A stretch of DNA of 64,000 bases from an uncultured Lachnospiraceae bacterium. GTDB taxonomy: Bacteria > Bacillota > Clostridia > TANB77 > CAG-508. This document shows positions 1-64,000 of the stretch, in pieces (the first letter of the stretch is position 1; the number at the start of each line of letters is the position of its first letter). The position numbers and the translations under genes are program-made. The DNA is taken from assembly GCA_945917765.1 (NCBI GenBank), contig CAMEHU010000001.1, positions 1 to 64,000 of the forward strand, in the 5' to 3' direction. A model generated the notes under the pieces. The model was not told the origin of the DNA. It did no database searches and saw only the letters and a program-made list of their open reading frames with translations.

Positions 1-392
1 ATTAATGGTTGATGTATTAATATTTCTGCATTTGGTGTTGCAAATCTTTTTCCTTTTTCTCCTGATGCTAATAATACAGCTCCCATACTAGCTGCCATTC
101 CTATACAGATTGTTGTTACAGGGCATTTGATATAATTCATTGTATCAACAATTCCCATACCATCTGTTATAGAACCACCTGGGCTATTGATATATAAAGA
201 TATTTCTTTATCTGGGTCCTCTGATTCTAAGAATAATAATTGTGCTATTACTAAGCTTGCAGATGTTGGATTAACATCCTCTCCTAAAAATATAATTCTG
301 TCTTTTAATAATCTTGAAAAGATATCATAAGATCTTTCTCCTTTTGATGTTTGTTCAACTACATAAGGAACTAAACTATTTTTTTCTAACAT
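1..392 (-). CDS. clpP: ATP-dependent Clp protease proteolytic subunit (3' end outside window)
   Basis: The minus strand from 392 to the window edge translates to the N-terminal 130 residues of ClpP, beginning [16 protein letters not shown]. The motif INSPGGS is present, and the catalytic serine lies in [11 protein letters not shown]; the catalytic His is probably the one in ILIHQP at the edge. ClpP forms the barrel peptidase that works with ClpX or ClpC ATPases. The ATG at 392 is preceded by a strong GGAGGAG site. The gene lies directly downstream of tig, the usual tig-clpP-clpX order, so clpX probably follows outside the window. It is absent from the ORF track only because its stop codon is missing here. 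Confidence 0.97.
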
Positions 393-419
393 ATTTCTCC
401 TCCTAATAATTTATTTTAA

Positions 420-447
420 ATTATATAATATCGTTCATATAATTCAA
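420..447 (-). promoter_or_regulatory. Probable clpP promoter (sigma-A type)
   Basis: On the minus strand TTGAAT (442-447) and TATAAT (420-425) are separated by 16 bases, about 30 bases upstream of the clpP ribosome-binding site. This suggests clpP has its own promoter in addition to any read-through from tig. Confidence 0.5.
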
Positions 448-656
448 ATAATAATTTATTTTTTTATATTATCATAATTATTCACAATTTTTTCTGTTAT
501 AAACATACTATATAATTATTTCCAAAATTTAACTTTTTACATTATGAATTGTATACTATAATTGGCTTTTTTTCAATACTTATTTGTAATTATTTATAAT
601 TTTGGGAACGGTTCTAAAAATCCAATTTAATAGCTACAAAATTGATAACTTTCTGT

Positions 657-681
657 GCCAAATTGCCCCGTCCCCGTTGGC
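657..681. repeat. REP-like palindrome, family A (copy 1)
   Basis: A 25-base unit starting GCCAAATTGCCCCGTCCCC and ending TTGGC. Near-identical units recur at 3027, 10252, 15424 and 24896. The ends GCCAA and TTGGC are complementary, so the unit can form a small hairpin around a GC-rich centre, which stands out in this AT-rich genome. Here the end TCCGTTGGC is repeated once more up to 690. Confidence 0.85.
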
Positions 682-699
682 TCCGTTGGCTCTAAAAAT

Positions 700-731
700 G
701 AAAAAATAGGGGCATCCTAAAAAGTGCCCCC
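700..731 (-). terminator. Rho-independent terminator after tig
   Basis: GGGGCA (709-714) pairs with TGCCCC (725-730). On the minus strand the stem is followed by a T-rich tract (complement of 701-707). It lies about 30 bases past the tig stop codon. An A/T tract on the other side could let it work in both directions. Confidence 0.8.
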
Positions 732-759
732 ATTATTTTTTGATTTAAAATTACGATAA

Positions 760-2043
760 TTATTTGATTTTAGCATTGTCAACTACGAATTTAATAGCTT
801 TTTCAACAGCCATATTTTCTTTAATGTAGTTAATTAAATTTTCATTATCTTTTAATTCTTCTGCTTTTTTACCATAATTTTCTGCCATTTCTTTTATTTT
901 TGCGTCGATTTCTTTTTTATCTGCTTCTAATTTTTCAGCTTTAACAATAGCCTCTAAAACTAATCTACTTTTTACTGATGTTTTAGCTTGTTCTTCATAT
1001 TCTTTTCTCATATCTTCTTCTGTTTTACCCATCATTTGTAGGTATTGTTTTAGATTTAATCCTTGATATGATAATCTTGTTTCAATATCTTTTAACATGT
1101 TATCGATTTCTGTTTCTACCATTCCTGATGGAATATCGATTTCTGTTGCATCACAAACAGCTTTTATAGCGTTTTCTTCTGTTTCATATTTTGCTTTAGT
1201 TGCGCTTTCTGCTTGTAATTTTTCTTTGATACTGTCTTTTAATTCTTTTAATGTTTCAAATTCACTAACATCTTTAGCAAATTCATCATCAATTTTAGGT
1301 AATTCTTTTCTTTTTATTTCATGTAATTTTACTTTGAACATAGCATCTTTTCCTGCTAATTCTGCAGAGAAATATTCTTCTGGGAATTTTACATTTATTT
1401 CTCTTTCTTCATCAACTTTCATACCGATGATTTGATCTTCAAATCCTGGAATAAATGTTTTACTTCCAATTTCTAATTCATGGTTTTCAGCTTTTCCGCC
1501 TTCAAATGCAACACCATCAACAAATCCTTCAAAATCAATAACTGCGATGTCTTTTTCTTTTACTGCACCTGTTTCAACACTGATTAATCTTGCATTTTTA
1601 TTTGCCATACGGTCTAATTCAGCATTTACATCTTTTGCCATTATTTTATGTTCAACTTTTTCTAATTCAATTCCTTTATATTTTCCTAATTTAACTTCTG
1701 GTTTAGTTTGTACAATAGCTGTAAATATTAATTCTTTTCCTTTTCCGATTTGTACTATATCTATTTGTGGTTTGCTAACTACTTCTAATTTATTTTCTTC
1801 GATTTCTTTTTCAAAAATATCAGGAACTATTTCATTAAAAGTATCTTCATAAAAGATTTCAGAACCATATGTTCTTTCAACTAAAGACATAGGAGCTTTA
1901 CCTTTTCTGAATCCTGGAATGTTAAAATATTTAGCTGTTTTTGCATATACTTTTTTCATTCCTGCATCAAATGTTTCAGCTGGTACATTAAATGTTAATT
2001 TTAATTCATTTGTATTTTCTGTTTTTTCTACTTTAATACTCAT
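760..2043 (-). CDS. tig: Trigger factor (ribosome-associated chaperone, PPIase)
   Basis: 427 residues, normal length for the family. The N-terminal ribosome-binding domain carries the signature GFRKGK (about residues 44-49), which docks on protein L23. A central FKBP-like peptidyl-prolyl isomerase domain follows (about 150-245, including IDFEGFVDG and IPGFEDQIIGM), then the helical C-terminal chaperone arms. It binds nascent chains at the ribosome exit tunnel. The ATG at 2043 is preceded by AAAGGATG. The gene has its own promoter upstream and its own terminator before clpP. Confidence 0.98.
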   Translation of the reverse strand: MSIKVEKTENTNELKLTFNVPAETFDAGMKKVYAKTAKYFNIPGFRKGKAPMSLVERTYGSEIFYEDTFNEIVPDIFEKEIEENKLEVVSKPQIDIVQIGKGKELIFTAIVQTKPEVKLGKYKGIELEKVEHKIMAKDVNAELDRMANKNARLISVETGAVKEKDIAVIDFEGFVDGVAFEGGKAENHELEIGSKTFIPGFEDQIIGMKVDEEREINVKFPEEYFSAELAGKDAMFKVKLHEIKRKELPKIDDEFAKDVSEFETLKELKDSIKEKLQAESATKAKYETEENAIKAVCDATEIDIPSGMVETEIDNMLKDIETRLSYQGLNLKQYLQMMGKTEEDMRKEYEEQAKTSVKSRLVLEAIVKAEKLEADKKEIDAKIKEMAENYGKKAEELKDNENLINYIKENMAVEKAIKFVVDNAKIK

Positions 2044-2117
2044 TTTTTACATACATCCTTTCAAATATATCTGTTTTTCTCTTTTATGTTACTTAATTAA
2101 AAGTAACTAGCTTTCTT

Positions 2118-2145
2118 ATTATACCACATTTTTCCAATTTTGCAA
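2118..2145 (-). promoter_or_regulatory. Probable tig promoter
   Basis: TTGCAA (2140-2145) and TATAAT (2118-2123) on the minus strand are separated by 16 bases. The start point would fall about 60-70 bases before the tig start codon. Confidence 0.6.
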
Positions 2146-2204
2146 TAGTTTTTTTGGATTTAATAAAGCTTATGTTTTAGTTTAACAAATCTTAATGTTA
2201 TAGT

Positions 2205-2912
2205 TTAATAAAGCTCTTGCAACTGAAAGTCTAAATAATCGGCACTAATCAAATGAAAATTGATACCACCTACTTCACCTTCAATAGCTTCTTTATGGGC
2301 ATTTCCATGTAAATGTCCATAGTAACATTCTTTAATATTATATTCTTTCATAGTTCTATAAAACTCTAAAAAATTATTTCCTAGCAAATCTTTTGAAGAA
2401 ATTGGTGGATAGTGCATAAATGCTATTATTTCTTTATTACTTCCAAATTGCTCTATTCCATTTTTTATTGATAATTTAAGTCTTTCATTTTCTCTATTTA
2501 TCATTTTTCTATTTTCTTCGCCATCTTGTAATGCCCAACCTCTGGAACCAACTATGATTTTGTCTTCAACAAGATACGAATTATTATATAGGAAATCTAT
2601 ATTTTCAAAATTGTTCTCTCTAACAAATTCTCTCATTTTGCTAAGAGTTGTCCACCAATAATCATGATTTCCTTTTAATAATATTTTTTTCCCTGGCAAA
2701 TCATTTAAATATTGAAAATCTAGTTTTGCATCTTCTATATATGTAGCCCATGAAAAATCGCCTGGAAGAATAACTGTGTCTTCTGGTTTTACTTTTGATA
2801 GCCAGTCTTGTTTTATTTTTTCAGGATGATTGTCCCAATTGTTTCCAAATATATCCATTGGCTTATTTACTTTAAATGATAAATGTAAGTCTGCTATTAC
2901 ATATATTGACAT
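2205..2912 (-). CDS. Calcineurin-like metallophosphoesterase
   Basis: 235 residues from the start chosen here. Metal-binding motifs of the calcineurin-like phosphoesterase fold appear in order: DLHLS near the N-terminus, GDFSW, KGNHDYWW, and the C-terminal FMHYPP and GHLHG motifs. Such enzymes hydrolyse phosphomono- or diesters with two metal ions, but the substrate cannot be told from sequence. The ORF track start at 2984 is too long: the ATG at 2912 (MSIYVIAD) sits right behind GGAGGG and begins at the conserved first strand. It lies just downstream of tsaD and may be co-transcribed with it. Confidence 0.9.
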   Translation of the reverse strand: MSIYVIADLHLSFKVNKPMDIFGNNWDNHPEKIKQDWLSKVKPEDTVILPGDFSWATYIEDAKLDFQYLNDLPGKKILLKGNHDYWWTTLSKMREFVRENNFENIDFLYNNSYLVEDKIIVGSRGWALQDGEENRKMINRENERLKLSIKNGIEQFGSNKEIIAFMHYPPISSKDLLGNNFLEFYRTMKEYNIKECYYGHLHGNAHKEAIEGEVGGINFHLISADYLDFQLQELY

Positions 2913-3026
2913 ATTATCCCTCCTTTTCTTTGTTTTGATTGTTGGTATTATGTATTTATATATTGCATTATGTTCTTCTTGCATTTCTAATTACAATAAC
3001 CTTCAACTAATTCTAGATAACAAATT

Positions 3027-3051
3027 GCCAAATTGCCCCGTCCCTATTGGC
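3027..3051. repeat. REP-like palindrome, family A (copy 2), overlapping the tsaD stop
   Basis: Same 25-base unit as at 657, with CCCTATTGGC at its end. It overlaps the 3' end of tsaD: read on the minus strand, the unit's own TGCCAATAG supplies the last two codons and the stop codon of tsaD. The insertion or exchange of this repeat therefore seems to have defined the C-terminus of the protein. Confidence 0.8.
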
Positions 3052-4048
3052 ATTCTTCGCCTAATTTTAAATTAGGAATTGCATTTAAATACAAATCTGA
3101 TCTTTTTCCATTTATGTAATTATAATAACCTGCACTTGCTATCATTGCTGCATTGTCTGTGCATAATATTGGTTCTGGATAATATATTTTTAATCCATGT
3201 GTTTTTTCTAATTCGTTAAATTTTTCTCTAATATATGAATTAGCTGAAACACCTCCTGCTAATGCAATTTTGTTAATATTTAGTTGTTCAGCTGCTTTTA
3301 AAACATTATCTAATAATACTTGTGTAACATTTTCTTCAAAACTTGCACATAAATCTGCTTTATTTATATCAGGATTTTTGTGATGTAAGTTTATAATTGC
3401 TGTTTTTATTCCACTAAAACTGAAATCCCAATTATCGAAATGTGTTTTTGGTAACTGAATATTTGGAGTTCCTTCTTTTGCTAACTTATCTATTTTGGGT
3501 CCTCCTGGATATCCTAATCCAACAACTCTTGCAACTTTATCAAATGCTTCTCCTATAGCATCGTCTCTTGTTTTGCCTAATATTTCAAAGTCTTCATAGC
3601 TTTTTATATGTACTAAATGTGTATGTCCTCCTGAAATAACCATGCATAAAAAAGGTGGTTGTAAATCTTTATGTGTTATGTAATTTGCTGCAATATGTCC
3701 TTGAATATGATTTGTTCCAACTAATGGGATATTTAATGTATAACTTAGTGCTTTTGCATATGATACTCCAACTAATAATGCTCCAACTAATCCGGGTCCA
3801 TATGTACATGCGATATGGTCAATGTCTTCAAATGTTACTCCCGCTTCTTTTAGTGCTTGTTTTGTTACTTCTGAAATAGCTTCAACATGGTTTCTAGATG
3901 CTATTTCTGGAACAACACCTCCATATTGTTCATGTATTTTAATTTGAGAATTTATTACGTTAGAAAGTACTTCTCTACCATTTTTTACTACTGCAACAGA
4001 AGTCTCATCACAACTTGATTCAATTCCTAAAGTTAATATATCTTTCAT
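3044..4048 (-). CDS. tsaD: tRNA N6-adenosine threonylcarbamoyltransferase TsaD
   Basis: 334 residues, normal length. The ASKHA-fold signatures are clear: [10 protein letters not shown] at the N-terminus, the metal-binding histidines in [10 protein letters not shown], the glycine-rich VISGGHTHL, and [10 protein letters not shown] followed by CTDNAAMIA. With TsaB and TsaE it transfers the threonylcarbamoyl group to A37 of ANN-decoding tRNAs, and it is normally essential. The final residues (ECQ) and stop codon lie inside a REP-like repeat. The best ribosome-binding site lies unusually far upstream, behind a small hairpin. Confidence 0.97.
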
Positions 4049-4083
4049 TTTTTATTTACAAGATTTAATCTTGTGCTCCTTTC
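4049..4083 (-). promoter_or_regulatory. Distant ribosome-binding site with intervening hairpin, tsaD
   Basis: On the minus strand AAAGGAGC (about 4075-4083) is 27 bases from the tsaD ATG. Between them ACAAGATT and AATCTTGT (4058-4074) form a perfect inverted repeat. If this hairpin folds, the spacing drops to about 10 bases, the normal distance. No closer Shine-Dalgarno sequence is visible. Confidence 0.55.
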
Positions 4084-4099
4084 TATTTTTTATGGTTTT

Positions 4100-4180
4100 A
4101 TTTATTGTTCTTTTTGTTGTTCTATCTATTACTCCATGTAGTACTCCATCTATTATTCTATCTATTGTTCTTTATGAAAT
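4100..4180. repeat. Short imperfect tandem repeats upstream of tsaD
   Basis: A stretch of degenerate units of the form TCTATCTATTACTCCA / TCTATTATTCTATCTATTG fills the gap between the site-2 protease gene and the tsaD leader. No reading frame of useful length runs through it. Confidence 0.5.
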
Positions 4181-4215
4181 CTTAATGCTTGTATCATTAT
4201 TTTCTTATAGATATA

Positions 4216-4983
4216 CTACAATCCAAATATCTGCAAAATGACTTCTAAATCTATACCAAAAATCTTTCCAACCAATATAAACAATCCTTTTACAACACCT
4301 TGAATACATGGAGAAATTATAAGTCCTGCAATTCCTGTAATCCATATTACCACAAAAACGATATATAATATATATTGATTTTGGTCAAACCAGTGTTGAA
4401 TATTTTTAGGTAAAAATATGTTAAATATTTTTGAACCATCTAATGGTGGTAGTGGGATTAGATTGAATAAACCTAAACCTGTATTTATTAAGATTAATTC
4501 CATAATAAATACCAATATTAGCCACATCGTTCGAGTTGGTAAATTTACTAATAAGTCGAATTTCACTAAAACTGCTAATATTATAGTTGATATAATTGCT
4601 AATATGAAATTCATTAGTGGTCCTGCAAATGCTACAATTGCTTCTGCTTTTTGCATTGATATATGTCTTTTATAATTTACTGGATTTACTTGAACTGGTT
4701 TTCCCCAACCAAACCCTGCAACAATTAATAATGCAAAGCCTATTGGGTCTATATGTTTTAAAGGATTTAATGTCAAACGTCCTTGTGAACGAGGAGTGTT
4801 ATCTCCTAATTTGTCTGCTGCAAATGCATGTGCAAACTCGTGAAATGTTAATGCTATTAAAATTGCTGGTAGTGTTATTAATAAAATCAATATACTATCT
4901 GTGCTTGTAAGCCTTCCGACTATATTTCTAATAACAAAAATTCCTAATATTATATATAAAATTCTTTTGTCAAAACTAAACAT
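4216..4983 (-). CDS. Site-2 protease family membrane metalloprotease (M50)
   Basis: 255 residues with several hydrophobic segments. The zinc-binding HEFAHAFAAD motif lies in the second predicted membrane segment. The second half of the active site appears as LFNLIPLPPLDGSKIF, the typical NxxPxPxxDG element. This compact form, with a GKPVQVNP segment between the two, is the soluble-loop-free type common in Firmicutes. Members cleave substrates inside the membrane; the target here is unknown. It is not next to a sigma or anti-sigma gene. Confidence 0.9.
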   Translation of the reverse strand: MFSFDKRILYIILGIFVIRNIVGRLTSTDSILILLITLPAILIALTFHEFAHAFAADKLGDNTPRSQGRLTLNPLKHIDPIGFALLIVAGFGWGKPVQVNPVNYKRHISMQKAEAIVAFAGPLMNFILAIISTIILAVLVKFDLLVNLPTRTMWLILVFIMELILINTGLGLFNLIPLPPLDGSKIFNIFLPKNIQHWFDQNQYILYIVFVVIWITGIAGLIISPCIQGVVKGLFILVGKIFGIDLEVILQIFGL

Positions 4984-5154
4984 ATTATCCTTCCTATCTT
5001 TATAAAATAACTTTTAATATTTTACCATAATTTGTAATTTTTTTCAATTATTTTGATTTATATTTTTTATTTTTAAATCGACAAAAAACGACAATTGGAA
5101 CCCCGATGGATGAGGGCAATTTAGAGCAATTGAAATTATAACAAATTGCTAATA

Positions 5155-5200
5155 GGAACGTAGATAAATGGCAAAATATTCTGCTATTTATCTACGTTCC
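5155..5200. repeat. Long intergenic hairpin
   Basis: GGAACGTAGATAAAT pairs with ATTTATCTACGTTCC around a short loop, giving about 19 base pairs with one mismatch. It lies just past the 3' end of the next gene and may act as its terminator, although no T-run follows. Its GGAACG end resembles the GGGAC-type repeats elsewhere in the window. Confidence 0.7.
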
Positions 5201-5218
5201 CATTGACAGAAATAATTT

Positions 5219-6451
5219 CTACCTTACTATGTTAAAGCCTTTACCCATACCTTTTAATTGATTTTCTTTGTTTGGTGTTTCTTTATTTATATCTTTTCCA
5301 TTACGAAGCATATCTCCAACTTCTTTTACTTTAGAAACTCTATTTTTTATTGTTTCTATTTTTTCTATAGCCCATGTTTTTATAGTATCTATTGGTTGCA
5401 ATGTTGAAGACTTTTTATTCTTATCTACTATGGCTATTCCATCTTTATCTATATATCCCTGATGTTCCATAAAATATTTCATTTTTTGTTGTTCTGAAAT
5501 CTTTACATCTTTTCCAATAACTTGTGGCAGCTGATTTTCGCCTACATAAATCAATTCATTTACCTGTCTAAAATTAACATTGTAATTTTCTTTTACATAA
5601 TCTATCATTTGGCTAAATCTATCTGTATGTTCAAAATCACTACCTCTGCTTATTTCTATTGCTTTTCGTGCTTTGTATAAGTTCGCCATAACCTGTTCTG
5701 GCTTAGTTTCTGCATTTGGAAGGCTTGGGTCTTCGTGTTCTTTTTTATCTATTTCTATTCTGTCTTTAATGATTTTTAAAGCTTTATTTATTTCAATTGA
5801 ACGTTCTTTTTTTACTTTAGATTGACCTGATAATAAATCTTTTATTTTATCTATAGTTTTTCTATTTTGTATTTTATCTGCTTCCATTTTTAGATTATTA
5901 TAGTCAGTGGTATGCAATGTTAATAATGCCTGCACATTTAGTGCTTGTAATAATGCATCGTCTTGTTTGTGTGTGTACTGTTCATACATTTTATTATAAT
6001 CTTTACATGAATCAACAGAGTCTTGATAAAATTGGTGTGCTGCTATATTTAAATTGTCTAAATTTTGCTCATTTTTTATCATTTTTTTCAAATCATTTTC
6101 GCCAAAATTTTTATTACATTCATTTGTTAAGCTTGTTTGAGTTTGTACTAATTCGTCAAAATTGCTTTCATATTCATATGTTTTAACTCCAAAATCTTCA
6201 GCTTTTTGTTTAATAGCTTGTCCCTTTTGTTGCATTTTTTGTATATATGCTGATGTTTTTTCTTCATTATTTATTCCATCTTTAAATGATTTCCTTATCA
6301 TCATTTCTGTAATTTCGTTGCTGTGTTCTTTAAAATAATTACCTATTTCTTCATTGGAACTACTTTTTCCAGCTATTTCTCTTTTTTTTAGCATTTCCAT
6401 TATTTCGTCACCATATTGTTCAAAGTACTTTTTCATTTGTTCTCCATCCAT
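5219..6451 (-). CDS. Protein of unknown function, all-helical, 410 aa
   Basis: I do not recognise the family. The protein is charged, Lys/Glu/Gln-rich and has no signal peptide or membrane segment. It looks almost entirely helical, with coiled-coil-like stretches (about residues 60-140 and 195-240). The N-terminus contains two similar units, KKYFEQYGDEIMEMLKKRE and NYFKEHSNEITEMMIRKS, a small internal duplication. It has a good site (AAGGAGTG, 9-base spacing), the same AT-rich codon use as its neighbours, and hairpins on both flanks, so it is probably a single-gene transcript. Confidence 0.75.
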   Translation of the reverse strand: MDGEQMKKYFEQYGDEIMEMLKKREIAGKSSSNEEIGNYFKEHSNEITEMMIRKSFKDGINNEEKTSAYIQKMQQKGQAIKQKAEDFGVKTYEYESNFDELVQTQTSLTNECNKNFGENDLKKMIKNEQNLDNLNIAAHQFYQDSVDSCKDYNKMYEQYTHKQDDALLQALNVQALLTLHTTDYNNLKMEADKIQNRKTIDKIKDLLSGQSKVKKERSIEINKALKIIKDRIEIDKKEHEDPSLPNAETKPEQVMANLYKARKAIEISRGSDFEHTDRFSQMIDYVKENYNVNFRQVNELIYVGENQLPQVIGKDVKISEQQKMKYFMEHQGYIDKDGIAIVDKNKKSSTLQPIDTIKTWAIEKIETIKNRVSKVKEVGDMLRNGKDINKETPNKENQLKGMGKGFNIVR

Positions 6452-6543
6452 AATATATATTCACTCCTTAATCATTTGTTTTTTATCTAATTTAATTTTA
6501 ACATAACTAAAAATAAATTACTATATAAAAATCAAAAAATCGA

Positions 6544-6607
6544 ATAATGAGAGAAGCCCTACAAGTATTTGTTTAATACTTGTAGGGCTCCTCTCATTTC
6601 TCATTAT
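6544..6607 (-). terminator. Hairpin downstream of lysS
   Basis: AGCCCTACAAGTATT pairs with AATACTTGTAGGGCT, extended outward by ATGAGAG/CTCTCAT, for more than 20 base pairs in all. On the minus strand it follows the lysS stop by about 60 bases and is followed by a moderately T-rich stretch. It probably separates lysS from the downstream orphan gene. Confidence 0.7.
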
Positions 6608-6663
6608 TAATTATTCTTTAATGTATCATAAAAACTATTCTTATATTCTTTGATTTTTTCAAC

Positions 6664-8169
6664 CTACGCTAAAGGTTTCATTGTTGGGAATAATAACACA
6701 TCTCTAATAGATGCTGAATCTGTTAATAACATTATCATTCTGTCGATTCCAATTCCCAGTCCACCTGTTGGAGGCATACCATATTCTAATGCTTGAACAT
6801 AGTCTTCATCCATCATTCCAGCTTCTTCATCTCCTGCTTCTCTTGCTTCAACTTGTTTTTTGAATCTTTCATATTGGTCAATTGGGTCATTTAATTCTGA
6901 GAATGCATTTCCATATTCACGACCACCAATGAATAGCTCAAATCTTTCAGTCATTCTTGGATCAGCTGCTTTTCTTTTTGCTAGTGGAGAAATTTCTACA
7001 GGATATTCATATACAAATGTTGGTTGAATTAATGTTTCTTCAACATATTCTTCAAAGAACAAGCTAATTACATCTCCTCTTGTTTCTTTTGTTGGGTCTG
7101 GTATTACGATGTTTCTTTCTTTTGCTAATGCTACAGCCTCTTCATCTGTATTAATTGTGTTGAAATCTATTCCTGTAACTTCTTTTATAGCATCTACCAT
7201 TGTAATTCTTTTCCATGATGGTGTTAAATCTATATCTTGACCTTGGTATGTAATTTTAGTTGTTCCTAAAACTTCCTCAGCACATCTTGAGAATAATTCT
7301 TCTGTTATGTCCATCATATCATTGAAATCCATATATGCTGCATATAATTCCATTGTTGTAAACTCAGGATTGTGTTTAATGTCCATTCCTTCATTTCTAA
7401 ATAATCTACCAATTTCAAATACTCTATCAAATCCACCAACTATTAATCTTTTTAGATATAATTCTGGTGCTACTCTTAAATACATATCTAAATCTAATGT
7501 ATTGTGATGAGTGATAAATGGTCTAGCATTTGCTCCACCCATAATTGTGTTTAATATAGGTGTTTCAACTTCTAGGAAACCTTTTTCATCTAATATTTTA
7601 CGAATCTCTTTTATTATTTTACTTCTTATTTCAAAGCTTTTCTTTACTTCTGGATTTACTATTAAATCAACATATCTTTGTCTGTATCTTAAATCTGGAT
7701 CTTTTAAACCATGGAATTTTTCTGGTAATGGTCTTAATGATTTAGATAATAAAGTTACTTCTTTAGCATGTACAGAAATCTCTTCAGTTCTTGTTTTAAA
7801 TACAAAACCTGTAATACCTATAAAATCTCCTATATCATAAGTTTTAAATGCTTTATAGCTTTCTTCTCCTAAATCATTTATGCTTACATAACTTTGAATT
7901 CTTTCATCGCAGTCTTGTATTGTACAGAATGATGCTTTTCCCATTATTCTTTTTGCAATTATTCTACCAGCTACTGTTACTGTTTTTTCTTCAAATTTCT
8001 CATAATTTGATTTTATTTCACCAGCTGTATTTGTTCTATCAAATTTTGTTATTTCATAAGGATTTTTTCCTTGTTCTTGTAGTTCTGTTAATTTTTCTCT
8101 TCTAACCTTCATTAATTGATTTAAATCGATTTCTTGTTCTTCAACATTGTTTACTTCATTTTCACTCAT
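6664..8169 (-). CDS. lysS: Lysyl-tRNA synthetase, class II
   Basis: 501 residues, usual length. The N-terminal OB-fold anticodon-binding domain (about residues 65-170, [18 protein letters not shown]) is followed by the class II catalytic core. Motif 2 is seen as [14 protein letters not shown] and motif 3 as [14 protein letters not shown]. It charges tRNA-Lys with lysine in the cytoplasm. The ATG at 8169 follows AAGGAGGAATGG. No T-box is visible upstream. Confidence 0.98.
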
Positions 8170-8294
8170 AAACCATTCCTCCTTTTAAATTTTCATAAGC
8201 TTTCAATATTATATATTAAAATGCCTTAAAAGTAAATAGTTTTGAATGCTTTTGTTAATTCTTTTTAGTAATTTTTCACTATATTTTCATTATT

Positions 8295-9923
8295 CTAACA
8301 CGCTTTTCTTAATTCTTTTGCATGATTAATTGAACTACTTGTTATGTCACCACTAGATATTCTTGCAATTTCATTTATTACTTCTTTTTCGTTAAGTAGT
8401 TTTATATCTGTTACTGTTTTTTGGTCTTTAACTTTTTTGCTTATAAAATAATTGAAATCTCCTTTGGCAGCAATACTTGGTTGATGTGTAACACATAGTA
8501 CTTGATGTGATTTAGAAATTATTTTAATTTTTTCACCAACTGCTTTTGCTGCTTTACCACTTATTCCTGTGTCAATTTCATCAAATATAAGTACTGGTAC
8601 TTTGTCAGAATCAGCTAAAACTGTTTTTATTGCTAACATTATTCTTGAAATTTCTCCACCAGAAGCTATTTTTACTAATGGTTTTGCATCATCACCTATA
8701 TTTGTTGAAATCAAAAATTCAATGTTATTTAATCCGTTTTCTGTAAATTTTTTATTACTATCAAATTCTTTAAAAATAGAAAATTTTGCATTAGGCATTT
8801 CCAAATCTACAAGTTGCTCATTAATTTGCTTACATAGTGCCTCTCCATATCTTTCACGAAGCTTATCCATTTTAGAACTTAAAATAAACATTTTGCCTTC
8901 TAATATTTCCAATTGTTTTTTTAATTCATTATTTCTCTCTTCAGAATTTTCAATATAATATATTTCCTCTTCGATTTTATTTTTATATTCTAATATTTCT
9001 TCAACACTATTACCATATTTTTTCTTCAAAGAATATATTAAATCCAATCTTTTTTCTACATTATTTCTTTTTTCTTCATCGAAAATCATTTCATTATTCA
9101 TATCTGAAACGTCTCTTGATAATTCTTGTATTTCATAATATATATTTTTTAATTCTATTAATTTATTTTTATACTTTTCATCTAAATCTTCTATTTTTTC
9201 AAAGCATCTAATAGAATTATTAATTGCTTCTATAGCATTGTTTCCAAGGTTTTGCTCTATCTCAATTAAATTTGTATATATTTTTTCGGAGTTTTTCATT
9301 ATTTTATGATAATTATATAATTCTTCTTCTTCGCCTTTTTTTAGATTAGCCTCTTCAATTTCATTTAACTGATATTTTAATAAATCTAATTTTCGTTGTT
9401 TTTCTTTTTCATCGCCATAATTATTTTTTAATTCTTTTTTTATTTGATTATAATCATTGTACTGTTCTATATATTCTGTTTTTAAGGTTAAGATTTCATT
9501 ACCAATAAAATTATCTAAATATTTAATATGCTCCTGTTTTTTCATTAATACTTGATTATCATTCTGTCCATGTATATCTATCACATTACTCATAAATTCT
9601 TTTAATTCACTTACAGTAACAAGTCTTCCATTAATTTTACAAGTATTTCTTCCATTGTCATATATTTCCCTTGATACAACTACATTTCCATCTATTGTAT
9701 TTTGTTGTTTTGGTAAAAATAAATTTAATTCAACAAAAGAATGATTTTCCCCTTTTCTTATCATTTCTTTTGAAAACCTGTCTCCTGAAATTATTCCTAA
9801 TGAATCAATTATTAATGTTTTTCCTGCCCCAGTTTCACCTGTTAAAACATTAAATCCATTATTAAAATCAACTGTTAAATCCTCAATAATTCCAATATTT
9901 TTTATATGCATTGTGCAAATCAT
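8295..9923 (-). CDS. recN: DNA repair protein RecN
   Basis: An SMC-like ATPase for double-strand break repair, 542 residues. Walker A is GETGAGKT near residue 30. A long coiled coil fills the middle (about 150-370). The C-terminal half has the signature IASGGEISRIMLAIK and Walker B VLIFDEIDTGISG. The ORF track starts at a TTG that touches the AGGAGG. The ATG at 9923, seven bases from AGGAGG, is the better start. It is transcribed from its own promoter at about 9957-9985. Confidence 0.97.
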   Translation of the reverse strand: MICTMHIKNIGIIEDLTVDFNNGFNVLTGETGAGKTLIIDSLGIISGDRFSKEMIRKGENHSFVELNLFLPKQQNTIDGNVVVSREIYDNGRNTCKINGRLVTVSELKEFMSNVIDIHGQNDNQVLMKKQEHIKYLDNFIGNEILTLKTEYIEQYNDYNQIKKELKNNYGDEKEKQRKLDLLKYQLNEIEEANLKKGEEEELYNYHKIMKNSEKIYTNLIEIEQNLGNNAIEAINNSIRCFEKIEDLDEKYKNKLIELKNIYYEIQELSRDVSDMNNEMIFDEEKRNNVEKRLDLIYSLKKKYGNSVEEILEYKNKIEEEIYYIENSEERNNELKKQLEILEGKMFILSSKMDKLRERYGEALCKQINEQLVDLEMPNAKFSIFKEFDSNKKFTENGLNNIEFLISTNIGDDAKPLVKIASGGEISRIMLAIKTVLADSDKVPVLIFDEIDTGISGKAAKAVGEKIKIISKSHQVLCVTHQPSIAAKGDFNYFISKKVKDQKTVTDIKLLNEKEVINEIARISSGDITSSSINHAKELRKAC

Positions 9924-9956
9924 ATGCAAACCTCCTTTTGTCGAACTTATGTTTTT

Positions 9957-9985
9957 ATTTTACTCTCATTTTTTTCAAATGTCAA
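9957..9985 (-). promoter_or_regulatory. Probable recN promoter
   Basis: On the minus strand TTGACA (9980-9985) and TAAAAT (9957-9962) are separated by 17 bases, about 20 bases before the recN ribosome-binding site. I see no clear LexA-type operator overlapping it. Confidence 0.6.
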
Positions 9986-10031
9986 CAGGTTTCACCCAAA
10001 AAGTTTTTGACAAATTCCGACACCAAATTCC

Positions 10032-10211
10032 TGTCTTTTGAGTAGCCCAAATCTAAGAATTATGTAGATTAAAAAAATATATTAATACGCAGTAAGCGCG
10101 CAGTTTGGCGCCCCCACCTATCGTCTTCCAAACAAGCTCCAACGCCAGCAAACGAACGGAGTATTAATGATATTTTTAAATCTACATAATTCTTAGATTT
10201 GGGTGGCTTAC
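10032..10211. repeat. Large hairpin element, copy A (about 170 bp)
   Basis: A left arm from 10042 (GTAGCCCAAATCTAAGAATT) and a right arm ending at 10211 are complementary over about 45 bases. They enclose a GC-rich core containing GCGCAGTTTGGCGC and GCCAGCAAACGAACGGAG. The core is shared with the copy at 50562, while the arm sequences differ between the copies but still match each other. TGTCTTTTGAGTAGC (10032-10046) marks the left end in both. The 94-aa ORF in the track (10069-10353) is an artefact of this element. It could be a miniature mobile element or a structured RNA. Confidence 0.85.
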
Positions 10212-10251
10212 TTGATTTTCGGTAGTTGTCTCCAAAAGCATTCATGGCTTT

Positions 10252-10276
10252 GCCAAATTGCCCCGTCCCCATTGGC
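10252..10276. repeat. REP-like palindrome, family A (copy 3)
   Basis: A perfect copy of the 25-base unit GCCAAATTGCCCCGTCCCC...TTGGC, between hairpin element A and gpr. Confidence 0.85.
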
Positions 10277-10330
10277 ATAAAAAAACCGTATTTGCAAATA
10301 CTATAAAAAAAGAAAGCGAGGTAATTATTT

Positions 10331-11263
10331 ATGTATAATTTTAGAACAGACATGGCTGATGAAAGAAAAGATATTTACAAAAAAGCAAACAATCTTGACC
10401 AAATCCCTGGTATAGAAACTTCAGAAAATATAATAAGTGAAAATCTTAAAACTAATATTGTAAAAATTATTAACCAAGATGGTGAAAAAGCTATTGGAAA
10501 ACCTATTGGAACTTATGTAACAATTGATATTAAAAATTTAAAATTAGCAACTGATGAAAATATTGAAAATGCTTCCAATGTAGTAAAAGACGAGCTAAAA
10601 AAAATAATTGATTCTCATTGTGAACCACAAGATGAAATTCTTGTAGTTGGTTTAGGAAATCAATTTGTAACACCAGATTCCCTTGGTCCAAAGGTAGTTT
10701 CCGAAATTGATGTTACAAAACATTTTTTGAAATATACTCCACAATTTGTTGAAGAAGGTACTCGTTCAGTTTGTGCAATTGCACCAGGAGTTTTGGGCAC
10801 AACAGGAATTGAAACTTCAGAAATAATTAAAGGAATTGTTAATAATATAAAGCCAAAAATGTTAATAGTTATAGATAGTTTAGCTTCTAAGAGTATCGAA
10901 AGAATAAGCAGTACTGTACAAATCTCAGATACTGGAATTGTTCCTGGTGGTGGTGTAGGTAATGCTCGTGAAGAATTAAGCGAGAAAACTATTGGTATTC
11001 CAGTGATTGCTATAGGTGTTCCAATGGTTGTAGAATCAGCTGTTTTAGTAAATGATTGTTTAGATTTATTTATCGGAAAATTACAAGACGAAGCTAAATC
11101 TAATGATTATTTAAATGATTTAAAAGAACAGGACAATTATGAGGAGATTAAAGATAGTTTAAATCCTACAGGTTATAATATGATTGTTACTCCTAAAGAG
11201 ATTGATGATTTAATCGAAAATATGAAGGATGTTGTTGCAAGAGCTATCAATTTTTCAGTTTAA
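10331..11263 (+). CDS. gpr: Germination protease GPR (spore protease)
   Basis: 310 residues. It matches the A25 family that degrades small acid-soluble spore proteins when the spore germinates. The N-terminal pro-region (FRTDMADER) is present; the zymogen is processed during sporulation. The glycine-rich VVGLGNQFVTPDSLGP and the acidic IVIDSLASK correspond to the two conserved aspartates of the active site. GTTGIETSEIIKG and the C-terminal MIVTPKEIDDLI are family-typical. A GAGG site precedes the ATG, and a terminator follows directly. It is one of few plus-strand genes here. Confidence 0.97.
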   Translation: MYNFRTDMADERKDIYKKANNLDQIPGIETSENIISENLKTNIVKIINQDGEKAIGKPIGTYVTIDIKNLKLATDENIENASNVVKDELKKIIDSHCEPQDEILVVGLGNQFVTPDSLGPKVVSEIDVTKHFLKYTPQFVEEGTRSVCAIAPGVLGTTGIETSEIIKGIVNNIKPKMLIVIDSLASKSIERISSTVQISDTGIVPGGGVGNAREELSEKTIGIPVIAIGVPMVVESAVLVNDCLDLFIGKLQDEAKSNDYLNDLKEQDNYEEIKDSLNPTGYNMIVTPKEIDDLIENMKDVVARAINFSV

Positions 11264-11265
11264 TA

Positions 11266-11300
11266 AAAAACGTATCAGCTAAAACAACTGATACGTTTTT
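11266..11300 (+). terminator. Terminator after gpr
   Basis: AAACGTATCAG and CTGATACGTTTTT form an 11-bp stem followed by T residues, starting right after the gpr stop codon. Confidence 0.9.
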
Positions 11301-11304
11301 ATTT

Positions 11305-11379
11305 TGGTGACCCGTACGGGAATCGAACCCATGATTCGGCCTTGAGAGGGCCGCGTCTTAACCGCTTGACCAACGGGCC
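11305..11379 (-). tRNA. tRNA-Glu (anticodon CTC)
   Basis: The minus strand folds as a standard cloverleaf. The acceptor stem is GGCCCGT/ACGGGTC, and the anticodon stem CGGCC/GGCCG encloses the loop CTCTCAA, giving anticodon CTC. The T-arm GGGTTCGATTCCC is followed by encoded CCA (11305-11307). It reads GAG, a rare codon in this genome. A promoter lies just upstream, and no other tRNA is adjacent. Confidence 0.96.
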
Positions 11380-11397
11380 ATTTTTTGCTACTCTATA

Positions 11398-11427
11398 GTT
11401 ATAACATATTTTGCACAAATTAGTCAA
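11398..11427 (-). promoter_or_regulatory. Probable tRNA-Glu promoter
   Basis: TTGACT (11422-11427) and TATAAC (11398-11403) on the minus strand are separated by 18 bases. The start would lie about 10 bases before the tRNA 5' end. Confidence 0.55.
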
Positions 11428-11430
11428 TGG

Positions 11431-11823
11431 TTACATACACATTTTTAAAATTTCTTTTAACCTTTCATCTTTTTTTGTAAGATATAAAAAACCAATTAAT
11501 CCCTCAAATGCTGTTGAATACATATAATCAGCAGGATCAGCATTCTTAGGCAAATGATGATTTTCAGCATTTCTAGCACGTCTTACTATTTCTTTTTCTT
11601 CATCAGTTAATTCTGGTTCTATTCTTTTTAATATATCTGCTTGCGCTTTAGCTTTTACATATTTTATTGATTCTATATGTAATTTATGAGGTTTTAATTT
11701 TGTATTATTTACTAAATTTGTTCTTATGTATAATTCATATACTGCATCTCCAACATATGCCCATGTTAATGGTGATAACATGTTTATATCCATTTCATTT
11801 TTTTCTCTATCAATTAATTCCAT
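11431..11823 (-). CDS. mrnC: Mini-ribonuclease 3 (MrnC)
   Basis: 130 residues, the length of the Mini-III family. It is an RNase III catalytic domain without the double-stranded RNA-binding domain. The conserved acidic segment YVGDAVYELYIR, the middle VKAKAQADIL and the C-terminal STAFEGLIGFLYL match the family. It matures 23S rRNA ends in B. subtilis. The start is supported by a GGAG-like site. It lies downstream of rbgA, another large-subunit ribosome maturation gene. Confidence 0.93.
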   Translation of the reverse strand: MELIDREKNEMDINMLSPLTWAYVGDAVYELYIRTNLVNNTKLKPHKLHIESIKYVKAKAQADILKRIEPELTDEEKEIVRRARNAENHHLPKNADPADYMYSTAFEGLIGFLYLTKKDERLKEILKMCM

Positions 11824-11862
11824 CTTTTTTTCTCCTTTTGCACATTTTTTATCTTGTTACGT

Positions 11863-11929
11863 TAAGAGATGTGTCCCCAGTTGTGCATTTTGCACAGCAG
11901 GGACGCGTCCCCAACTGTGCAATTATATT
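11863..11929. repeat. REP-like palindromes, family B (two units) between mrnC and rbgA
   Basis: GCACAGCAGGGACGCGTCCC continues to CAACTGTGC, preceded by a second partial unit (GATGTGTCCCCAGTTGTGC). The self-complementary centre GGGACGCGTCCC is striking in this AT-rich background. The same family fills the tgt-queA gap at 23640. Confidence 0.85.
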
Positions 11930-12816
11930 TTTTCGATTGTTATTTTTCCAATCTTTCCGCTTCTAAATTCATCTAATATTATTCCAGAAACCTTCTCATA
12001 GTCTATTCTACCACCAGATAAAATAGCTCCTCTTTTCTTAGCAATATCCTCCATAATCGCAACAACTTTCATATTTTCTTCTTCATCAGAATTTAATATT
12101 TCTTTTACAATATTTTCATCTAGTTTATATCTATCAATTATATTTTGTAAATATTCTTTAACTAAGAAACTAAGTAATTGATATGCTATTTCAGTTTTTT
12201 CTAATATGTCATCTTTTATAGAGCCAGTAAAAGCTAGATGTAGCCCTACTTCTTCAGATTCGAATTTTGGCCATAATACACCTGGTGTATCCATTAATTC
12301 TATTCCTTCATCAATTCTTATCCATTGTTTTTGCCTTGTTACACCTGGCTTATTTCCAACTTGTGCTGTGTTTTTCTTTGTTATTCTATTTATAAATGAT
12401 GATTTTCCAACATTAGGAATTCCTAAAATCATTATTCTAACTGATTTTCCAATTCTTCCTTTATCAGCAAATTTTTCTTGAGTTTCTTTTGCAACTTCTT
12501 TAACAGCTCTTATAACTTCTGTTACGCCTTTTCCATTATTAGCATCTGTAATAACTGCTGGAATTCCTTTACTTGCAAAGTATTTTACCCATTTTTTTGT
12601 CTCAATTTCATCTGCTAAATCTGTTTTATTTAGTACTACTACTTTTTTCTTGTTTTTTGTATATCCTTTTACATCAGGGTTTTGGCTTGATAGTGGTATT
12701 CTTGCATCTAGGATTTCTACTACTACATCTATTAATTTCAAATCTTCTATAATTTGCTTTTTAGTTTTGGCCATGTGACCCGGGTACCAGTTTATATTTA
12801 TTTTACTTTCTTCCAT
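11923..12816 (-). CDS. rbgA: Ribosome biogenesis GTPase YlqF/RbgA
   Basis: 297 residues. A circularly permuted GTPase: G4 motif NKTD (about residue 63) comes before G1 GIPNVGKSS (about 132) and G3 DTPG (about 176). The N-terminal INWYPGHMAK is diagnostic of RbgA. The C-terminal helical ANTAR-like domain completes the usual length. It helps late assembly of the 50S subunit. The C-terminal codons run into the start of a REP-like unit. Confidence 0.97.
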   Translation of the reverse strand: MEESKININWYPGHMAKTKKQIIEDLKLIDVVVEILDARIPLSSQNPDVKGYTKNKKKVVVLNKTDLADEIETKKWVKYFASKGIPAVITDANNGKGVTEVIRAVKEVAKETQEKFADKGRIGKSVRIMILGIPNVGKSSFINRITKKNTAQVGNKPGVTRQKQWIRIDEGIELMDTPGVLWPKFESEEVGLHLAFTGSIKDDILEKTEIAYQLLSFLVKEYLQNIIDRYKLDENIVKEILNSDEEENMKVVAIMEDIAKKRGAILSGGRIDYEKVSGIILDEFRSGKIGKITIEKI

Positions 12817-12887
12817 CTATATCACTTCCTTTTTATCTTCTTTAATCTAAATATATTATTAATATCTTGTTGATGAATACACCTTTC

Positions 12888-13409
12888 TTACTGAATTAAC
12901 CCTTTTTTTCCAGATTCAAAATATGTTATACCATACTTATATATCGTTAATATAATCGTTCTTAATGCTTCATCAATATCATCTTTACATTTAATATTAT
13001 AATTGTACATTTCATTATAAATTGTTAAATTATATCCTTTATCTGTTTTAACTAATCCTTCTAAATCAAACTCTCCAACTCCTTCGGAACCTATTTCATA
13101 TTCTTTTCCATCAATTTCAAGAGTAGGTATATATTTCCAAGTTAAAAATCCTATTTTATGTTTCTTTTCATAAATTGTACCATATTCATTATTATTTGAC
13201 ATTATTTTATAAAATCTAGAATGTCCTTTAATAACTTTTATATGATGTTGCATAGTTATCTTTTTATCTTTAAATTCTATTAGTATCTCTGGATTAAAAG
13301 AGTTAAGCTTTCCTTTTACAGCTATTTTTCCTAAAATATTTTCGTTTTCAATTATTTCAAATTCGGCAACAAATAACTCTTTTGATTTTTGTTTTATATT
13401 AAACTCCAT
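12888..13409 (-). CDS. Protein of unknown function, beta-rich, 173 aa
   Basis: I do not recognise the family with confidence. The protein has no signal peptide or membrane segment. Alternating hydrophobic and charged residues over about 1-145 suggest a beta-barrel fold, perhaps of the LURP-one/tubby-like type, followed by a C-terminal helix (DEALRTIILTIYKYGITYF). It has a GGAG site and host-like codon use, and lies between ytxC and rbgA. Confidence 0.7.
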   Translation of the reverse strand: MEFNIKQKSKELFVAEFEIIENENILGKIAVKGKLNSFNPEILIEFKDKKITMQHHIKVIKGHSRFYKIMSNNNEYGTIYEKKHKIGFLTWKYIPTLEIDGKEYEIGSEGVGEFDLEGLVKTDKGYNLTIYNEMYNYNIKCKDDIDEALRTIILTIYKYGITYFESGKKGLIQ

Positions 13410-13475
13410 ATATTTTACTCCATTTAATTAAATTTTTTTACATTTTAACACAAAAATACATATTTTTCAACACAC

Positions 13476-13516
13476 AAAAAATTCCCAAGAATATTAAAAA
13501 AAAACTCTTGGGAATT
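13476..13516 (-). terminator. Terminator after ytxC
   Basis: AATTCCCAAGA pairs with TCTTGGGAATT. On the minus strand the stem is followed by a run of T residues (complement of 13476-13481). Confidence 0.88.
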
Positions 13517-13528
13517 ATAAATTGTTAT

Positions 13529-14374
13529 TTAGTATACATTTAGCAATGAAAATGTCTTACAAATATTGCATTCTTTACAAATCATAATTCTATTTTCAAA
13601 TATCATTTTCAAAGTTTCTATAAACTCATCTTCATCAACCAATAAATGCAATATAATTTTTTTAGGCAATAGATTTAGTAATGTATTTAAACAATAATCT
13701 TTTGAAGAAAAAGTTATATCTGACAGATATTTTGGTCTTTCAAATTGATTATCATATACTAAAATATTTTGTTGTTCATCTAATACTATTGGTTCATTAT
13801 TTGAATAAATTACATGAATTGTATCTGTTCTATTTTTTTGAGAATGTATATATCCTCTAAGCAATTCAATAAATTCTTTATATTCCTTATCTATAATATA
13901 TTTATTTACTGCAATATCAACGCATTCCTCAACCAAAGAATTGTATTCAAATAATCTAAAATTAACAAAACCATCTAATATAAAAAATTTATGTTCTGAA
14001 ATATAATTAACTAAACAATCAAAAATTTTTTCTTTTCTTAACTTAAATTCATTGCTTTCTGCATCATCTAGTAGTTCATAGCAATTATTATATATTGTAT
14101 TTTTTTCTCTTGGTTCAAAGTAAAAGAAATCGCAATTTACCACTCTTTTAACAATTTTTTTCTCATAAAATTTCACAATACAGTTCATTAAGATATTTGA
14201 TAGTTCATATATAAACTTTTTTTCATTCTCTCCAGTATAATGTACTATTACATTTTTATAAAGTTTAAAACTATTCTGGGATACATATACATTTTCAGAA
14301 TTCAAATTGCTTATTTCTGATAGTAGATAATTTAGTATTTTGTCATTATTATTTTTAATACAAAATGATTTCAT
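13529..14374 (-). CDS. ytxC: Sporulation protein YtxC family
   Basis: 281 residues, matching the YtxC family of spore formers. The family core is recognisable: LDGFVNFRLFEYNSLVEECVD, then KEYKEFIELLRGYI and the HVIYSNNEPIVLDEQQN strand. The C-terminus has a CKECNIC segment that may bind metal. The molecular role of YtxC is not known; it is found in endospore-forming Firmicutes. The ATG follows AAAGGGG, and a terminator follows the gene, so it appears monocistronic. Confidence 0.85.
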   Translation of the reverse strand: MKSFCIKNNNDKILNYLLSEISNLNSENVYVSQNSFKLYKNVIVHYTGENEKKFIYELSNILMNCIVKFYEKKIVKRVVNCDFFYFEPREKNTIYNNCYELLDDAESNEFKLRKEKIFDCLVNYISEHKFFILDGFVNFRLFEYNSLVEECVDIAVNKYIIDKEYKEFIELLRGYIHSQKNRTDTIHVIYSNNEPIVLDEQQNILVYDNQFERPKYLSDITFSSKDYCLNTLLNLLPKKIILHLLVDEDEFIETLKMIFENRIMICKECNICKTFSLLNVY

Positions 14375-14471
14375 TACAAAATTCCCCTTTCTAACATATG
14401 TATATTATCTACTAAAATTTGGTTAGATATACATATATTATTCAAGGAATCATGATTTTGAAAGTTGTACT

Positions 14472-15353
14472 TTAGCTATATTTTAAACAGATATTATTTT
14501 TTGTTCTTATTACTTTATTATTTAAATAATGTAATTTATTATTATCATCAATATTAAACTTTAAACTATAACTACATAATTTTTGATTTTTCACTTTAAA
14601 TTTCTTGTTAATATTATTCACACCATATTTTCCATCTCCTAAAATTGGATAACCAATATAAGCCAAATGAGCTCTAATTTGGTGTGTTCTACCAGTATGC
14701 AATTCAACATCTAATGTTGCCAAGTTGTTTTCATAATCTTTTTCTACAATTTTATATGATGTTATGATTTTTCTATACCCAGTTTTTTGTGTATCAGAAA
14801 TATATACCATAGATTTTTTGTTGTCTTTAAACAAGTATGCTTCTAGAACTTTTTGCTCTTGTTTAGGTATTCCAACTACCACGCATCTATAATGCTTTTC
14901 TATTTTTTGATTTTTGAACATCTCTAATAAAATCTCTAAACTCTCTTCATTTTTTGCAAAAAGAACCAACCCTATCGTATTTCTATCTAATCTATGACAA
15001 GGCTTTATAAATTGGTTTTTATAAAGATTTTGTGCATATTTTTCTAAAGAATTTTCGCCAGTAACCTCTATATTAGCCGGTTTATCAAAAACAACAATAT
15101 TCTCATCTTCATAAACAATATTTATCTCTGAAACTTCATTTTTTTTATATAATAATTCATCAACTATATATACCTTTATTTCATCTCCTTCATATATAGT
15201 CTTATTTTCAGAAACTCTTACATCATTTATTCTAATATCTTTTTTTCTTAAAGCTTTATTAAAACTATTATTAGTTAAGCCATCAAAATTATCAAATAAA
15301 AAATTGCTTAACTTTTTATTATTATATTTTTTACTTACTATTAAATTTTTCAT
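14472..15353 (-). CDS. RluA-family pseudouridine synthase
   Basis: 293 residues from the ATG chosen here (MKNLIVSKKY). An N-terminal S4-like RNA-binding domain (about 1-65) precedes the catalytic domain. That domain has PCHRLDRNTIGLVLFAKN (catalytic Asp in HRLDRxT) and LHTGRTHQIRAHLAYIGYPILGD. It isomerises uridine in rRNA or tRNA; the target site cannot be told. The ORF track begins at a GTG five codons earlier inside a TATAAT box. No Shine-Dalgarno sequence precedes the ATG, so the message may be leaderless. Confidence 0.92.
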   Translation of the reverse strand: MKNLIVSKKYNNKKLSNFLFDNFDGLTNNSFNKALRKKDIRINDVRVSENKTIYEGDEIKVYIVDELLYKKNEVSEINIVYEDENIVVFDKPANIEVTGENSLEKYAQNLYKNQFIKPCHRLDRNTIGLVLFAKNEESLEILLEMFKNQKIEKHYRCVVVGIPKQEQKVLEAYLFKDNKKSMVYISDTQKTGYRKIITSYKIVEKDYENNLATLDVELHTGRTHQIRAHLAYIGYPILGDGKYGVNNINKKFKVKNQKLCSYSLKFNIDDNNKLHYLNNKVIRTKNNICLKYS

Positions 15354-15423
15354 ACAAACATTATACACTATTTTTAATCAAAAATCCACTCTAACTTTAC
15401 ACTCACTTATAACACCTAGATTA

Positions 15424-15448
15424 GCCAAATTGCCCCGTCCCCATTGGC
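15424..15448. repeat. REP-like palindrome, family A (copy 4)
   Basis: A perfect 25-base unit GCCAAATTGCCCCGTCCCC...TTGGC between divergent genes. A degenerate relative (GCCAAAAAAACTC...CCATTGGC) follows at about 15523-15549, with the same ends and a different centre. Confidence 0.85.
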
Positions 15449-15555
15449 CAGTTTAAATCAAGTTAATTCGAATCAAATTATTATATTAGTGCTGAAAATG
15501 TTGAAATCTAAAGGAAACCCCAGCCAAAAAAACTCATACTCCCATTGGCTTTAAC

Positions 15556-15584
15556 TTGTATGAAACAAAAAAATATGCTATAAT
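15556..15584 (+). promoter_or_regulatory. Promoter of the glycosyltransferase gene
   Basis: TTGTAT (15556-15561) and TATAAT (15579-15584) are separated by 17 bases, about 28 bases before the start codon, with AAGGAGGG between. Confidence 0.7.
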
Positions 15585-15612
15585 ATAATCAATATCTCTA
15601 AGGAGGGAAAAA

Positions 15613-16593
15613 ATGGAAAATAAAAAATTAATCACCATCTTAGTTCCAGCATATAATGAACAAGATGTTTTAAGCATGCTATATGATAGACTAAAAAAAT
15701 TAATGGATTCAACAAGCAATTATGATTTTGAAGTTTTATTTATAAATGATGGAAGCCAAGATGATACTTTAAAAATAATTAAAGATTTAAGAAAAAACGA
15801 TAAAAGAATATGCTATCTTAACCTATCAAGAAATTTTGGTAAAGAAACAGCAATGATTGCTGGTCTTGATTATGCAAAAGGTGATGCAGTTATTATAATT
15901 GATGCTGATTTGCAAGATCCACCAGAATTAATTCCTGAAATGATAAAATATTGGGAACAAGGATATGATGATATCTATGCTAAAAGGAAGTCTAGAAAAG
16001 GTGAAACATGGCTAAAAAAATTCACTTCAAAGATGTATTATAAAACATTGCAAAGTGTTACAAAAATAGAAATACAAAAAGATACTGGTGATTTTAGACT
16101 TTTGGATAGAAGATGTGTTGAAGCTTTAAAGCTAATTCGTGAATCACAAAGATATACAAAAGGATTATTTAGTTGGATTGGATATAATAAAAAAGAATTA
16201 TTATATGATAGAGATCCTCGAGCTGCAGGTAAAACAAAATGGAATTATAAAAAATTAATAGATTTATCAATTGATGGTATAACTTCATTTACTACTGCTC
16301 CATTAAGATGGTCAGCAATAATTGGGGTTTTAGTATCTCTTGCAGGATTTATATATATGATGTTCATAATTATTAAAACTCTTGCTCTAGGAGTAGATAT
16401 ACCTGGATATGCTTCAACAATGGTTGTAATTTTATTCTTAGGCGGAATTCAATTAATATTTTTAGGAGTTATTGGAGAATATTTAGGTAGAGCTTTTTAC
16501 GAAACGAAACATAGACCTATTTATTTTGTTGATACATATAACGAGGAAAAAGAAACAAATATAAGAAAAAAAGATGATATGTTTTCACTATAA
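15613..16593 (+). CDS. Family 2 glycosyltransferase with two C-terminal membrane segments
   Basis: 326 residues. The GT-A domain has LVPAYNEQDVL, the DDGS-like FINDGSQDDT, and the DXD-like motif IDADLQDPPELI. Two membrane helices follow (about 235-260 and 270-295). This is the GtrB/YkcC/DPM1-like type, which moves a sugar from a nucleotide donor to a polyprenyl phosphate on the cytoplasmic face. The acceptor and sugar are unknown. It stands alone with its own promoter and terminator. Confidence 0.93.
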   Translation: MENKKLITILVPAYNEQDVLSMLYDRLKKLMDSTSNYDFEVLFINDGSQDDTLKIIKDLRKNDKRICYLNLSRNFGKETAMIAGLDYAKGDAVIIIDADLQDPPELIPEMIKYWEQGYDDIYAKRKSRKGETWLKKFTSKMYYKTLQSVTKIEIQKDTGDFRLLDRRCVEALKLIRESQRYTKGLFSWIGYNKKELLYDRDPRAAGKTKWNYKKLIDLSIDGITSFTTAPLRWSAIIGVLVSLAGFIYMMFIIIKTLALGVDIPGYASTMVVILFLGGIQLIFLGVIGEYLGRAFYETKHRPIYFVDTYNEEKETNIRKKDDMFSL

Positions 16594-16615
16594 ATTTAAG
16601 CTTTTTTAATTTTTT

Positions 16616-16664
16616 AGGGACACCCTTTGAAAGCATCTTAAACGATGTGTTCGCAAGGTGTCCT
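16616..16664 (+). terminator. Hairpin after the glycosyltransferase gene
   Basis: AGGGACACC pairs with GGTGTCCT around a shorter inner stem. A T-rich tract follows downstream. The GGGAC edge resembles the REP-like families, so this may be a repeat used as a terminator. Confidence 0.7.
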
Positions 16665-16727
16665 TAAAATTTTTTAAAATTTATTTCAAATATATCTCGA
16701 AAAATATACTAAAAATCATCTTTACTT

Positions 16728-17069
16728 TTAAATCCCATCTATCCCGCCATCTAAATTATAAACATTATTATATCCCATTTTAATTAATTTTTTTACTGCT
16801 TTTTTACTTCTGCCTCCATATTCACAATACACAATAATAACTGTATTTTTATTATTAATTTTTTTCTTAATTAACGCCTCTGAAAAGTCCTGTACTGGAA
16901 TATTTATAGCCCCATTTAAATGATTGTATTGAAATTCATCTTTTGTTCTTACATCGATTAACACTATATTAGAATTATTATTTAACATTTTTTGCAAAGT
17001 ATCATAATTTATATCATTATAACATGTCCTCATAAATCTATTTTGTAATTTATAAATTATTTTTTTCAC
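16728..17069 (-). CDS. Rhodanese-like sulfurtransferase domain protein
   Basis: 113 residues, a single rhodanese domain. The conserved VLIDVRTKDEFQYNHLNGAINIP leads to the active-site loop CEYGGR with the catalytic cysteine at about residue 82. Members carry persulfide sulfur or relay it to partners. The start codon is a GTG at 17069, preceded by GGAGGG; an in-line ATGTGA just upstream would stop at once. The gene is flanked by terminators and is probably transcribed alone. Confidence 0.9.
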   Translation of the reverse strand: MKKIIYKLQNRFMRTCYNDINYDTLQKMLNNNSNIVLIDVRTKDEFQYNHLNGAINIPVQDFSEALIKKKINNKNTVIIVYCEYGGRSKKAVKKLIKMGYNNVYNLDGGIDGI

Positions 17070-17109
17070 ATATATTCCCTCCTTTTATTTTTTATTTTGA
17101 ATTTTATAA

Positions 17110-17163
17110 AACAACAAAAAAAGACATTATAATATATAATATTCATAATGTCTTTTTTGTTGT
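17110..17163 (-). terminator. Terminator after secF (symmetrical)
   Basis: AACAACAAAAAAAGACATTAT is the inverse of the right half ending GTCTTTTTTGTTGTT. The long stem is flanked by A and T runs, so it can work on both strands. It ends the secD-secF transcript. Confidence 0.85.
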
Positions 17164-17237
17164 TTATTATTTCATAAACTTTTTTGTATATATTTTTTTA
17201 TTATTTTAATATACTTTTTTATATTTTTATTTAAAAA

Positions 17238-17873
17238 TTATTTTTGTTTTTCAACACTTATTTGTTTTTCAAACATATATGTCAAAACTGTTAACATAGC
17301 AATATAAATTACTAATGCTCCTGGCATTAATAAACTATTTACTTGGAATCTTGTTATAGCTATTAATGAAAAATATAGTAATTCTGCCATTAAAGTTAAA
17401 ATAATAGTTTGGCAAAGTACTTTTGCAACACCAATATTTCTATATCTAATAATCATATATATTAAAACTAATCCTGTTATTACTAGAATTGGTATTAAAT
17501 ATGGTTTAATCATATCTATAACTTTCATTTTTGGAACACTGCTTACAGTTATATTTTCAGCTGTGTTATCTAATCCATATTTTTCATTTAATTTTGTATT
17601 TAAAGTATTTTTTTGTTCATCAGTAACATCACCTTTAACTTTTATAATAACATTATCATTAAATGCTCCTGATTTTTGTATTTCTACTTTTGCATTTGGT
17701 AATGCTTCTTTAGTAATTCCTTCTATATCGCTTATATTAAACTCTTTTCCTATACTTATTTCCATTAAATTGTATGAATTATAATTTTTATCTAATTCAA
17801 AACCTAGTGTAGCAATAATAATTAATCCTACTAAAATTATAAATGCCAATATTAATGTAATTTTATTTTTCAT
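17238..17873 (-). CDS. secF: SecF-like protein, shortened and divergent
   Basis: 211 residues; typical SecF has nearly 300. The first membrane helix (about 5-25), a periplasmic domain and three further hydrophobic segments (about 125-150, 160-180, 185-203) can be seen. The part carrying the family motif NDTVVVxDRIREN, near the last membrane helices, is missing. Identification rests on position directly after secD and the general layout. The chosen ATG at 17873 follows GAGGGA with good spacing; the ORF track TTG at 17891 is less likely. It may assist protein export in a reduced SecDF complex. Confidence 0.75.
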   Translation of the reverse strand: MKNKITLILAFIILVGLIIIATLGFELDKNYNSYNLMEISIGKEFNISDIEGITKEALPNAKVEIQKSGAFNDNVIIKVKGDVTDEQKNTLNTKLNEKYGLDNTAENITVSSVPKMKVIDMIKPYLIPILVITGLVLIYMIIRYRNIGVAKVLCQTIILTLMAELLYFSLIAITRFQVNSLLMPGALVIYIAMLTVLTYMFEKQISVEKQK

Positions 17874-17892
17874 ATCAAATCCCTCTTTCAAT

Positions 17893-19380
17893 TTATTTAT
17901 TTTTTGCCTTTGTGAAAATAGCTCTTGTTATAATATTGTTAAATAATTCAAATGTAAATAATCCCCAGAATGTTACCATTCCAAAATTTGATAATTCTTG
18001 AATATTTCCAAAAGGAATTATTGCTGAATTTTTTAATGCTGGAACTACAGCTGAACATATTCCAAAGATAAATAATGGAACTAATATTTTTGTAAATTCA
18101 ACTGTTTTTTCATTAAATACTTTTGAGCTTATTTTTTTGTCATCTAACAATTTTATTAAATAAATAAATTGTAAAATCATAATACCTACTAAAGCAGAAA
18201 TTGTTGCAATTGAAATTTGAACTTTTGTAATTCTTAACATTAATAATGCAAATGCACCAAATCCTAAAACACATAATTCTGCAAATAATCCGTTTAATTT
18301 GAATTTATAAATTAAGTATATTAACATTGCTATTGAAATCACTGCAAATACACTGATTATACCATATTTGTTTACATTTGAGTGAATGTCTTTAGTCTTA
18401 TATTTTATAGTATATTCTATTGGTAAATTTTCTGTTTCAATTAACATTTTTCTACTATTAATTGCATTTAATGATTGATCCAAAGTTTTTGCATCAGTTG
18501 TGTAGCTACCATATAATTGTAGTGTTCCATTTACAGCTGATTGTAAGAATTCTGTTTCTGTTAAACTTACTATTGCATTTCCATCAATTGAAATTACAAT
18601 ATTATTTTCTTTTGGATTACCATTTTCATCTGCTTGTACAACATAATTATTCTTAATTTCTTTAAATTTATTTATTGCTTCTTTACTAAATTCTACATTT
18701 ATTTTTACATTTGAACCAGCACCATAACTTACATAAGTATCATCAATTGATGTTTCAAATTTTTTAATACTTTTTTGATCACCTATTACTTCATTTGTTT
18801 CTGTAATTTTTATTTCAGTTTTTCCTGTTTCAAACACGCTTTGTAATATATTTGAATCAATGTTTTCAGGTACTTCTACAACTATACTTCCTGTTTTTTC
18901 ATCAAGTCTTACTTCAAATTGTGTAACACCAGCTAATTTTAATCTTTTTTCAATTATTTTTTTTGATTTTTTATAATTATCTACTGTATAGATATTTTGA
19001 GCTTGTCCATTTTCAGATTCATTTTTATTTTCTTCAGTAGCATTTGCCTCTGTAGCTTCTGTTTCAGTTGAATTTTCTGTATTTTCAGCATTTGCTATAT
19101 TTTGTGAATCTTCTGATATCTCATTATTTTCTGTTTGCTCTGTTTCACTACCTTCAGTATTGTTCTCTTCTGTTTTATTTTCTGAAGAAGCTTCATCTGG
19201 CTTGTTTACATCTAGTTTTATAATAGTACTATCTTGTAATCCTGCACCTAAAACATAATCTGGTAACCAGTTTTTCATAACATTTTTGTCTTTCACATAA
19301 ATTCCACCTAAAGACACTAAACATACTAATATTATAACTAATATTGCTAAAATTGATTTTAAAGAACCTTCTTTTTTCAC
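17893..19380 (-). CDS. secD: SecD-like protein with acidic low-complexity insert
   Basis: 495 residues from the GTG at 19380, which is preceded by GGAGGAATAAAA; the ORF track start at 19416 has no site. One N-terminal membrane helix is followed by an Asn/Glu/Thr-rich stretch (about 60-130, not seen in typical SecD). Then come the P1-type domain with KKIIEKRLKLAGVTQFEVR and VEVPENID, and five or more membrane helices. The usual GLDLxGG motif is reduced to GAGLQDS, and the DANVLIFERIRE motif is absent. It is probably a SecD relative that has lost the proton-linked residues. Confidence 0.8.
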   Translation of the reverse strand: MKKEGSLKSILAILVIILVCLVSLGGIYVKDKNVMKNWLPDYVLGAGLQDSTIIKLDVNKPDEASSENKTEENNTEGSETEQTENNEISEDSQNIANAENTENSTETEATEANATEENKNESENGQAQNIYTVDNYKKSKKIIEKRLKLAGVTQFEVRLDEKTGSIVVEVPENIDSNILQSVFETGKTEIKITETNEVIGDQKSIKKFETSIDDTYVSYGAGSNVKINVEFSKEAINKFKEIKNNYVVQADENGNPKENNIVISIDGNAIVSLTETEFLQSAVNGTLQLYGSYTTDAKTLDQSLNAINSRKMLIETENLPIEYTIKYKTKDIHSNVNKYGIISVFAVISIAMLIYLIYKFKLNGLFAELCVLGFGAFALLMLRITKVQISIATISALVGIMILQFIYLIKLLDDKKISSKVFNEKTVEFTKILVPLFIFGICSAVVPALKNSAIIPFGNIQELSNFGMVTFWGLFTFELFNNIITRAIFTKAKNK

Positions 19381-19396
19381 TTTTATTCCTCCTATT

Positions 19397-20056
19397 TTAA
19401 AGTAATTTTGTATCATTGATAATTAATTCAAACCAAATATTTAAAAATTTTGCTGCATGTTTACTCATCATAGTTCTATCCATAAAAATTTCAAAATAAT
19501 CTAATACTGGTGAAATATTAGTATCAATAGTTAAATCCAATATTACTTTTCTGTTTTCTTTTGATATTGTAAAATTTGAATTTGTTACAGCATAATTAAC
19601 TTTATCATGTTTATCAAATGTTGATAAATTAGTATTTACAACTCTGTCCCTATGAACATCAGACTTATCAGCTAAAATTAACGCAGCAGATATATCACTA
19701 ACAGCTGTACCGGTTTTTTCATCATGATTTCCAATTGCCATCATAATATCTGTTCTTTCTTTTGCATCCATTCCCATGTCTTTTAAGATTTGATATGCAA
19801 GGATTGCTCCTGAATGTGCATGGTCAGTTCTATTTACACAATTTCCTATATCATGTAAAAAGCCTGCAATTCTAGCTAATTCTACTCTTCTTTCATCAAA
19901 TCCTAATGTTTCTAGCAGTTCTCCTGCTCTTTTTGAAACAATTCCGATATGTCTAAATGAATGTTCTGTGTAGCCTAATGCATTTAGTTCCTCTTGCGAC
20001 CCTAAAATTAATTGCTGTACTTCTGGATTTTTTTTAACGTCTTCTAATGTTATCAT
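19397..20056 (-). CDS. HD-domain phosphohydrolase
   Basis: 219 residues. The metal-binding HD signature is visible: HSFRHIGIVSK, then AGFLHDIGN with the HD pair, DHAHSGA, GNHDEKTG and ILADKSD. HD enzymes of this kind hydrolyse phosphoesters, often of nucleotides; the substrate is not known. It lies just upstream of secD (gap of 16 bases to the secD GTG) and is probably in the same transcript. The ATG follows GGAGGAATGAT. Confidence 0.85.
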   Translation of the reverse strand: MITLEDVKKNPEVQQLILGSQEELNALGYTEHSFRHIGIVSKRAGELLETLGFDERRVELARIAGFLHDIGNCVNRTDHAHSGAILAYQILKDMGMDAKERTDIMMAIGNHDEKTGTAVSDISAALILADKSDVHRDRVVNTNLSTFDKHDKVNYAVTNSNFTISKENRKVILDLTIDTNISPVLDYFEIFMDRTMMSKHAAKFLNIWFELIINDTKLL

Positions 20057-20215
20057 ATCATTCCTCCAATTACTTTTAAATTTTATATTAAATTTTTAAA
20101 AATATCAACTATTTTTGTAAAATAATTTATAAATTTTGCAAGTGTTTTATACTTTTATTTTTCAAATCGTCAAAACAGCAGAATTATGTGAATTTCAAAG
20201 AGGTTTAATTATTTA

Positions 20216-20608
20216 TTATTTTCCTATATTTACACCTATTATTCCGCCAAATCCTCCAAGTATCATTCCTATTATTATCATTATTATTGAACTTAAGTTA
20301 AAACTAAAACCACAAAACGCAATACTTGATAATATATATATGCTTATAAAATATAAACCTCCTACTAAAATTCCATTTATAATTCCATTTTTCTTGATTT
20401 TTAAGCAACTAATAGAACTTCCTATTAAAATGCTTATTCCTGTTATTGTTATAATTACAGGCTTTATAGTGTTTTCTCCAATAGATGAATTTACTAATAT
20501 AACAGCATATAATAAAATGCATATAATACTCAATACTAAACTGATAATAAATCCTTTTGCAACAACATATAAATTACTATTTTTATTAATTTTCCCAACA
20601 TTATTCAT
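20216..20608 (-). CDS. TIGR04086-type small membrane protein
   Basis: 130 residues, four predicted membrane helices (about 18-40, 48-68, 74-96, 101-126), the last with GMILGGFGGIIGVN. This matches the layout of the TIGR04086 family of Firmicutes, often found near the secDF/tgt/queA genes, as here. Function unknown. A longer plus-strand ORF (20136-20666) overlaps it fully but lacks a ribosome-binding site and is a shadow. The ATG follows AAGGAGGA, somewhat distant. Confidence 0.75.
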   Translation of the reverse strand: MNNVGKINKNSNLYVVAKGFIISLVLSIICILLYAVILVNSSIGENTIKPVIITITGISILIGSSISCLKIKKNGIINGILVGGLYFISIYILSSIAFCGFSFNLSSIIMIIIGMILGGFGGIIGVNIGK

Positions 20609-20670
20609 AATAATTCTTAATCCTCCTTGTTTTTTATTAAATAATATTGTGATTTTTTTTATTTAGAACA

Positions 20671-20708
20671 AAAAAACTATTATAATTTTTTCATTATAAT
20701 AGTTTTTA
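20671..20708 (-). terminator. Terminator after the WG-repeat gene
   Basis: AAAACTATTATAAT pairs with ATTATAATAGTTTT; a T-run follows on the minus strand. It separates the WG-repeat gene from the TIGR04086 gene. Confidence 0.85.
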
Positions 20709-20722
20709 TTATCATTTAGATA

Positions 20723-22483
20723 TTATTCTTCAATTGCTTGTTTTGTTTTATTTTCTAGCTCTTGTCTTATTTCTTCTTCTGTTTTAACATTAGCTTGTTG
20801 CGCATTATTCTCATTTGTTTTATTTTCATTTGACTGTGTGTTAATTGTAATAACTTCTTCTTGTTCTGATTGGTTATTGTTTAATGAATTATTATTTTCT
20901 GTGGCATTATTGTTATTATTGTTGCTTTCTATAGTATTCTCTTGATTATTTTGCAAATTATTTTCTGATTCACTCTCTACATTAGTTTTTTTTAATTGTT
21001 CATTTTCAACAGGTTCTTCTTCTTCAGCAACCTCTTGACTTAATTCAGAATTTTCTTCATTGTTATCAAATTGAATTGCTTCATTTGTGTATTGTTTTTT
21101 TAAATCTTTAATAGCATTTAATACGTTAAATTTCTTTTCTGTTGTTAACATTAAATATTCTTCTTTACCATCTTCAATTTCTTTATAAACTCTTATTAAA
21201 ACATTTCCAACAATTGATTTTCCTGTTTTGCTTATTATACTGTAGTTTTCGCCACTTTTCATAACAATTGCATTTTCTTCTGGAATAATAAATACGTTAC
21301 TATTTGAATTTGTTTCAGTACATCCAAAATCTGAATATTGTAATTCAATAACAGTTTGACCATTTAAATTAACGAATCCACATAATCCATCTTTTGTTAC
21401 TGGTATTAAACTATCAAATATAATATATTGATTTTTTAAATCATTATTTAAAAACTTAGTTGCATCAATTCCGATTTTGTCATATACAGTTGGAAGAATT
21501 ACATCCCCATCTTTATTTACAATTCCATATTTTATAACATCTTTAGTTGCTGATCTATCTTCAGCCTTTTGTGTTTCTCCAACAATATATAGGTCATTTC
21601 CCATTGGCATTAAAATTTCATATTGTGGTAAAATTAATGTTTTTGCATTATAATTTCCATCTTTTACATCTAGCTGAACTATACCTTGTCCATTTTCTGT
21701 TTGTACAACTAATTGATTATATTTTTCAACATATTTTATATCTGTGTATTTAGTTGTTATTAATGGTGTTGTTGAAACTGTTGTTACTTTTGTTTTTTTA
21801 TCTGTAGATGCAGAAATTTTTGAAACACCTAATCTATCGTTTTGGTCTTGAACAACTACTAAACCATATTTTAGCATTTTCATATTTGAATAATGCTCTG
21901 TCTCCCATACTACAGATTTATCTGGCACAAAAGTTTTTGATTCATCTTGATTATAGTAACTTTCTAAATATCCAATTGAATTTAAATTATATTTATTATT
22001 TGCATTTGAATAGTTAATGTTTAGTCCTAATTGAACAGCATCTATTGGCATATACATTTTTCCATTTTCTTTTATAACAGGTTTATCTAAAGTATAAAAT
22101 TCAATTTCATTTGTTTCTTCTAAAATCTTATATACTTCTTTTGAATCAACCTCAAAAAATGTACTTTCTCTACCATTTGTTACATAACAATTTCTGTCAT
22201 CTTCAGCATCTTTGTTTCCGCTTTTATATGTATATGAATCATTCATAATTTTAGTTAAATCTTCAATCGCAATGTACGTTGTGTCATCTTTATTAATTAA
22301 ATAACTTGATGTAGAATATCTCTTTGAGTTTACAGTTAAACTAATTTTGTTTTTATTTAATGTAGTAACAATTGCTAATAATGCTACAATAATAAGAATT
22401 AGAACAACTAGTGCAACTCCACCAGCCACAAAAATCCTTTTATTTCCACTATTACTTTTATAACCATCATTTAATAAGCTCAT
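20723..22483 (-). CDS. Membrane-anchored WG-repeat protein with stalk domain and Asn/Glu-rich tail
   Basis: 586 residues. One N-terminal membrane helix (about 18-41) is followed by a region resembling the copper amine oxidase N-terminal-like stalk domain (about 45-165). WG-like repeats follow, for example YGIVNKDGDVILPTVYDKI and CGFVNLNGQTVIELQYSDF. The last 110 residues are low-complexity, rich in Asn, Glu and Gln. The body is probably outside the cytoplasmic membrane. WG repeats are usually beta-propeller-like binding modules; no enzyme motif is visible. The ATG follows AGGAGGGG, directly downstream of tgt. Confidence 0.8.
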   Translation of the reverse strand: MSLLNDGYKSNSGNKRIFVAGGVALVVLILIIVALLAIVTTLNKNKISLTVNSKRYSTSSYLINKDDTTYIAIEDLTKIMNDSYTYKSGNKDAEDDRNCYVTNGRESTFFEVDSKEVYKILEETNEIEFYTLDKPVIKENGKMYMPIDAVQLGLNINYSNANNKYNLNSIGYLESYYNQDESKTFVPDKSVVWETEHYSNMKMLKYGLVVVQDQNDRLGVSKISASTDKKTKVTTVSTTPLITTKYTDIKYVEKYNQLVVQTENGQGIVQLDVKDGNYNAKTLILPQYEILMPMGNDLYIVGETQKAEDRSATKDVIKYGIVNKDGDVILPTVYDKIGIDATKFLNNDLKNQYIIFDSLIPVTKDGLCGFVNLNGQTVIELQYSDFGCTETNSNSNVFIIPEENAIVMKSGENYSIISKTGKSIVGNVLIRVYKEIEDGKEEYLMLTTEKKFNVLNAIKDLKKQYTNEAIQFDNNEENSELSQEVAEEEEPVENEQLKKTNVESESENNLQNNQENTIESNNNNNNATENNNSLNNNQSEQEEVITINTQSNENKTNENNAQQANVKTEEEIRQELENKTKQAIEE

Positions 22484-22494
22484 TTTAGCCCCTC

Positions 22495-24781
<2,287 letters not shown>

Positions 24782-24895
24782 TTTTTTCCTTTCTAGCCAA
24801 TTTTACAAATCATTTACAAATATTAGATTTGAAAATTGGCAAATAATAAAATCATGTCAAAATTTTTAATTCCGATTGGCATACACAGGACAATT

Positions 24896-24920
24896 AGCCA
24901 AATTGCCCCGTCCCCATTGG
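24896..24920. repeat. REP-like palindrome, family A (copy 5)
   Basis: A perfect 25-base unit upstream of queA, followed by two extra CATTGGCAAC ends (to about 24937), as if unit ends had been duplicated. A longer GCCAATTTT...AAAATTGGC inverted repeat precedes it at about 24796-24840. Confidence 0.85.
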
Positions 24921-24960
24921 CAACCCATTGGCAACTCGTTATATTATACTAGAAAATTAA

Positions 24961-25000
24961 ACAAAAATCAACATAATTCTAATATAATTATGTTGATTTG
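24961..25000 (-). terminator. Terminator after ileS
   Basis: AAATCAACATAATT pairs with AATTATGTTGATTT, followed by TTTGTTT on the minus strand. Confidence 0.85.
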
Positions 25001-25021
25001 TATGTTAAAATTATAATTTAA

Positions 25022-27772
25022 TTATTTTAAATTTTCGCTACATCTGTGACAAATTGTAGGATTTTCTTTGTCTTCTCCAACTGTAGTTGAGTACATCCAA
25101 CATCTTTCACATTTTTCGCCTTCTGCTACTTCAACTTTTATATCAGAAGCACCTTTAACAATTTCTAATCCAGAAACAATGAATACTGTCATTAATAATT
25201 CTTCGTTTTCTTTTAAGAAATCATAATCTGCTCCTTCAGCTGAAATTACGACTTTAGCATTTAATGAATGTCCTATAACTTTAGCAGCTCTTGCTTCTTC
25301 TAGTTTCTTAGCAACATTTTCTTTTAAATCTAATATTTTATCCCATTTAGCTTCTAATTCTTTATTATCAAATTTGCTATTAACTTCAGGATATAATTCA
25401 AGCATTACACTTTCAGTGTTTTCGCCAGTTTTATGTTTCATATATTTCCATATTTCTTCAGCTGTGAAGCATGCCATTGGAGCTAATATTCTAACTAATG
25501 CATTTAAGATTTCATACATTGCTGTTTGAGCAGCTCTTCTTTCTACAGAATCTGTTTTAGCTGTATATAATCTATCTTTTATAATATCTAAATAGAAGTT
25601 ACTCATATCAACTACACAGAATGTATTAATTGCTTGATATGCTTTGTTGAAATCATATTCATCATAAGCTTTTGTACATTCTTCAATCAATTTGTTTAAT
25701 CGTGTTAATGCCCATTTATCGATTTCTTGTAAATCTTCATATTTTACTGGTGAGTTAACATCAAAATCATCTGTGTTTCCTAAAATATATCTTGCAGTAT
25801 TACGTATTTTTCTATAAACCTCAGATACTTGTTTTAAAATTTCTTTTGATAAACGTACATCTGATTTATAATCTGATGATAATACCCAAAGTCTTAAAAT
25901 ATCTGCACCATATTGGTCAACAACTTCTTGAGGGTCAATACCATTTCCTAATGATTTATGCATTTGTCTACCTTGTGCATCTACTGTCCAGCCATGTGTT
26001 AAAACTTGTTTATATGGTGCTTTTCCTGTTGTTGCAATTGCTGTTAACAATGAAGATTGGAACCATCCTCTATATTGATCAGCTCCTTCTAAGTATAAGT
26101 TAGCTTGTGGTAGTCCTCTTTCTGCTAAAACACTTTGATGTGTTGAACCTGAATCAAACCATACATCCATAATGTCTGTTTCTTTTACAAATTCTGTACA
26201 TCCACATTTTTCGCATTTAGCATTTTCAGGCATTAATTCTTTTTCTGATAAATCATACCAACAATTTGTACCTTTTTCTTTTACTAAACTTTGAACTTTT
26301 TCTAAGCTTTCATCTGTAACATATTCTTTACCACAATCTTTACAATAGAAGATTGGAATTGGAACACCCCAAGTTCTTTGACGAGAAATACACCAGTCAT
26401 TTCTTTCTTCAATCATTTTGGAAATCCTGTCTTCTCCCCATTCAGGCATCCATTCAACTGTTTTTATTTGTTCTAAAGCATCTTTTCTAAATTTATCAAT
26501 TGATGCAAACCATTGCTTTGTTGCTCTAAAGATTATAGGCTTTTTACATCTCCAACAATGCGGATAAGAGTGATTTATTCTTTTCTTTCCTAATAATAAA
26601 TCATTTTCATCAAGCCATTTAGCAATTTCTTTATTTGATTTAGCATAGAACATTCCCTCAAATTGCCCTGCTTCTTTTGTTTGATGACCTTTATCATCAA
26701 CACAAACTATCATTTCTAATCCATTTTTCAATCCACATAAATAATCTTCTTTACCATAACCAGGTGCTGTATGAACTTCACCTGTACCTGTTTCTAAATC
26801 AACATCAATTGTATCAGGACTTCCCATAACAACTTTAGATTCTCTTGGTAAAAATGGATGTTTACATCTTACACCTTCAAAATCTGCACCTTTATATGCT
26901 TTTATAACTGTGTAATTTTCAATTTCACATTCGCTCATAACTTTTTCAATTAATTCTGATGCAATAACAAGTTTTTCTCCATTAGCTTCAATTAAGCTAT
27001 ATTCAAAGTTTGGATTAACTGTTATACCTGTATTTCCAGGTAATGTCCAAGGTGTTGTAGTCCATATTACAAAATATGTTTCTCTTTCGTCAAATAAACC
27101 TGCACCTTCTATTACAGGGAATTTTACATAAATTGTATCTGAATCAACATCTTTATATTCAATTTCTGCTTCTGCTAAAGCTGTTTCACAATCAGTACAC
27201 CAATAAACTGGTTTTAATCCTTTATATATGTATCCTTTTTTATACATTGTACCAAAAACTTTTAACTGTTCAGCTTCCATTCTTGGTTGATATGTAATAT
27301 AAGGATTTTCCCAATCTGCTAATACTCCTAAACGCTTAAAGCCTTTTGTTTGAACATCTATATATTCATCATTAAAACTTTTACAAGCATCTCTAAATTG
27401 TGATACTGGAATTTCATCTCTATTTAATCCTAATTTTTCAATAGCTTTTTTCTCTGTTGGCATACCATGTGTATCAAATCCAGGAATAAATGGTGTATAA
27501 TATCCTTTTAAATTTTTGTATCTTACTATAGTATCTTTTAATATTTTATTTAAAGAATGTCCGATATGTATTCCACCATTTGCATATGGAGGTCCATCAT
27601 GTAAAACAAATGGTTCTTTTCCTTCATTCTTTTTCAACATTTTTTCATATAACCCGTTTTCAAATATTTCATCAAATATTTTAGGTTCATTTTCTGGTAG
27701 ATTTCCTCTCATTGGAAAATCAGTTTTAGGTAAATTTAGTGTTTTACCATAATCTTTCTTTTCTTCACACAT
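25022..27772 (-). CDS. ileS: Isoleucyl-tRNA synthetase
   Basis: 916 residues from the ATG at 27772 (MCEEKKDYG); the track's GTG three codons earlier overlaps the Shine-Dalgarno sequence. The class I HIGH motif appears in PPYANGGIHIGH, and the KMSKS loop as MHKSLGNG. An editing domain lies between them (TTTPWTLPGN). The C-terminal zinc site is CERCW...CHRC. It charges tRNA-Ile and edits Val-tRNA. A T-box leader upstream controls it. Confidence 0.98.
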   Translation of the reverse strand: MCEEKKDYGKTLNLPKTDFPMRGNLPENEPKIFDEIFENGLYEKMLKKNEGKEPFVLHDGPPYANGGIHIGHSLNKILKDTIVRYKNLKGYYTPFIPGFDTHGMPTEKKAIEKLGLNRDEIPVSQFRDACKSFNDEYIDVQTKGFKRLGVLADWENPYITYQPRMEAEQLKVFGTMYKKGYIYKGLKPVYWCTDCETALAEAEIEYKDVDSDTIYVKFPVIEGAGLFDERETYFVIWTTTPWTLPGNTGITVNPNFEYSLIEANGEKLVIASELIEKVMSECEIENYTVIKAYKGADFEGVRCKHPFLPRESKVVMGSPDTIDVDLETGTGEVHTAPGYGKEDYLCGLKNGLEMIVCVDDKGHQTKEAGQFEGMFYAKSNKEIAKWLDENDLLLGKKRINHSYPHCWRCKKPIIFRATKQWFASIDKFRKDALEQIKTVEWMPEWGEDRISKMIEERNDWCISRQRTWGVPIPIFYCKDCGKEYVTDESLEKVQSLVKEKGTNCWYDLSEKELMPENAKCEKCGCTEFVKETDIMDVWFDSGSTHQSVLAERGLPQANLYLEGADQYRGWFQSSLLTAIATTGKAPYKQVLTHGWTVDAQGRQMHKSLGNGIDPQEVVDQYGADILRLWVLSSDYKSDVRLSKEILKQVSEVYRKIRNTARYILGNTDDFDVNSPVKYEDLQEIDKWALTRLNKLIEECTKAYDEYDFNKAYQAINTFCVVDMSNFYLDIIKDRLYTAKTDSVERRAAQTAMYEILNALVRILAPMACFTAEEIWKYMKHKTGENTESVMLELYPEVNSKFDNKELEAKWDKILDLKENVAKKLEEARAAKVIGHSLNAKVVISAEGADYDFLKENEELLMTVFIVSGLEIVKGASDIKVEVAEGEKCERCWMYSTTVGEDKENPTICHRCSENLK

Positions 27773-27888
27773 TTTTATCACTCCTTAATATTAGCTTTTT
27801 TATTTATAGGACAAATTAACAATATTTCACTTTATTTTATTCATTACAATTTACAATAATTTAGATTTTCTATAACTATAATATGTAA

Positions 27889-28165
27889 AACAAAAAAAGC
27901 TATTTGTCCTAGAAAATTTAGGACGAATAGCTTTAAATCCGCGGTACCACCTATTTTAAAAGATTATTTTTATACTTAATTTTGCAACTGATTTTTAAAA
28001 TTTTACTAATCTTTTCACTTAATTTCTTTTAACGCAAGAATACGATTTAGCTTAATAATCAAAATAGTATTTAACTTTCTGCCAAATAACCTAAAGGTGA
28101 TAACAAATAATTTATTATCTTGTTAGAATTCCACCAACCTCTAACTCTCTGTAAGTTTTACATTA
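27889..28165 (-). promoter_or_regulatory. T-box riboswitch upstream of ileS (isoleucine, specifier ATC)
   Basis: The minus strand carries the T-box sequence AGGTGGTACCGCGG (27939-27952), which pairs with the tRNA 3' end. The terminator stem AAAGCTATTCGTCC/GGACAAATAGCTTT with a T-run follows at 27896-27934. Stem I begins near 28152 (AGAGAGTTAGAGGTTGG), and ATC (28099-28101), just before the closing ACCTTTAG strand, fits an isoleucine specifier. Uncharged tRNA-Ile should favour the antiterminator and switch ileS on. Confidence 0.93.
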
Positions 28166-28351
28166 TTGTCTTGTCCTTTACATTGTTTTTTGATATATAT
28201 TTTATGTTTATCAATATAATTATAATAACATAATTATTTTAAAATTTCAAGCATTTTATTTACACATTTTTCATTAATTTACATTTTTATGGTTGATTTA
28301 CATATTTGGGTTGAGTTACTCATTTTGATTAATTTACTCATTTTGATTAAT

Positions 28352-30151
28352 CTATGCGTTTTTCATTAATTCTTCAAATCTTTCTGCACTAATTACTTCT
28401 TTAGCTAATAATTCATTTGAAACTACTTCAAGTAAATCCATATGGCTTGATAAAATAGATTGTGCTTTAAAATCTGCATCATTAACTAATGATTTGATTT
28501 CATTACCAATCATATCAGTGTATTTATCCCCTAGTAATTCTAATTGATATGGATCTTTTTCTAAATTAATATGAATAGGTCCAACACTATCACTCATTCC
28601 ATATACTGTAACCATGTTTTTAGCAATATCATTTGCAACTTCCAAATCGTTGCTAGCACCTGTAGAAATATCTCCTAATGCTAATCTTTCTGCAGCTCTA
28701 CCACCCATAAGTGCTATTAGTTTTTCAAGCATTTCATTTTTTGATATATATGCTTTATCTTCACTAGTTTTATACATTGTATATCCGCCAGCCATACCTC
28801 TTGGAATAATAGATATTTCTTTAATATCTTTTTGTGTTTCTAAGAAATGACTAACTATAGCATGTCCTGCTTCATGAACTGCGGTTCTTTTCTTGTCTTT
28901 TTCAGATATTACTCTATTATGTTTTTCTAGTCCTACAGTTACCTTTTTCAAAGCATCTTCAATATCTTTATTTGTTATACTTTCTCTTTCTCTTATTGTA
29001 GCTAATATTGCTGCTTCATTTAAAATATTTGATAATTCAGCTCCTGTAAATCCTGCTGTATCTTCTGCAATACTTCTTAAGTTTACATCTGTTGCAAACT
29101 TTTTACCTTTAGCATGAATTTTTAAAATTGCTTCTCTTCCATTTAAATCTGGTAAACCTACTGTAATTTGTCTATCAAATCTTCCTGGACGTAATAAAGC
29201 TTTATCAAGCATTTCAGGTCTATTTGTAGCTGCTAAAACTATTATACTTTCCTCTGTATCAAAACCATCCATCTCTACAAGTAATTGATTTAATGTTTGA
29301 TTATTTTCAGTTTCAGAACCACTTGATGATGTTCTTCTTGAACCAATAGCATCAATTTCATCTATAAAAACTATACATGGTGAAACTTTTCTTGCTTTTT
29401 CAAATAGTTTTCTTACTCTTGATGCACCTAATCCTGCAAACATTTCAATAAATTCTGAACCACTCATTGAAATAAATGGTACATTTGCTTCACCTGCAAT
29501 TGCTTTAGCAATTAAAGTTTTTCCTGTACCTGGATTACCACATAGTAATACACCACGAGGAACTTTTGCTCCCATATCAGTAAATTTCTTTGGATGTTTT
29601 AAGAAATCTACTATTTCAATCATTTCTTGTTTTTCTTCATCTAATCCAGCAACATCATCAAATTTTATTTTTGTTTTTTGTGTTTCTGAATCATATACTT
29701 TTCCTTTTTCACCAAGACCTTGCATTTTAAAAATCATTAAAACTAATACTACTAGTATAATAGTTGGTAAAAATGATAATAATGTTCTAATAATTGTTAC
29801 AAAAACATTTCTTTCTTTTTGGATTAAATCTATTTTTATACCATTATCTGATTTTTGTTGTACTAATTCAATAAATGAATCAACACTTGGTATTAAAACC
29901 TTTTTTTCTTCATCTTGATTAACTAATTTTACTTTTGCTGTATCACTGCCTTCTGTCATTTCAATTTTTTCAACAGTACCTTCATTTATGCTATTAAGCA
30001 ATTGTGTATATGGCATATTTTTATCTTCTTGATTCTTGTTAAAATTCATAATGAAAAATATTCCAGCAATAAAAATGATAATCAATAAAACAGAACCAAA
30101 AATCAAGCCTATATTTGATTTTTTGTTATTCTCATTATTTTTCAATCCCAT
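28352..30151 (-). CDS. ftsH: ATP-dependent zinc metalloprotease FtsH
   Basis: 599 residues. Two N-terminal membrane helices (about 13-36 and 118-142) flank an external domain. The AAA+ module has Walker A GNPGTGKT (205-212; Asn replaces the usual Pro), Walker B IVFIDEIDAIG and the second region of homology ATNRPEMLDKALLRPGRFDRQI. The protease domain has the zinc motif HEAGH. It degrades membrane and short-lived cytosolic proteins as a hexamer. The ATG follows AAAGGAG. The upstream gap holds only AT-rich sequence and a terminator. Confidence 0.98.
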   Translation of the reverse strand: MGLKNNENNKKSNIGLIFGSVLLIIIFIAGIFFIMNFNKNQEDKNMPYTQLLNSINEGTVEKIEMTEGSDTAKVKLVNQDEEKKVLIPSVDSFIELVQQKSDNGIKIDLIQKERNVFVTIIRTLLSFLPTIILVVLVLMIFKMQGLGEKGKVYDSETQKTKIKFDDVAGLDEEKQEMIEIVDFLKHPKKFTDMGAKVPRGVLLCGNPGTGKTLIAKAIAGEANVPFISMSGSEFIEMFAGLGASRVRKLFEKARKVSPCIVFIDEIDAIGSRRTSSSGSETENNQTLNQLLVEMDGFDTEESIIVLAATNRPEMLDKALLRPGRFDRQITVGLPDLNGREAILKIHAKGKKFATDVNLRSIAEDTAGFTGAELSNILNEAAILATIRERESITNKDIEDALKKVTVGLEKHNRVISEKDKKRTAVHEAGHAIVSHFLETQKDIKEISIIPRGMAGGYTMYKTSEDKAYISKNEMLEKLIALMGGRAAERLALGDISTGASNDLEVANDIAKNMVTVYGMSDSVGPIHINLEKDPYQLELLGDKYTDMIGNEIKSLVNDADFKAQSILSSHMDLLEVVSNELLAKEVISAERFEELMKNA

Positions 30152-30283
30152 ATTTTTTCTCCTTTTGTATTATTTTCTTCATGATTATAAATATTATACT
30201 TTTTACTTTACTATATTTTTAATAAAGTACTAAAATTTTATAACAAATTGTTTTTTATATTATATTTCACTATATATATTCTT

Positions 30284-30325
30284 AAAATTTGTCAAGTTTA
30301 AATAAATCAAACTTGACAAATTTTA
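30284..30325 (-). terminator. Terminator after the penicillin-binding protein gene
   Basis: AAAATTTGTCAAGTTT pairs with AAACTTGACAAATTTT; the ends can serve both strands. Confidence 0.85.
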
Positions 30326-30345
30326 TATTACTATCATCTAATTTT

Positions 30346-33093
30346 TTAATGTTGTGATTCTGGTTGCTCCTGTTGGGCAGGTTGTGATGGCTGTGTTGGT
30401 TGAGCTGGTGGTGTTGGTTGAGCTGGTGGTGTTGGTGGTGCTGGAGTTTCTTTTTTCTCTGCTTCACCAACAACTAATTTAATCTTTGCTTGTTTTGAAA
30501 CAACTGAACCTGCTGAAATACTTTGTGAAATAACTTTTCCAACATTATTATTATCTGCTTTGTGTTCTATAGAAACTGATAAATAACTTAATGCTGATTT
30601 AGCATTTCCTTCTGACATTCCAATAACATTTGGAACAGTAACATCTGTATCAACCTTTTCTGTAGTAACTATTGTTTCATCACCATGATCTTCTTCTGCT
30701 GGTGTTGCAGATGTATGAACATCACATGTTTCTGTTATAACAGAATATTTTGAACCACCATTTGTTTTCCATTTTGCATTTACTTCTTTTTCTGGCATTG
30801 CTAATCCCCATGCTGTTTCCTTATTTGGACAAAATTCTGTTGCTAATTTATGTGTTTCAGAACATATAGAATATGAATTATGACCTTCACATTTTCCTGG
30901 AACTGCACCTTCTACAAAGAATTCTGTATATTTTTCTGTACATGCACTTGTAGCACATTTTCCAGATTTTCTACAAACAGTTGCTGTTACAACATTTCCT
31001 GGTTGTTCAAAAGTTTTTCCTTCTAAACCAGAATGAATGCTTTTCATTACATCAGCCCAAATTAATGTCGCAGGACTACCTCCAGCTGTGTTAACTCTTT
31101 CTGGTTGGTCAAATCCAACCCAAGTTGCAGCTGTATAATATGGAGTAAATCCACATAGCCATACGTCTTTTTCTTCTTGTGTTGTACCTGTTTTTGCTCC
31201 TACATCTATATTACTCATTTTACAAATTCTTGCTGTACCTTGTGAACCTTCAACTGGTTGTTTTAGAAGGCTCTTCATAATAAATGCATTTCCTTCTGAA
31301 AATACTCTTCTTGATTCTTGTTTTGCTTCAATTAAAACATTGCCTGATGAATCTTCAACTTTTGTATAGAAAGTTGGCTCTATATAAACACCGTCATTTG
31401 CAATTGCAGCATATGCAGCAGCCATTTCTAATGGGCTTATACCATAACTTACTGCACCTAATGCTGTTGTTAAGTTTGAATCATTATATCCATTTGATGA
31501 TTCTGATGCTTTTGTTAAAGATGTTATTCCTAACTCTCTCATAAAATCAATTGAAGCATCTGGTGTTAATTCACTCATAACCTTACAAGCAACTATATTA
31601 GCTGAAACTTCTAAAGCATCTCTTATTGTACACAAGCCTGATTTTTGATTTGATGCATTGTGAGGTGTATATGATGTTCCAAATGTTGTTGGATATGTAT
31701 TATCATATACTGTAGCTGCATTGATAATTCCTTTTTCTACTGCAGGTCCGTATACTCCTATAGGTTTTATAGAAGAACCTGGTTGTCTTAAACTATTTAT
31801 TCTGTTTATACCAATAGCATCAACATCTGTACCTAAACCACCCATACATCCAACAACTCTACCTGTTTTATGATCTATAATAACCATTGCTGATTGTGTA
31901 TGTGCCCCTTCTGTTGTAGGAGATGGTTTTACATATTTATCTCCTTTATATTGTGTTTCAACAGTATCTTGTACTGATTTTACTTGTGCAGTATATATTT
32001 TTAATCCACCACTATATACACGGTTTCTTGCATATTCTTCTGACATTCCTTTTTCTTCAACTAAATCTTTGATTACTTGTTCAACTGCTGCAGAAACATA
32101 ATAATCTTTTATAGTTGAGCTTGGTAATTCACCTTTTTCAAATTTTAAGCCTTCATTTACTTTATTGATTGCTTCATTATATTGATTATCTGTTATAAAA
32201 CCTAATTCCTTCATTTTACCTAATACTGTTTTTGTTCTTGAATTGATTCTATCAGTATTTGGATTTTCCTTATATGGATTATATTGGCTTGGGCTATGTG
32301 TAACACCTGCTAAAAATGCACATTCTTCAATTGATAAATCTCTTGCTGATTTATTGAAATAATACATTGATGCTACTTCAACACCACAAATATCTCCTCC
32401 ACTTGAAGCAAGAGGTATTAGATTTAAATAAAGCTCTAATATTTCATCTTTACTAATCATTTTTTCAATTTGATATGCTCTTGACATTTCTCTTATTTTT
32501 CTTTGCATACCAGCTTTACCACTACTATCTTTTTCATTAGTTATGTTTTTAACTAATTGTTGTGTAATAGTACTTCCACCAAAGTTTGATTCACCTGAAT
32601 GTGTTACATATGTTAAAGTTGCTGCTGCTGTTCTTTTAACATCAACACCTTTATGCTTATAAAATCTCTCATCTTCTATTGCCACAAAAGCTTTAGGCAA
32701 ATATTCTGTCATTTCCTTTATGCTTATAATTTTTCTGTTTTCTTTTCCAGATAATTCAGCAATAACATTTCCTTCTGAATCATAAATTATAGTATTTGCT
32801 TCTCCAATTAATAAATCATCTTTTGTTAAAGCAAATTTATCACTGAAAAATATTCCAGCAAAAATTCCACCCATTATTAATATTGCTAAAAATATAACAG
32901 CAATTGATATTAAAATAACTCTTTTTAATACTGGATGTTTCTTTCTTTCTCCTTTAATTTTTTTCTTTTTACCTTTTTGTATTGGTCCTCTATTATTTGT
33001 AGTAACATTTTTGTCATATCGTTTTACTGGATTAATTTTTGCAGAACTATTTGTGCTTCTTCTCCTATTTACATTATTACTTTTACCACTCAT
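30346..33093 (-). CDS. Class A penicillin-binding protein (PBP1A type) with PASTA domain
   Basis: 915 residues. A basic cytoplasmic tail and one membrane helix (about 57-80) are followed by the GT51 glycosyltransferase domain (AIEDERFYKHKGVD; GGSTITQQLVKN) and the transpeptidase domain. The serine motif is PGSSIKP, then SAN and KTGTT. A PASTA domain (VTVPNVIGMSEGNAKSAL) and a Pro/Gln-rich tail with repeated PPAQPTPP units end the protein. It polymerises and cross-links peptidoglycan at the outer membrane face. Several cysteines sit in the C-terminal region before PASTA, unusual for this family. Confidence 0.96.
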   Translation of the reverse strand: MSGKSNNVNRRRSTNSSAKINPVKRYDKNVTTNNRGPIQKGKKKKIKGERKKHPVLKRVILISIAVIFLAILIMGGIFAGIFFSDKFALTKDDLLIGEANTIIYDSEGNVIAELSGKENRKIISIKEMTEYLPKAFVAIEDERFYKHKGVDVKRTAAATLTYVTHSGESNFGGSTITQQLVKNITNEKDSSGKAGMQRKIREMSRAYQIEKMISKDEILELYLNLIPLASSGGDICGVEVASMYYFNKSARDLSIEECAFLAGVTHSPSQYNPYKENPNTDRINSRTKTVLGKMKELGFITDNQYNEAINKVNEGLKFEKGELPSSTIKDYYVSAAVEQVIKDLVEEKGMSEEYARNRVYSGGLKIYTAQVKSVQDTVETQYKGDKYVKPSPTTEGAHTQSAMVIIDHKTGRVVGCMGGLGTDVDAIGINRINSLRQPGSSIKPIGVYGPAVEKGIINAATVYDNTYPTTFGTSYTPHNASNQKSGLCTIRDALEVSANIVACKVMSELTPDASIDFMRELGITSLTKASESSNGYNDSNLTTALGAVSYGISPLEMAAAYAAIANDGVYIEPTFYTKVEDSSGNVLIEAKQESRRVFSEGNAFIMKSLLKQPVEGSQGTARICKMSNIDVGAKTGTTQEEKDVWLCGFTPYYTAATWVGFDQPERVNTAGGSPATLIWADVMKSIHSGLEGKTFEQPGNVVTATVCRKSGKCATSACTEKYTEFFVEGAVPGKCEGHNSYSICSETHKLATEFCPNKETAWGLAMPEKEVNAKWKTNGGSKYSVITETCDVHTSATPAEEDHGDETIVTTEKVDTDVTVPNVIGMSEGNAKSALSYLSVSIEHKADNNNVGKVISQSISAGSVVSKQAKIKLVVGEAEKKETPAPPTPPAQPTPPAQPTQPSQPAQQEQPESQH

Positions 33094-33213
33094 TTTTTAA
33101 CTCCTTTTCTGACATAATTTTTAGTAAAACCTTACCATCTAATTATATTACATATTTCCTAAAAATAAAAGTCTTTTTTTGATTTTTATCAACTTTAATA
33201 AATAAATCACAAT

Positions 33214-34080
33214 TTACAATGTTTCTATAATATCTCTACAGTCAGTAGCAATTATAGCACCTTGTTTTATTAATTCATTTGTTCCTTTAGAATTAATATT
33301 ATCAATATTTCCAGGAATTGCAAAAACTTCTTTTCCTTGTTCTAATGCAAAATCAGCAGTTATTAATGACCCGCTTTTTTCTTTTGCTTCAACAACAATA
33401 ACGCCTTTAGACAATCCACTAATTATCCTATTTCTTGCTGGAAAATTGATTTTATTCGGTTTAGTACCAACTATATATTCTGTAATTATTAGACCATTAT
33501 TTTTTATAATTCGTTCATATAAATTTTTATTTTCATATGGATAAATATAATCTAAACCGCAACCTATTACACCAATTGTTGAGCCTCCCGCTTCTAATGC
33601 CCCGATATGCGAATATTTATCAATTCCTTTAGCCAAACCACTAATTATACATAAATCTTTTTTAGCTAATTCATATCCAATTTTTAGTGCAGTCTTTTTC
33701 CCATATTCACTACAATCTCTACATCCGACTATCGCAACTCCAGTTTTATGTAATATATCAGTATTTCCAAGTGCATATAATACTATTGGTTTATCATATA
33801 TATTTTTTAATTGTTCTGGATAATTTGTATCACATATAGTAATTATTTGAATTTTGTTTTTTTCAATATATTTTTGATATTTGTCTAAATTTTCTCTATA
33901 TTTCATTTCAAGAATTTGTTTTACATCATTTTCATCTAGTTCTGTAATAGTATCTAATTCCTGTTTTTTTAAACTCCAAATATTTTGTGGGGTTTTAAAT
34001 TTTTTTAATAATAATTCTTTTTTTATAACACTTAATTTTTCTATTCTTGAAAACCAAATCCAATATTTAATATCAATCAT
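33214..34080 (-). CDS. dprA: DNA processing protein DprA/Smf
   Basis: 288 residues; somewhat short, lacking the C-terminal winged-helix domain of longer homologues. A helical N-terminal SAM-like part precedes the Rossmann-like core: VGCRDCSEYGKK, SGLAKGIDKYSH, GGSTIGVIGCGLDYIYP, FPARNRIISGLS and EAKEKSGSLITADFALEQGKEVFAIPG. It loads RecA on single-stranded DNA, in transformation or in general DNA handling. The nearest GGAG lies 35 bases upstream, behind a two-codon ATG-TGG-TAA frame and a hairpin. Confidence 0.95.
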   Translation of the reverse strand: MIDIKYWIWFSRIEKLSVIKKELLLKKFKTPQNIWSLKKQELDTITELDENDVKQILEMKYRENLDKYQKYIEKNKIQIITICDTNYPEQLKNIYDKPIVLYALGNTDILHKTGVAIVGCRDCSEYGKKTALKIGYELAKKDLCIISGLAKGIDKYSHIGALEAGGSTIGVIGCGLDYIYPYENKNLYERIIKNNGLIITEYIVGTKPNKINFPARNRIISGLSKGVIVVEAKEKSGSLITADFALEQGKEVFAIPGNIDNINSKGTNELIKQGAIIATDCRDIIETL

Positions 34081-34121
34081 TTATTTTTTATGTGATAATT
34101 CAGTTACCACATTCTCCTTTC
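34081..34121 (-). promoter_or_regulatory. Distant ribosome-binding site, mini-ORF and hairpin before dprA
   Basis: On the minus strand AAAGGAGA is followed at once by ATG TGG TAA. The hairpin GTGGTAA/TTATCAC (34092-34110) lies between this and the dprA ATG. Folding it would bring the site to about 14 bases from the start. A similar arrangement precedes tsaD. Confidence 0.5.
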
Positions 34122-34207
34122 TGTTGTTTTATAATAATTGCTTTCTTTCTATATCTTGATATAAAAAGAGAGCTGTAAAAATTTAGCCCCCAAAAATATA
34201 TTAAATT

Positions 34208-35056
34208 TTATTTATTCATTTCTTTTGCAGCTTTAACTACGTTTGTCATAAGCATTGCAATTGTCATTGGTCCAACGCCACCTGGTACAGGAGTGATGTA
34301 AGATGCTTTTTTCTCAACATTTTCAAAATCAACATCTCCTACCAATTTTCCTTCTTCGTTTCTATTTATTCCAACATCTATGATAACAGCCCCATCTTTT
34401 ACCATATCTGCTGTTACAAATTTTGCTTTTCCTAATGCGGCAATTAGAATATCTGCATTTTTTGTAATTTCTTTAATATTTTCTGTTTTTGAATGACAAA
34501 CTGTAACAGTTCCATTTTTCTTAAGCATACATTGAATTAATGGTTTACCAACTATATTGCTTCTTCCAATAATTACAACATTTTTCCCTTGAACATCAAT
34601 ATTATATTCCTCAAACATTTTTACAACACCAAATGGAGTACATGATATAAAACAATCTTCACCTATTGATAATTTTCCAACATTAATAGGATTAAATCCA
34701 TCAACATCTTTTTTATAACTTATTTTATTAAAAGCTTTATTTATATCTAAGTTTTTAGGAATAGGACTTTGTAAAAGTATTCCATGAATATCATCTCTAT
34801 TATTTAATTTTTCTATTAACTCCAACAATTCTTCCATTGTTGTAGTTTCATCAAGTAAAAACTCTTCATATTCTATTCCGATTTCTTCACAAGCTTTGCT
34901 TTTATTTTTTACATATACTTTTGATGCTTTATCATCACCAACCATTATTACCGCTAATTTTGGATTTATTCCATTATTTTTTAGTTCGGAAACTTCTTCT
35001 TTTAAACCCATTCTTATTTTTTGTGCAAGCCCTTTACCATCAATTAAAACTGCCAT
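34208..35056 (-). CDS. folD: Methylenetetrahydrofolate dehydrogenase / cyclohydrolase
   Basis: 282 residues, normal length. Family signatures are present: the substrate loop with catalytic Tyr/Lys (SKVYVKNKSKACEEIGI), GILLQSPIPK, the NADP-binding VIIGRSNIVGKP and the C-terminal TPVPGGVGPMTIAMLM. It interconverts methylene-, methenyl- and formyl-THF for one-carbon metabolism. The ATG follows GGAGGAATTA. The next gene upstream on this strand is dxs, so the two may be co-transcribed. Confidence 0.98.
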   Translation of the reverse strand: MAVLIDGKGLAQKIRMGLKEEVSELKNNGINPKLAVIMVGDDKASKVYVKNKSKACEEIGIEYEEFLLDETTTMEELLELIEKLNNRDDIHGILLQSPIPKNLDINKAFNKISYKKDVDGFNPINVGKLSIGEDCFISCTPFGVVKMFEEYNIDVQGKNVVIIGRSNIVGKPLIQCMLKKNGTVTVCHSKTENIKEITKNADILIAALGKAKFVTADMVKDGAVIIDVGINRNEEGKLVGDVDFENVEKKASYITPVPGGVGPMTIAMLMTNVVKAAKEMNK

Positions 35057-35179
35057 ATTAATTCCTCCATTTTTTGATTTAGAAAATAATTACTAACTGT
35101 GTCTATTATAGAACACTTGTTCTTTAATGTCAATGCTTTTTTATTATTTTTTCAATGTTTCGTACGACATTTTTCGACA

Positions 35180-37058
35180 TTAAATTTCACTCATTTGTTG
35201 TAATATTTGTATACTTAGCGCAATGCTTTTAGCATCTAACCCATTTAATGCCTCTAATTCCTCTACTTTTCCATGTTGAACAAAAGTATCATCATAACCG
35301 TATGCTTTCATACGAACACCACTAATTTTACATTCATTTATTAATTCCAAAACACTAGTTCCCAATCCACCATGTAAAATTCCATCTTCAATTGTTATCA
35401 CATTTTTTGTTTTTCTAATTGACCTCTCTATTGTGTAAGAATCAAGTGGTTTTAAAAACCTAGCATTTATAACATCACACTTTATATCATATTGCTTCAA
35501 CAATTCACTAACTTCAACAGCTCTTTCAACCATTTTGCCAATTGCTACAATTGTTAAATCATCACCTTCTTCAAGAATTTCAGCTCTTCCAAGTTTAATC
35601 TCCTCAGTTTTTTCAAATTCATAACTTCCTTGTCCACCTCGTGGATATCTAATTACAACAGGAGTTTTTAAAGTAAATGCAAACTCAAGCATTTTTTCTA
35701 ATTCCTCAAAATTCTTAGGTGCCATAATAGTGATATTAGGAATTAATGAGAAAAACGCCATATCAAATATTCCTTGATGAGTTTCCCCATCATTTCCTAC
35801 AATTCCAGCTCTATCAACACACATAACTACAGGTAAATTTTGAATACATATATCATGAATAACTTGATCAAACGCCCTTTGATAAAATGATGAATATATT
35901 GATACTACAGGTTTATATCCTTTTTTAGCCATTCCTGCTGCCATTCCGAATAGCATGTTGCTCAGCAATTCCAACATCAAAAATTCTATTTGGAAATTGC
36001 TTTTGAAATTCAGTTAATCCTGTTCCATCAATCATTGCTGCCGAAATTGCAACTATTTTTTCATCTTTTTTTGCAAGTTCTACTAGTTTTTTTCCAAATA
36101 TTCTTGAATAATCATCCTTTTTTTCTTTTATTGGGTTTCCTGTAAAAACGTCAAAACTTGAAGTGCTATGAAATTTATCTGGATTTTCTTCTGCAAATTT
36201 ATACCCTTTTCCTTTTTTAGTAATAACATGTATTAAAACAGGACCTTTTATAGCTTTACTTGTTTTTAAAACTCTTTCTAACTTTTCAATATTATGACCA
36301 TCAACAGGTCCTAAATAAGTAAATCCAATATCTTCATAATACATTTTAGGAATAAAAATTTGTTTAATTCCTCTTTTTAGTCTTTGTGCTACTCTTACAA
36401 TACTATTTCCCACTTTTGGAATTTTTAAAGTAATGTTTTTTATTCTACTATTAGTTTTTGTATAAAATCTTTTAGTTCTTAATTTACTTAAAAAGTACGT
36501 AATTCCTCCAACATTTTTAGAAATGCTCATTTCGTTATCATTTAAAATAACTGTTATATCTGTATTACTACTACCTGCATCATTTAGGGCTTCTTGGGCC
36601 ATCCCTCCAGTCAAAGCCCCGTCACCAATAACAGCTATTACTTTATTTTTTCTATCGTCTAATTTATTTGCTCTTGCCATTCCTAATGCAGCTGATATAG
36701 ATGTTGAGCTATGTCCTGTATTAAAGCAATCAAACTCAGATTCACTTGTTTTTGGAAATCCTGCAATTCCATCTAATTTTCTTAGTGAATTCATTTGATC
36801 TTTTCTTCCAGTCAAAATTTTATGTACATAAGTTTGGTGCCCAACATCCCAAATAATTGAATCTCTAGGAGTATTAAAAACACTATGTAATGCAATTGTT
36901 AGTTCAACAACTCCCAAATTTGATGCCAAATGTCCTCCATTTTCTGAAACTATCCCCAACACCATTGTTCTAAGTTCTTCAGCTAATTTTTCTTTTTCTT
37001 TTATATTTAATTTTTTTAAATCTTTTACATTATTTAAATTTTTTAAAACTTCTTCCAC
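35180..37058 (-). pseudogene. dxs: 1-deoxy-D-xylulose-5-phosphate synthase, interrupted by a one-base frameshift
   Basis: Two ORFs (35925-37058 and 35180-35980) together give a full-length Dxs of about 625 residues. The first carries the thiamine-diphosphate part (GDGALTGGMAQEALNDAG, SISKNVGG). The second carries the transketolase-like C-terminal domains (DRAGIVGNDGETHQG, YPRG). They join in the conserved AEQHA segment: the minus strand reads GCT ATT CGG AAT GG, and removing one C (complement of 35948) restores AEQHAIGMAAGMA, the family's length. GTG at 37058 follows AGGAG. Dxs makes the first MEP-pathway intermediate. Sequencing error, recent mutation or recoding are possible; error is the simplest. 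Confidence 0.9.
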
Positions 37059-37190
37059 TTTAAAACTCCTATAAATTTTGTTTTCGCTAATTATTTTATA
37101 TCATTATTTGACAGTTTTGTAAACCAAAATAAAAAAATAGTTCACTTTCAAATCTGATTAGCATATATTTATTGAAAAGGAGGTTTTTTA

Positions 37191-37484
37191 ATGGATGGAT
37201 TATATGAATTTAATGTAAAATCACCAATGGGAAATATTAAAGCTTTAGTAAAACTAATTTCAAACGGAAATAACTTAAGTGGATTTGTAGATGTTATGGG
37301 AAAAAGAAATGAATTTAATAACGGATTAATTTCTGGAAACAATTTATCTTTGAAAGGAAAAATTTCTGCTGGAATGATGAATATTCAATATACTATTATT
37401 GGAAATGTGCAAGGAGATATTCTAAATCTTGCTGCCCAAACAAATATGGGTAATTTTAATTTACAAGGAAAACGAATTTCGTAA
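37191..37484 (+). CDS. Small beta-strand-rich protein, 97 aa
   Basis: I cannot name a function. The sequence (MDGLYEFNVKSPMGNIKALVKL...) alternates short strands with Gly/Asn turns. It has two similar halves (KSPMGNIKALV and QTNMGNFNLQG), suggesting a small beta barrel. Similar small proteins and domains occur in Firmicutes. There is no signal peptide. AAAGGAGG precedes the ATG with good spacing, so it is probably real. Confidence 0.75.
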   Translation: MDGLYEFNVKSPMGNIKALVKLISNGNNLSGFVDVMGKRNEFNNGLISGNNLSLKGKISAGMMNIQYTIIGNVQGDILNLAAQTNMGNFNLQGKRIS

Positions 37485-37485
37485 A

Positions 37486-37673
37486 TTGGGGACGGAGAAA
37501 AATTTTAAATTGTTAAATTGGGGACGGAGAAAATTTTAAATTTTTAAAATTAGGGACAGAAATCGAGACTTTCTAGAAAAGCTTTTTTCTAAAAAAAAGA
37601 GACTTTCAAGACTGTCCCCTAAAGTCTCAAAAGTGAGACTAAAAAAGACCGTCCCGAAAAGTCTCATTTCAAA
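37486..37673. repeat. REP-like cluster, family C, between two convergent genes
   Basis: Two direct copies of AAATTGGGGACGGAGAAAA lie head to tail, followed by a third (TTAGGGACAGAAA) and an inverted block. The inverted block contains GAGACTTTC, CTGTCCCC, AAGTCTCAAAAGTGAGACT and AGACCGTCCC. The inner AGTCTCAAAAGTGAGACT is itself a hairpin. The same sequences recur at 40035-40150, 51740 and 55159. Confidence 0.8.
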
Positions 37674-38819
37674 TTAAATTTTTCTATCTATTCCTTTTTT
37701 AGCTCCCCACATGCATGGCATAGTACAACGGAATCCTGGGAATGTACATCTTGCGCCTTTTGAATATGGTAATAAATATTCATAAATTTCCTTTTTATTT
37801 TCTTTTACATTACTCATATATTTTTCTAATATCTCTTTTGTTTGTAATGCAATTTCAAGTTGAGCTGCACCACATAATCTTTCTTGACATTTCATAACAA
37901 AATTTTCAACAGTTCCTCTTTCATTAATATCTAATAATAATCCTTGAGGAAACTCTGAATCAAGACTTGTTATATCTTTTATCCATTCATTTTCTAATTC
38001 AGTTCCTTTAATAATTGGAGGAACAAAATATTCATGTTTTTCTGGCATAAAAATTTCATAATATAATGTACGATGTCTTTGAGCCTGAGCTAGTTCAGCA
38101 AAAGTTCCTTTATAATTCACACAGTAGTTTTCACCAAATTCTTCCTCACGTCTTCTTTTGGCAAAAAATGAAATAGTTCTACCTTTTACATCTGAATTTA
38201 ATTCAGGTACTATTAAATCACTAATTTTCTCATTAAATTCTTTAAATACTTTTTTTAATTTAACATTAAAATCTGTATCTGGAGCTTTTTCTATAAAATC
38301 TTCAAACCAGTGTACAATATAATTTAATTGTCCAAAATTAACCGTATATTCCATTATTGTCGCAGGTGTAAAAACACTTATAAGATATCTAGCATTTTCC
38401 ATTGCAAGCTTTTTCACCTTTTTTTCATCAATTTCAGGGAATTCTTCAGAGATGACATTTTGATAAATCTTAATCCACTTTTCGTATAATTCTTCTTCTT
38501 TCTCAGAAGGCTCCATTTTTGTATATCTTGCTGACTTTTCAGATGTATTATACATTTTTTCATTATTTAAAATCATAGCTAAAATTTTTGGAATTCCTTC
38601 TAATGATAAATTATAAGTAACATGTCCAAAAACACTATGATGACCTGAAGCTAGTGTGCCTTTCGCCCTTCTTTCAGTCTTTTCAATAGGTTCAGAAAAC
38701 AAAGTATCCATACTATCTGGCATATAACATATTCCAGCAGACTTACCAGAAAAATTAATTGCCTCCTCTTTTGGCATTGTATAACCTACTTTAGTTGATG
38801 CTAGTACTTTTATTTGCAT
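37674..38819 (-). CDS. FAD-dependent thymidylate synthase-like protein (ThyX superfamily), two-domain
   Basis: 381 residues, longer than classical ThyX (about 220-250). The N-terminal half has GHHSVFGHVTYNLSLEGIPK...SEKSARY, which follows the ThyX pattern but lacks its RHR motif. The second half has AQRHRTLYYE and, later, ERLCGAAQLEIALQTKEI. This looks like a duplicated or split ThyX fold. True ThyX methylates dUMP with FAD and methylene-THF; whether this protein does so is uncertain because RHRxxSxxxxSxR is not complete. The ATG follows AAAGGAG. Confidence 0.75.
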   Translation of the reverse strand: MQIKVLASTKVGYTMPKEEAINFSGKSAGICYMPDSMDTLFSEPIEKTERRAKGTLASGHHSVFGHVTYNLSLEGIPKILAMILNNEKMYNTSEKSARYTKMEPSEKEEELYEKWIKIYQNVISEEFPEIDEKKVKKLAMENARYLISVFTPATIMEYTVNFGQLNYIVHWFEDFIEKAPDTDFNVKLKKVFKEFNEKISDLIVPELNSDVKGRTISFFAKRRREEEFGENYCVNYKGTFAELAQAQRHRTLYYEIFMPEKHEYFVPPIIKGTELENEWIKDITSLDSEFPQGLLLDINERGTVENFVMKCQERLCGAAQLEIALQTKEILEKYMSNVKENKKEIYEYLLPYSKGARCTFPGFRCTMPCMWGAKKGIDRKI

Positions 38820-38964
38820 ATTTTACAACTCCTTTATAACATATAATTTTACTATATTTTTCTCTAAATTTTATTTACAGATTATCTGAATTATAGCATT
38901 ACAATTTTCACATTTCAACATTTTTTTACAATTATAAATCATTTCCTGTTACATTTTAATACTT

Positions 38965-38980
38965 TTGTCTTTTGAGTAGC
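38965..38980. repeat. Solitary end of the large hairpin element
   Basis: TGTCTTTTGAGTAGC is identical to the left boundary of the hairpin elements at 10032 and 50552. It is followed by CAGAATCATAATATGG, which resembles the arm of copy B, but no core or right arm follows. It may be a deleted copy. Confidence 0.6.
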
Positions 38981-39015
38981 CAGAATCATAATATGGAAAA
39001 TATACATATCCCCCA

Positions 39016-39044
39016 TTGACTTTTATAAACAAATCCATTAATAT
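39016..39044 (+). promoter_or_regulatory. Promoter of the OPRT-like gene
   Basis: TTGACT (39016-39021) and TAATAT (39039-39044) are separated by 17 bases, about 55 bases before the start codon. Confidence 0.6.
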
Positions 39045-39098
39045 AATCATAACAAAAAATAACTTACACAAAATAAAAAAAAGAAAGGATGAACTAAT

Positions 39099-39959
39099 AT
39101 GAGTAATTTAATTAAGTATTTATTTCAAACAAATGCATTCAAAATATGTCCAGAAAACAAACCATTTTGGTACACTTCAGGAAAAATCGGACCATATTTT
39201 ATGAATGCTCAATTTTTATATGGAAGTGAAGAAGACGCAAATTCTTTGTTAGAGTTTATCGACTCTGAATTAGAAAATGCAACAAAATATGAATTACCAA
39301 AAGATGTTTTTGAAAAAACTTTAACACAATACAACTCTAATGAAATATATAAAACAACAATAAATGAATTTGTTGATTTTATAAAAAACACTATTAATTT
39401 ATCAGAAATAGATTATATTTCAGGTGGAGAAAGAAGAGATTGGTTTTTCTCTAACATTGTTGCACATTTATTAGGAAAACCTCATTTAACAATTTTCAAA
39501 GATTTATCTTTAGTATGTAGTACATCTGACTTTTCATCTACAACAGATATCACAGATTTATCTAATAAAAATGTATTACATGTTGCAGATCTTCTTAACG
39601 TAGCGTCAAGCTATCTTCGTGCTTGGATACCTGCAATCAAGGATTTAGGTGGAAATTTAAAATGGAGTTTAGTTGCTGTTGATAGACAACAAGGCGGTTT
39701 TGAAACATTAAAAAATGCTGGAGTTACTTCATATGCATTAATTAATATTGATAATTCATTATTTGATAAAGCTTTAGAATTAAATATAATTAATAAAGCT
39801 CAATTAGATACTTTATACAAGTTCAAAGAAAATCCTGATGAAACTATGAGAAACTTTTTACTAGAACACCCAGAATTTATAGAAGAATCATTAAAAGCTG
39901 GTGGCAAAAGTGCAAAAAGAGCTCAACTTTGTATAGATAGTAATATTTATAATTTATAA
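39099..39959 (+). CDS. Orotate phosphoribosyltransferase-like protein
   Basis: 286 residues, longer than classical PyrE (about 210). The N-terminus FWYTSGKIGPYFMNAQFLYG resembles the orotate-binding start of OPRT. The hallmark PRPP-binding loop (hydrophobic stretch, then DD and TGGT) is replaced by VLHVADLLNVASS. An insert of about 50 residues follows the N-terminal motif. It may be a divergent OPRT or a phosphoribosyltransferase relative with another role. AAAGGATG precedes the ATG. The gene is divergent from the ThyX-like gene, suggesting a shared pyrimidine theme. Confidence 0.7.
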   Translation: MSNLIKYLFQTNAFKICPENKPFWYTSGKIGPYFMNAQFLYGSEEDANSLLEFIDSELENATKYELPKDVFEKTLTQYNSNEIYKTTINEFVDFIKNTINLSEIDYISGGERRDWFFSNIVAHLLGKPHLTIFKDLSLVCSTSDFSSTTDITDLSNKNVLHVADLLNVASSYLRAWIPAIKDLGGNLKWSLVAVDRQQGGFETLKNAGVTSYALINIDNSLFDKALELNIINKAQLDTLYKFKENPDETMRNFLLEHPEFIEESLKAGGKSAKRAQLCIDSNIYNL

Positions 39960-39994
39960 TTTATAATTTATAATTTATAATTTATAATTTATAG
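39946..39994. repeat. Heptanucleotide tandem repeat (TTTATAA, 7 units)
   Basis: Seven head-to-tail copies of TTTATAA (the last TTTATAG) begin inside the final codons of the OPRT-like gene. They include its stop codon and run into the terminator. Confidence 0.95.
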
Positions 39995-39999
39995 TTTTT

Positions 40000-40030
40000 A
40001 AGCCGGTTCAATTAATACAACCGGCTTTTT
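40000..40030 (+). terminator. Terminator after the OPRT-like gene
   Basis: AAGCCGGTT pairs with AACCGGCTT and is followed by TTTT. Confidence 0.92.
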
Positions 40031-40035
40031 CTTAA

Positions 40036-40152
40036 CTTTTGGGACGGTTCTAAAAACTCAAAGTTACATTTATATACGTTGCTATAACATTAAGACCGTC
40101 CCTTCAAGTCTCAAAAGTGAGACAAAAAAAGACCGTCCCCAAAAGTCTCATT
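40036..40152. repeat. REP-like repeats, family C, between convergent genes
   Basis: GGGACGGTTCTAAAAACTC opens the block. An inverted counterpart follows (AAGACCGTCCC), then AAGTCTCAAAAGTGAGAC and AGACCGTCCCCAAAAGTCTCA. The block closely matches the one at 37590-37670, including the small AGTCTCAAAAGTGAGAC hairpin. Confidence 0.8.
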
Positions 40153-40157
40153 CTTTT

Positions 40158-40841
40158 TTATCTTCTTCCTGGCATCATTCCAATGATTCTTCCTGCGAAA
40201 TCTCCAAAGTTTTGTGTTTGAATTACAACTCTACCTGGTCCAACTAATTTTGTTAAGAATAATCCTTCTCCACCTAAGAATATATTACCTAAACCTTTTA
40301 CAGTTTCAATTTGATAAGATACTTTTGGCTCAAAACCTACTACATTTCCTGTATCAACTTTTAATACTTCTCCTGGTTGTAAATCTCTAACAATTGCATC
40401 ACCATCAACTTCTAAGAAAATCATTCCATTTCCTTTTGCATGTTGTAATATGAATCCTTCTCCTCCAAATAATCCTGCTGTAAATCTTTTTGTAAATTTA
40501 ACATTTAATTCAACACTTGGTTGTGCTGCTAAAAATGCTCCTTTTTGAATAATAAATCCTTCAGGTAATTCAGCTAAATTAATAGGCATTACTGCACCTG
40601 GAACTGTTGTAGCAAATGCAACTTTAGCTTCATCTTTTTCAGCTGTATATGTTGACATAAATATTGATTCACCTGCGAACATTCTTCCCAAACTTTTCAT
40701 TACTCCGCCTTTAGCATTAGTTGTCATTTTAATTCCTTCTGTTTGCCAAGCCATTCCGCCTCTTTGGGTATACATTGATTCTCCAGCATTTAATGTTACT
40801 TCAACTGCTGGAACTGTATTTCCAACTACTTCATATTTCAT
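40158..40841 (-). CDS. AIM24 / TIGR00266 family protein
   Basis: 227 residues, normal for this family of beta-helical trimer-forming proteins. The N-terminal AGESMYTQRGGMAWQTEGI, the central FLAAQPSVELNVKF and the C-terminal GGEGLFLTKLVGPGRVVIQTQ are typical, with Gly-rich repeats. The bacterial role is unknown. The ATG follows AAAGGAGGA. A REP-like block lies 3' of it. Confidence 0.9.
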   Translation of the reverse strand: MKYEVVGNTVPAVEVTLNAGESMYTQRGGMAWQTEGIKMTTNAKGGVMKSLGRMFAGESIFMSTYTAEKDEAKVAFATTVPGAVMPINLAELPEGFIIQKGAFLAAQPSVELNVKFTKRFTAGLFGGEGFILQHAKGNGMIFLEVDGDAIVRDLQPGEVLKVDTGNVVGFEPKVSYQIETVKGLGNIFLGGEGLFLTKLVGPGRVVIQTQNFGDFAGRIIGMMPGRR

Positions 40842-40979
40842 AAAAAAATCCTCCTTTGTATTTTATGAAATAATTATATATTAAGTTATTTTTTTTAGCA
40901 AGTAAATTTTTTTTAATCTACTTGCTAAAAATTCTTTTTATTTATTAATAATATCTATAATCCTAAATCAATTATACTA

Positions 40980-42845
40980 TTAATTATTTTTTACTAATAT
41001 ATCTAAAATCTCAATTTCTTGATTCATATCATCATCGCCAATATCTTTAATTTCATTTTTCATATATTCTTTAAATTTAACTAAAGTATCAACATATTCT
41101 TCACTAACACTAAGTTTTTGAGATGTTCTTTCATTTTGTCCTAAAACGCTACGAACATCTTCAGTATCATTATATGGATAATCTACAATTCCAGTTTCAC
41201 TTGTAACTAACAATTTACTTTTATCAGCTTTTACTATAACATCTAATTCATTTTCAATGCAATTCATTCTTTCGTATAATATCCAATCTTTCATTAAATT
41301 AGCATATCTTGTTAAAACAATTGCTTTTCTAATTCCTGTATTATCATAACCTTCTTCAATATCTCCAAAAGTTACTTTTTGCTCGTTTGTATGATTATTT
41401 CCATTTACATCTTTATATGAAACAACTATATTAGTTTTTTGAGAACTTATTTTATCATATTGAGTTGTATATGATAAAGGTTTTAATTTTAATAAAATAA
41501 CTCCGCCTTTTACTTCACCTTCTGAATTACTGCTTGATGGAAATAATGTATTAACCTTCATAATTGTTCCTGTTGATTTATCTTTAGTATCTGTTCCATA
41601 AACACCTGCAATTTCAAATTCATTTGAATCAAGTTTTAATTCTAAATCAAATACTAAAGGTGTAACCATATAATCAAATTCTTTACCCATTATTTTCTTA
41701 AATTCTTCTGAACTGTGTACTGAATAGTAATTAGCACCTTTTACATCAGATAAACATTCAATAACTTCTGTATTAAAGTCAACACCTACTCCAACAAATG
41801 ATGTATAAATTCCATTTTTAGCGTTATCTTTCACATATTTTGTTAAACCATCTTTAGATGTTTCTCCTAAATTTGGCATAGCATCTGTTATTACAATAAT
41901 TCTATTTTCATATTCTTCATTATTAAGCATTTCATCTGTAAATAATTCTGTTCCTTTTGTATACCCTGCTTCAAAATTTGTTCCACCTTGTGGCTCAATT
42001 TCTAAAATATGTTCTTTTATTTTATCAACATCTGTTTCACTTATTAAATTTACAGGCTTTGCTAAATATGAAGAATCATCAAATAATACAATTCCTAATC
42101 TATCATCTGGATTTAATTGGTCAATTAAACAGTTTAATGATTCATTTGCAATAACCATTTTACTTCTGCTATCATCTTTATTACCTTCTTCTAATGAATT
42201 TCTTCTATCATAATAATAATCTCTAAAGCTTGATGACATAGAACCTGAAATATCCATTACAACAACAAGATTTAATTTTTTTCTTTTAAAATCACTTTGT
42301 TTTATATTTGAATTTAATCCAACTGTCATATAAAATTCTTGTTGTCCTGAGATTGGATCTTTTGAAATTGCTTTTGAATATGTTGGATAAAACATTTCAT
42401 TAGACTTAATTTCATTGTTATTATTTCCTGTGTTAAAATAATAATCATAAAAAAGTCCATTATATGTTATATCTGTTGAAATTGGTAAATAATTATTTTT
42501 TATATTTTCTCTAAAATTATTTATATTCTTTGCACCACCAACAGAAAATCCTATATTTGCTTCATTTAAGTTCGCAGCCGCATCTGTTGAAACAAAACTT
42601 CCACTATTAATTGATTTGGCGCTTCCCTCTATCCTATCATATTTATCTGGTGTATATTCCCAATCATCAAATAATCCTTGCTTACTATAATTAGAATCTC
42701 CAATACCAACAACACTTTTAGCATTCTTAAATATTTTTTCAAATCCTTCCCTATTGAAAATCCACAATGCTCCTAGACTTCCACCTAAAATACTTAGTAT
42801 AATAATAATTACTACTATACTTAAAATAACTTTTTTATTTTTCAT
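40980..42845 (-). CDS. Membrane-anchored von Willebrand factor A domain protein
   Basis: 621 residues with one N-terminal membrane helix (about 7-30). A VWA domain starts near residue 190: the metal-ion-dependent adhesion site DISGSMSSS (198-206) is intact, with later GGTNFEAGYTKG and VITDAMPNLGE completing it. The order of domains resembles the YfbK-like VWA proteins, which are mostly extracytoplasmic. The ATG follows AAGGAGGAAT. It lies directly downstream of the membrane-linked sigma factor gene (gap of about 117 bases) and may be its target or partner. Confidence 0.88.
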   Translation of the reverse strand: MKNKKVILSIVVIIIILSILGGSLGALWIFNREGFEKIFKNAKSVVGIGDSNYSKQGLFDDWEYTPDKYDRIEGSAKSINSGSFVSTDAAANLNEANIGFSVGGAKNINNFRENIKNNYLPISTDITYNGLFYDYYFNTGNNNNEIKSNEMFYPTYSKAISKDPISGQQEFYMTVGLNSNIKQSDFKRKKLNLVVVMDISGSMSSSFRDYYYDRRNSLEEGNKDDSRSKMVIANESLNCLIDQLNPDDRLGIVLFDDSSYLAKPVNLISETDVDKIKEHILEIEPQGGTNFEAGYTKGTELFTDEMLNNEEYENRIIVITDAMPNLGETSKDGLTKYVKDNAKNGIYTSFVGVGVDFNTEVIECLSDVKGANYYSVHSSEEFKKIMGKEFDYMVTPLVFDLELKLDSNEFEIAGVYGTDTKDKSTGTIMKVNTLFPSSSNSEGEVKGGVILLKLKPLSYTTQYDKISSQKTNIVVSYKDVNGNNHTNEQKVTFGDIEEGYDNTGIRKAIVLTRYANLMKDWILYERMNCIENELDVIVKADKSKLLVTSETGIVDYPYNDTEDVRSVLGQNERTSQKLSVSEEYVDTLVKFKEYMKNEIKDIGDDDMNQEIEILDILVKNN

Positions 42846-42962
42846 TTTTATTCCTCCTTAGCATTTTTTATTTTAAACATCCTTTGAAATTGTTTTTTGC
42901 TTATTTTTCAAATAAATTTCTAGTGTGTTTTTTTCAATGCTATTATTTAGATGATTTTTTTC

Positions 42963-43949
42963 TCAACTTTTGTTGGTAAATTTTGAAAAAATTAAAAAAG
43001 TTATAAAAAGTACAATTCCAATAACAGAAAATACAGCTTGGAAGCCATTTATTTTACTGTATTTTTCACTATTTGATACATCCACAGAAGTTATTTCTTT
43101 TGTTGATTCAGTATTTGTATTTTCTTTACTTTCTTTATTAATATTTTCTTGCGAGTTTTCTTGATTATCAATTATATTGCTAATCTCATTATTACTCTTC
43201 TCTTCATTTATCACAATACTACTATTTTCAGACTGACTTTCCTTTTTTTCTTCAGAAGGAGCTTCATTTGCTTTATCACTTTGATTATTAGTTTCTGCAT
43301 TTTCAGACATATTACCTTTTCCATCAAGTTCATTATCATGTGCCATATTTGTATAATTTTTCTTTTTCCAAAAATCTCCATTTGCACAAACAATAATAAA
43401 AGCCATAACTGCTCCGACCAAGCTTCCAATAGAAATTTTTAAACTATTAATTGCATTATAATATTTCCATTGCACAGTTCCTATAGGAATATTCATAATT
43501 TGCGAAATCTTTTTAAATGTAAAATTTGAAAGAACTTTAAGAGATACAATCATCTTTTCATCTTCTTTTAAACCACTAATCAATTTATTATAATATTCTC
43601 TATCAACAATAATATCAATTTCATTTGAATTATTAGGCATTTCAAAGATTTCGTCTATGCTAATGTTAGGTTTAGACTTTCTAATAAATAAAAAACACTC
43701 ATTTTTACAAACTGTATATAACCAACTCGCCTCATTTTCACTAGGTAATTTATTTACATCTAATCTGTAAATTTTTGTAAATATTTCATGTGTTATATCT
43801 TCAGCATCTGCCTTGTTTTTTATAATTGAAAAAACAATTCCATACACTAAACTATAATATTTTTCATATAAAATATTGTATGCATTTTGATTTTTGTTTT
43901 TTAAACTATTGAATAATTCATGTAATTCTTTTTTATTTAATTTACTCAT
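42963..43949 (-). CDS. ECF-type sigma factor with two C-terminal membrane segments
   Basis: 328 residues from the ATG at 43949, which follows AGGAGGTGTAATTG. Region 2 (about 20-95, LVYGIVFSIIKNKADAEDITHEIFTKIY) and region 4 (about 125-175, ISGLKEDEKMIVSLKVLSNFTFKKISQIMNIPIGTVQ) are clear. A hydrophobic segment follows (about 176-194), then about 100 Asn/Ser/Glu-rich residues, and a final membrane helix (about 301-323). The extension resembles an anti-sigma or sensor part joined to the sigma factor. With two membrane passes, the linker would be outside the cell and both ends inside. Confidence 0.85.
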   Translation of the reverse strand: MSKLNKKELHELFNSLKNKNQNAYNILYEKYYSLVYGIVFSIIKNKADAEDITHEIFTKIYRLDVNKLPSENEASWLYTVCKNECFLFIRKSKPNISIDEIFEMPNNSNEIDIIVDREYYNKLISGLKEDEKMIVSLKVLSNFTFKKISQIMNIPIGTVQWKYYNAINSLKISIGSLVGAVMAFIIVCANGDFWKKKNYTNMAHDNELDGKGNMSENAETNNQSDKANEAPSEEKKESQSENSSIVINEEKSNNEISNIIDNQENSQENINKESKENTNTESTKEITSVDVSNSEKYSKINGFQAVFSVIGIVLFITFLIFSKFTNKS

Positions 43950-44025
43950 CAATTACACCTCCTAATTTATTACAAATAATTTATACTATTTTTCTATTCT
44001 TTAAATTTATATTTATTAAGTCACA

Positions 44026-44652
44026 CTAAATTTTGTTTTTACATAATTCACTAACTGGACACTCATTACATTTTGGATTACGTGCATTACAAATTTTTCT
44101 CCCATGCCAAACTAATAAATGATTTGCATCATAATAAAATTCTTTTGGAATAACTTTTAATAAATCTTGTTCAATTTTTTCTGGGTCTGTATTTTTTGAT
44201 AATCCTAATCTATTTGAAATTCTTTTAGCATGTGTATCTACCGCTATTCCTTGTGGTGAATTAAAAGCCTCTAGCATAACAACATTTGCACTTTTTCTCC
44301 CAACTCCAGGTAATTTCATAAGTTCTTCCATAGTTTTAGGAACTTCTCCGTTAAATTCTTTTAAAATCATTTCTGCAGTTAATTTAATGTTTTTCGCTTT
44401 ATTTTTATAAAAACCACATGGATGAATTATTTTTTCTAACTCTGATAATTCCATTTTGCAAATAGCTTCAGGTGTTCCATATTTTTCAAATAACTTAGGT
44501 GTTGTTTTATTTACTCTTTCATCTGTGCATTGTGCTGATAACATTACTGCAACTACCATTTGAAATGGTGTTTGAAAATCTAAGCTACATGTTGCATCAG
44601 GATAATATTGTTTTAATGTTTTTATTATATTTATTGCGTCTGATTTTTTCAT
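44026..44652 (-). CDS. nth: Endonuclease III
   Basis: 208 residues, standard length. The helix-hairpin-helix LPGVGRKSANVV includes the catalytic Lys, and the catalytic Asp is in AVDTHAKRISNRL. The four-cysteine iron-sulfur loop (C-x6-C-x2-C-x5-C: CNARNPKCNECPVSELC) ends the protein. It removes oxidised pyrimidines from DNA and cleaves the strand. The ATG follows AAGGAG. Confidence 0.97.
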   Translation of the reverse strand: MKKSDAINIIKTLKQYYPDATCSLDFQTPFQMVVAVMLSAQCTDERVNKTTPKLFEKYGTPEAICKMELSELEKIIHPCGFYKNKAKNIKLTAEMILKEFNGEVPKTMEELMKLPGVGRKSANVVMLEAFNSPQGIAVDTHAKRISNRLGLSKNTDPEKIEQDLLKVIPKEFYYDANHLLVWHGRKICNARNPKCNECPVSELCKNKI

Positions 44653-44767
44653 TTTTATGTGCTCCTTGATTGTTTAATAATTATTTATATTATACCAGAT
44701 AAACATAATTTTTCAATATATTAATTCCACATAATAAATGTATAGTTTTTTTCTAAATTCATTATAC

Positions 44768-44806
44768 AAAAAAAAGACAGATTGAAAAATTCCAATCTGT
44801 CTTTTT
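44768..44806 (-). terminator. Terminator ending the foreign cassette
   Basis: AAAAAGACAGATTG pairs with CAATCTGTCTTTTT, with an extended T-run on the minus strand. It closes the cassette that begins at the promoter near 46010. Confidence 0.9.
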
Positions 44807-44836
44807 AAAGCGGTGAAATTTCACCCTAGAACCGAG

Positions 44837-44977
44837 CTATCCTATAAAGTAGTATTTACCCAAGGTTCTAATCCATTCTTTCTGCGTCATTTCTTTAGAC
44901 TGTTTATAGATCTGTTCCGGATTTTCCTTGAGGATCTTCCGGATTACCTTGTCAACGGTTTCTCTAATAATAGCCAT
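44837..44977 (-). CDS. Small protein of 46 aa, unknown, in foreign cassette
   Basis: Too short for the ORF track. The frame encodes MAIIRETVDKVIRKILKENP and continues to an aromatic end (YYFIG). It is helical and amphipathic, with no membrane segment. A consensus promoter lies 45015-45043, an AAGGAG site 12 bases before the ATG, and a strong terminator follows. Codons such as CGG, CTC and CCG are rare in the surrounding genome. No family is recognised. Confidence 0.65.
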   Translation of the reverse strand: MAIIRETVDKVIRKILKENPEQIYKQSKEMTQKEWIRTLGKYYFIG

Positions 44978-45014
44978 AAATGATGTACGCTCCTTCCTGT
45001 AATAATGTACTTTC

Positions 45015-45043
45015 ATTATACTTCATTTTTCTCAATTTGTCAA
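45015..45043 (-). promoter_or_regulatory. Consensus sigma-A promoter of the 46-aa gene
   Basis: On the minus strand TTGACA (45038-45043) and TATAAT (45015-45020) are separated by exactly 17 bases. Both hexamers are perfect. Confidence 0.85.
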
Positions 45044-45138
45044 CCCAATTGTTTTAACGCATTATTTGAATGATGCATAAATTGTACAAAAAACAGGAGT
45101 CTCTCTCTCTGTGCATTAACTAAATAGATAGCGCTTAC

Positions 45139-45732
45139 CTAGATTACAACGACGTTATTACCAGGCTTGATTTTGTAGAAGAATTCCTCGAAAAATTTAA
45201 CTGGGAAAAAACAACTACCGTCTTGAAGCATACTGCCTTCTTTTTTATCGAGTTTAAGAAGCATTAAATTATCAATCTGCTTTAAAGAACCCGAAATACA
45301 AAAAGCATGCTTTTGCAGTACTGACAAATCGTTGAAATAATTCCAAAGAACTCTTTCTGAATACGCTTCTGGCTGATATTTTTCAACCTCGTTGATTTTT
45401 CTAGTTATTACAATTGAATCAGCTATCGACACACCACGGAAAGTGTGCATCAATTCCATATTAATATTTCCTGTAGCAAAGAAATTTTGCTGATCTCTTG
45501 CTACAAAATCCCTCAATGAAATGAGGTTATATTTTTTCTGGTTACGCAGCTGTTCGCATGCCTGTGCGATTTGTTTTTCATTTAAGCTTTTGCTTACATC
45601 ATTAATACTGATATCACGTACGCCTAAGCCATTCATCAGATTCTGTGGTGTTGCAATCATCTTGCTTTCTAACCGCACATATCTATTTTCGTTATCAACG
45701 CTACTCCTGTCCTTTGATGAAAAAAGACCCAT
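45139..45732 (-). CDS. Protein of unknown function, 197 aa, in foreign cassette
   Basis: No family is recognised. The protein is soluble, mixed alpha/beta, and begins MGLFSSKDRSS. A Gly at position 2 followed by Ser/Lys and a long ordered C-terminal half (FFPVKFFEEFFYKIKPGNNV) are its only marked features. Codons are unlike the neighbours (CTG, CAG, CGT, GGC, TCG) and local GC content is visibly higher. AAAGGAAAGAGG precedes the ATG. A 240-base leader with hairpins and a possible 37-aa ORF lies upstream. It is probably horizontally acquired. Confidence 0.8.
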   Translation of the reverse strand: MGLFSSKDRSSVDNENRYVRLESKMIATPQNLMNGLGVRDISINDVSKSLNEKQIAQACEQLRNQKKYNLISLRDFVARDQQNFFATGNINMELMHTFRGVSIADSIVITRKINEVEKYQPEAYSERVLWNYFNDLSVLQKHAFCISGSLKQIDNLMLLKLDKKEGSMLQDGSCFFPVKFFEEFFYKIKPGNNVVVI

Positions 45733-45789
45733 TGTTCCTCTTTCCTTTCATAAAATTTGGTTTAACTTCCCAATCTGACCTAAAGGCTG

Positions 45790-45903
45790 TTAATAAACAT
45801 CCTTATTGGTGGAAAACCGTCTTCTATGAAGTATTATTCCACATAGATGCGTTAGGTACAAATCCTCTGCGCGCAGGTTGCGTGCTATGTATTGACTGTA
45901 CAT
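45790..45903 (-). CDS. Possible 37-aa leader ORF in foreign cassette
   Basis: The frame begins MYSQYIARNLRAEDL after an AAAAGG-containing stretch, in the leader of the 197-aa gene. It shares the richer codon use of the cassette (CGC, CTG, GCA). It could be a leader peptide, a small protein or chance. Confidence 0.35.
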   Translation of the reverse strand: MYSQYIARNLRAEDLYLTHLCGIILHRRRFSTNKDVY

Positions 45904-45919
45904 AAATTTGATACCTTTT

Positions 45920-45995
45920 CCTCCTTTTTGATTGATACCCCACCATGGGGACCTATTGAGATTTTTACCTCAATGAGATGTATTCTAACATTCTA
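45920..45995 (-). promoter_or_regulatory. Structured 5' leader of the foreign cassette
   Basis: After the probable transcription start near 45975 the minus strand can form two consecutive hairpins: CTCATTGAG...CTCAATAG and CCCCATGGTGGGG. They precede the possible leader ORF and the 197-aa gene. Confidence 0.45.
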
Positions 45996-46010
45996 TTTTT
46001 ATGCTGTCAA
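45982..46010 (-). promoter_or_regulatory. Promoter of the foreign cassette
   Basis: TTGACA (46005-46010) and TAGAAT (45982-45987) on the minus strand, spacing 17. Confidence 0.75.
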
Positions 46011-46125
46011 TATTTTTTTCCATAACTTTTAAAAATTTTTTAATTTATATTTCACAAGTAATATTATATATTCTTGACATGATTTTTTACTTAATATCAG
46101 TAGCTATAATGCCTTAAAAATCAAG

Positions 46126-46155
46126 AAAAAAGGCAATCCCTATTTAGAGATTGCC
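46126..46155 (-). terminator. Orphan terminator-like hairpin
   Basis: On the minus strand GGCAATCTC...GGGATTGCC is followed by TTTTTTC. No minus-strand gene lies between it and the rplM promoter, so it either ends an unseen small RNA or insulates the two divergent units. Confidence 0.6.
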
Positions 46156-46251
46156 AAATAAAAATTAAAACTTAGAAATTTTTTCTTCAATTTTTATATC
46201 ATTTTATGTAAATTTCAGCAAGTGATTTATAAAATTTCTCGCCAAAAACCC

Positions 46252-46280
46252 TTGACTTTTACCACATTTTGTTATAAAAT
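46252..46280 (+). promoter_or_regulatory. Probable rplM-rpsI promoter
   Basis: TTGACT (46252-46257) and TAAAAT (46275-46280), spacing 17. Confidence 0.6.
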
Positions 46281-46286
46281 AGTAAA

Positions 46287-46392
46287 GCAATTAAATTGAC
46301 ATATGACTTGAAGGCAAACTTCTCCCCGGTGGTTTCACTTTGAGTTTCATATATAAATAAATTATTTTATGAAATGGAGGGTAATTTTTACC
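46287..46392 (+). promoter_or_regulatory. Probable L13 leader (autoregulatory 5' UTR of rplM)
   Basis: The 106-base leader contains an unusually GC-rich segment (CTTCTCCCCGGTGGTTTCAC) between complementary AAACT/AGTTT flanks. It sits directly before rplM-rpsI in the place of the L13 leader of low-GC Gram-positives, where excess L13 is thought to repress its own operon. The match to that RNA family is from memory, not computed. Confidence 0.55.
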
Positions 46393-46827
46393 ATGAATAA
46401 CACTACATATGTATTAAAAGGAAATGAAATCGAAAGAAAATGGTATATAATTGATGCTGCAAACAAACCATTAGGTAGAGTAGCAACTGAAGCTGCTAAA
46501 TTATTAAGAGGAAAACACAAACCAACTTATACACCAAACATGGATGCAGGAGATCATGTAATTATACTTAATGCAAGTGAAGCAATTTTCACTGGAAAAA
46601 AATTAGATCAAAAAGTTTATAGACATCACTCAGGATATATTGGTGGTATGAAAGAAACTACTGCTAGAGTAATGATGGAAAAAAATCCTGAAAAAGCAAT
46701 GATGTTAGCAATCAAAGGTATGCTTCCTAAAAATTCATTAGGAAGACAAATGATTAAAAAAGTAAGAATTTATGCTGGTAGTGAACATGAAAATGCAGCA
46801 CAAAAACCAGAAATTTGGAATTTCTAA
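46393..46827 (+). CDS. rplM: 50S ribosomal protein L13
   Basis: 144 residues from the ATG at 46393 ([13 protein letters not shown]), which follows TGGAGGG; the track start 24 bases earlier overlaps that site. [30 protein letters not shown] and [22 protein letters not shown] are the family's conserved parts. It binds 23S rRNA early in 50S assembly. The gene precedes rpsI, 26 bases away. Confidence 0.98.
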
Positions 46828-46853
46828 TTTATTATTAAGGGAGGAAATAAAAA

Positions 46854-47261
46854 ATGCCTAAAGCAAAATCAGAAAAAATAGTTTTCTACGGTACAGGAAG
46901 AAGAAAAAAATCAATTGCAAGAGTTAGATTAGTTGAAGGAACAGGTGTTATCACAATTAATGGTAGAAATATTGATGAATATTTCGGTGCTGAAACTTTA
47001 AAAGTTATAGTAAGACAACCATTAACAGCAACAGACACTGTTACAAAATATGATGTAATTTGTAAAGTAATCGGTGGAGGATTTACAGGTCAAGCTGGAG
47101 CTATCCGTCATGGTATTTCAAGAGCTTTATTACAAGCTAATGGTGAATACAGACCAACTTTAAAATCTGCAGGTTTCTTAACAAGAGATCCTCGTATGAA
47201 AGAAAGAAAGAAATATGGTTTAAAGAAAGCAAGACGTGCACCACAATTCTCAAAGAGATAA
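46854..47261 (+). CDS. rpsI: 30S ribosomal protein S9
   Basis: 135 residues. [16 protein letters not shown] at the start, [20 protein letters not shown] in the middle, and the basic tail [17 protein letters not shown] that reaches the P-site tRNA are all typical. It has a GGGAGG site and is co-transcribed with rplM; a terminator follows. Confidence 0.98.
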
Positions 47262-47297
47262 TTACAATACGGTTTTTATGAAATCGTTAAAGCATAC

Positions 47298-47342
47298 AGA
47301 AATGTTACTTTTGTTAAAGAGAGTAACATTTCTTTTATTTTC
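47298..47342 (+). terminator. Terminator after rpsI
   Basis: AGAAATGTTACT pairs with AGTAACATTTCT and is followed by TTTATTTT. Confidence 0.88.
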
Positions 47343-47643
47343 ATAAAAAATTTATTCAACATGTGGATCTCAAATATAAAACATCCTTATATTTATGTCG
47401 AATTATATCAAATTATGTCTAACGATTTTTCTTGCATATTTCCCCTCTTTATACTAAAATACATTTAGAAACTTTTTGTTTCGTTTTGTAAATATTTTAA
47501 TCTTTAAATTATATGTTTTTATTTTTATAATTTAATCAACATATTTGAATTCACAATTCAAATATTCTTTTAAGTAGTAAAAATTCTAGCTACTATTATC
47601 AAATTTTAAAAAAATTTAACTATTAGAAAGAAGATGATGCTTA
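47343..47643. other. AT-rich gap between rpsI and the Rpn-type gene
   Basis: About 300 bases of AT-rich sequence with no supported gene, RNA or strong repeat. AAAGAAG near 47628 may serve as a weak ribosome-binding site for the following TTG start. Confidence 0.6.
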
Positions 47644-48501
47644 TTGAAATTATTAGACCCTACTATTGACTATGTTTTCAAAAGGATTTTTGGTTATGCA
47701 GGTAATGAGAAAATCACTGCCGGTTTATTAAGTGCTATTTTGGAAGAACCTGTTTATGATGTTAATCTTGATACAAATCCAATTTTAGAGAAGGACCTTA
47801 TTGATGATAAGCTTGGAATACTTGATATTAAAGCAAATATTGGTAAACATACTGTTTGTGATATAGAGATGCAAGTTGTTGATAAGAATAATTTATTGGA
47901 AAGACTATTATTTTATTGGAGCAAACTCTATGAAAAAAATGCAAAGACTGGTATGAACTATATTAAATTAAAAAAAACTATTGTAATAATGTTCGCTGAT
48001 TTTGAGTTAAAAGATTTTTCTAATATTAATAAATATGTAACTCAATGGAATATTAAAGAGAAAGATTATGTAGATTGCGTATTGACAGACCTTATTCAAT
48101 TATATATAATAGAAATGCCTAAGTTTACTAAATATAGCACAAACACAGTTCTTGATACTTGGGTAAAATTTATTAAAAATCCTGAGGTGATCAATATGGC
48201 AGATGAAAAAAATAATGAATCTCTTAAAGCTGCTAAAAAAGTTTTGGAAGATATTAGTCAAGATGAACATGAAATATATTTAGCAGAATTGCGTGAAAAA
48301 TATATTATGGATCAAAAAGCTATTGCGGCTAAAGGCTTTGAAGATGGCGTTCAGGCTGGTATTGAACAGGGCATTGAACAGGGCATTGCACAAATAATAT
48401 CCAATATGCTTAAACAAAATGTTCCTTTAGAAGATATTGCAAAATTTACCAATTTAGATATTAAAAAAATCAGATTAATTATGAATAAATCAAATAATTA
48501 A
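47644..48501 (+). CDS. Rpn/PD-(D/E)XK family transposase-like nuclease
   Basis: 285 residues. The start LLDPTIDYVFKRIFG and the PD-(D/E)XK core (DDKLGILDIKANIGKHTVCDIEMQV, catalytic Asp, Glu-x-Gln) match the Rpn/YhgA-like family. These proteins promote RecA-independent recombination in E. coli and multiply within genomes. A C-terminal EQGIEQGIEQGIAQ repeat and coiled-coil tail are usual in the family. The start is a TTG; no ATG is available near the conserved N-terminus. A hairpin terminator follows. Confidence 0.88.
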   Translation: MKLLDPTIDYVFKRIFGYAGNEKITAGLLSAILEEPVYDVNLDTNPILEKDLIDDKLGILDIKANIGKHTVCDIEMQVVDKNNLLERLLFYWSKLYEKNAKTGMNYIKLKKTIVIMFADFELKDFSNINKYVTQWNIKEKDYVDCVLTDLIQLYIIEMPKFTKYSTNTVLDTWVKFIKNPEVINMADEKNNESLKAAKKVLEDISQDEHEIYLAELREKYIMDQKAIAAKGFEDGVQAGIEQGIEQGIAQIISNMLKQNVPLEDIAKFTNLDIKKIRLIMNKSNN

Positions 48502-48541
48502 TTTATTTAAACGGATTACAAAGATTTTTATATTTACAAAA

Positions 48542-48586
48542 AATAGTAGGGTTGATTACGCTATTTTATCAACTCTGCTATTATTT
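48542..48586 (+). terminator. Terminator after the Rpn-type gene
   Basis: AATAGTAGGGTTGA pairs imperfectly with TCAACTCTGCTATT and is followed by ATTTT. Confidence 0.75.
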
Positions 48587-48660
48587 TAAACATTTTATTA
48601 TAATACAATTTGTTTCCAATTAAAACTCATTTAGGACTATTTAAGTGTATATTATAATAA

Positions 48661-48962
48661 CTATACAATATACAAAAGCTTCCTGTTATTACCATCGGTA
48701 TTGGAGAGGTTTCTAAGCTCAAGGATCTTCCCAAAACAATATGTCATAATGACAAAGGCGAAGTTGTTATTGCAACCAAAGAAGCTCCTGATGGATGCAT
48801 TTACGATCAGTCTCGTATAGCTGTGGTTCGTGTAATTGGTGGCAAAGTCCTTATAAATGGCTTATATGACATCTATGCTCCAGACCCAAGCAAAATCGAG
48901 AAATTACTCAGTAATAATCCATTCGAGCTTCTTGGTGAACCCGGAATGCCCGGAAATCTGTA
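48661..48962 (+). pseudogene. Gene remnant with foreign codon use
   Basis: An open frame of about 100 codons without a start codon: LPVITIGIGEVSKLKDLPKT and onward to FELLGEPGMPGNLY, after which it breaks off abruptly into CT-rich repeats. Codons (ATC, CTC, CCC, GAG, CGT) are unlike the genome and like the cassettes at 44.8-46.0 and 58.3 kb. The ORF track shows only the last part, from a GTG at 48823, with a spurious low-complexity tail. It appears to be a fragment of a transferred gene; the family is not recognised. Confidence 0.65.
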
Positions 48963-49082
48963 CACGCCACTTTTTTTATATTATCATTTCTTTATACTAC
49001 TCTCCCACTTTTTATCTTTCTATTTCTTTATACTGCTCATCCACATTTTTACCTTTCTATTTCTATTTCTTTATACACCTCC
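48963..49082. repeat. CT-rich imperfect repeats
   Basis: Units like TTTCTATTTCTTTATACT repeat three to four times with variation, starting where the gene remnant ends and running into the 3' end of the next minus-strand gene (EIEIER codons). Confidence 0.6.
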
Positions 49083-50329
49083 CCTACTAAATCATACATC
49101 TCTCTAATTGCTTTTCCATTAATATCTTCTTTGTTTTTAACCACCGGAATATTTATATGAAGATAATTATCAGCATCATCTGGGAAGCTTGTAACTTTTC
49201 CTTTTGGAAAATGATATAATGCCCTTTCAAAATTCTTTAATAGTCTTTCTGTTTTTATTTCACTTACTAAATCTGGACTTGCACAACTTGTTTTTAAGAT
49301 ATCTTTTTCTATCTCATACCACTTTGATTCATCTTCCTGCATTTTAGGATTCCATTTGTTATTAAATCTATCTATTAAAAACTTGTTTCTTTTTTCATGA
49401 TATTCATAATCTAAAACATACATACTTGGAATTTCGATATTTGTTATTCCCTCTTTATTTAACATTGATATAAATACACTTAATGCTACAATGTTTTTAG
49501 GCTCTATCCTATCTTTGTATTCTTCTGGAACCTCATCATTAACTGTATATTTTTTTCTGTTAATCTTTTTGTATAAATCGTTTTTTTCAGTTCTTACATT
49601 AAGATTTTGAATTGAGCCAATATGACAAATTTTTTTACCATCTTTTTCATATATTCCATATCTTATAACAGGTAACATATATTGGGGAACATAGCTAGAA
49701 TTAGAATATTTCATTTTTTGCTTATCATATATTACAATTTCCATTTGTTTAAATGCTTCATCCCAAGTTCTAGCAATATTATTTTTTACTGTTACAATCA
49801 TATTTTTCAAAAATGGAGGTTCGCCTAAAACTGTTTCTTTATCAAACTTATTAAAAGTTGTATCTTTTAACATTTTTGCTTGTTTTTCTAAAAAAGCTTC
49901 TGGATTATTAAAGTCTACTGGTGTTGCTCTAAGCCAAATATCTAAGAAACAATTTCTCATTTCGTATTTTGGAAAGTCCATATCTTCAGTTCTTTTAAAA
50001 TACAATTCGATATTTTTTTCATATATTTGTCTTAGAAATTCGAAAAACTTTTTATAATCTTTTACAACCAATACTGGTGTTGTATCATTATTTTGAGTTT
50101 TTTCTTGTAAGGCTTTCATAACTTTTTTAGAGTTTTCTTTAAAAAAATCATTTTTACTAGCGTATTTGTTTAATTGTTTTTGAATAAAATCTAATGCTTC
50201 TTTTTCTCTAAAATCAAACTTAAAATTAACTTCGTGTTTACTAAATAGAAAATCTTCTATTGTTCCTGCAATAAATTCTAGAGATACATTTTCAAAAGTT
50301 GGTTTTAAATCTGGCGCGATTTTTCTCAT
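49049..50329 (-). CDS. Protein of unknown function, 426 aa
   Basis: I do not recognise the family. The protein is soluble with no membrane segment or signal peptide. The first 120 residues look helical; the rest is mixed. Notable stretches are LPVIRYGIYEKDGKKICHIGSIQ and DYEYHEKRNKFLIDRFNNKW. The final codons merge with a CT-rich repeat tract on the other strand, so the C-terminus may vary. It has AAAGGAG and host-like codon use, but stands alone between a gene remnant and hairpin element B, in an accessory-looking neighbourhood. Confidence 0.72.
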   Translation of the reverse strand: MRKIAPDLKPTFENVSLEFIAGTIEDFLFSKHEVNFKFDFREKEALDFIQKQLNKYASKNDFFKENSKKVMKALQEKTQNNDTTPVLVVKDYKKFFEFLRQIYEKNIELYFKRTEDMDFPKYEMRNCFLDIWLRATPVDFNNPEAFLEKQAKMLKDTTFNKFDKETVLGEPPFLKNMIVTVKNNIARTWDEAFKQMEIVIYDKQKMKYSNSSYVPQYMLPVIRYGIYEKDGKKICHIGSIQNLNVRTEKNDLYKKINRKKYTVNDEVPEEYKDRIEPKNIVALSVFISMLNKEGITNIEIPSMYVLDYEYHEKRNKFLIDRFNNKWNPKMQEDESKWYEIEKDILKTSCASPDLVSEIKTERLLKNFERALYHFPKGKVTSFPDDADNYLHINIPVVKNKEDINGKAIREMYDLVGEVYKEIEIER

Positions 50330-50849
50330 ATTTTTTACTCCTTTTTTATATTTCTCCTACTTTTTACTATTTTTCCTGCTTTTTTATTTCATACTTTTTG
50401 ATTATATATCTAGAGTTGTAACTAATATTTTCATTAGTTTATCTATTTATTACTACATTATTTTTACTCACTCTATTATAACACAAAAATGATTAATATC
50501 ATATACTTTGCAAGTATTTTTTATGTTTACTAGTTATAGTTTAACACTTTTTGTCTTTTGAGTAGCTGGAATCATAGAATTATGTAGCGTTCAGAAATAT
50601 ATTAATACGCAGTGGAGTGCGCAGTTTGGCGCTCCTACCTTATGTCTTTATCTCAAATCTTAGCGCCAGTAAACGAACGGAGTATTAATCATATTTCTGA
50701 ACACTACATAATTCTATGATTCCAGTGGGTTATTTCATAAAAAAACTGTAACGTTTACTAAGCAAAGTATTACATTACTCATATACTTTTTTAACATAGG
50801 TCATCATATTTCCTTAATAAATATCTGAAAAATACCTAAAAAATGTTTC
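50330..50849. other. Intergenic region carrying hairpin element B
   Basis: These 520 bases contain no gene. The centre is the large hairpin element (50552-50732). The flanks are AT-rich; the likely promoter of the 426-aa gene is not obvious. Confidence 0.6.
50552..50732. repeat. Large hairpin element, copy B (about 170 bp)
   Basis: The left arm GTAGCTGGAATCATAGAATT (from 50562) matches a right arm ending near 50732 over about 45 bases. The enclosed core shares with copy A the blocks ATTAATACGCAGT, GCGCAGTTTGGCGC and AAACGAACGGAGTATTAAT. Inside, GTTT-GGCGC can pair with GCGCCAGTAAAC, leaving a variable 30-base loop containing ACCT and GTCTT. Arms differ from copy A outside AGAATTATGTAG, but each copy's two arms agree. 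Confidence 0.85.
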
Positions 50850-51707
50850 TTATTCAATAAATTCTATCAAATCATCTGATTGTATTCCATTCAAATTATA
50901 ATAATTACTTGGAACTTCGCCTACAATTACCGCTTCTGCAATTAAAACTTGATTAACTATGTTTTGTTCTATGCTGTCAAATGGCGTTAAAACCGTAACA
51001 TTGCAACTTACATTTAAATATATTCTATGTAATGTTTGATTGATTCCAGATTGAGAGAACTGTGAAACTAAATTTGTTTCTACATTTCCTACAGTTGCCA
51101 TTTTTATAGGAACATTCGGTCCTCTACCAGATAAAATCTTACTACCCGTAAAAGTTCCAAGTTTTATAGAAAACTCTTCGCTATTATAATTTTCTAATCC
51201 GTCTTGAATTTTTAATGCAACATCAGAAGTTATCGCATTTACAGTTATAACATTCATTTGAATCATTTTTATATTTCCTTTATCATCTTTTATTACATTT
51301 GAAATATCATCATACTTATATTTTTCCATAACTATTGTTGCTTGTTCATTTGAAACTTTTGTTGCAATTGCTTTTGCCATATCAATACATAAGATGTTCA
51401 CAGTTGGCTCAATAGTTGCAATTATTCTATTTGCTATAAAAACAGCAATAATAACTATAATTGCTGTTTTTATTAATTTTTTGTTTATGATATTATTATT
51501 TTGAAAAAATTGATTTAAATTATTTTGATTATTCTGATTGTTTTGATTGTTTTGATTGTTTTGATTATTTTTTACGTTATTATTATTCATATTAATTCCA
51601 TTATTAATCACTTTACCATAATTATTTCTGAATTTTAAGTTGCTTCCTCTTCTATTTTTTCTTAGTTTTGGAAGCAATAATCTTTTTCTTGAATAAATTT
51701 TATCCAT
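50850..51707 (-). CDS. yunB: Sporulation protein YunB family
   Basis: 285 residues from the ATG at 51707 (MDKIYSRKR), preceded by AGAGG; the track TTG is six codons too early. A basic N-terminus and an Asn/Gln-rich stretch with repeated NNQ units precede a membrane helix (about 80-100). The YunB domain follows: YDDISNVIKDDKGNIKMIQMNVITVNAITSD, GPNVPIKMATVGNVE and SGINQTLHRIYLNV. YunB is made in the mother cell during sporulation in B. subtilis; its molecular role is unclear. It lies downstream of the SPOCS/LysM gene. Confidence 0.9.
   Translation of the reverse strand: MDKIYSRKRLLLPKLRKNRRGSNLKFRNNYGKVINNGINMNNNNVKNNQNNQNNQNNQNNQNNLNQFFQNNNIINKKLIKTAIIVIIAVFIANRIIATIEPTVNILCIDMAKAIATKVSNEQATIVMEKYKYDDISNVIKDDKGNIKMIQMNVITVNAITSDVALKIQDGLENYNSEEFSIKLGTFTGSKILSGRGPNVPIKMATVGNVETNLVSQFSQSGINQTLHRIYLNVSCNVTVLTPFDSIEQNIVNQVLIAEAVIVGEVPSNYYNLNGIQSDDLIEFIE
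51533..51580. repeat. In-frame 9-bp tandem repeat in yunB
   Basis: Units of GATTGTTTT (codons AAC AAT CAA on the minus strand) repeat four to five times and encode NNQ repeats in the cytoplasmic linker. Units keep the frame, so copy number can vary without breaking the gene. Confidence 0.85.
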
Positions 51708-51738
51708 ACTAACCTCTAAAGCCAATGGAAAGCCAATG

Positions 51739-51768
51739 GGAAAAGACCGTCCCCAAAGTCTTACACAA
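51739..51768. repeat. REP-like fragment, family C, at the 3' end of the SPOCS/LysM gene
   Basis: AAAGACCGTCCCCAAAGTCTT overlaps the stop codon region of the SPOCS/LysM gene. Two GCCAATGG-type ends precede it. Confidence 0.65.
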
Positions 51769-53290
51769 ACTTTGGGATAAATAATTGCTGTCCAACGCTT
51801 AATCTGTTTTCATCTTCTATTCCATTCACTGATGTGATTGCATTTATTGTGCTTTTAAATTTTTTAGCAATATTCCATAATGTATCACCTGGTTTAACAA
51901 AATATACGACTATGCTGTATATATTTTCGTCTTCATTTTCTAAAATAGCTAAATTATCAACAACTTTTATTTCAATCATTTTTGAAATGTCTGAAATCAC
52001 ATTTAAATCTACATTTGCTTCAATACTACCATCTCCAGCTTCTGAAAATTGTTTTGTTGTTATTTCAATGTTTGTGTTTATATTTGAGTTGCTTGATGCA
52101 CCTGGGCAGTCTAAGTTACAGCTAAATGGTATTGTTTGTGTTCTTAAATCTAATCTGTTAGTTAATCCTGAGATATATAAGATTTTCACTTCAAGTTCTC
52201 CATCATAAATGATTTTATCATTATAAATATTCTGTTTTATAATTTTAGGAATTATTTCAGAATTGCAAATTTTTGAATTTTGTAATTCAGGAATAACTAT
52301 TTTTTCCGTTAGAGAGGTTTTGTTGTTTAAAATCTGTTTATCTTGCATAACAGTAATGTTTTTTTGGCTTATATCAAGATTTTCTGTTGGACTATATAAA
52401 TCTTGTATTATATTTAATTCTTTTTTCTCAAAAACATTACAAGTTATTTCTATTTCGACTTCTATGTATATTGAATGTTCTTCAACACTATTTGGTTTTA
52501 ATAACATATTTTTTATTTCATAACTTACATTACATAAACTGTCATCAGATACAGATGGCATATCAACAAATCCCATAACCGGTATCTGCCAATTTAGTTC
52601 TTTTATTCTATTGTCATCTGTTAAATAAACTAAATTTACTACCATATCTGATTTAGCTAAAACCTTATTATAACTTGTTTTTGTTTCTTTATTAATAATG
52701 TTAAGATTTACTTTCAAAATTTCTGCTAAATTATCAGTATTTTCCATTGTCATTGTATCTTTTGCATATACTTTTGTAATTCCTGTTCCAACCAATGAAT
52801 CTATTATTGCTGATGTGTTTAGAATTTGAATGTCTTCCCTGTTTTCTATATCTTTTATAAATTCAATATTTTCGTTTGAATATACTGTAATGTCAATATC
52901 TATATTTGTTTTTATATTAACTTTTCTGCCGTTTAGTATTTTACATTCAATGTTATTTAAGTTTATAATACTTTCCATATTCATATTTGGATTTGAATTT
53001 TCCATATCTATTACTTTAGTAAAATCAATTACAGTATTAATTCCCCTTACAGTGCTGTTTTCGTCATCTGCTAGGTACATTATATATACTTGTACTCCAC
53101 CATCTATTCTGATTTTTCCATCTAATATTTCTTTTTTATAAATACACACTGTTCCATTAGTGTTTATTGTGCTTAATATATCTGGTTTTATATCTGGAAT
53201 TATAACATCACCTTCAGCTATTATGTTTTCTTTAGCTTTTCCAATTATTTGATTAACACATAAGTTTTCTTTTAATGTTTCTATAGCCAT
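51761..53290 (-). CDS. SPOCS (DUF3794) and LysM domain protein, SipL-like
   Basis: 509 residues. The N-terminal part has the SPOCS-type pattern (IIAEGDVIIPDIKPDILSTINTNGTVCIYKKEILDGKIRIDGGVQVYIMYL). A second SPOCS-like domain follows (ILYISGLTNRLDLRTQTIPF), and a C-terminal LysM motif YFVKPGDTLWNIAKKFKSTINAI ends it. This is the domain order of SipL, which binds the coat-base ATPase SpoIVA in C. difficile, and of related coat morphogenetic proteins. It probably acts at the forespore surface in the mother cell. The ATG follows GGAGGTATAAAA. Confidence 0.88.
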   Translation of the reverse strand: MAIETLKENLCVNQIIGKAKENIIAEGDVIIPDIKPDILSTINTNGTVCIYKKEILDGKIRIDGGVQVYIMYLADDENSTVRGINTVIDFTKVIDMENSNPNMNMESIINLNNIECKILNGRKVNIKTNIDIDITVYSNENIEFIKDIENREDIQILNTSAIIDSLVGTGITKVYAKDTMTMENTDNLAEILKVNLNIINKETKTSYNKVLAKSDMVVNLVYLTDDNRIKELNWQIPVMGFVDMPSVSDDSLCNVSYEIKNMLLKPNSVEEHSIYIEVEIEITCNVFEKKELNIIQDLYSPTENLDISQKNITVMQDKQILNNKTSLTEKIVIPELQNSKICNSEIIPKIIKQNIYNDKIIYDGELEVKILYISGLTNRLDLRTQTIPFSCNLDCPGASSNSNINTNIEITTKQFSEAGDGSIEANVDLNVISDISKMIEIKVVDNLAILENEDENIYSIVVYFVKPGDTLWNIAKKFKSTINAITSVNGIEDENRLSVGQQLFIPKFV

Positions 53291-53379
53291 TTTTATACCT
53301 CCTACTTTTTATTTAGTAAAGTATATTATGGTTAGTTTCAAAATATTCTTAAATTTTAGTGTTATTTTTTTCTATTTAA

Positions 53380-53447
53380 AAAAACAAACCCTTTAAAATT
53401 GAACTCTACTTTTGGTTGTATAGTTCAAAGTTAAAGGGTTTGTTTTT
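53380..53447 (-). terminator. Long hairpin terminator between veg and the SPOCS/LysM gene
   Basis: AAAAACAAACCCTTTAA pairs with TTAAAGGGTTTGTTTTT, with an inner TTGAACT/AGTTCAA stem. On the minus strand it follows veg and the 24-bp repeat array. Confidence 0.85.
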
Positions 53448-53482
53448 CTTGAATACAATAATTTTAATTTTTACATTTTATT

Positions 53483-53755
53483 TGTCTTTTGAGTTTTAAA
53501 CAAATTTTTCTTTTGGTTTTTGATTAAATATTTTTCTTTTGTGTTTTTTTATTTATCTTTTGATTTCCAAATCACTTTATCTTTTGTTTCTTTAAATTAT
53601 TTTATCATTTGAAATTCGAATAAATTTATCATTTGAAACTTTGCATTTTTTCATTTGATATTCACATAAGTTTATCATTTGATTTTTACATATATTTCAT
53701 CATTTGATATTTTAAATATTTCATCATTTGAACCTCGAATAATTTTATCTTTTGA
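53483..53755 (-). repeat. Degenerate 24-bp tandem repeat array downstream of veg
   Basis: On the minus strand about twelve units follow one another, each starting TCAAATGATAAA or TCAAAAGATAAA and about 24 bases long (22-26). They begin four bases after the veg stop codon and reach nearly to the terminator. Stop codons in every frame exclude an extended peptide. The last unit contains ACTCAAAAGACA, the outer end of the large hairpin elements. Function unknown. Confidence 0.8.
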
Positions 53756-53760
53756 GCATT

Positions 53761-54066
53761 CTATAATGTTGCTTTTACTTTCTTCATTTCCTCCGGAACT
53801 GGTGGTAATAATGGATTATATTTTTCACCATCAAAAACCTCTAGTTCTACAGTTCTAGTTAATATATCTATATAGCTCCATGTTGCATTTCTATCTTCAT
53901 TATCATATTTTACTATAAACATATTTGGATATGCTTTCTCAACTGTAGCTTCTTTTTCAAACGATTTACTCCTTCCTAGAGAGCCCTTAACAATTATTCG
54001 TTGTTTGTTCCCACTCATTTCTTCAATATCTGCTTTAATATTTGAAATATCATTTTTGCAAATCAT
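53761..54066 (-). CDS. veg: Veg family protein
   Basis: 101 residues. It matches Veg of B. subtilis (about 86 residues): DISNIKADIEEMSGNKQRIIVKGSLGRSKSFEKEATVEKAYPNMFIVKYD and YIDILTRTVELEVF. Veg is a highly expressed small protein reported to stimulate biofilm gene expression. Here, as in other Firmicutes, it neighbours yabG. AGGTGA precedes the ATG, and a perfect consensus promoter drives it. Confidence 0.93.
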   Translation of the reverse strand: MICKNDISNIKADIEEMSGNKQRIIVKGSLGRSKSFEKEATVEKAYPNMFIVKYDNEDRNATWSYIDILTRTVELEVFDGEKYNPLLPPVPEEMKKVKATL

Positions 54067-54098
54067 TTATAAATCACCTACTTCTTTAAGATACTTTG

Positions 54099-54127
54099 AT
54101 TATAGCATCAGGGGTAAAAATTGTCAA
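54099..54127 (-). promoter_or_regulatory. Consensus veg promoter
   Basis: On the minus strand TTGACA (54122-54127) and TATAAT (54099-54104) are separated by exactly 17 bases. veg promoters are known to be very strong in B. subtilis. Confidence 0.9.
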
Positions 54128-54302
54128 AGTACACTTGCAACAGTGTTTTCGTCTAAACCTCAGTAATATCAACAGGTTCAAGGTTTATTTTTATCAATGT
54201 TACATTTTTATCACATTTTTATTACAAAATTATTACATTGTTTCATTTTATATATTTTTATTTATAAATAGCCTTTTTATTTAGTTTTTTCATCTCATAT
54301 TC

Positions 54303-54330
54303 ACATTTCGACATAATCAGACATAAAATA
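54303..54330 (+). promoter_or_regulatory. Possible sigma-K promoter of yabG
   Basis: CATAAAATA (54322-54330) fits the late mother-cell -10 pattern CATANNNTA, with AC (54303-54304) 17 bases upstream as the -35 core. B. subtilis yabG is transcribed by sigma-K. Confidence 0.6.
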
Positions 54331-54362
54331 TATTAACCTGCAAAAAATGGAGTGATGTTTAA

Positions 54363-55160
54363 TTGAAAAGGATAAAAAAAGGTGATATAGTTGGAAGATT
54401 ATCTTATGGAAAAGATATAATTTTCGTTGTTGATAGAATTATAAAACTAAATAATAACAATCAAATAGCAATATTAAAGGGCTTAACTATGAGAATTAAA
54501 GCTGATAGTGATATAACCGATTTAGAAATAATTGATAAAAGAATTGTAAAATCTAGTGAGAAAAAAATTGAGGATAGAATTTTGAATCATTTAAGTAAAT
54601 ATACAAAACGACAACGAAAATCTTATAATTTTGGTAAAATATTGCATTTAGATGGTGATAGTAGATATTCACAAAAATCCACTAGATACTATAGAGATAT
54701 GGGTATTAACGCTATTGTTAAAAACATTTCGGAAACAAGACAACCATTGGTAGTAAAAGGTCTGCTTAGTAAGTATAGACCTGATATTTTGGTGATTACA
54801 GGGCATGATGGAATGATTAAAAGAGGTACTGGTTTTAATGATATTTATAATTATAGACATTCTGCATATTTCGTAAAAACTGTTATTAATGCTAGACAAT
54901 GGGAGAATCACTCGAATAATTTAGCTATTTTTGCAGGTGCATGTCAAAGCTATTATGAAGCTCTTATCCAAGCAGGAGCAAATTTTGCTTCATCACCTGC
55001 TAGAATCTTAATAGATTTTATTGATCCATTAATAGTTGCTGAAAATATTGCTATTGCTGATAGAAATAATTTTGTTTCTATTAAGAATTTTGAAAACGAA
55101 TTAAGAGATGGTCAAAAAGGTATTAGTGGAATTGGGAGTTTTGGGAAGAAAAATGAATGA
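54363..55160 (+). CDS. yabG: Sporulation-specific protease YabG
   Basis: 265 residues. FGKILHLDGDSRYSQKSTRYYRDMGI, VITGHDGMIKR, FAGACQSYYEALIQAGANFASSPARILI and IDPLIVAENIA are the conserved blocks of YabG, which processes spore coat proteins. The start is a TTG at 54363, ten bases after GGAG; the nearby ATG is in another frame. A sigma-K-like promoter lies upstream. The stop codon overlaps the start of a large palindrome. Confidence 0.95.
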   Translation: MKRIKKGDIVGRLSYGKDIIFVVDRIIKLNNNNQIAILKGLTMRIKADSDITDLEIIDKRIVKSSEKKIEDRILNHLSKYTKRQRKSYNFGKILHLDGDSRYSQKSTRYYRDMGINAIVKNISETRQPLVVKGLLSKYRPDILVITGHDGMIKRGTGFNDIYNYRHSAYFVKTVINARQWENHSNNLAIFAGACQSYYEALIQAGANFASSPARILIDFIDPLIVAENIAIADRNNFVSIKNFENELRDGQKGISGIGSFGKKNE

Positions 55161-55255
55161 GCAATTTTTGGATGGTCTTTTTGAGACTTTTTGGGCGGTC
55201 TTTTGAGACTCAAAAGACCGCCCAAAGAGTCTCAAAAAGACCTCCCAAATTGCTC
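55159..55255. repeat. 97-bp palindrome between convergent yabG and KAP genes (family C)
   Basis: GAGCAATTT opens and AAATTGCTC closes an almost perfect palindrome. Inside are GGTCTTTTTGAGACT and GGGCGGTCTTTTGAGACT with their complements. It fills the whole gap between the two stop codons and can act as a terminator for both. The units TTTGAGACT and GGTCTTTT tie it to the REP-like family C. Confidence 0.9.
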
Positions 55256-55259
55256 ACTT

Positions 55260-58154
55260 TTAATTAGCTTTATAAAACTCTTTTTCCTCATCAGTTATCT
55301 TAGTTAAAAACAATCTTGTATTTCTAAAATATCTAGTACAATCTAATGCTGCTTTTTTTATTTTATCACTTTCTGATTTATGGAAATTTGAGTAAATTAT
55401 TTCATTGAAATTTCTTCTAAATTCATAGAAATATCCTCTGTCAAATTTGTTTAATAAATCATATATACCTAAAATATACTCCTCTTCAGCACCTTCAACT
55501 AAGGCTTTTTCAATAATTTTCATTACATCAACTGAATTTAATTCCTCTTGTTTTATAGAACATAGTTCAACTAAATTTTCTAATAACGTATAGTTTCCTT
55601 TTATTAATTCAGCATTTTCAACAGCTTTTTTGTATTCTTCTGAATCAAAATTTTCATCTGGTGTATTTTCTTCTTCAGCCATTGAAATATCATCTACATC
55701 GCATTCTATTACATCTGTTAATTTGTAATTAGATAATTTTTCTTCAATTTTCAAGCAATCATCTATAGAATTAACATCTGATAAAATTTGATTAATAACT
55801 TCAGACATTCTATAAACATCACCATTATCTAAACATTTAGCCATAAAAGCATATGCTTTATCATAATCTAAATTATCTAAACCTTTAATATTTTGATTTA
55901 ATTCATATACTTTACTTATTCTTGTGAAATTATCATCTAATTCTTGAATAACTGCATTTGGTTCTGTAGCTAAACTAATGTTGTTTACTAAGAATTTTAC
56001 ATATTCAGAAATATTTCCACCTTCTTCATAAAATGGATCACTATTTTCTTTCAAGAACTCAAAAGATTTATCATAATTTTCTTTTGAAATACTTTCACTA
56101 ATTCTTCTAATTAATACATTCATTATATTAGCAGGAATTTCAATTTCTAAATTGCTAAATAGATTTAATGCATTGTCTGGATAATAATTATAATTATCTG
56201 CAACAATTTCTAAATACTTAGTATACTCTGATTCAGAAATATAGTCTTTATTTGCGTTAATCAATGTATTTAAATTTTCAAAGTATTCTTTATCAGAAGG
56301 ATTGTTTTTATATACTTCTAATAAGTTGACAAAATTATTTGTAATAAATTCCTTCTTATCTTGTTTATTATCAAATTCCTCAGTTAATTCTAATATTTCT
56401 TGACTTGTTAATTCAGTAAGATTTTCTTCTCCTAAAATATACGAATTAATATTTTTTCCTTTAAATAATTTTTCAGATTTTATTTTAGTTGCATACATTA
56501 ATGTAGGCATATTTTCAATTTGATAATTTCTAGTTTGTCTTAAGAAATACACAAGAGGTCTACTTTTATTTGTAAAGAATGGTTTTAAATCATCATCAAT
56601 ATCATTCCATGCATTTCGTAAATCATCTGGCTCCATGCAATAATATTTTGTAATATCATCTAAATAATCGAAATCTATAAATAAAGTATTATAGAATTTT
56701 TCGAAATCCGCTTGTAGAACAGAAATCTTAGCTAATTGACATTCAAAATCCTTGCTATTTAAAATTTTATCATCAATTTTTCCGCTTTCTATTCTTTTGG
56801 CAATTAATAATTTATTATGAATATAATTATTAATTAGTTTTTTAGCATGTCTTGGTGTAACAACATTTCTATAAACTAAAACATTTCTTATAGTTTTTTC
56901 AAATGTAGCCAAATCACTGTATTCTTCAATAAAATCAGAAGCTTCTTGTTCAACTAAATTAACTGCATAATCTTTAATATCTGTGTTTGAAAAATGTGGC
57001 ACATCAAATTTAAATTGAAATACCTTATCTAAAATTCTTTCTAATTTTAGAGGTCGGTAATTTGCACCATTTTTCATTTGATTTCTAACTTTAATTGCTT
57101 TTTCTAAAATCTTGTCATCAATTGAAACTAAAATAATGCAATTAATATATTCGCTGCAATGCTTAATATCATCAAGAGTTTTTAGCATTTTAGCAACAGT
57201 TAGTTTATCAATATCTTCAATAATAATTATATTTTTTCTTAATGAATCTATAATTTGTGAATTAATAATTTGTTTGTTAATTATTGTTGAATTTTGAGCA
57301 ATATTATTCTGCTTAATATCCATTATTTGAGCATCATTATTTATATTTAAACTTGTTCCTTTAATATTATTTTCACTATTTTTCTTTTCTGCTACAGATT
57401 TTTTAGTTGCAATCATTAAAGTTTGCACAATGTATGCAATTGCAGTTAAGCCAAATGCGAAAATCATAATCATTAAGAAGTTTTCACGATAATTTAAATA
57501 AGTATTCTCAACAAAGAAAACATCATTACTATAAATAGATTTATTCCCCATATATTCCATGAAAATAAAAATTAAAGTTGTAATTAAAAAACAAATTAGA
57601 AATGTTAAAACGAATTTTACAACACTAAAAATCCCTTTAACTGCTGATTTTCTTTGGTCCTTTAAATCTTCTTTTTTATCTTCTTCTATATATGCATCAC
57701 TATTATAATAATCATCAATTAAATTTTGTTTTTCTGTTTCTGAATCCACACTTTTTTGTGCATTTGCATCACTTGAAATAGCTGTAGATTGAACATTATT
57801 GGCAATGTCTGCATTATTTAAAACAGCATTATTGTTGATATTGGCAACACATTGAACGCTTTGTACACAATTCTCATCTAATATTTGTTTTAATGTAGTT
57901 TCATTTTTCCATATATTAATTTTTTTAACATTATATTCTTCAGGCAAATTTTCATATTTCTCAGCAACCATATTAATTATAGAAGATTTACCAATTCCAC
58001 TTTTTCCATTTACAGATATTGCAAATGGTGGCTTTGTAGTGTCTATAATTGATATTATGTTATTAACTACATCTTTGGCTCCAAGTTTATCTTGGTTGAT
58101 TGATGTGAGTTCTTCATCTTTAATAAAATATTTTTTTATTATTTCATCACTCAT
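55260..58154 (-). CDS. KAP family P-loop ATPase with inserted membrane segments
   Basis: 964 residues. Walker A SVNGKSGIGKSS (about 47-58) and Walker B NIIIIEDIDKL (about 310-320) are separated by an Asn-rich spacer and two membrane helices (about 175-203 and 225-250). This insertion is the hallmark of KAP NTPases (Kidins220, PifA). The C-terminal 550 residues are helical, repeat-like and acidic, without a known domain. Bacterial KAP proteins are linked to phage exclusion and membrane-bound complexes. The ATG follows GAAGGGATG. No obvious partner gene is on the same strand. Confidence 0.88.
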   Translation of the reverse strand: MSDEIIKKYFIKDEELTSINQDKLGAKDVVNNIISIIDTTKPPFAISVNGKSGIGKSSIINMVAEKYENLPEEYNVKKINIWKNETTLKQILDENCVQSVQCVANINNNAVLNNADIANNVQSTAISSDANAQKSVDSETEKQNLIDDYYNSDAYIEEDKKEDLKDQRKSAVKGIFSVVKFVLTFLICFLITTLIFIFMEYMGNKSIYSNDVFFVENTYLNYRENFLMIMIFAFGLTAIAYIVQTLMIATKKSVAEKKNSENNIKGTSLNINNDAQIMDIKQNNIAQNSTIINKQIINSQIIDSLRKNIIIIEDIDKLTVAKMLKTLDDIKHCSEYINCIILVSIDDKILEKAIKVRNQMKNGANYRPLKLERILDKVFQFKFDVPHFSNTDIKDYAVNLVEQEASDFIEEYSDLATFEKTIRNVLVYRNVVTPRHAKKLINNYIHNKLLIAKRIESGKIDDKILNSKDFECQLAKISVLQADFEKFYNTLFIDFDYLDDITKYYCMEPDDLRNAWNDIDDDLKPFFTNKSRPLVYFLRQTRNYQIENMPTLMYATKIKSEKLFKGKNINSYILGEENLTELTSQEILELTEEFDNKQDKKEFITNNFVNLLEVYKNNPSDKEYFENLNTLINANKDYISESEYTKYLEIVADNYNYYPDNALNLFSNLEIEIPANIMNVLIRRISESISKENYDKSFEFLKENSDPFYEEGGNISEYVKFLVNNISLATEPNAVIQELDDNFTRISKVYELNQNIKGLDNLDYDKAYAFMAKCLDNGDVYRMSEVINQILSDVNSIDDCLKIEEKLSNYKLTDVIECDVDDISMAEEENTPDENFDSEEYKKAVENAELIKGNYTLLENLVELCSIKQEELNSVDVMKIIEKALVEGAEEEYILGIYDLLNKFDRGYFYEFRRNFNEIIYSNFHKSESDKIKKAALDCTRYFRNTRLFLTKITDEEKEFYKAN

Positions 58155-58252
58155 TATTAATTCAACATCCCTTCGATTTTTTTCTTATAAAGTATATCAG
58201 ATTTTTGAAGGAATTTCAATGGGTTGGGGATTATTTAATCTCAAAAAAAGTA

Positions 58253-58281
58253 TTGACATAATACTAATATTATGATATATT
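58253..58281 (+). promoter_or_regulatory. Promoter of the 111-aa cassette gene
   Basis: TTGACA (58253-58258) and TATATT (58276-58281), spacing 17. Confidence 0.8.
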
Positions 58282-58330
58282 ATAGTCCACACGTTTATAA
58301 ACCCCATTCATAAATGAAAGGAGCATAATT

Positions 58331-58666
58331 ATGTTCTATGATTATGAATATTATCCCGCTCAACCAAAAACACTCTTTCAGGGTACTGGAGCTGAATTAG
58401 CTAAAAAATTAAAAGCTAATCCTCAGTTATTTATAGTTGGCGGTGGTAATGGCTCATGGGTACTTGCAGGTTATTCATTTGGAAGAATCTATGAATTTGA
58501 CAATGAATCCTCTCGTACACTCATTCGTTCAGTAACTCCTAGCAAAGATCTTATCAGACTCATGCACAACAAAACAAAAGTGACTGAGAAAGATTATCAG
58601 GTTATTGCTGAGGATCTGAATAGTGGTAAGTTGAGCTTTGATGAACTCACTAAACCTCTGTATTGA
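58331..58666 (+). CDS. Protein of unknown function, 111 aa, autonomous cassette with foreign codon use
   Basis: No family is recognised. The protein is soluble: MFYDYEYYPAQPKT, then a helix, the strand-turn LFIVGGGNGSWVLAGYSFGRIYEF, and a helical tail. The GGGNGSW turn might bind a ligand. Codon use (CTC, CTG, CAG, GAG, CGT, stop TGA) differs from the genome and matches the islands at 44.8-46.0 and 48.7 kb. It has its own consensus promoter, AAAGGAG site and strong terminator, and lies between two minus-strand genes, as an inserted cassette would. Confidence 0.8.
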   Translation: MFYDYEYYPAQPKTLFQGTGAELAKKLKANPQLFIVGGGNGSWVLAGYSFGRIYEFDNESSRTLIRSVTPSKDLIRLMHNKTKVTEKDYQVIAEDLNSGKLSFDELTKPLY

Positions 58667-58670
58667 GCCG

Positions 58671-58709
58671 AAAAACAAGCTGGAGATTTTTTCTCCAGCT
58701 TGTTTTTTT
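58671..58709 (+). terminator. Terminator of the 111-aa cassette
   Basis: AAACAAGCTGGAG pairs with CTCCAGCTTGTTT, followed by TTTT. Confidence 0.92.
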
Positions 58710-58793
58710 AGTTCAATAATAAATGTCGAAATATGTAACAACAATCGTGTTACGCATTTCGACATTTTTTGACAAATTAAATTACTAATATTA

Positions 58794-59216
58794 TTAATCT
58801 CTACTATACAAATCCCTTGTATAAACTTTATCTTTAACAACCTCCAAAGCACTTTCTAATCTATTAGCTAAAATAACATCACTATCTTCAGAAAATTCTT
58901 CGAAATCATTTACAACTCTACAACCATTAAACTCAGTTGCCTTTAAAGTAGGTTCATAAATAATAATTTCAACATCCTCATCTTTTAATCTTTCAATAAT
59001 ACCTTGAATGGCACTTGCTCTAAAGTTATCAGAATCTGTTTTCATTGTTAATCTATAAATACCAACTACTTCAGGGTCTCTACGCATAATCATTTCAGTT
59101 ATATGTTTCTTTCTAGTTCTATTAGAACGTACAATAGCTCTAATTAAGTTTTGTGGTACATTATCATAATTAGCTAATAATTGCTTTGTATCTTTTGGTA
59201 AACAACCTGTCGCTTC
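58794..59216 (-). pseudogene. ugd: UDP-glucose 6-dehydrogenase, C-terminal fragment
   Basis: The frame gives the last 140 residues of Ugd: [20 protein letters not shown] with the catalytic cysteine, NRTRKKHI, then the UDP-binding domain [29 protein letters not shown] and the end [11 protein letters not shown]. About 250 N-terminal residues (NAD domain) are missing. The first nine residues in the ORF track come from a TTG inside neighbouring DNA. The cut falls just before the catalytic Cys, where FGGY would be expected, next to three serine recombinase genes. Intact Ugd oxidises UDP-glucose to UDP-glucuronate for surface polysaccharides. Confidence 0.9.
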
Positions 59217-59245
59217 TATTGTGTGTAATATTCTTAACAAAAACC
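59205..59245. mobile_element. Probable attachment-site junction of an integrated serine-recombinase element
   Basis: Homology to ugd stops at GGTTGT (59202-59207). From here to the recombinase terminator lies a short unique sequence (TTAAGAATATTACACACAAT on the minus strand) that may hold one att half-site. The other end of the element, with the 5' part of ugd, should lie beyond 64000. Confidence 0.6.
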
Positions 59246-59274
59246 AAAAGAAAACCTGTATTTATGCAGGTTTT
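59246..59274 (-). terminator. Terminator overlapping the recombinase stop codon
   Basis: AAAACCTG...CAGGTTTT on the minus strand is followed by CTTTTGG and TTTTT. The stem includes the stop codon of the recombinase at 59262. Confidence 0.8.
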
Positions 59275-60944
59275 AAGTAACTTTTGTTTTTCTTGACATA
59301 TTTTAGTAAATTTTGATAAATATCTTGATATTTAAAAACAATCTCGACTTTTTTATCTTCAAAAATATATATGCATTCTATAAATTTAAAAAGTATATCT
59401 CTATCAATTTTCTTAAATAATTCTCTATTGTTAAAAAGTTTTATTAAATCAACTTGATAGTTTGGAATATTATCTAATTCTTCCAATTCCTTATCAATTA
59501 TTTTAATTGTTTCTCTAATTTCTAAAATTTCATTATTATATGAACTTGAATAATTTTTATAATCTTCAAAAGTTATTATTTCTTCTTTCCAATCTGTATA
59601 TAAAGATTGTTTTAATTTCATTTTTTGGTTAATACTTTCTGATAAAGTATTTTTTCTTTCTAGCAGAATATCTCCTTTTATTGATAATTTTTTATTTTTA
59701 GAAATCAATTCTAAATCATCATTTAATTTGGTAACTAACTTTATTTGCTTGTTAATTGATTTTCTTACAATTTCAATTAAATCGTCTTCTTTTATTCTAT
59801 GAGGAGTACAGCCCTTTGAATTAACTTTATTAGTACCACATATATAATATTTTAATCTACTTCCATCTTTTCTTGGTCTTCTACTCTCTAAATAATAAAG
59901 TCCTCTATGACAATCATTACAAATTAAAAAGCCTGAAAACAAAGCGTAATCATGATTTTTTCTTCTTATTTGAATTATCTTTGAATAATACTTTTCTTGA
60001 ATCCATTTAAAATCTTCTTTACTTACTAATGCTTCATGGGTATTTTCAACTCTAATCCAATCTTCTTTTTCTACATCTATTCTTTTCTTCAACTTATAAC
60101 TTATTTTATTCTTTTTATTTTGAATTAAGTTACCTGTATAAATTTCATTTCTTAATATATTTGATATAATTCTTGGATTCCATTTTATTTCATCAATATT
60201 TTCATCTGTTACAATATTAGTCTTATAAGATTGACCTTTTTGCTTTTTATATTGAGAAGGTGTTGGAAATTTTCTTTCGTTAAGATAATCTGCAATCTGA
60301 ATTGCTGTTTTATTATTTAATGCTAATTCAAAAATCAGTTTCACTATTTTTGCACCTTCCATATCAATTAGCAAATGATATTTATTATCTGGATCTTTTC
60401 TATATCCAAATGGTACATGTGCAGCTATATATTCTCCCTTTTTTTGTTTTATTCTATATACAGATTTTATCTTTCTTGAAATATCTCTTGCGTATTCATC
60501 ATTAATAAGATTCTTGAAATTTACTAACATACTGCTCGATGACTCAGGATTTTTAAAGCTATCTATTTTATCAATTATTGATATGAATCGTACCCTCATA
60601 GTTGGAAAAGTATCTTCTAAAAATCTTCCAACCTCTACATAGTTCCTGCCAAACCTTGATAAATCTTTAACTATGATTGTATCGATTTTACTTTTTTTTA
60701 AATCTTTTAACATTTCTTGAAATCCTGGTCTATTGAAACTTGTGCCAGAATATCCATCATCTACATATTCACTAATAAAAACCAAATCTTCATTACTATC
60801 AATATACTTTTTTATAATTCTTCTTTGATTTTCTATACTATTACTCTCTGTATCTTTTTTAATTTTGTCTTCTTGGGATAATCTCAAATATATTCCAACT
60901 TTAAATAAAGTATCATTTTCATTTCTATATCTCGAAATAGACAT
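59262..60944 (-). CDS. Large serine recombinase 1
   Basis: 560 residues from the ATG at 60944, placed after GGAGGTGATGAAA. The N-terminal resolvase domain has GIYLRLSQEDK (catalytic Ser), then NQRRIIKKYI, VDDGYSGTSFNRPGFQ and VKDLSRFGRNYVEVG. The recombinase domain (GYRKDPDNKYHLLID...) is followed by a zinc-ribbon region (CNDCHRG...C) and a C-terminal coiled coil. Such enzymes integrate or excise mobile elements without needing long homology. It is the outermost gene of the element, at the ugd junction. Confidence 0.95.
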   Translation of the reverse strand: MSISRYRNENDTLFKVGIYLRLSQEDKIKKDTESNSIENQRRIIKKYIDSNEDLVFISEYVDDGYSGTSFNRPGFQEMLKDLKKSKIDTIIVKDLSRFGRNYVEVGRFLEDTFPTMRVRFISIIDKIDSFKNPESSSSMLVNFKNLINDEYARDISRKIKSVYRIKQKKGEYIAAHVPFGYRKDPDNKYHLLIDMEGAKIVKLIFELALNNKTAIQIADYLNERKFPTPSQYKKQKGQSYKTNIVTDENIDEIKWNPRIISNILRNEIYTGNLIQNKKNKISYKLKKRIDVEKEDWIRVENTHEALVSKEDFKWIQEKYYSKIIQIRRKNHDYALFSGFLICNDCHRGLYYLESRRPRKDGSRLKYYICGTNKVNSKGCTPHRIKEDDLIEIVRKSINKQIKLVTKLNDDLELISKNKKLSIKGDILLERKNTLSESINQKMKLKQSLYTDWKEEIITFEDYKNYSSSYNNEILEIRETIKIIDKELEELDNIPNYQVDLIKLFNNRELFKKIDRDILFKFIECIYIFEDKKVEIVFKYQDIYQNLLKYVKKNKSYLKPA

Positions 60945-61044
60945 TTTCATCACCTCCATTACAATTTACTTTATTTTGATTGTTTGTACGATTGTGTCAT
61001 TTTATATTTTGCACATTATAAAAGCAGAGCTTCAATTTACTCTG

Positions 61045-62709
61045 CTATGTATTCTTTTTAATCTTTTTTGCTAACTTCAATAATTTTTTATATTCATCTT
61101 GATATTTAAATTCAATTTCAATAGTTCCGTCTTCATTTGAATAAATATTATTTATTAAATCATCAATTAACTTTTTATTAAGTGTTTTAATATTTTCATA
61201 CTCTTTTATATTTTTAAATATTTCCTTATTATCATTTAGCTTTTCTTCTTCTTCCAATTTTTCAGAATATTTCTTGTATCTATCATTTAATATGTTAATT
61301 GTTTTTTCTGCACCATTAACATATTTCATATATTCTTCTTTTGTAATAATACCAAGTTTCCAATCTTCATAAAACTTTTGCTTTATTTTCCTTTTTTCTT
61401 TCATTTCTTTTTCAATTCTTTCAATTGTTGCTTTTGTATCATTATCAGTTCCTTGATTTATTATTTCATCAATTAATTTGTCTGCTTTGAGATATAGTTT
61501 AATTTGATGTTTTATTGCTTTTAAAACAATCTTATCTAAATTTTCACTTCTAATCATATTTTTTATACATTCATTTCTAGAAATATTAGTATAGGTAGAA
61601 CAATAATAATTGTAATTCATAATTTCTGGATTACTTCTTCTATGTCCTGTATATTTTCTAATCATAAATTTTTTACATTTACCACATTTCAAATGTCCTG
61701 CATATAAATTAGGCTGGCTTTTAATTGCACCTGTATATTGTTTTTCTTCTAATATCTTTTGAACTTTTTTAAATTCCTCTCTTGTAATTATTGCATCATG
61801 TGTATTTTCGACAATGATCCATTCTTCTTTATCTGTTCTTATTGATTTATGGTTTTTATGACTTAAACATTTTTGTTTGCCTTGAATCAAATCACCACAA
61901 TATACTTGATTTTCTAATATAGATTTAACCGATTGAATAGTCCATTTTTTATTAGAAATTGTTTCTTCTGTACAACTGGGATTTCCATATTTTAAATTTT
62001 GAACTTCTTTTTTATATCTTGAAGGGCAATAGATGTCATTATCGTTCAAATACCTTACTATAGCGCCATATCCTTCTCCATCTATGAATTTTTTATATAT
62101 TAATTTTATTATTTTAGCTGCTTCGTCATCAATTATAAACTTATGCTTATCCTCTGGGTTTTTGATATAGCCATAAGGAGCAAGTCCTTGCATAAAATTT
62201 CCTTTTTTAGCCCCAATAAGTTTAACACTTCTAATTTTTCTAGATATATCTCTACAATACTCTTCATTTATCATATTTTTAAAAGGAAATATCATGCTAT
62301 TTAGTGATTCAGGATTTTTAAAATTATCTATTTTATCACTTATTGATATAAATCTAATTTTGTACTGAGGAAATACTTGTTCAATAAAATTTCCAACTTC
62401 AATATAGTTTCTACCAAACCTTGACAAGTCTTTAACTATAATTGTATTTATAGATCCTTTTTGAATATCATCTAGCATTCTTTGAAAAGAAGGTCTTTTA
62501 AAGTCTGTTCCAGTAAAGCCATCATCTATATAATAATCATATAATTCAATATCACTCTCATTTTTTAAGTAATAATCAATTATTTCTCTTTGACTTGTCA
62601 CAGAATTGCTTTCTTCTTTATCACCATCTTCTTGGCTTAATCTTATATATGCAGCACAATTAAATTTTTTCTTAGTTATTTCATTCGACTTATATCTACT
62701 TTTCCCCAT
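61045..62709 (-). CDS. Large serine recombinase 2
   Basis: 554 residues. AAYIRLSQEDGDKEESNS contains the catalytic Ser; IDDGFTGTDFKRPSFQRML and VKDLSRFGRNYIEVG follow. The recombinase domain, a zinc ribbon (CGKCKKF...C) and a long coiled coil with Lys/Glu-rich heptads complete it. It is clearly a paralogue of its neighbours but not a recent duplicate. Its ATG overlaps the end of the upstream recombinase by 14 bases, implying coupled translation; a 100-base gap separates it from recombinase 1. Confidence 0.95.
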   Translation of the reverse strand: MGKSRYKSNEITKKKFNCAAYIRLSQEDGDKEESNSVTSQREIIDYYLKNESDIELYDYYIDDGFTGTDFKRPSFQRMLDDIQKGSINTIIVKDLSRFGRNYIEVGNFIEQVFPQYKIRFISISDKIDNFKNPESLNSMIFPFKNMINEEYCRDISRKIRSVKLIGAKKGNFMQGLAPYGYIKNPEDKHKFIIDDEAAKIIKLIYKKFIDGEGYGAIVRYLNDNDIYCPSRYKKEVQNLKYGNPSCTEETISNKKWTIQSVKSILENQVYCGDLIQGKQKCLSHKNHKSIRTDKEEWIIVENTHDAIITREEFKKVQKILEEKQYTGAIKSQPNLYAGHLKCGKCKKFMIRKYTGHRRSNPEIMNYNYYCSTYTNISRNECIKNMIRSENLDKIVLKAIKHQIKLYLKADKLIDEIINQGTDNDTKATIERIEKEMKEKRKIKQKFYEDWKLGIITKEEYMKYVNGAEKTINILNDRYKKYSEKLEEEEKLNDNKEIFKNIKEYENIKTLNKKLIDDLINNIYSNEDGTIEIEFKYQDEYKKLLKLAKKIKKNT

Positions 62710-64000
62710 TGCTTATCTCCTTACTAAAATTTCTTATCATTTCATATACATCATTATTCAAATATATAATTTCAATTGATTTATCTGATTTTACATATAT
62801 TACTTCAATCAATTCTTCTAATATTTTTTCATTAAGTTCATCTAAATTACGATATTTCTTAAAACATCTTATAAAATCTTTAATAATTCTTTTGTCATGT
62901 GATAATGTGAATTCCTTTTCTTTAAGTTTGTTTAATTCTTTCAAAAGTTTCTTCATTTCGTTATTGTATGTTTCAAAATAAAAATCATAATCGTCATTTG
63001 TAATTAAATCTTTCTTTAAATCGTACAAAATTTCTTTTTTTAAATTTTCTAATTCTTCCATTCTCTTATTTTTTAAAGATATTTCATCTGCAATTTTAAC
63101 TAATTCTTCATTATCATGCATAGAATCGAGTTTATTAATTTCAAAATCTATTAGAAATTCTGTATCACTATTTATTTTCTCAATTACTTTACTCATTAAT
63201 TCTTCATATTTAATACTTCTGCTTAAGCAAAGTTTCTTTGACATTCTTTTATAAGTGAAACAATTATATACCAAATAAGTTTTATCTTTGTATTTGTTGC
63301 ATGATGTTTTAACCATATTTTTTTTACAATCATAGCATTTTAAATATCCTCTAAAGATTGAGTTAAAAACATTTCTTTTTAACTTTGTAGCTGTCGTCCT
63401 AGATAAGATACATTCTTGAGCTTTTTTGAATGTTTCTTTATCTATTATTGGCTCATGATGATTTTCAACTCTAATCCAATCTTCTTTTGGCACAGGAACA
63501 CTAACTCTTACTTTATTATTTAGTGTGGTAGTTTTTCCTTGAACTAAAGTGCCACAGTAAACTTCATTTTTTAGAATATTACTTATTTTTGTAGAATCCC
63601 AATAATATTTTTTAGAATGCTCAACATTATTTCTTTTACAAAAATGTTCTTTTGGACAATCAATATTTTCTTCATTTAGTTTATAAGCAATTTTTGTTGA
63701 GCTTTCTCCTGCAATGCACATTTCAAATATCATTGTAATTATATCTTTAACTTCTAAATCTATAACATAGTTTTTATCTTTTAATAAATATCCATATGGT
63801 GCAGAACCACTGGTTATTTCTCCATTCAACCTTTGTACTTCTTTTACTTTTTTTACTTTTCTAGCAATATCCCTACAATATTCATCGTTCATTAGATTTT
63901 TAAATGGTACTATTACGCTATTTAAAGACTCGGGATTTTTAACATTATCAATGTTGTCATTAATAGATATAAATCTTATTCCCATACTTGGGAATATATA
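62696..64000 (-). CDS. Large serine recombinase 3 (N-terminus outside window)
   Basis: The frame runs through the window edge: upstream of the first internal ATG it reads YIFPS-MGIRFISI, the usual middle of the resolvase domain. The catalytic-Ser part is therefore beyond 64000. Visible are the resolvase end (DEYCRDIARKVKKV), the recombinase domain, a zinc ribbon (CYDCKKNM...C) and a C-terminal coiled coil. The stop codon overlaps the start of recombinase 2. The ORF track's start at 63985 is not the real one. Confidence 0.92.
   Translation of the reverse strand, partial: YIFPSMGIRFISINDNIDNVKNPESLNSVIVPFKNLMNDEYCRDIARKVKKVKEVQRLNGEITSGSAPYGYLLKDKNYVIDLEVKDIITMIFEMCIAGESSTKIAYKLNEENIDCPKEHFCKRNNVEHSKKYYWDSTKISNILKNEVYCGTLVQGKTTTLNNKVRVSVPVPKEDWIRVENHHEPIIDKETFKKAQECILSRTTATKLKRNVFNSIFRGYLKCYDCKKNMVKTSCNKYKDKTYLVYNCFTYKRMSKKLCLSRSIKYEELMSKVIEKINSDTEFLIDFEINKLDSMHDNEELVKIADEISLKNKRMEELENLKKEILYDLKKDLITNDDYDFYFETYNNEMKKLLKELNKLKEKEFTLSHDKRIIKDFIRCFKKYRNLDELNEKILEELIEVIYVKSDKSIEIIYLNNDVYEMIRNFSKEISNGEK

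Follow-up and report, generated by a model that had tools for sequence, protein, structure and literature searches.

The 64,000-nucleotide stretch of clostridial DNA analysed here (henceforth the window; contig CAMEHU010000001.1) carries members of a family of short mobile elements built around a long hairpin. The explanation that best accounts for the element as a whole, and that we consider likely to be right, combines three components: a non-autonomous DNA transposon (MITE), DNA-level copying of one hairpin arm from the other, and a central core whose fold is selected. The copies in the window and their parts are as follows.

50533 to 50752, plus strand: copy B, a full-length MITE of 220 bp with GTTATAG...CTGTAAC ends
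50525 to 50532, plus strand: left target-site duplication of copy B, GTTTACTA, read directly
50753 to 50760, plus strand: right target-site duplication of copy B, GTTTACTA, read directly
50560 to 50565, plus strand: outer asymmetric motif GAGTAG on the 5' side of copy B
50566 to 50608, plus strand: left arm of copy B (arm alignment)
50609 to 50681, plus strand: conserved structured core of copy B (models R1 and R2)
50682 to 50725, plus strand: right arm of copy B, with one extra bulged base (arm alignment)
38948 to 38990, plus strand: third copy, a truncated left end (GTTACATTTTAATACTTTTGTCTTTTGAGTAGCC) without core
10033 to 10218, plus strand: copy A, a decayed MITE copy with the outer GTTAC ends gone and the hairpin intact
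recN (minus strand, ends at 9929) to gpr (starts at 10331): interval into which copy A is inserted
10040 to 10045, plus strand: outer asymmetric motif GAGTAG on the 5' side of copy A, recurring in most copies of several genomes
10046 to 10088, plus strand: left arm of copy A (arm alignment)
10089 to 10160, plus strand: conserved structured core of copy A, GCAGTAAGCGCGCAGTTTGGCGC...CGCCAGCAAACGAACGGA (models R1 and R2)
10161 to 10203, plus strand: right arm of copy A (arm alignment)
10204 to 10210, plus strand: outer asymmetric motif TGGCTTA on the 3' side of copy A

Two covariance models, R1 and R2, recognise the core in copy A (R1 at 10066-10184, E 4.4e-26; R2 at 10069-10181, E 6.7e-11) as well as in copy B (E 1.8e-27 and 6.3e-14, respectively), and 100 shuffles of the window yielded no chance match to the core pattern. 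The complementary arms described in the initial annotation are real in both copies: the inverted repeat 10046-10093 / 10156-10203 of copy A is 85% complementary over 48 nt, that of copy B 97% over 35 nt, and the RNA folding energies correspond to z = -8.2 and z = -9.75, respectively, with none of 200 dinucleotide shuffles as low in either case. Gapped alignment leaves one mismatch and two single-base indels in the arms of copy A and, over 43 aligned nt, one mismatch and a bulge in those of copy B; this bulge is common to both copies. The claim that the two copies differ always in both arms holds for almost all of the 10 left-arm differences, which are mirrored in the right arm, but not for one one-sided position in copy B and one indel in copy A. 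The boundaries had been drawn too narrowly, as copy B really extends from 50533 to 50752 and is flanked left and right by an 8-bp target duplication. Copy A is an older insertion whose outer ends are gone. Its core has C.A at the position termed X-X' below, and the orthologous recN-gpr interval of the relative G109 (L133) lacks the element.

The covariance model and genome search proposed in the initial annotation show that the element is abundant. R1, built from 27 copies and complemented by Blast on the element's own genome, gives 36 matches at E<=0.1 in this 1.8-Mb genome, 24 of them strong (about 25). Relatives carry 57, 27, 23, 22, 19 and 17 copies, and within the genus the element occurs in 13 of 16 genomes, with a maximum of 57 copies. 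R2, a broader model used for an order-wide search, matched 33 of 388 genomes and 14 of 48 genera, with every match inside one clostridial family. A scan of named genomes for the core string had its matches mainly in a MAG labelled Lachnospiraceae (CAMPBM01) and in a few further MAGs of Clostridia, while other single-string matches, in unrelated phyla, were without matched arms or the 5' core motif. Searches of phage, plasmid and viral collections returned no relevant match; an origin from any of these was rejected, and the five viral string matches fall in unrelated sequence without the 5' motif. Many contigs of G109 end no more than ~120 bp from the left end motif, TAGAGTAGTC. Assemblies therefore probably break in the hairpins, so that true copy numbers are likely to be higher than those given here.

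The assignment to a family of non-autonomous DNA transposons (MITEs) is well supported, the defining features being present apart from a parent element. Full-length copies measure 161-230 bp and have GTTAC..GTAAC terminal repeats and 8-bp target duplications. The inverted terminal repeats that define MITEs, GTTACWGTTTAAYA or GTTACARTTCAGG, are found at both ends; they take the form GTTACWGTTTAAYACTTTT in class-1/2 elements (224-230 bp) and GTTACARTTCAGGTGCCC in class-3 elements (161 bp, ~14 nearly identical copies in G199), and copies in other genera (G090, G394) also terminate in GTTACAATTYAC. Target duplications have a fixed length, again as in MITEs: 8 bp are identical at >20 loci, copy B included, with 8/8 identity in 11 full-length class-1/2 copies and in 11 of 15 class-3 copies. 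No transposase gene lies inside the 161-230 bp elements, which are dispersed at 17-57 copies in the richer genomes, a further MITE trait. Mobilisation would occur in trans, probably by a DDE-type transposase. Among the matches listed, no correctly oriented pair of terminal repeats surrounds a transposase gene that could mark an autonomous parent, and transposases of the IS256 (PF00872) and IS66 (PF03050) types are absent from the main carrier genomes. One candidate in G163, a 314-aa IS481/IS1202-like transposase (rve; L414 285-1265, C34) that adjoins a single GTTACAG end, has a 26-bp direct repeat of its own, tttttattaatgaagttacataaatg, on either side and is unrelated.

Several variants of the element were encountered. 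A core that entered empty palindromes already in place was considered and set aside as less likely, as the inspected core-less GTTAC copies (L271, L282, L294, L311) look like deletion or truncation derivatives. L294, L305 and L311 are core-less palindromes of only 28-65 bp that carry the same GTTACARTTCAGGT ends and probably arose by deletion. G194 harbours a palindromic element of 464-472 bp (L398, L399, L400) with the same GTTACARTTCA ends and a very different, also asymmetric interior. At L273 (G199 C17:10335-11190; CAMPBM010000017), a short group II intron in the opposite orientation apparently interrupts the core, a putative assignment made by eye, with domain V GAGCCGTATGAAGGGAGACTTTCACGTACGGTTC and a 5' end GTGTG.

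Complementarity of the arms is maintained throughout the family. Further copies with unmatched arms had been named as the observation that would speak against a matched-arm element; instead, among the 115 copies whose arms reach 20 nt or more, 53 are fully complementary from the first position over a length of up to 46, and across all arms 4594 of 4728 positions (~97%) pair. When nearest-neighbour copies were compared in three copy-rich genomes, changes affecting both arms were counted at 120 positions and changes confined to one arm at 9, the comparisons being partly dependent through shared history of the copies. This ratio argues against independent mutation, which at such divergence would give mostly one-sided changes. 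The same neighbours differ in the core by 0.05-0.15 per base, and two-sided arm changes accumulate at about this rate; under selection for pairing, double changes should lag far behind the core, so that their keeping pace argues against such selection as well. Arm mismatches over the 4728 positions include 35 G.T and 28 A.C, and since G.T is not clearly above A.C, the arms bear no strong mark of RNA wobble intermediates. In the diverse alignment A3, the corresponding counts are 28 versus 18 in the arms and 7 versus 3 in the core helices; the wobble counts lean weakly to the plus strand. One copy, L038, has perfectly symmetric 72-bp arms in which the outer motif has also been made symmetric, while its sisters are asymmetric, with GAGTAG on one side and CGGATTAT on the other.

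That the arms are kept complementary mainly by DNA-level arm-to-arm copying is strongly supported by these comparisons. Published work describes template switching as a way in which perfect stems arise (PMC8794818), and such switching, or quasipalindrome correction, during replication would copy one arm from the other and let changes land in both. Counting against this component are L125 and L126, which agree in the core and in the inner 31 nt and whose matched arms of ~90-109 nt are otherwise unrelated (15/36 identical), a pattern for which point mutation plus conversion offers no simple account. In the element's own genome, L022 and L023 place the core in matched arms of 65-73 bp without the usual outer motifs and have only GATGTCGAAAAAWGTC in common.

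The arm data also bear on a reading of the element as a structured RNA gene family, in which selection on the transcribed RNA would hold the whole hairpin, arms included, and arm differences would be ordinary compensatory mutations. Strong covariation in all helices, very low folding energies and conserved, strand-specific loops are what such a family would display. Yet nearest neighbours differ by 13 double changes for each single one, the double changes arise as fast as core substitutions, arm G.T intermediates are not clearly above A.C, and copies sit at unrelated intergenic sites with target duplications, which makes an RNA gene family unlikely.

The core behaves differently from the arms. 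Its plus strand reads 5' GNAGUNNX-GCGCAGUU-UGG-[hairpin]-CCA-GYAA-X'NNAC-GNA 3'. The tip is formed by a helix of 2-5 bp (GUNNX/X'NNAC, often with tandem G.A pairs) and an invariant asymmetric internal loop (GCGCAGUU / GYAA), beyond which UGG/CCA leads into a variable hairpin of 15 to ~90 nt. In A3 (94 sequences), 90.5% of structure cells are paired versus 60.7% after shuffling, and the covariation score of 0.598 compares with 0.140 for shuffled sequences and <=0.110 when partners are slid by one to three columns; A3 was fitted to the model and is thus biased towards structure, and an independent MAFFT alignment of 27 sequences agrees. Pair X-X' (37-164) occurs as C-G in 69, U-A in 15, U-G in 4 and G-C in 3 sequences, with 0 unpaired among 91, and pair 28-172 as GC in 79, AU in 10 and CG in 2. 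The next pairs outward vary in the same concerted manner (GUUUC/GAAAC, GUUCC/GGAAC and GUCAC/GUGAC within GUNNC/GNNAC, with GUGAC/GGAAC as the tandem G.A form). At what is apparently the same locus in the related species G051 and G022 (L332/L342), GUGAC/GGAAC in one genome is replaced by GUUAC/GUAAC in the other, a double compensation.

Arm copying cannot easily make these helices, as they are short and sit between non-matching loops (GCGCAG, GYAA). Judged from the aligned copies, the core fold is thus shown to be under selection, whether as RNA or as single-stranded DNA. In the copies read, the loop base Y is either C or U, and it faces an invariant G in the covariance model, a combination that would be compatible with G-C and G.U pairs formed by the plus strand; the evidence as a whole favours RNA as the folded form weakly. 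Rfam covariance models run on copy A and 10 related loci produced only low-scoring matches far below gathering scores. Two microRNA matches to copy A, at 31.8 bits where the gathering scores are 249 and 211, were discarded as reflecting only the long AU-rich hairpin, and HEARO and the IS200-IS605 omega RNA gave no Rfam match and no common neighbour gene (such as IscB/TnpB) at the loci inspected. At L329 226-497 (G052 C6), three 91-bp core hairpins lie head-to-tail beside an apparent 5S rRNA gene, near the contig start.

Long perfect palindromes are unstable in bacteria. The element could accordingly be a plain MITE palindrome whose core is merely an asymmetric spacer that guards it from cutting or loss, its conservation reflecting recent spread. 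Besides palindrome instability, the MITE anatomy and the near constancy of the core inside one genome fit this account. However, the letters GCGCAG and CAGYAA are kept across genera while the adjacent helices change by paired substitutions, and neither would be required of a mere spacer; we regard the spacer account as quite improbable. Recognition of a single-stranded DNA hairpin by a recombinase or HUH nuclease, proposed by analogy with integron attC sites (compared with the element by anatomy only) or REP sequences, would suit a structure more conserved than its sequence, a GTAG-like motif beside the hairpin (GTAGAGTAG) and a biased orientation relative to genes, but is highly improbable given 8-bp target duplications and GTTAC terminal repeats typical of DDE transposition and no gene common to the core among the neighbours inspected.

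These results divide the two alternatives offered by the initial annotation, each of which fits one part of the element: covariation of a folded structure for the core, and arm copying for the arms. Where the latter had been ascribed to a transposition mechanism, copying of one arm from the other stands, with template switching in replication likelier than transposition itself. The statement that no described element with this core is known agrees with the lack of an Rfam family match and of a relevant occurrence of the core string in the literature searched. A match to a known IS end, RNA family or MITE had been named as grounds against the reading; no RNA family in Rfam matches. That the element is a MITE with target-site duplications had been missed.

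Elements are intergenic. An adjacent gene as the partner of the core was rejected, as the neighbours at the loci inspected are housekeeping genes with nothing in common. Between co-directional genes, 39 of 49 short-core copies (39 to 10) have their plus strand antisense to the genes, as do 18 of 19 copies in the element's own genome, both by simple ORF calling. Insertion preference, loss of elements in the opposite orientation and replication direction could each produce such a bias. Read-through from the neighbouring genes would in most cases yield mRNA containing the minus strand of the element, which counts against the explanation preferred here.

Base-pair covariation of the core implies that it has a function. 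We tentatively suggest, as one possibility, that it represents an undescribed class of functional RNA, protein-binding or self-processing, carried family-wide by mini-transposons that exchange ends and arms, in a geneless partnership resembling IStrons. As for what such an RNA might do, our leading guess, itself doubtful, is that the plus-strand RNA would fold and be bound or processed, so that transcripts nearby would be less affected by the insertion. Alternatively, the core may serve, as single-stranded DNA, to propagate the element itself.

Known systems resemble the element in part. BOX, RUP and SPRITE of pneumococcus (PMC3049150) and QMITE2 (PMC10969869) are likewise short, gene-less, intergenic and present in high copy number, with terminal repeats, target duplications and transcripts predicted to fold tightly; in contrast to these, the arms described here vary among copies yet match within each, and a distinct core covarying pair by pair persists across genera and different terminal sequences. 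Hairpins shaped by quasipalindrome correction or template switching (PMC8794818, PMC7202029) have mirrored multi-base changes in both arms, as does the symmetric L038 among its asymmetric sisters, but are known as single mutation events or from RNA genes, whereas here apparently dozens of copies of one mobile family are affected. IStrons, which join a group I intron to an insertion sequence (PMC4227781), offer a parallel for a possible pairing of structured RNA and DNA transposon, although the present element has no intron, open reading frame or Rfam match. REP/REPIN sequences are also palindromic and dispersed, with a GTAG-like motif beside the hairpin; the element is far longer and has terminal repeats and 8-bp duplications.

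The family preserves, in natural genomes, the traces of copying between the arms of bacterial hairpins. In dozens of copies, a mutational process that perfects stems can be measured beside a core that evolves by selection, which cautions that matched-arm variation is not always RNA covariation. At the same time, the family provides an undescribed structured core, borne by a transposon through many genera, with clear pairs and loops that can be tested.

What the first reader, a model, noticed from the sequence alone, without database searches (positions are those of the whole stretch)
50552..50732. Hairpin element copy B: multi-helix core suggests RNA rather than a simple inverted repeat
Within the core, GTTTGGCGC can pair with GCGCCAGTAAAC, leaving a bulge, while ACGAACGGAG stays unpaired and conserved. 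A loop with conserved ACCT and GTCTT is enclosed. Conserved single-stranded pieces between helices are more typical of a functional RNA or a recombinase-binding hairpin than of a terminator.
Basis: partly seen in the sequence, partly recalled or inferred. Interest (0 to 1): 0.7.

Follow-up and report, generated by a model that had tools for sequence, protein, structure and literature searches.

The report
Mobile DNA hairpin with conserved tip
The reported hairpin is one of more than 30 copies, in this gut bacterium's genome, of a small mobile DNA element that has no genes; its long arms keep matching each other by two-sided changes that look like arm-to-arm copying, while an elaborately folded tip is conserved in several genera and has no known job.

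Summary
Copy B is the middle of a 220-bp element (50533-50752) with degenerate terminal inverted repeats and a perfect 8-bp target duplication, GTTTACTA. It is a MITE (miniature gene-less transposon). Its ends match IS66-family transposons of the same bacterial family. The own genome holds at least 33 copies. Covariance models find relatives in most species of the genus and in at least five other genera of the family; none was seen in other families sampled.

The multi-helix core is supported: the inner helix (P2) covaries across genera, and non-standard internal loops recur. ACGAACGGAG is not all unpaired.

RNA is not shown. The long arms covary massively (98.7% paired cells), but G.U is no commoner than A.C (10 vs 7 of 1,707 cells), and 133 of 228 two-sided changes are transversions. 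That fits template switching between DNA arms better than selection on an RNA helix. Copies lie antisense to flanking co-directional genes 44:11.

The same tip sits in IS66-type MITEs, REP-like palindromes and other hairpin frames, so it behaves as a module. Its function is unknown.

The parts
50525..50532 (.). left target-site duplication GTTTACTA
   Evidence: identical to 50753-50760
50533..50752 (+). whole mobile element, copy B (220 bp)
   Evidence: ends GTTATAG.../...CTGTAAC inside a perfect 8-bp duplication; family ends and duplications
50533..50552 (+). left terminal inverted repeat, degenerate (GTTATAGTTTAACACTTTTT; family form GTTACWGTTTAAYACTTTTG)
50560..50566 (+). left foot motif GAGTAGC (GTAGAGTAG in other copies)
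   Evidence: conserved at the base of the stem across species
50566..50608 (+). P1 left arm
   Evidence: complementary to 50682-50725; covaries in all copies
50609..50681 (+). conserved core at the hairpin tip
   Evidence: alignments A1, A2, A3
50612..50618 (+). P2 5' side GT-GGA-GT
   Evidence: covaries across genera: GTTCC/GGAAC, GTCCC/GGGAC, GTAGC/GCTAC, GTATC/GATAC, GTGGC/GCCAC
50673..50678 (+). P2 3' side AC-GA-AC
   Evidence: same as P2 5' side
50619..50624 (+). conserved GCGCAG segment
   Evidence: near-invariant in all classes
50624..50632 (+).
   Evidence: near-invariant, so not testable by covariation
50663..50674 (+). P3 3' side GCGCCAGTAAAC with a 2-3 nt bulge
   Evidence: related CCAGYAA or ACAGYAA in other genera
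50682..50725 (+). P1 right arm
50739..50752 (+). right terminal inverted repeat, degenerate (AAAAAAACTGTAAC)
50753..50760 (.). right target-site duplication GTTTACTA
10032..10216 (+). copy A; arms, foot and core present, no recognisable terminal repeats
10075..10175 (+). core of copy A
   Evidence: R2 match

Best explanation
Copy B is a non-autonomous DNA transposon (MITE) whose ends are those of IS66-family elements. It moved as double-stranded DNA by a DDE transposase acting in trans, leaving an 8-bp duplication; this step is shown by its footprint, while the enzyme is inferred from matching ends. Between the ends lies a long palindrome with a conserved, structured tip. The arms are kept complementary mainly by template switching during replication: one arm is copied onto the other, so both sides change in one event (inferred from the pattern of changes). 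The tip is kept by selection and is shared by several unrelated hairpin frames (shown). It most likely works at the DNA level, as a folded single strand at the tip of the palindrome, possibly bound by a protein or acting as the fold-back that primes arm copying (inferred, weak). An RNA role is the second choice.
For: Ends chosen without looking at flanks: 19 of 33 elements have a perfect 8-bp duplication and none do at offsets of 1-3 bases; copy B has one too. The end pattern is enriched 228 vs 18 hits in G014, though not in the own genome, 32 vs 29. IS66 transposases (NF033517, PF03050) of the same bacterial family lie between GTTAC ends, one pair being GTTACTATTCACAGCT on both sides of L226, and three others have perfect 8-bp duplications. 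The MITE ends GTTACAATTCACAG and GTTACTATTCACAGCC are nearly the same. IS256 and IS1595 transposases are absent. The element is absent within 1.5 kb of the neighbouring yunB orthologue in nine relatives. Arms: 1,675 of 1,707 cells are Watson-Crick, G.U 10, A.C 7; pair states seen in a single copy are mostly two-sided (7, 9, 16, 22 in four groups, against 11 one-sided G.T and 12 A.C in all); 133 of 228 two-sided changes are transversions. In L063 the right end is exactly the reverse complement of its own left end. Core: P2 covaries across genera while mismatched loops persist. The same core sits in different frames.
Against: No intact IS66 transposase was found in the own genome or in G014 (only a 129-residue remnant). 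Many copies, copy A included, show no IS66-type ends, so another route of movement or decay of the ends must be assumed. Two-sided changes were inferred between paralogous copies, not along known ancestors; inheritance from perfectly paired master copies explains part of them. One-sided mismatches of other kinds also occur among unique states (30 in the four groups, 19 of them in G000). No experiment shows that the core folds. The strand bias against sense insertion could also point to a transcript.
Confidence: 0.72

Rival explanations
1. The hairpin is a functional RNA: it is transcribed and its helices are kept by selection for the RNA fold.
For: The core has conserved single-stranded segments and non-standard motifs (GNA/GGA loop, tandem G.A, a kink-turn-like TTG-GA-GC/GC-GA-CAG-CAA in two genera) and P2 covaries across genera. 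There is strong strand bias relative to genes, 44:11.
Against: No G.U excess in the arms, many transversion pairs, ordinary folding energy, no Rfam match. No own promoter is evident.
Confidence: 0.25
2. REP/BIME-type element moved by a RAYT (Y1 transposase), which recognises a GTAG foot and a hairpin in single-stranded DNA.
For: GTAGAGTAG at the 5' foot of many copies. The own genome has four RAYT genes. Some core copies lie within GGGACG-ended palindromes.
Against: The four RAYTs in the own genome are flanked by other repeats and none of the 23 RAYT loci scanned has this core. G002 and G013, with about 31 and 20 copies, have no RAYT. The 8-bp duplications are not expected of Y1 transposition.
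Confidence: 0.08
3. The core is an element in its own right that inserts at the centre of existing palindromes, so that the arms belong to the target.
For: The core is always at the dyad, inside IS66-type, REP-like, GGGACACC and GGAGAAA/CGGCAACA frames. One frame also carries an unrelated tip module.
Against: No frame was seen both filled and empty with the same arms; the nearest core-free relative in G231 looks like a deletion. Chimera L071, with arms of two subfamilies joined at the core, shows that recombination at the core can also reshuffle frames.
Confidence: 0.2
4. Rho-independent terminator or ordinary intergenic hairpin.
For: Intergenic, near gene ends.
Against: No terminator-like site, mobile with target duplications, mostly between co-directional genes and antisense to them.
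Confidence: 0.02

Closest known systems
IS66-family transposons (single-transposase type) and MITEs derived from insertion sequences
   Same: GTTAC-type ends, 8-bp duplications, no coding capacity, dispersed intergenic copies
   Different: A long palindrome with a conserved structured tip that is shared with unrelated frames; no MITE of this design was found in the papers searched
REP/REPIN/BIME elements with RAYT transposases; GTAG- and CGTC-tagged palindromes (PMC3733652)
   Same: Dispersed intergenic hairpins; a GTAG foot; REP-like ends in some frames
   Different: Arms of 40-99 bp rather than 5-13 bp stems, 8-bp duplications, no linked RAYT
Hairpins maintained by template switching (PMC8794818)
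   Same: Two-sided changes, arms corrected, tip retained
   Different: Described there for RNA genes; here the evidence is in a non-coding mobile element and lacks the G.U signature

Membership tests
MITE of the IS66 family | Short non-coding element with terminal inverted repeats | tested here: met
   161-230 bp in the main family, ends GTTAC.../...GTAAC; no long ORF over any main-family copy
MITE of the IS66 family | 8-bp target-site duplication | tested here: met
   19 of 33 perfect, 0 at shifted offsets; copy B perfect
MITE of the IS66 family | Ends shared with an autonomous IS66 element | tested here: met
   L226 GTTACTATTCACAGCT vs MITE GTTACTATTCACAGCC and GTTACAATTCACAG, in related genomes
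MITE of the IS66 family | Autonomous partner in the same genome | tested here: not met
   No IS66 match in G000; a remnant only in G014; both are draft metagenome assemblies, so absence is weak
MITE of the IS66 family | Movement by the IS66 transposase in trans | not testable with these tools
   needs an experiment
REP/RAYT element | Linked RAYT gene flanked by the element | tested here: not met
REP/RAYT element | GTAG tag at the hairpin foot | tested here: met
   GTAGAGTAG in many copies, GAGTAG in copy B
Structured RNA family | Match to a described RNA family | tested here: not met
Structured RNA family | Helices maintained through G.U intermediates on one strand | tested here: not met
   (arms)
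Structured RNA family | Transcription | not testable with these tools
   no expression data
Rho-independent terminator | GC-rich stem followed by a T run | tested here: not met

The most novel reading that the evidence does not exclude
The conserved tip is a palindrome-making device: as single-stranded DNA it folds back and primes copying of one flank onto the other, so it turns whatever flanks it into matching arms. This would let it persist and pass between unrelated mobile hairpins as a parasite of hairpins.
Probability: 0.12. Interest if true: 0.85.

Novelty: new variant of a known kind. Interest (0 to 1): 0.55.

Why it matters
Compensatory base changes are normally read as proof of a functional RNA. 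Here is a large natural set, about 100 copies examined from eight genomes of one genus with more in other genera, in which long helices covary almost perfectly without the G.U signature, so covariation alone would mislead an RNA search. It makes the rate and direction of template switching between palindrome arms measurable in closely related copies. It also shows a structured tip shared by several unrelated mobile hairpins, whose function can be asked directly.

Tried and rejected
Rfam at curated and loose thresholds: nothing. Viral contigs with an exact core pattern, plasmids and phages: nothing. Exact-pattern hits in Accumulibacter, Paraeggerthella, Halobacillus and a deltaproteobacterium: the first two were inspected and lack the surrounding core, the other two were not looked at. 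IS256 and IS1595 as parents: absent. RAYT as mover: not linked. The empty-site search matched only the neighbouring gene, because the intergenic DNA is not conserved; absence near the orthologues is therefore indirect. Folding energy of the core was uninformative. The GTTTGGCGC/GCGCCAGTAAAC and GCGC/GCGC helices could not be separated by covariation.

Full report
What is there. The window holds two copies, at 10032-10216 and 50552-50738. The own genome (1.82 Mb, 77 contigs) has 30 copies by covariance model R1 and at least three of a longer class. R1 finds copies in 13 of 16 genomes of the genus, up to 51 in one, and divergent members in four other genera of the family; R2 adds a fifth (g33) and no family other than the own one among 391 genomes of the class. 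One rich genome, G014, appears to correspond to CAMPBM01, a metagenome assembly called uncultured Lachnospiraceae.

It is a transposon. Copy B runs from 50533 to 50752, between degenerate inverted ends and a perfect 8-bp duplication GTTTACTA. In 33 family elements whose ends were chosen without looking at the flanks, 19 have a perfect 8-bp duplication, while none do when the right flank is shifted by one to three bases. The ends match those of IS66-family elements of the same bacterial family: L226 (1,952 bp, GTTACTATTCACAGCT at both ends) against MITE ends GTTACTATTCACAGCC and GTTACAATTCACAG. L222, L224 and L225 have GTTA or GTTAC ends and perfect 8-bp duplications, and the transposases are IS66 by two libraries, two of the four scoring slightly under NCBIfam's cut-off. 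IS256 and IS1595 are absent. No intact IS66 gene was found in the own genome, and many older copies, copy A included, have no recognisable ends.

The arms. Across 90 distinct copies 98.7% of arm cells are paired and 17 of 19 arm pairs change on both sides in some copy. Yet G.U pairs are 10 and A.C pairs 7 of 1,707 cells; a longer-arm count gives 186 vs 175, or 72 vs 104 among nonredundant copies. An RNA helix would favour G.U on the transcribed strand. Among two-sided changes 133 of 228 are transversions, which cannot pass through G.U. Pair states seen in one copy only are often two-sided even among copies that are nearly identical. In L063 the right end is the exact reverse complement of its own left end. 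This is the pattern expected of template switching between arms, known to correct stems while keeping the loop (PMC8794818). Inheritance from perfectly paired master copies may explain part of it.

The core. The internal mismatches (GNA/GGA and tandem G.A) persist next to arms that are otherwise perfectly matched, and P2 takes different Watson-Crick forms in different genera: GTTCC/GGAAC, GTCCC/GGGAC, GTAGC/GCTAC, GTATC/GATAC, GTGGC/GCCAC. Two genera have a kink-turn-like TTG-GA-GC / GC-GA-CAG-CAA (recognised from general knowledge, not tested). Energy-based folding is not unusual for either strand. So a structured core is conserved, but which polymer folds is not shown.

Frames. The same core is found within IS66-type ends, within 88-99-bp palindromes ending in GGGACGG, next to REP-like repeats in G154 and G065, and in G008 palindromes with GGGACACCTCC. 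A chimera, L071, joins arms of two subfamilies at the core. The core is therefore a module that changes frames, by recombination or by insertion.

Strand bias. Between co-directional genes the core's written strand is antisense to both neighbours in 44 of 55 cases (p = 9e-6; 18 of 19 in the own genome; no bias in G008). Gene calls there are simple ORFs. The cause may be transcription or replication direction; I could not separate them.

Verdict. A mobile hairpin of the IS66-MITE kind with an unusual conserved tip.

Noticed in passing
own genome, L237, L251, L256, L258; window 650-682, 3020-3052, 10245-10277, 15417-15449, 24890-24922, 11868-11928, 23642-23764, 37608-37668, 40092-40152: Four RAYT (Y1 transposase) genes, each flanked on both sides by a different GTCCC-type repeat; most of the window's other short repeats belong to these four sets.
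   Followed up: partly
L060 648-838; L094 4787-5184: A second, unrelated structured tip (TTAGCAGTACACTACTTGAGGGTGCACATAG...CCTCAGTGGAGAGGCGCAAGTGTGTACGCTTAG) in hairpins of G014; the L060 frame GGAGAAA/TTTCTCTCGGCAACA is close to that of core copies L024 and L161.
   Followed up: no
L022, L025, L091, L163: In four copies from three species the tip GCGC-AGTTTG-GCGC is replaced by GCGC-TAGYAAAR-GCGC, which resembles the 3' segment GCGCCAGTAAACG of the same element.
   Followed up: no
L116 2666-2888; L196 118-390; L198 288-570; L201 213-501; L203 1358-1631: Longer MITEs with the same ends and a related core carrying a long extra hairpin.
   Followed up: partly
window 55136-55280: A 72-nt inverted repeat with a 1-nt spacer, 76% complementary, overlapping the end of the ORF at 55260-58154.
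   Followed up: no
window 53599-53755: Degenerate direct repeats of ATTT-ATCATTTGA units upstream of the ORF at 51761-53290.
   Followed up: no
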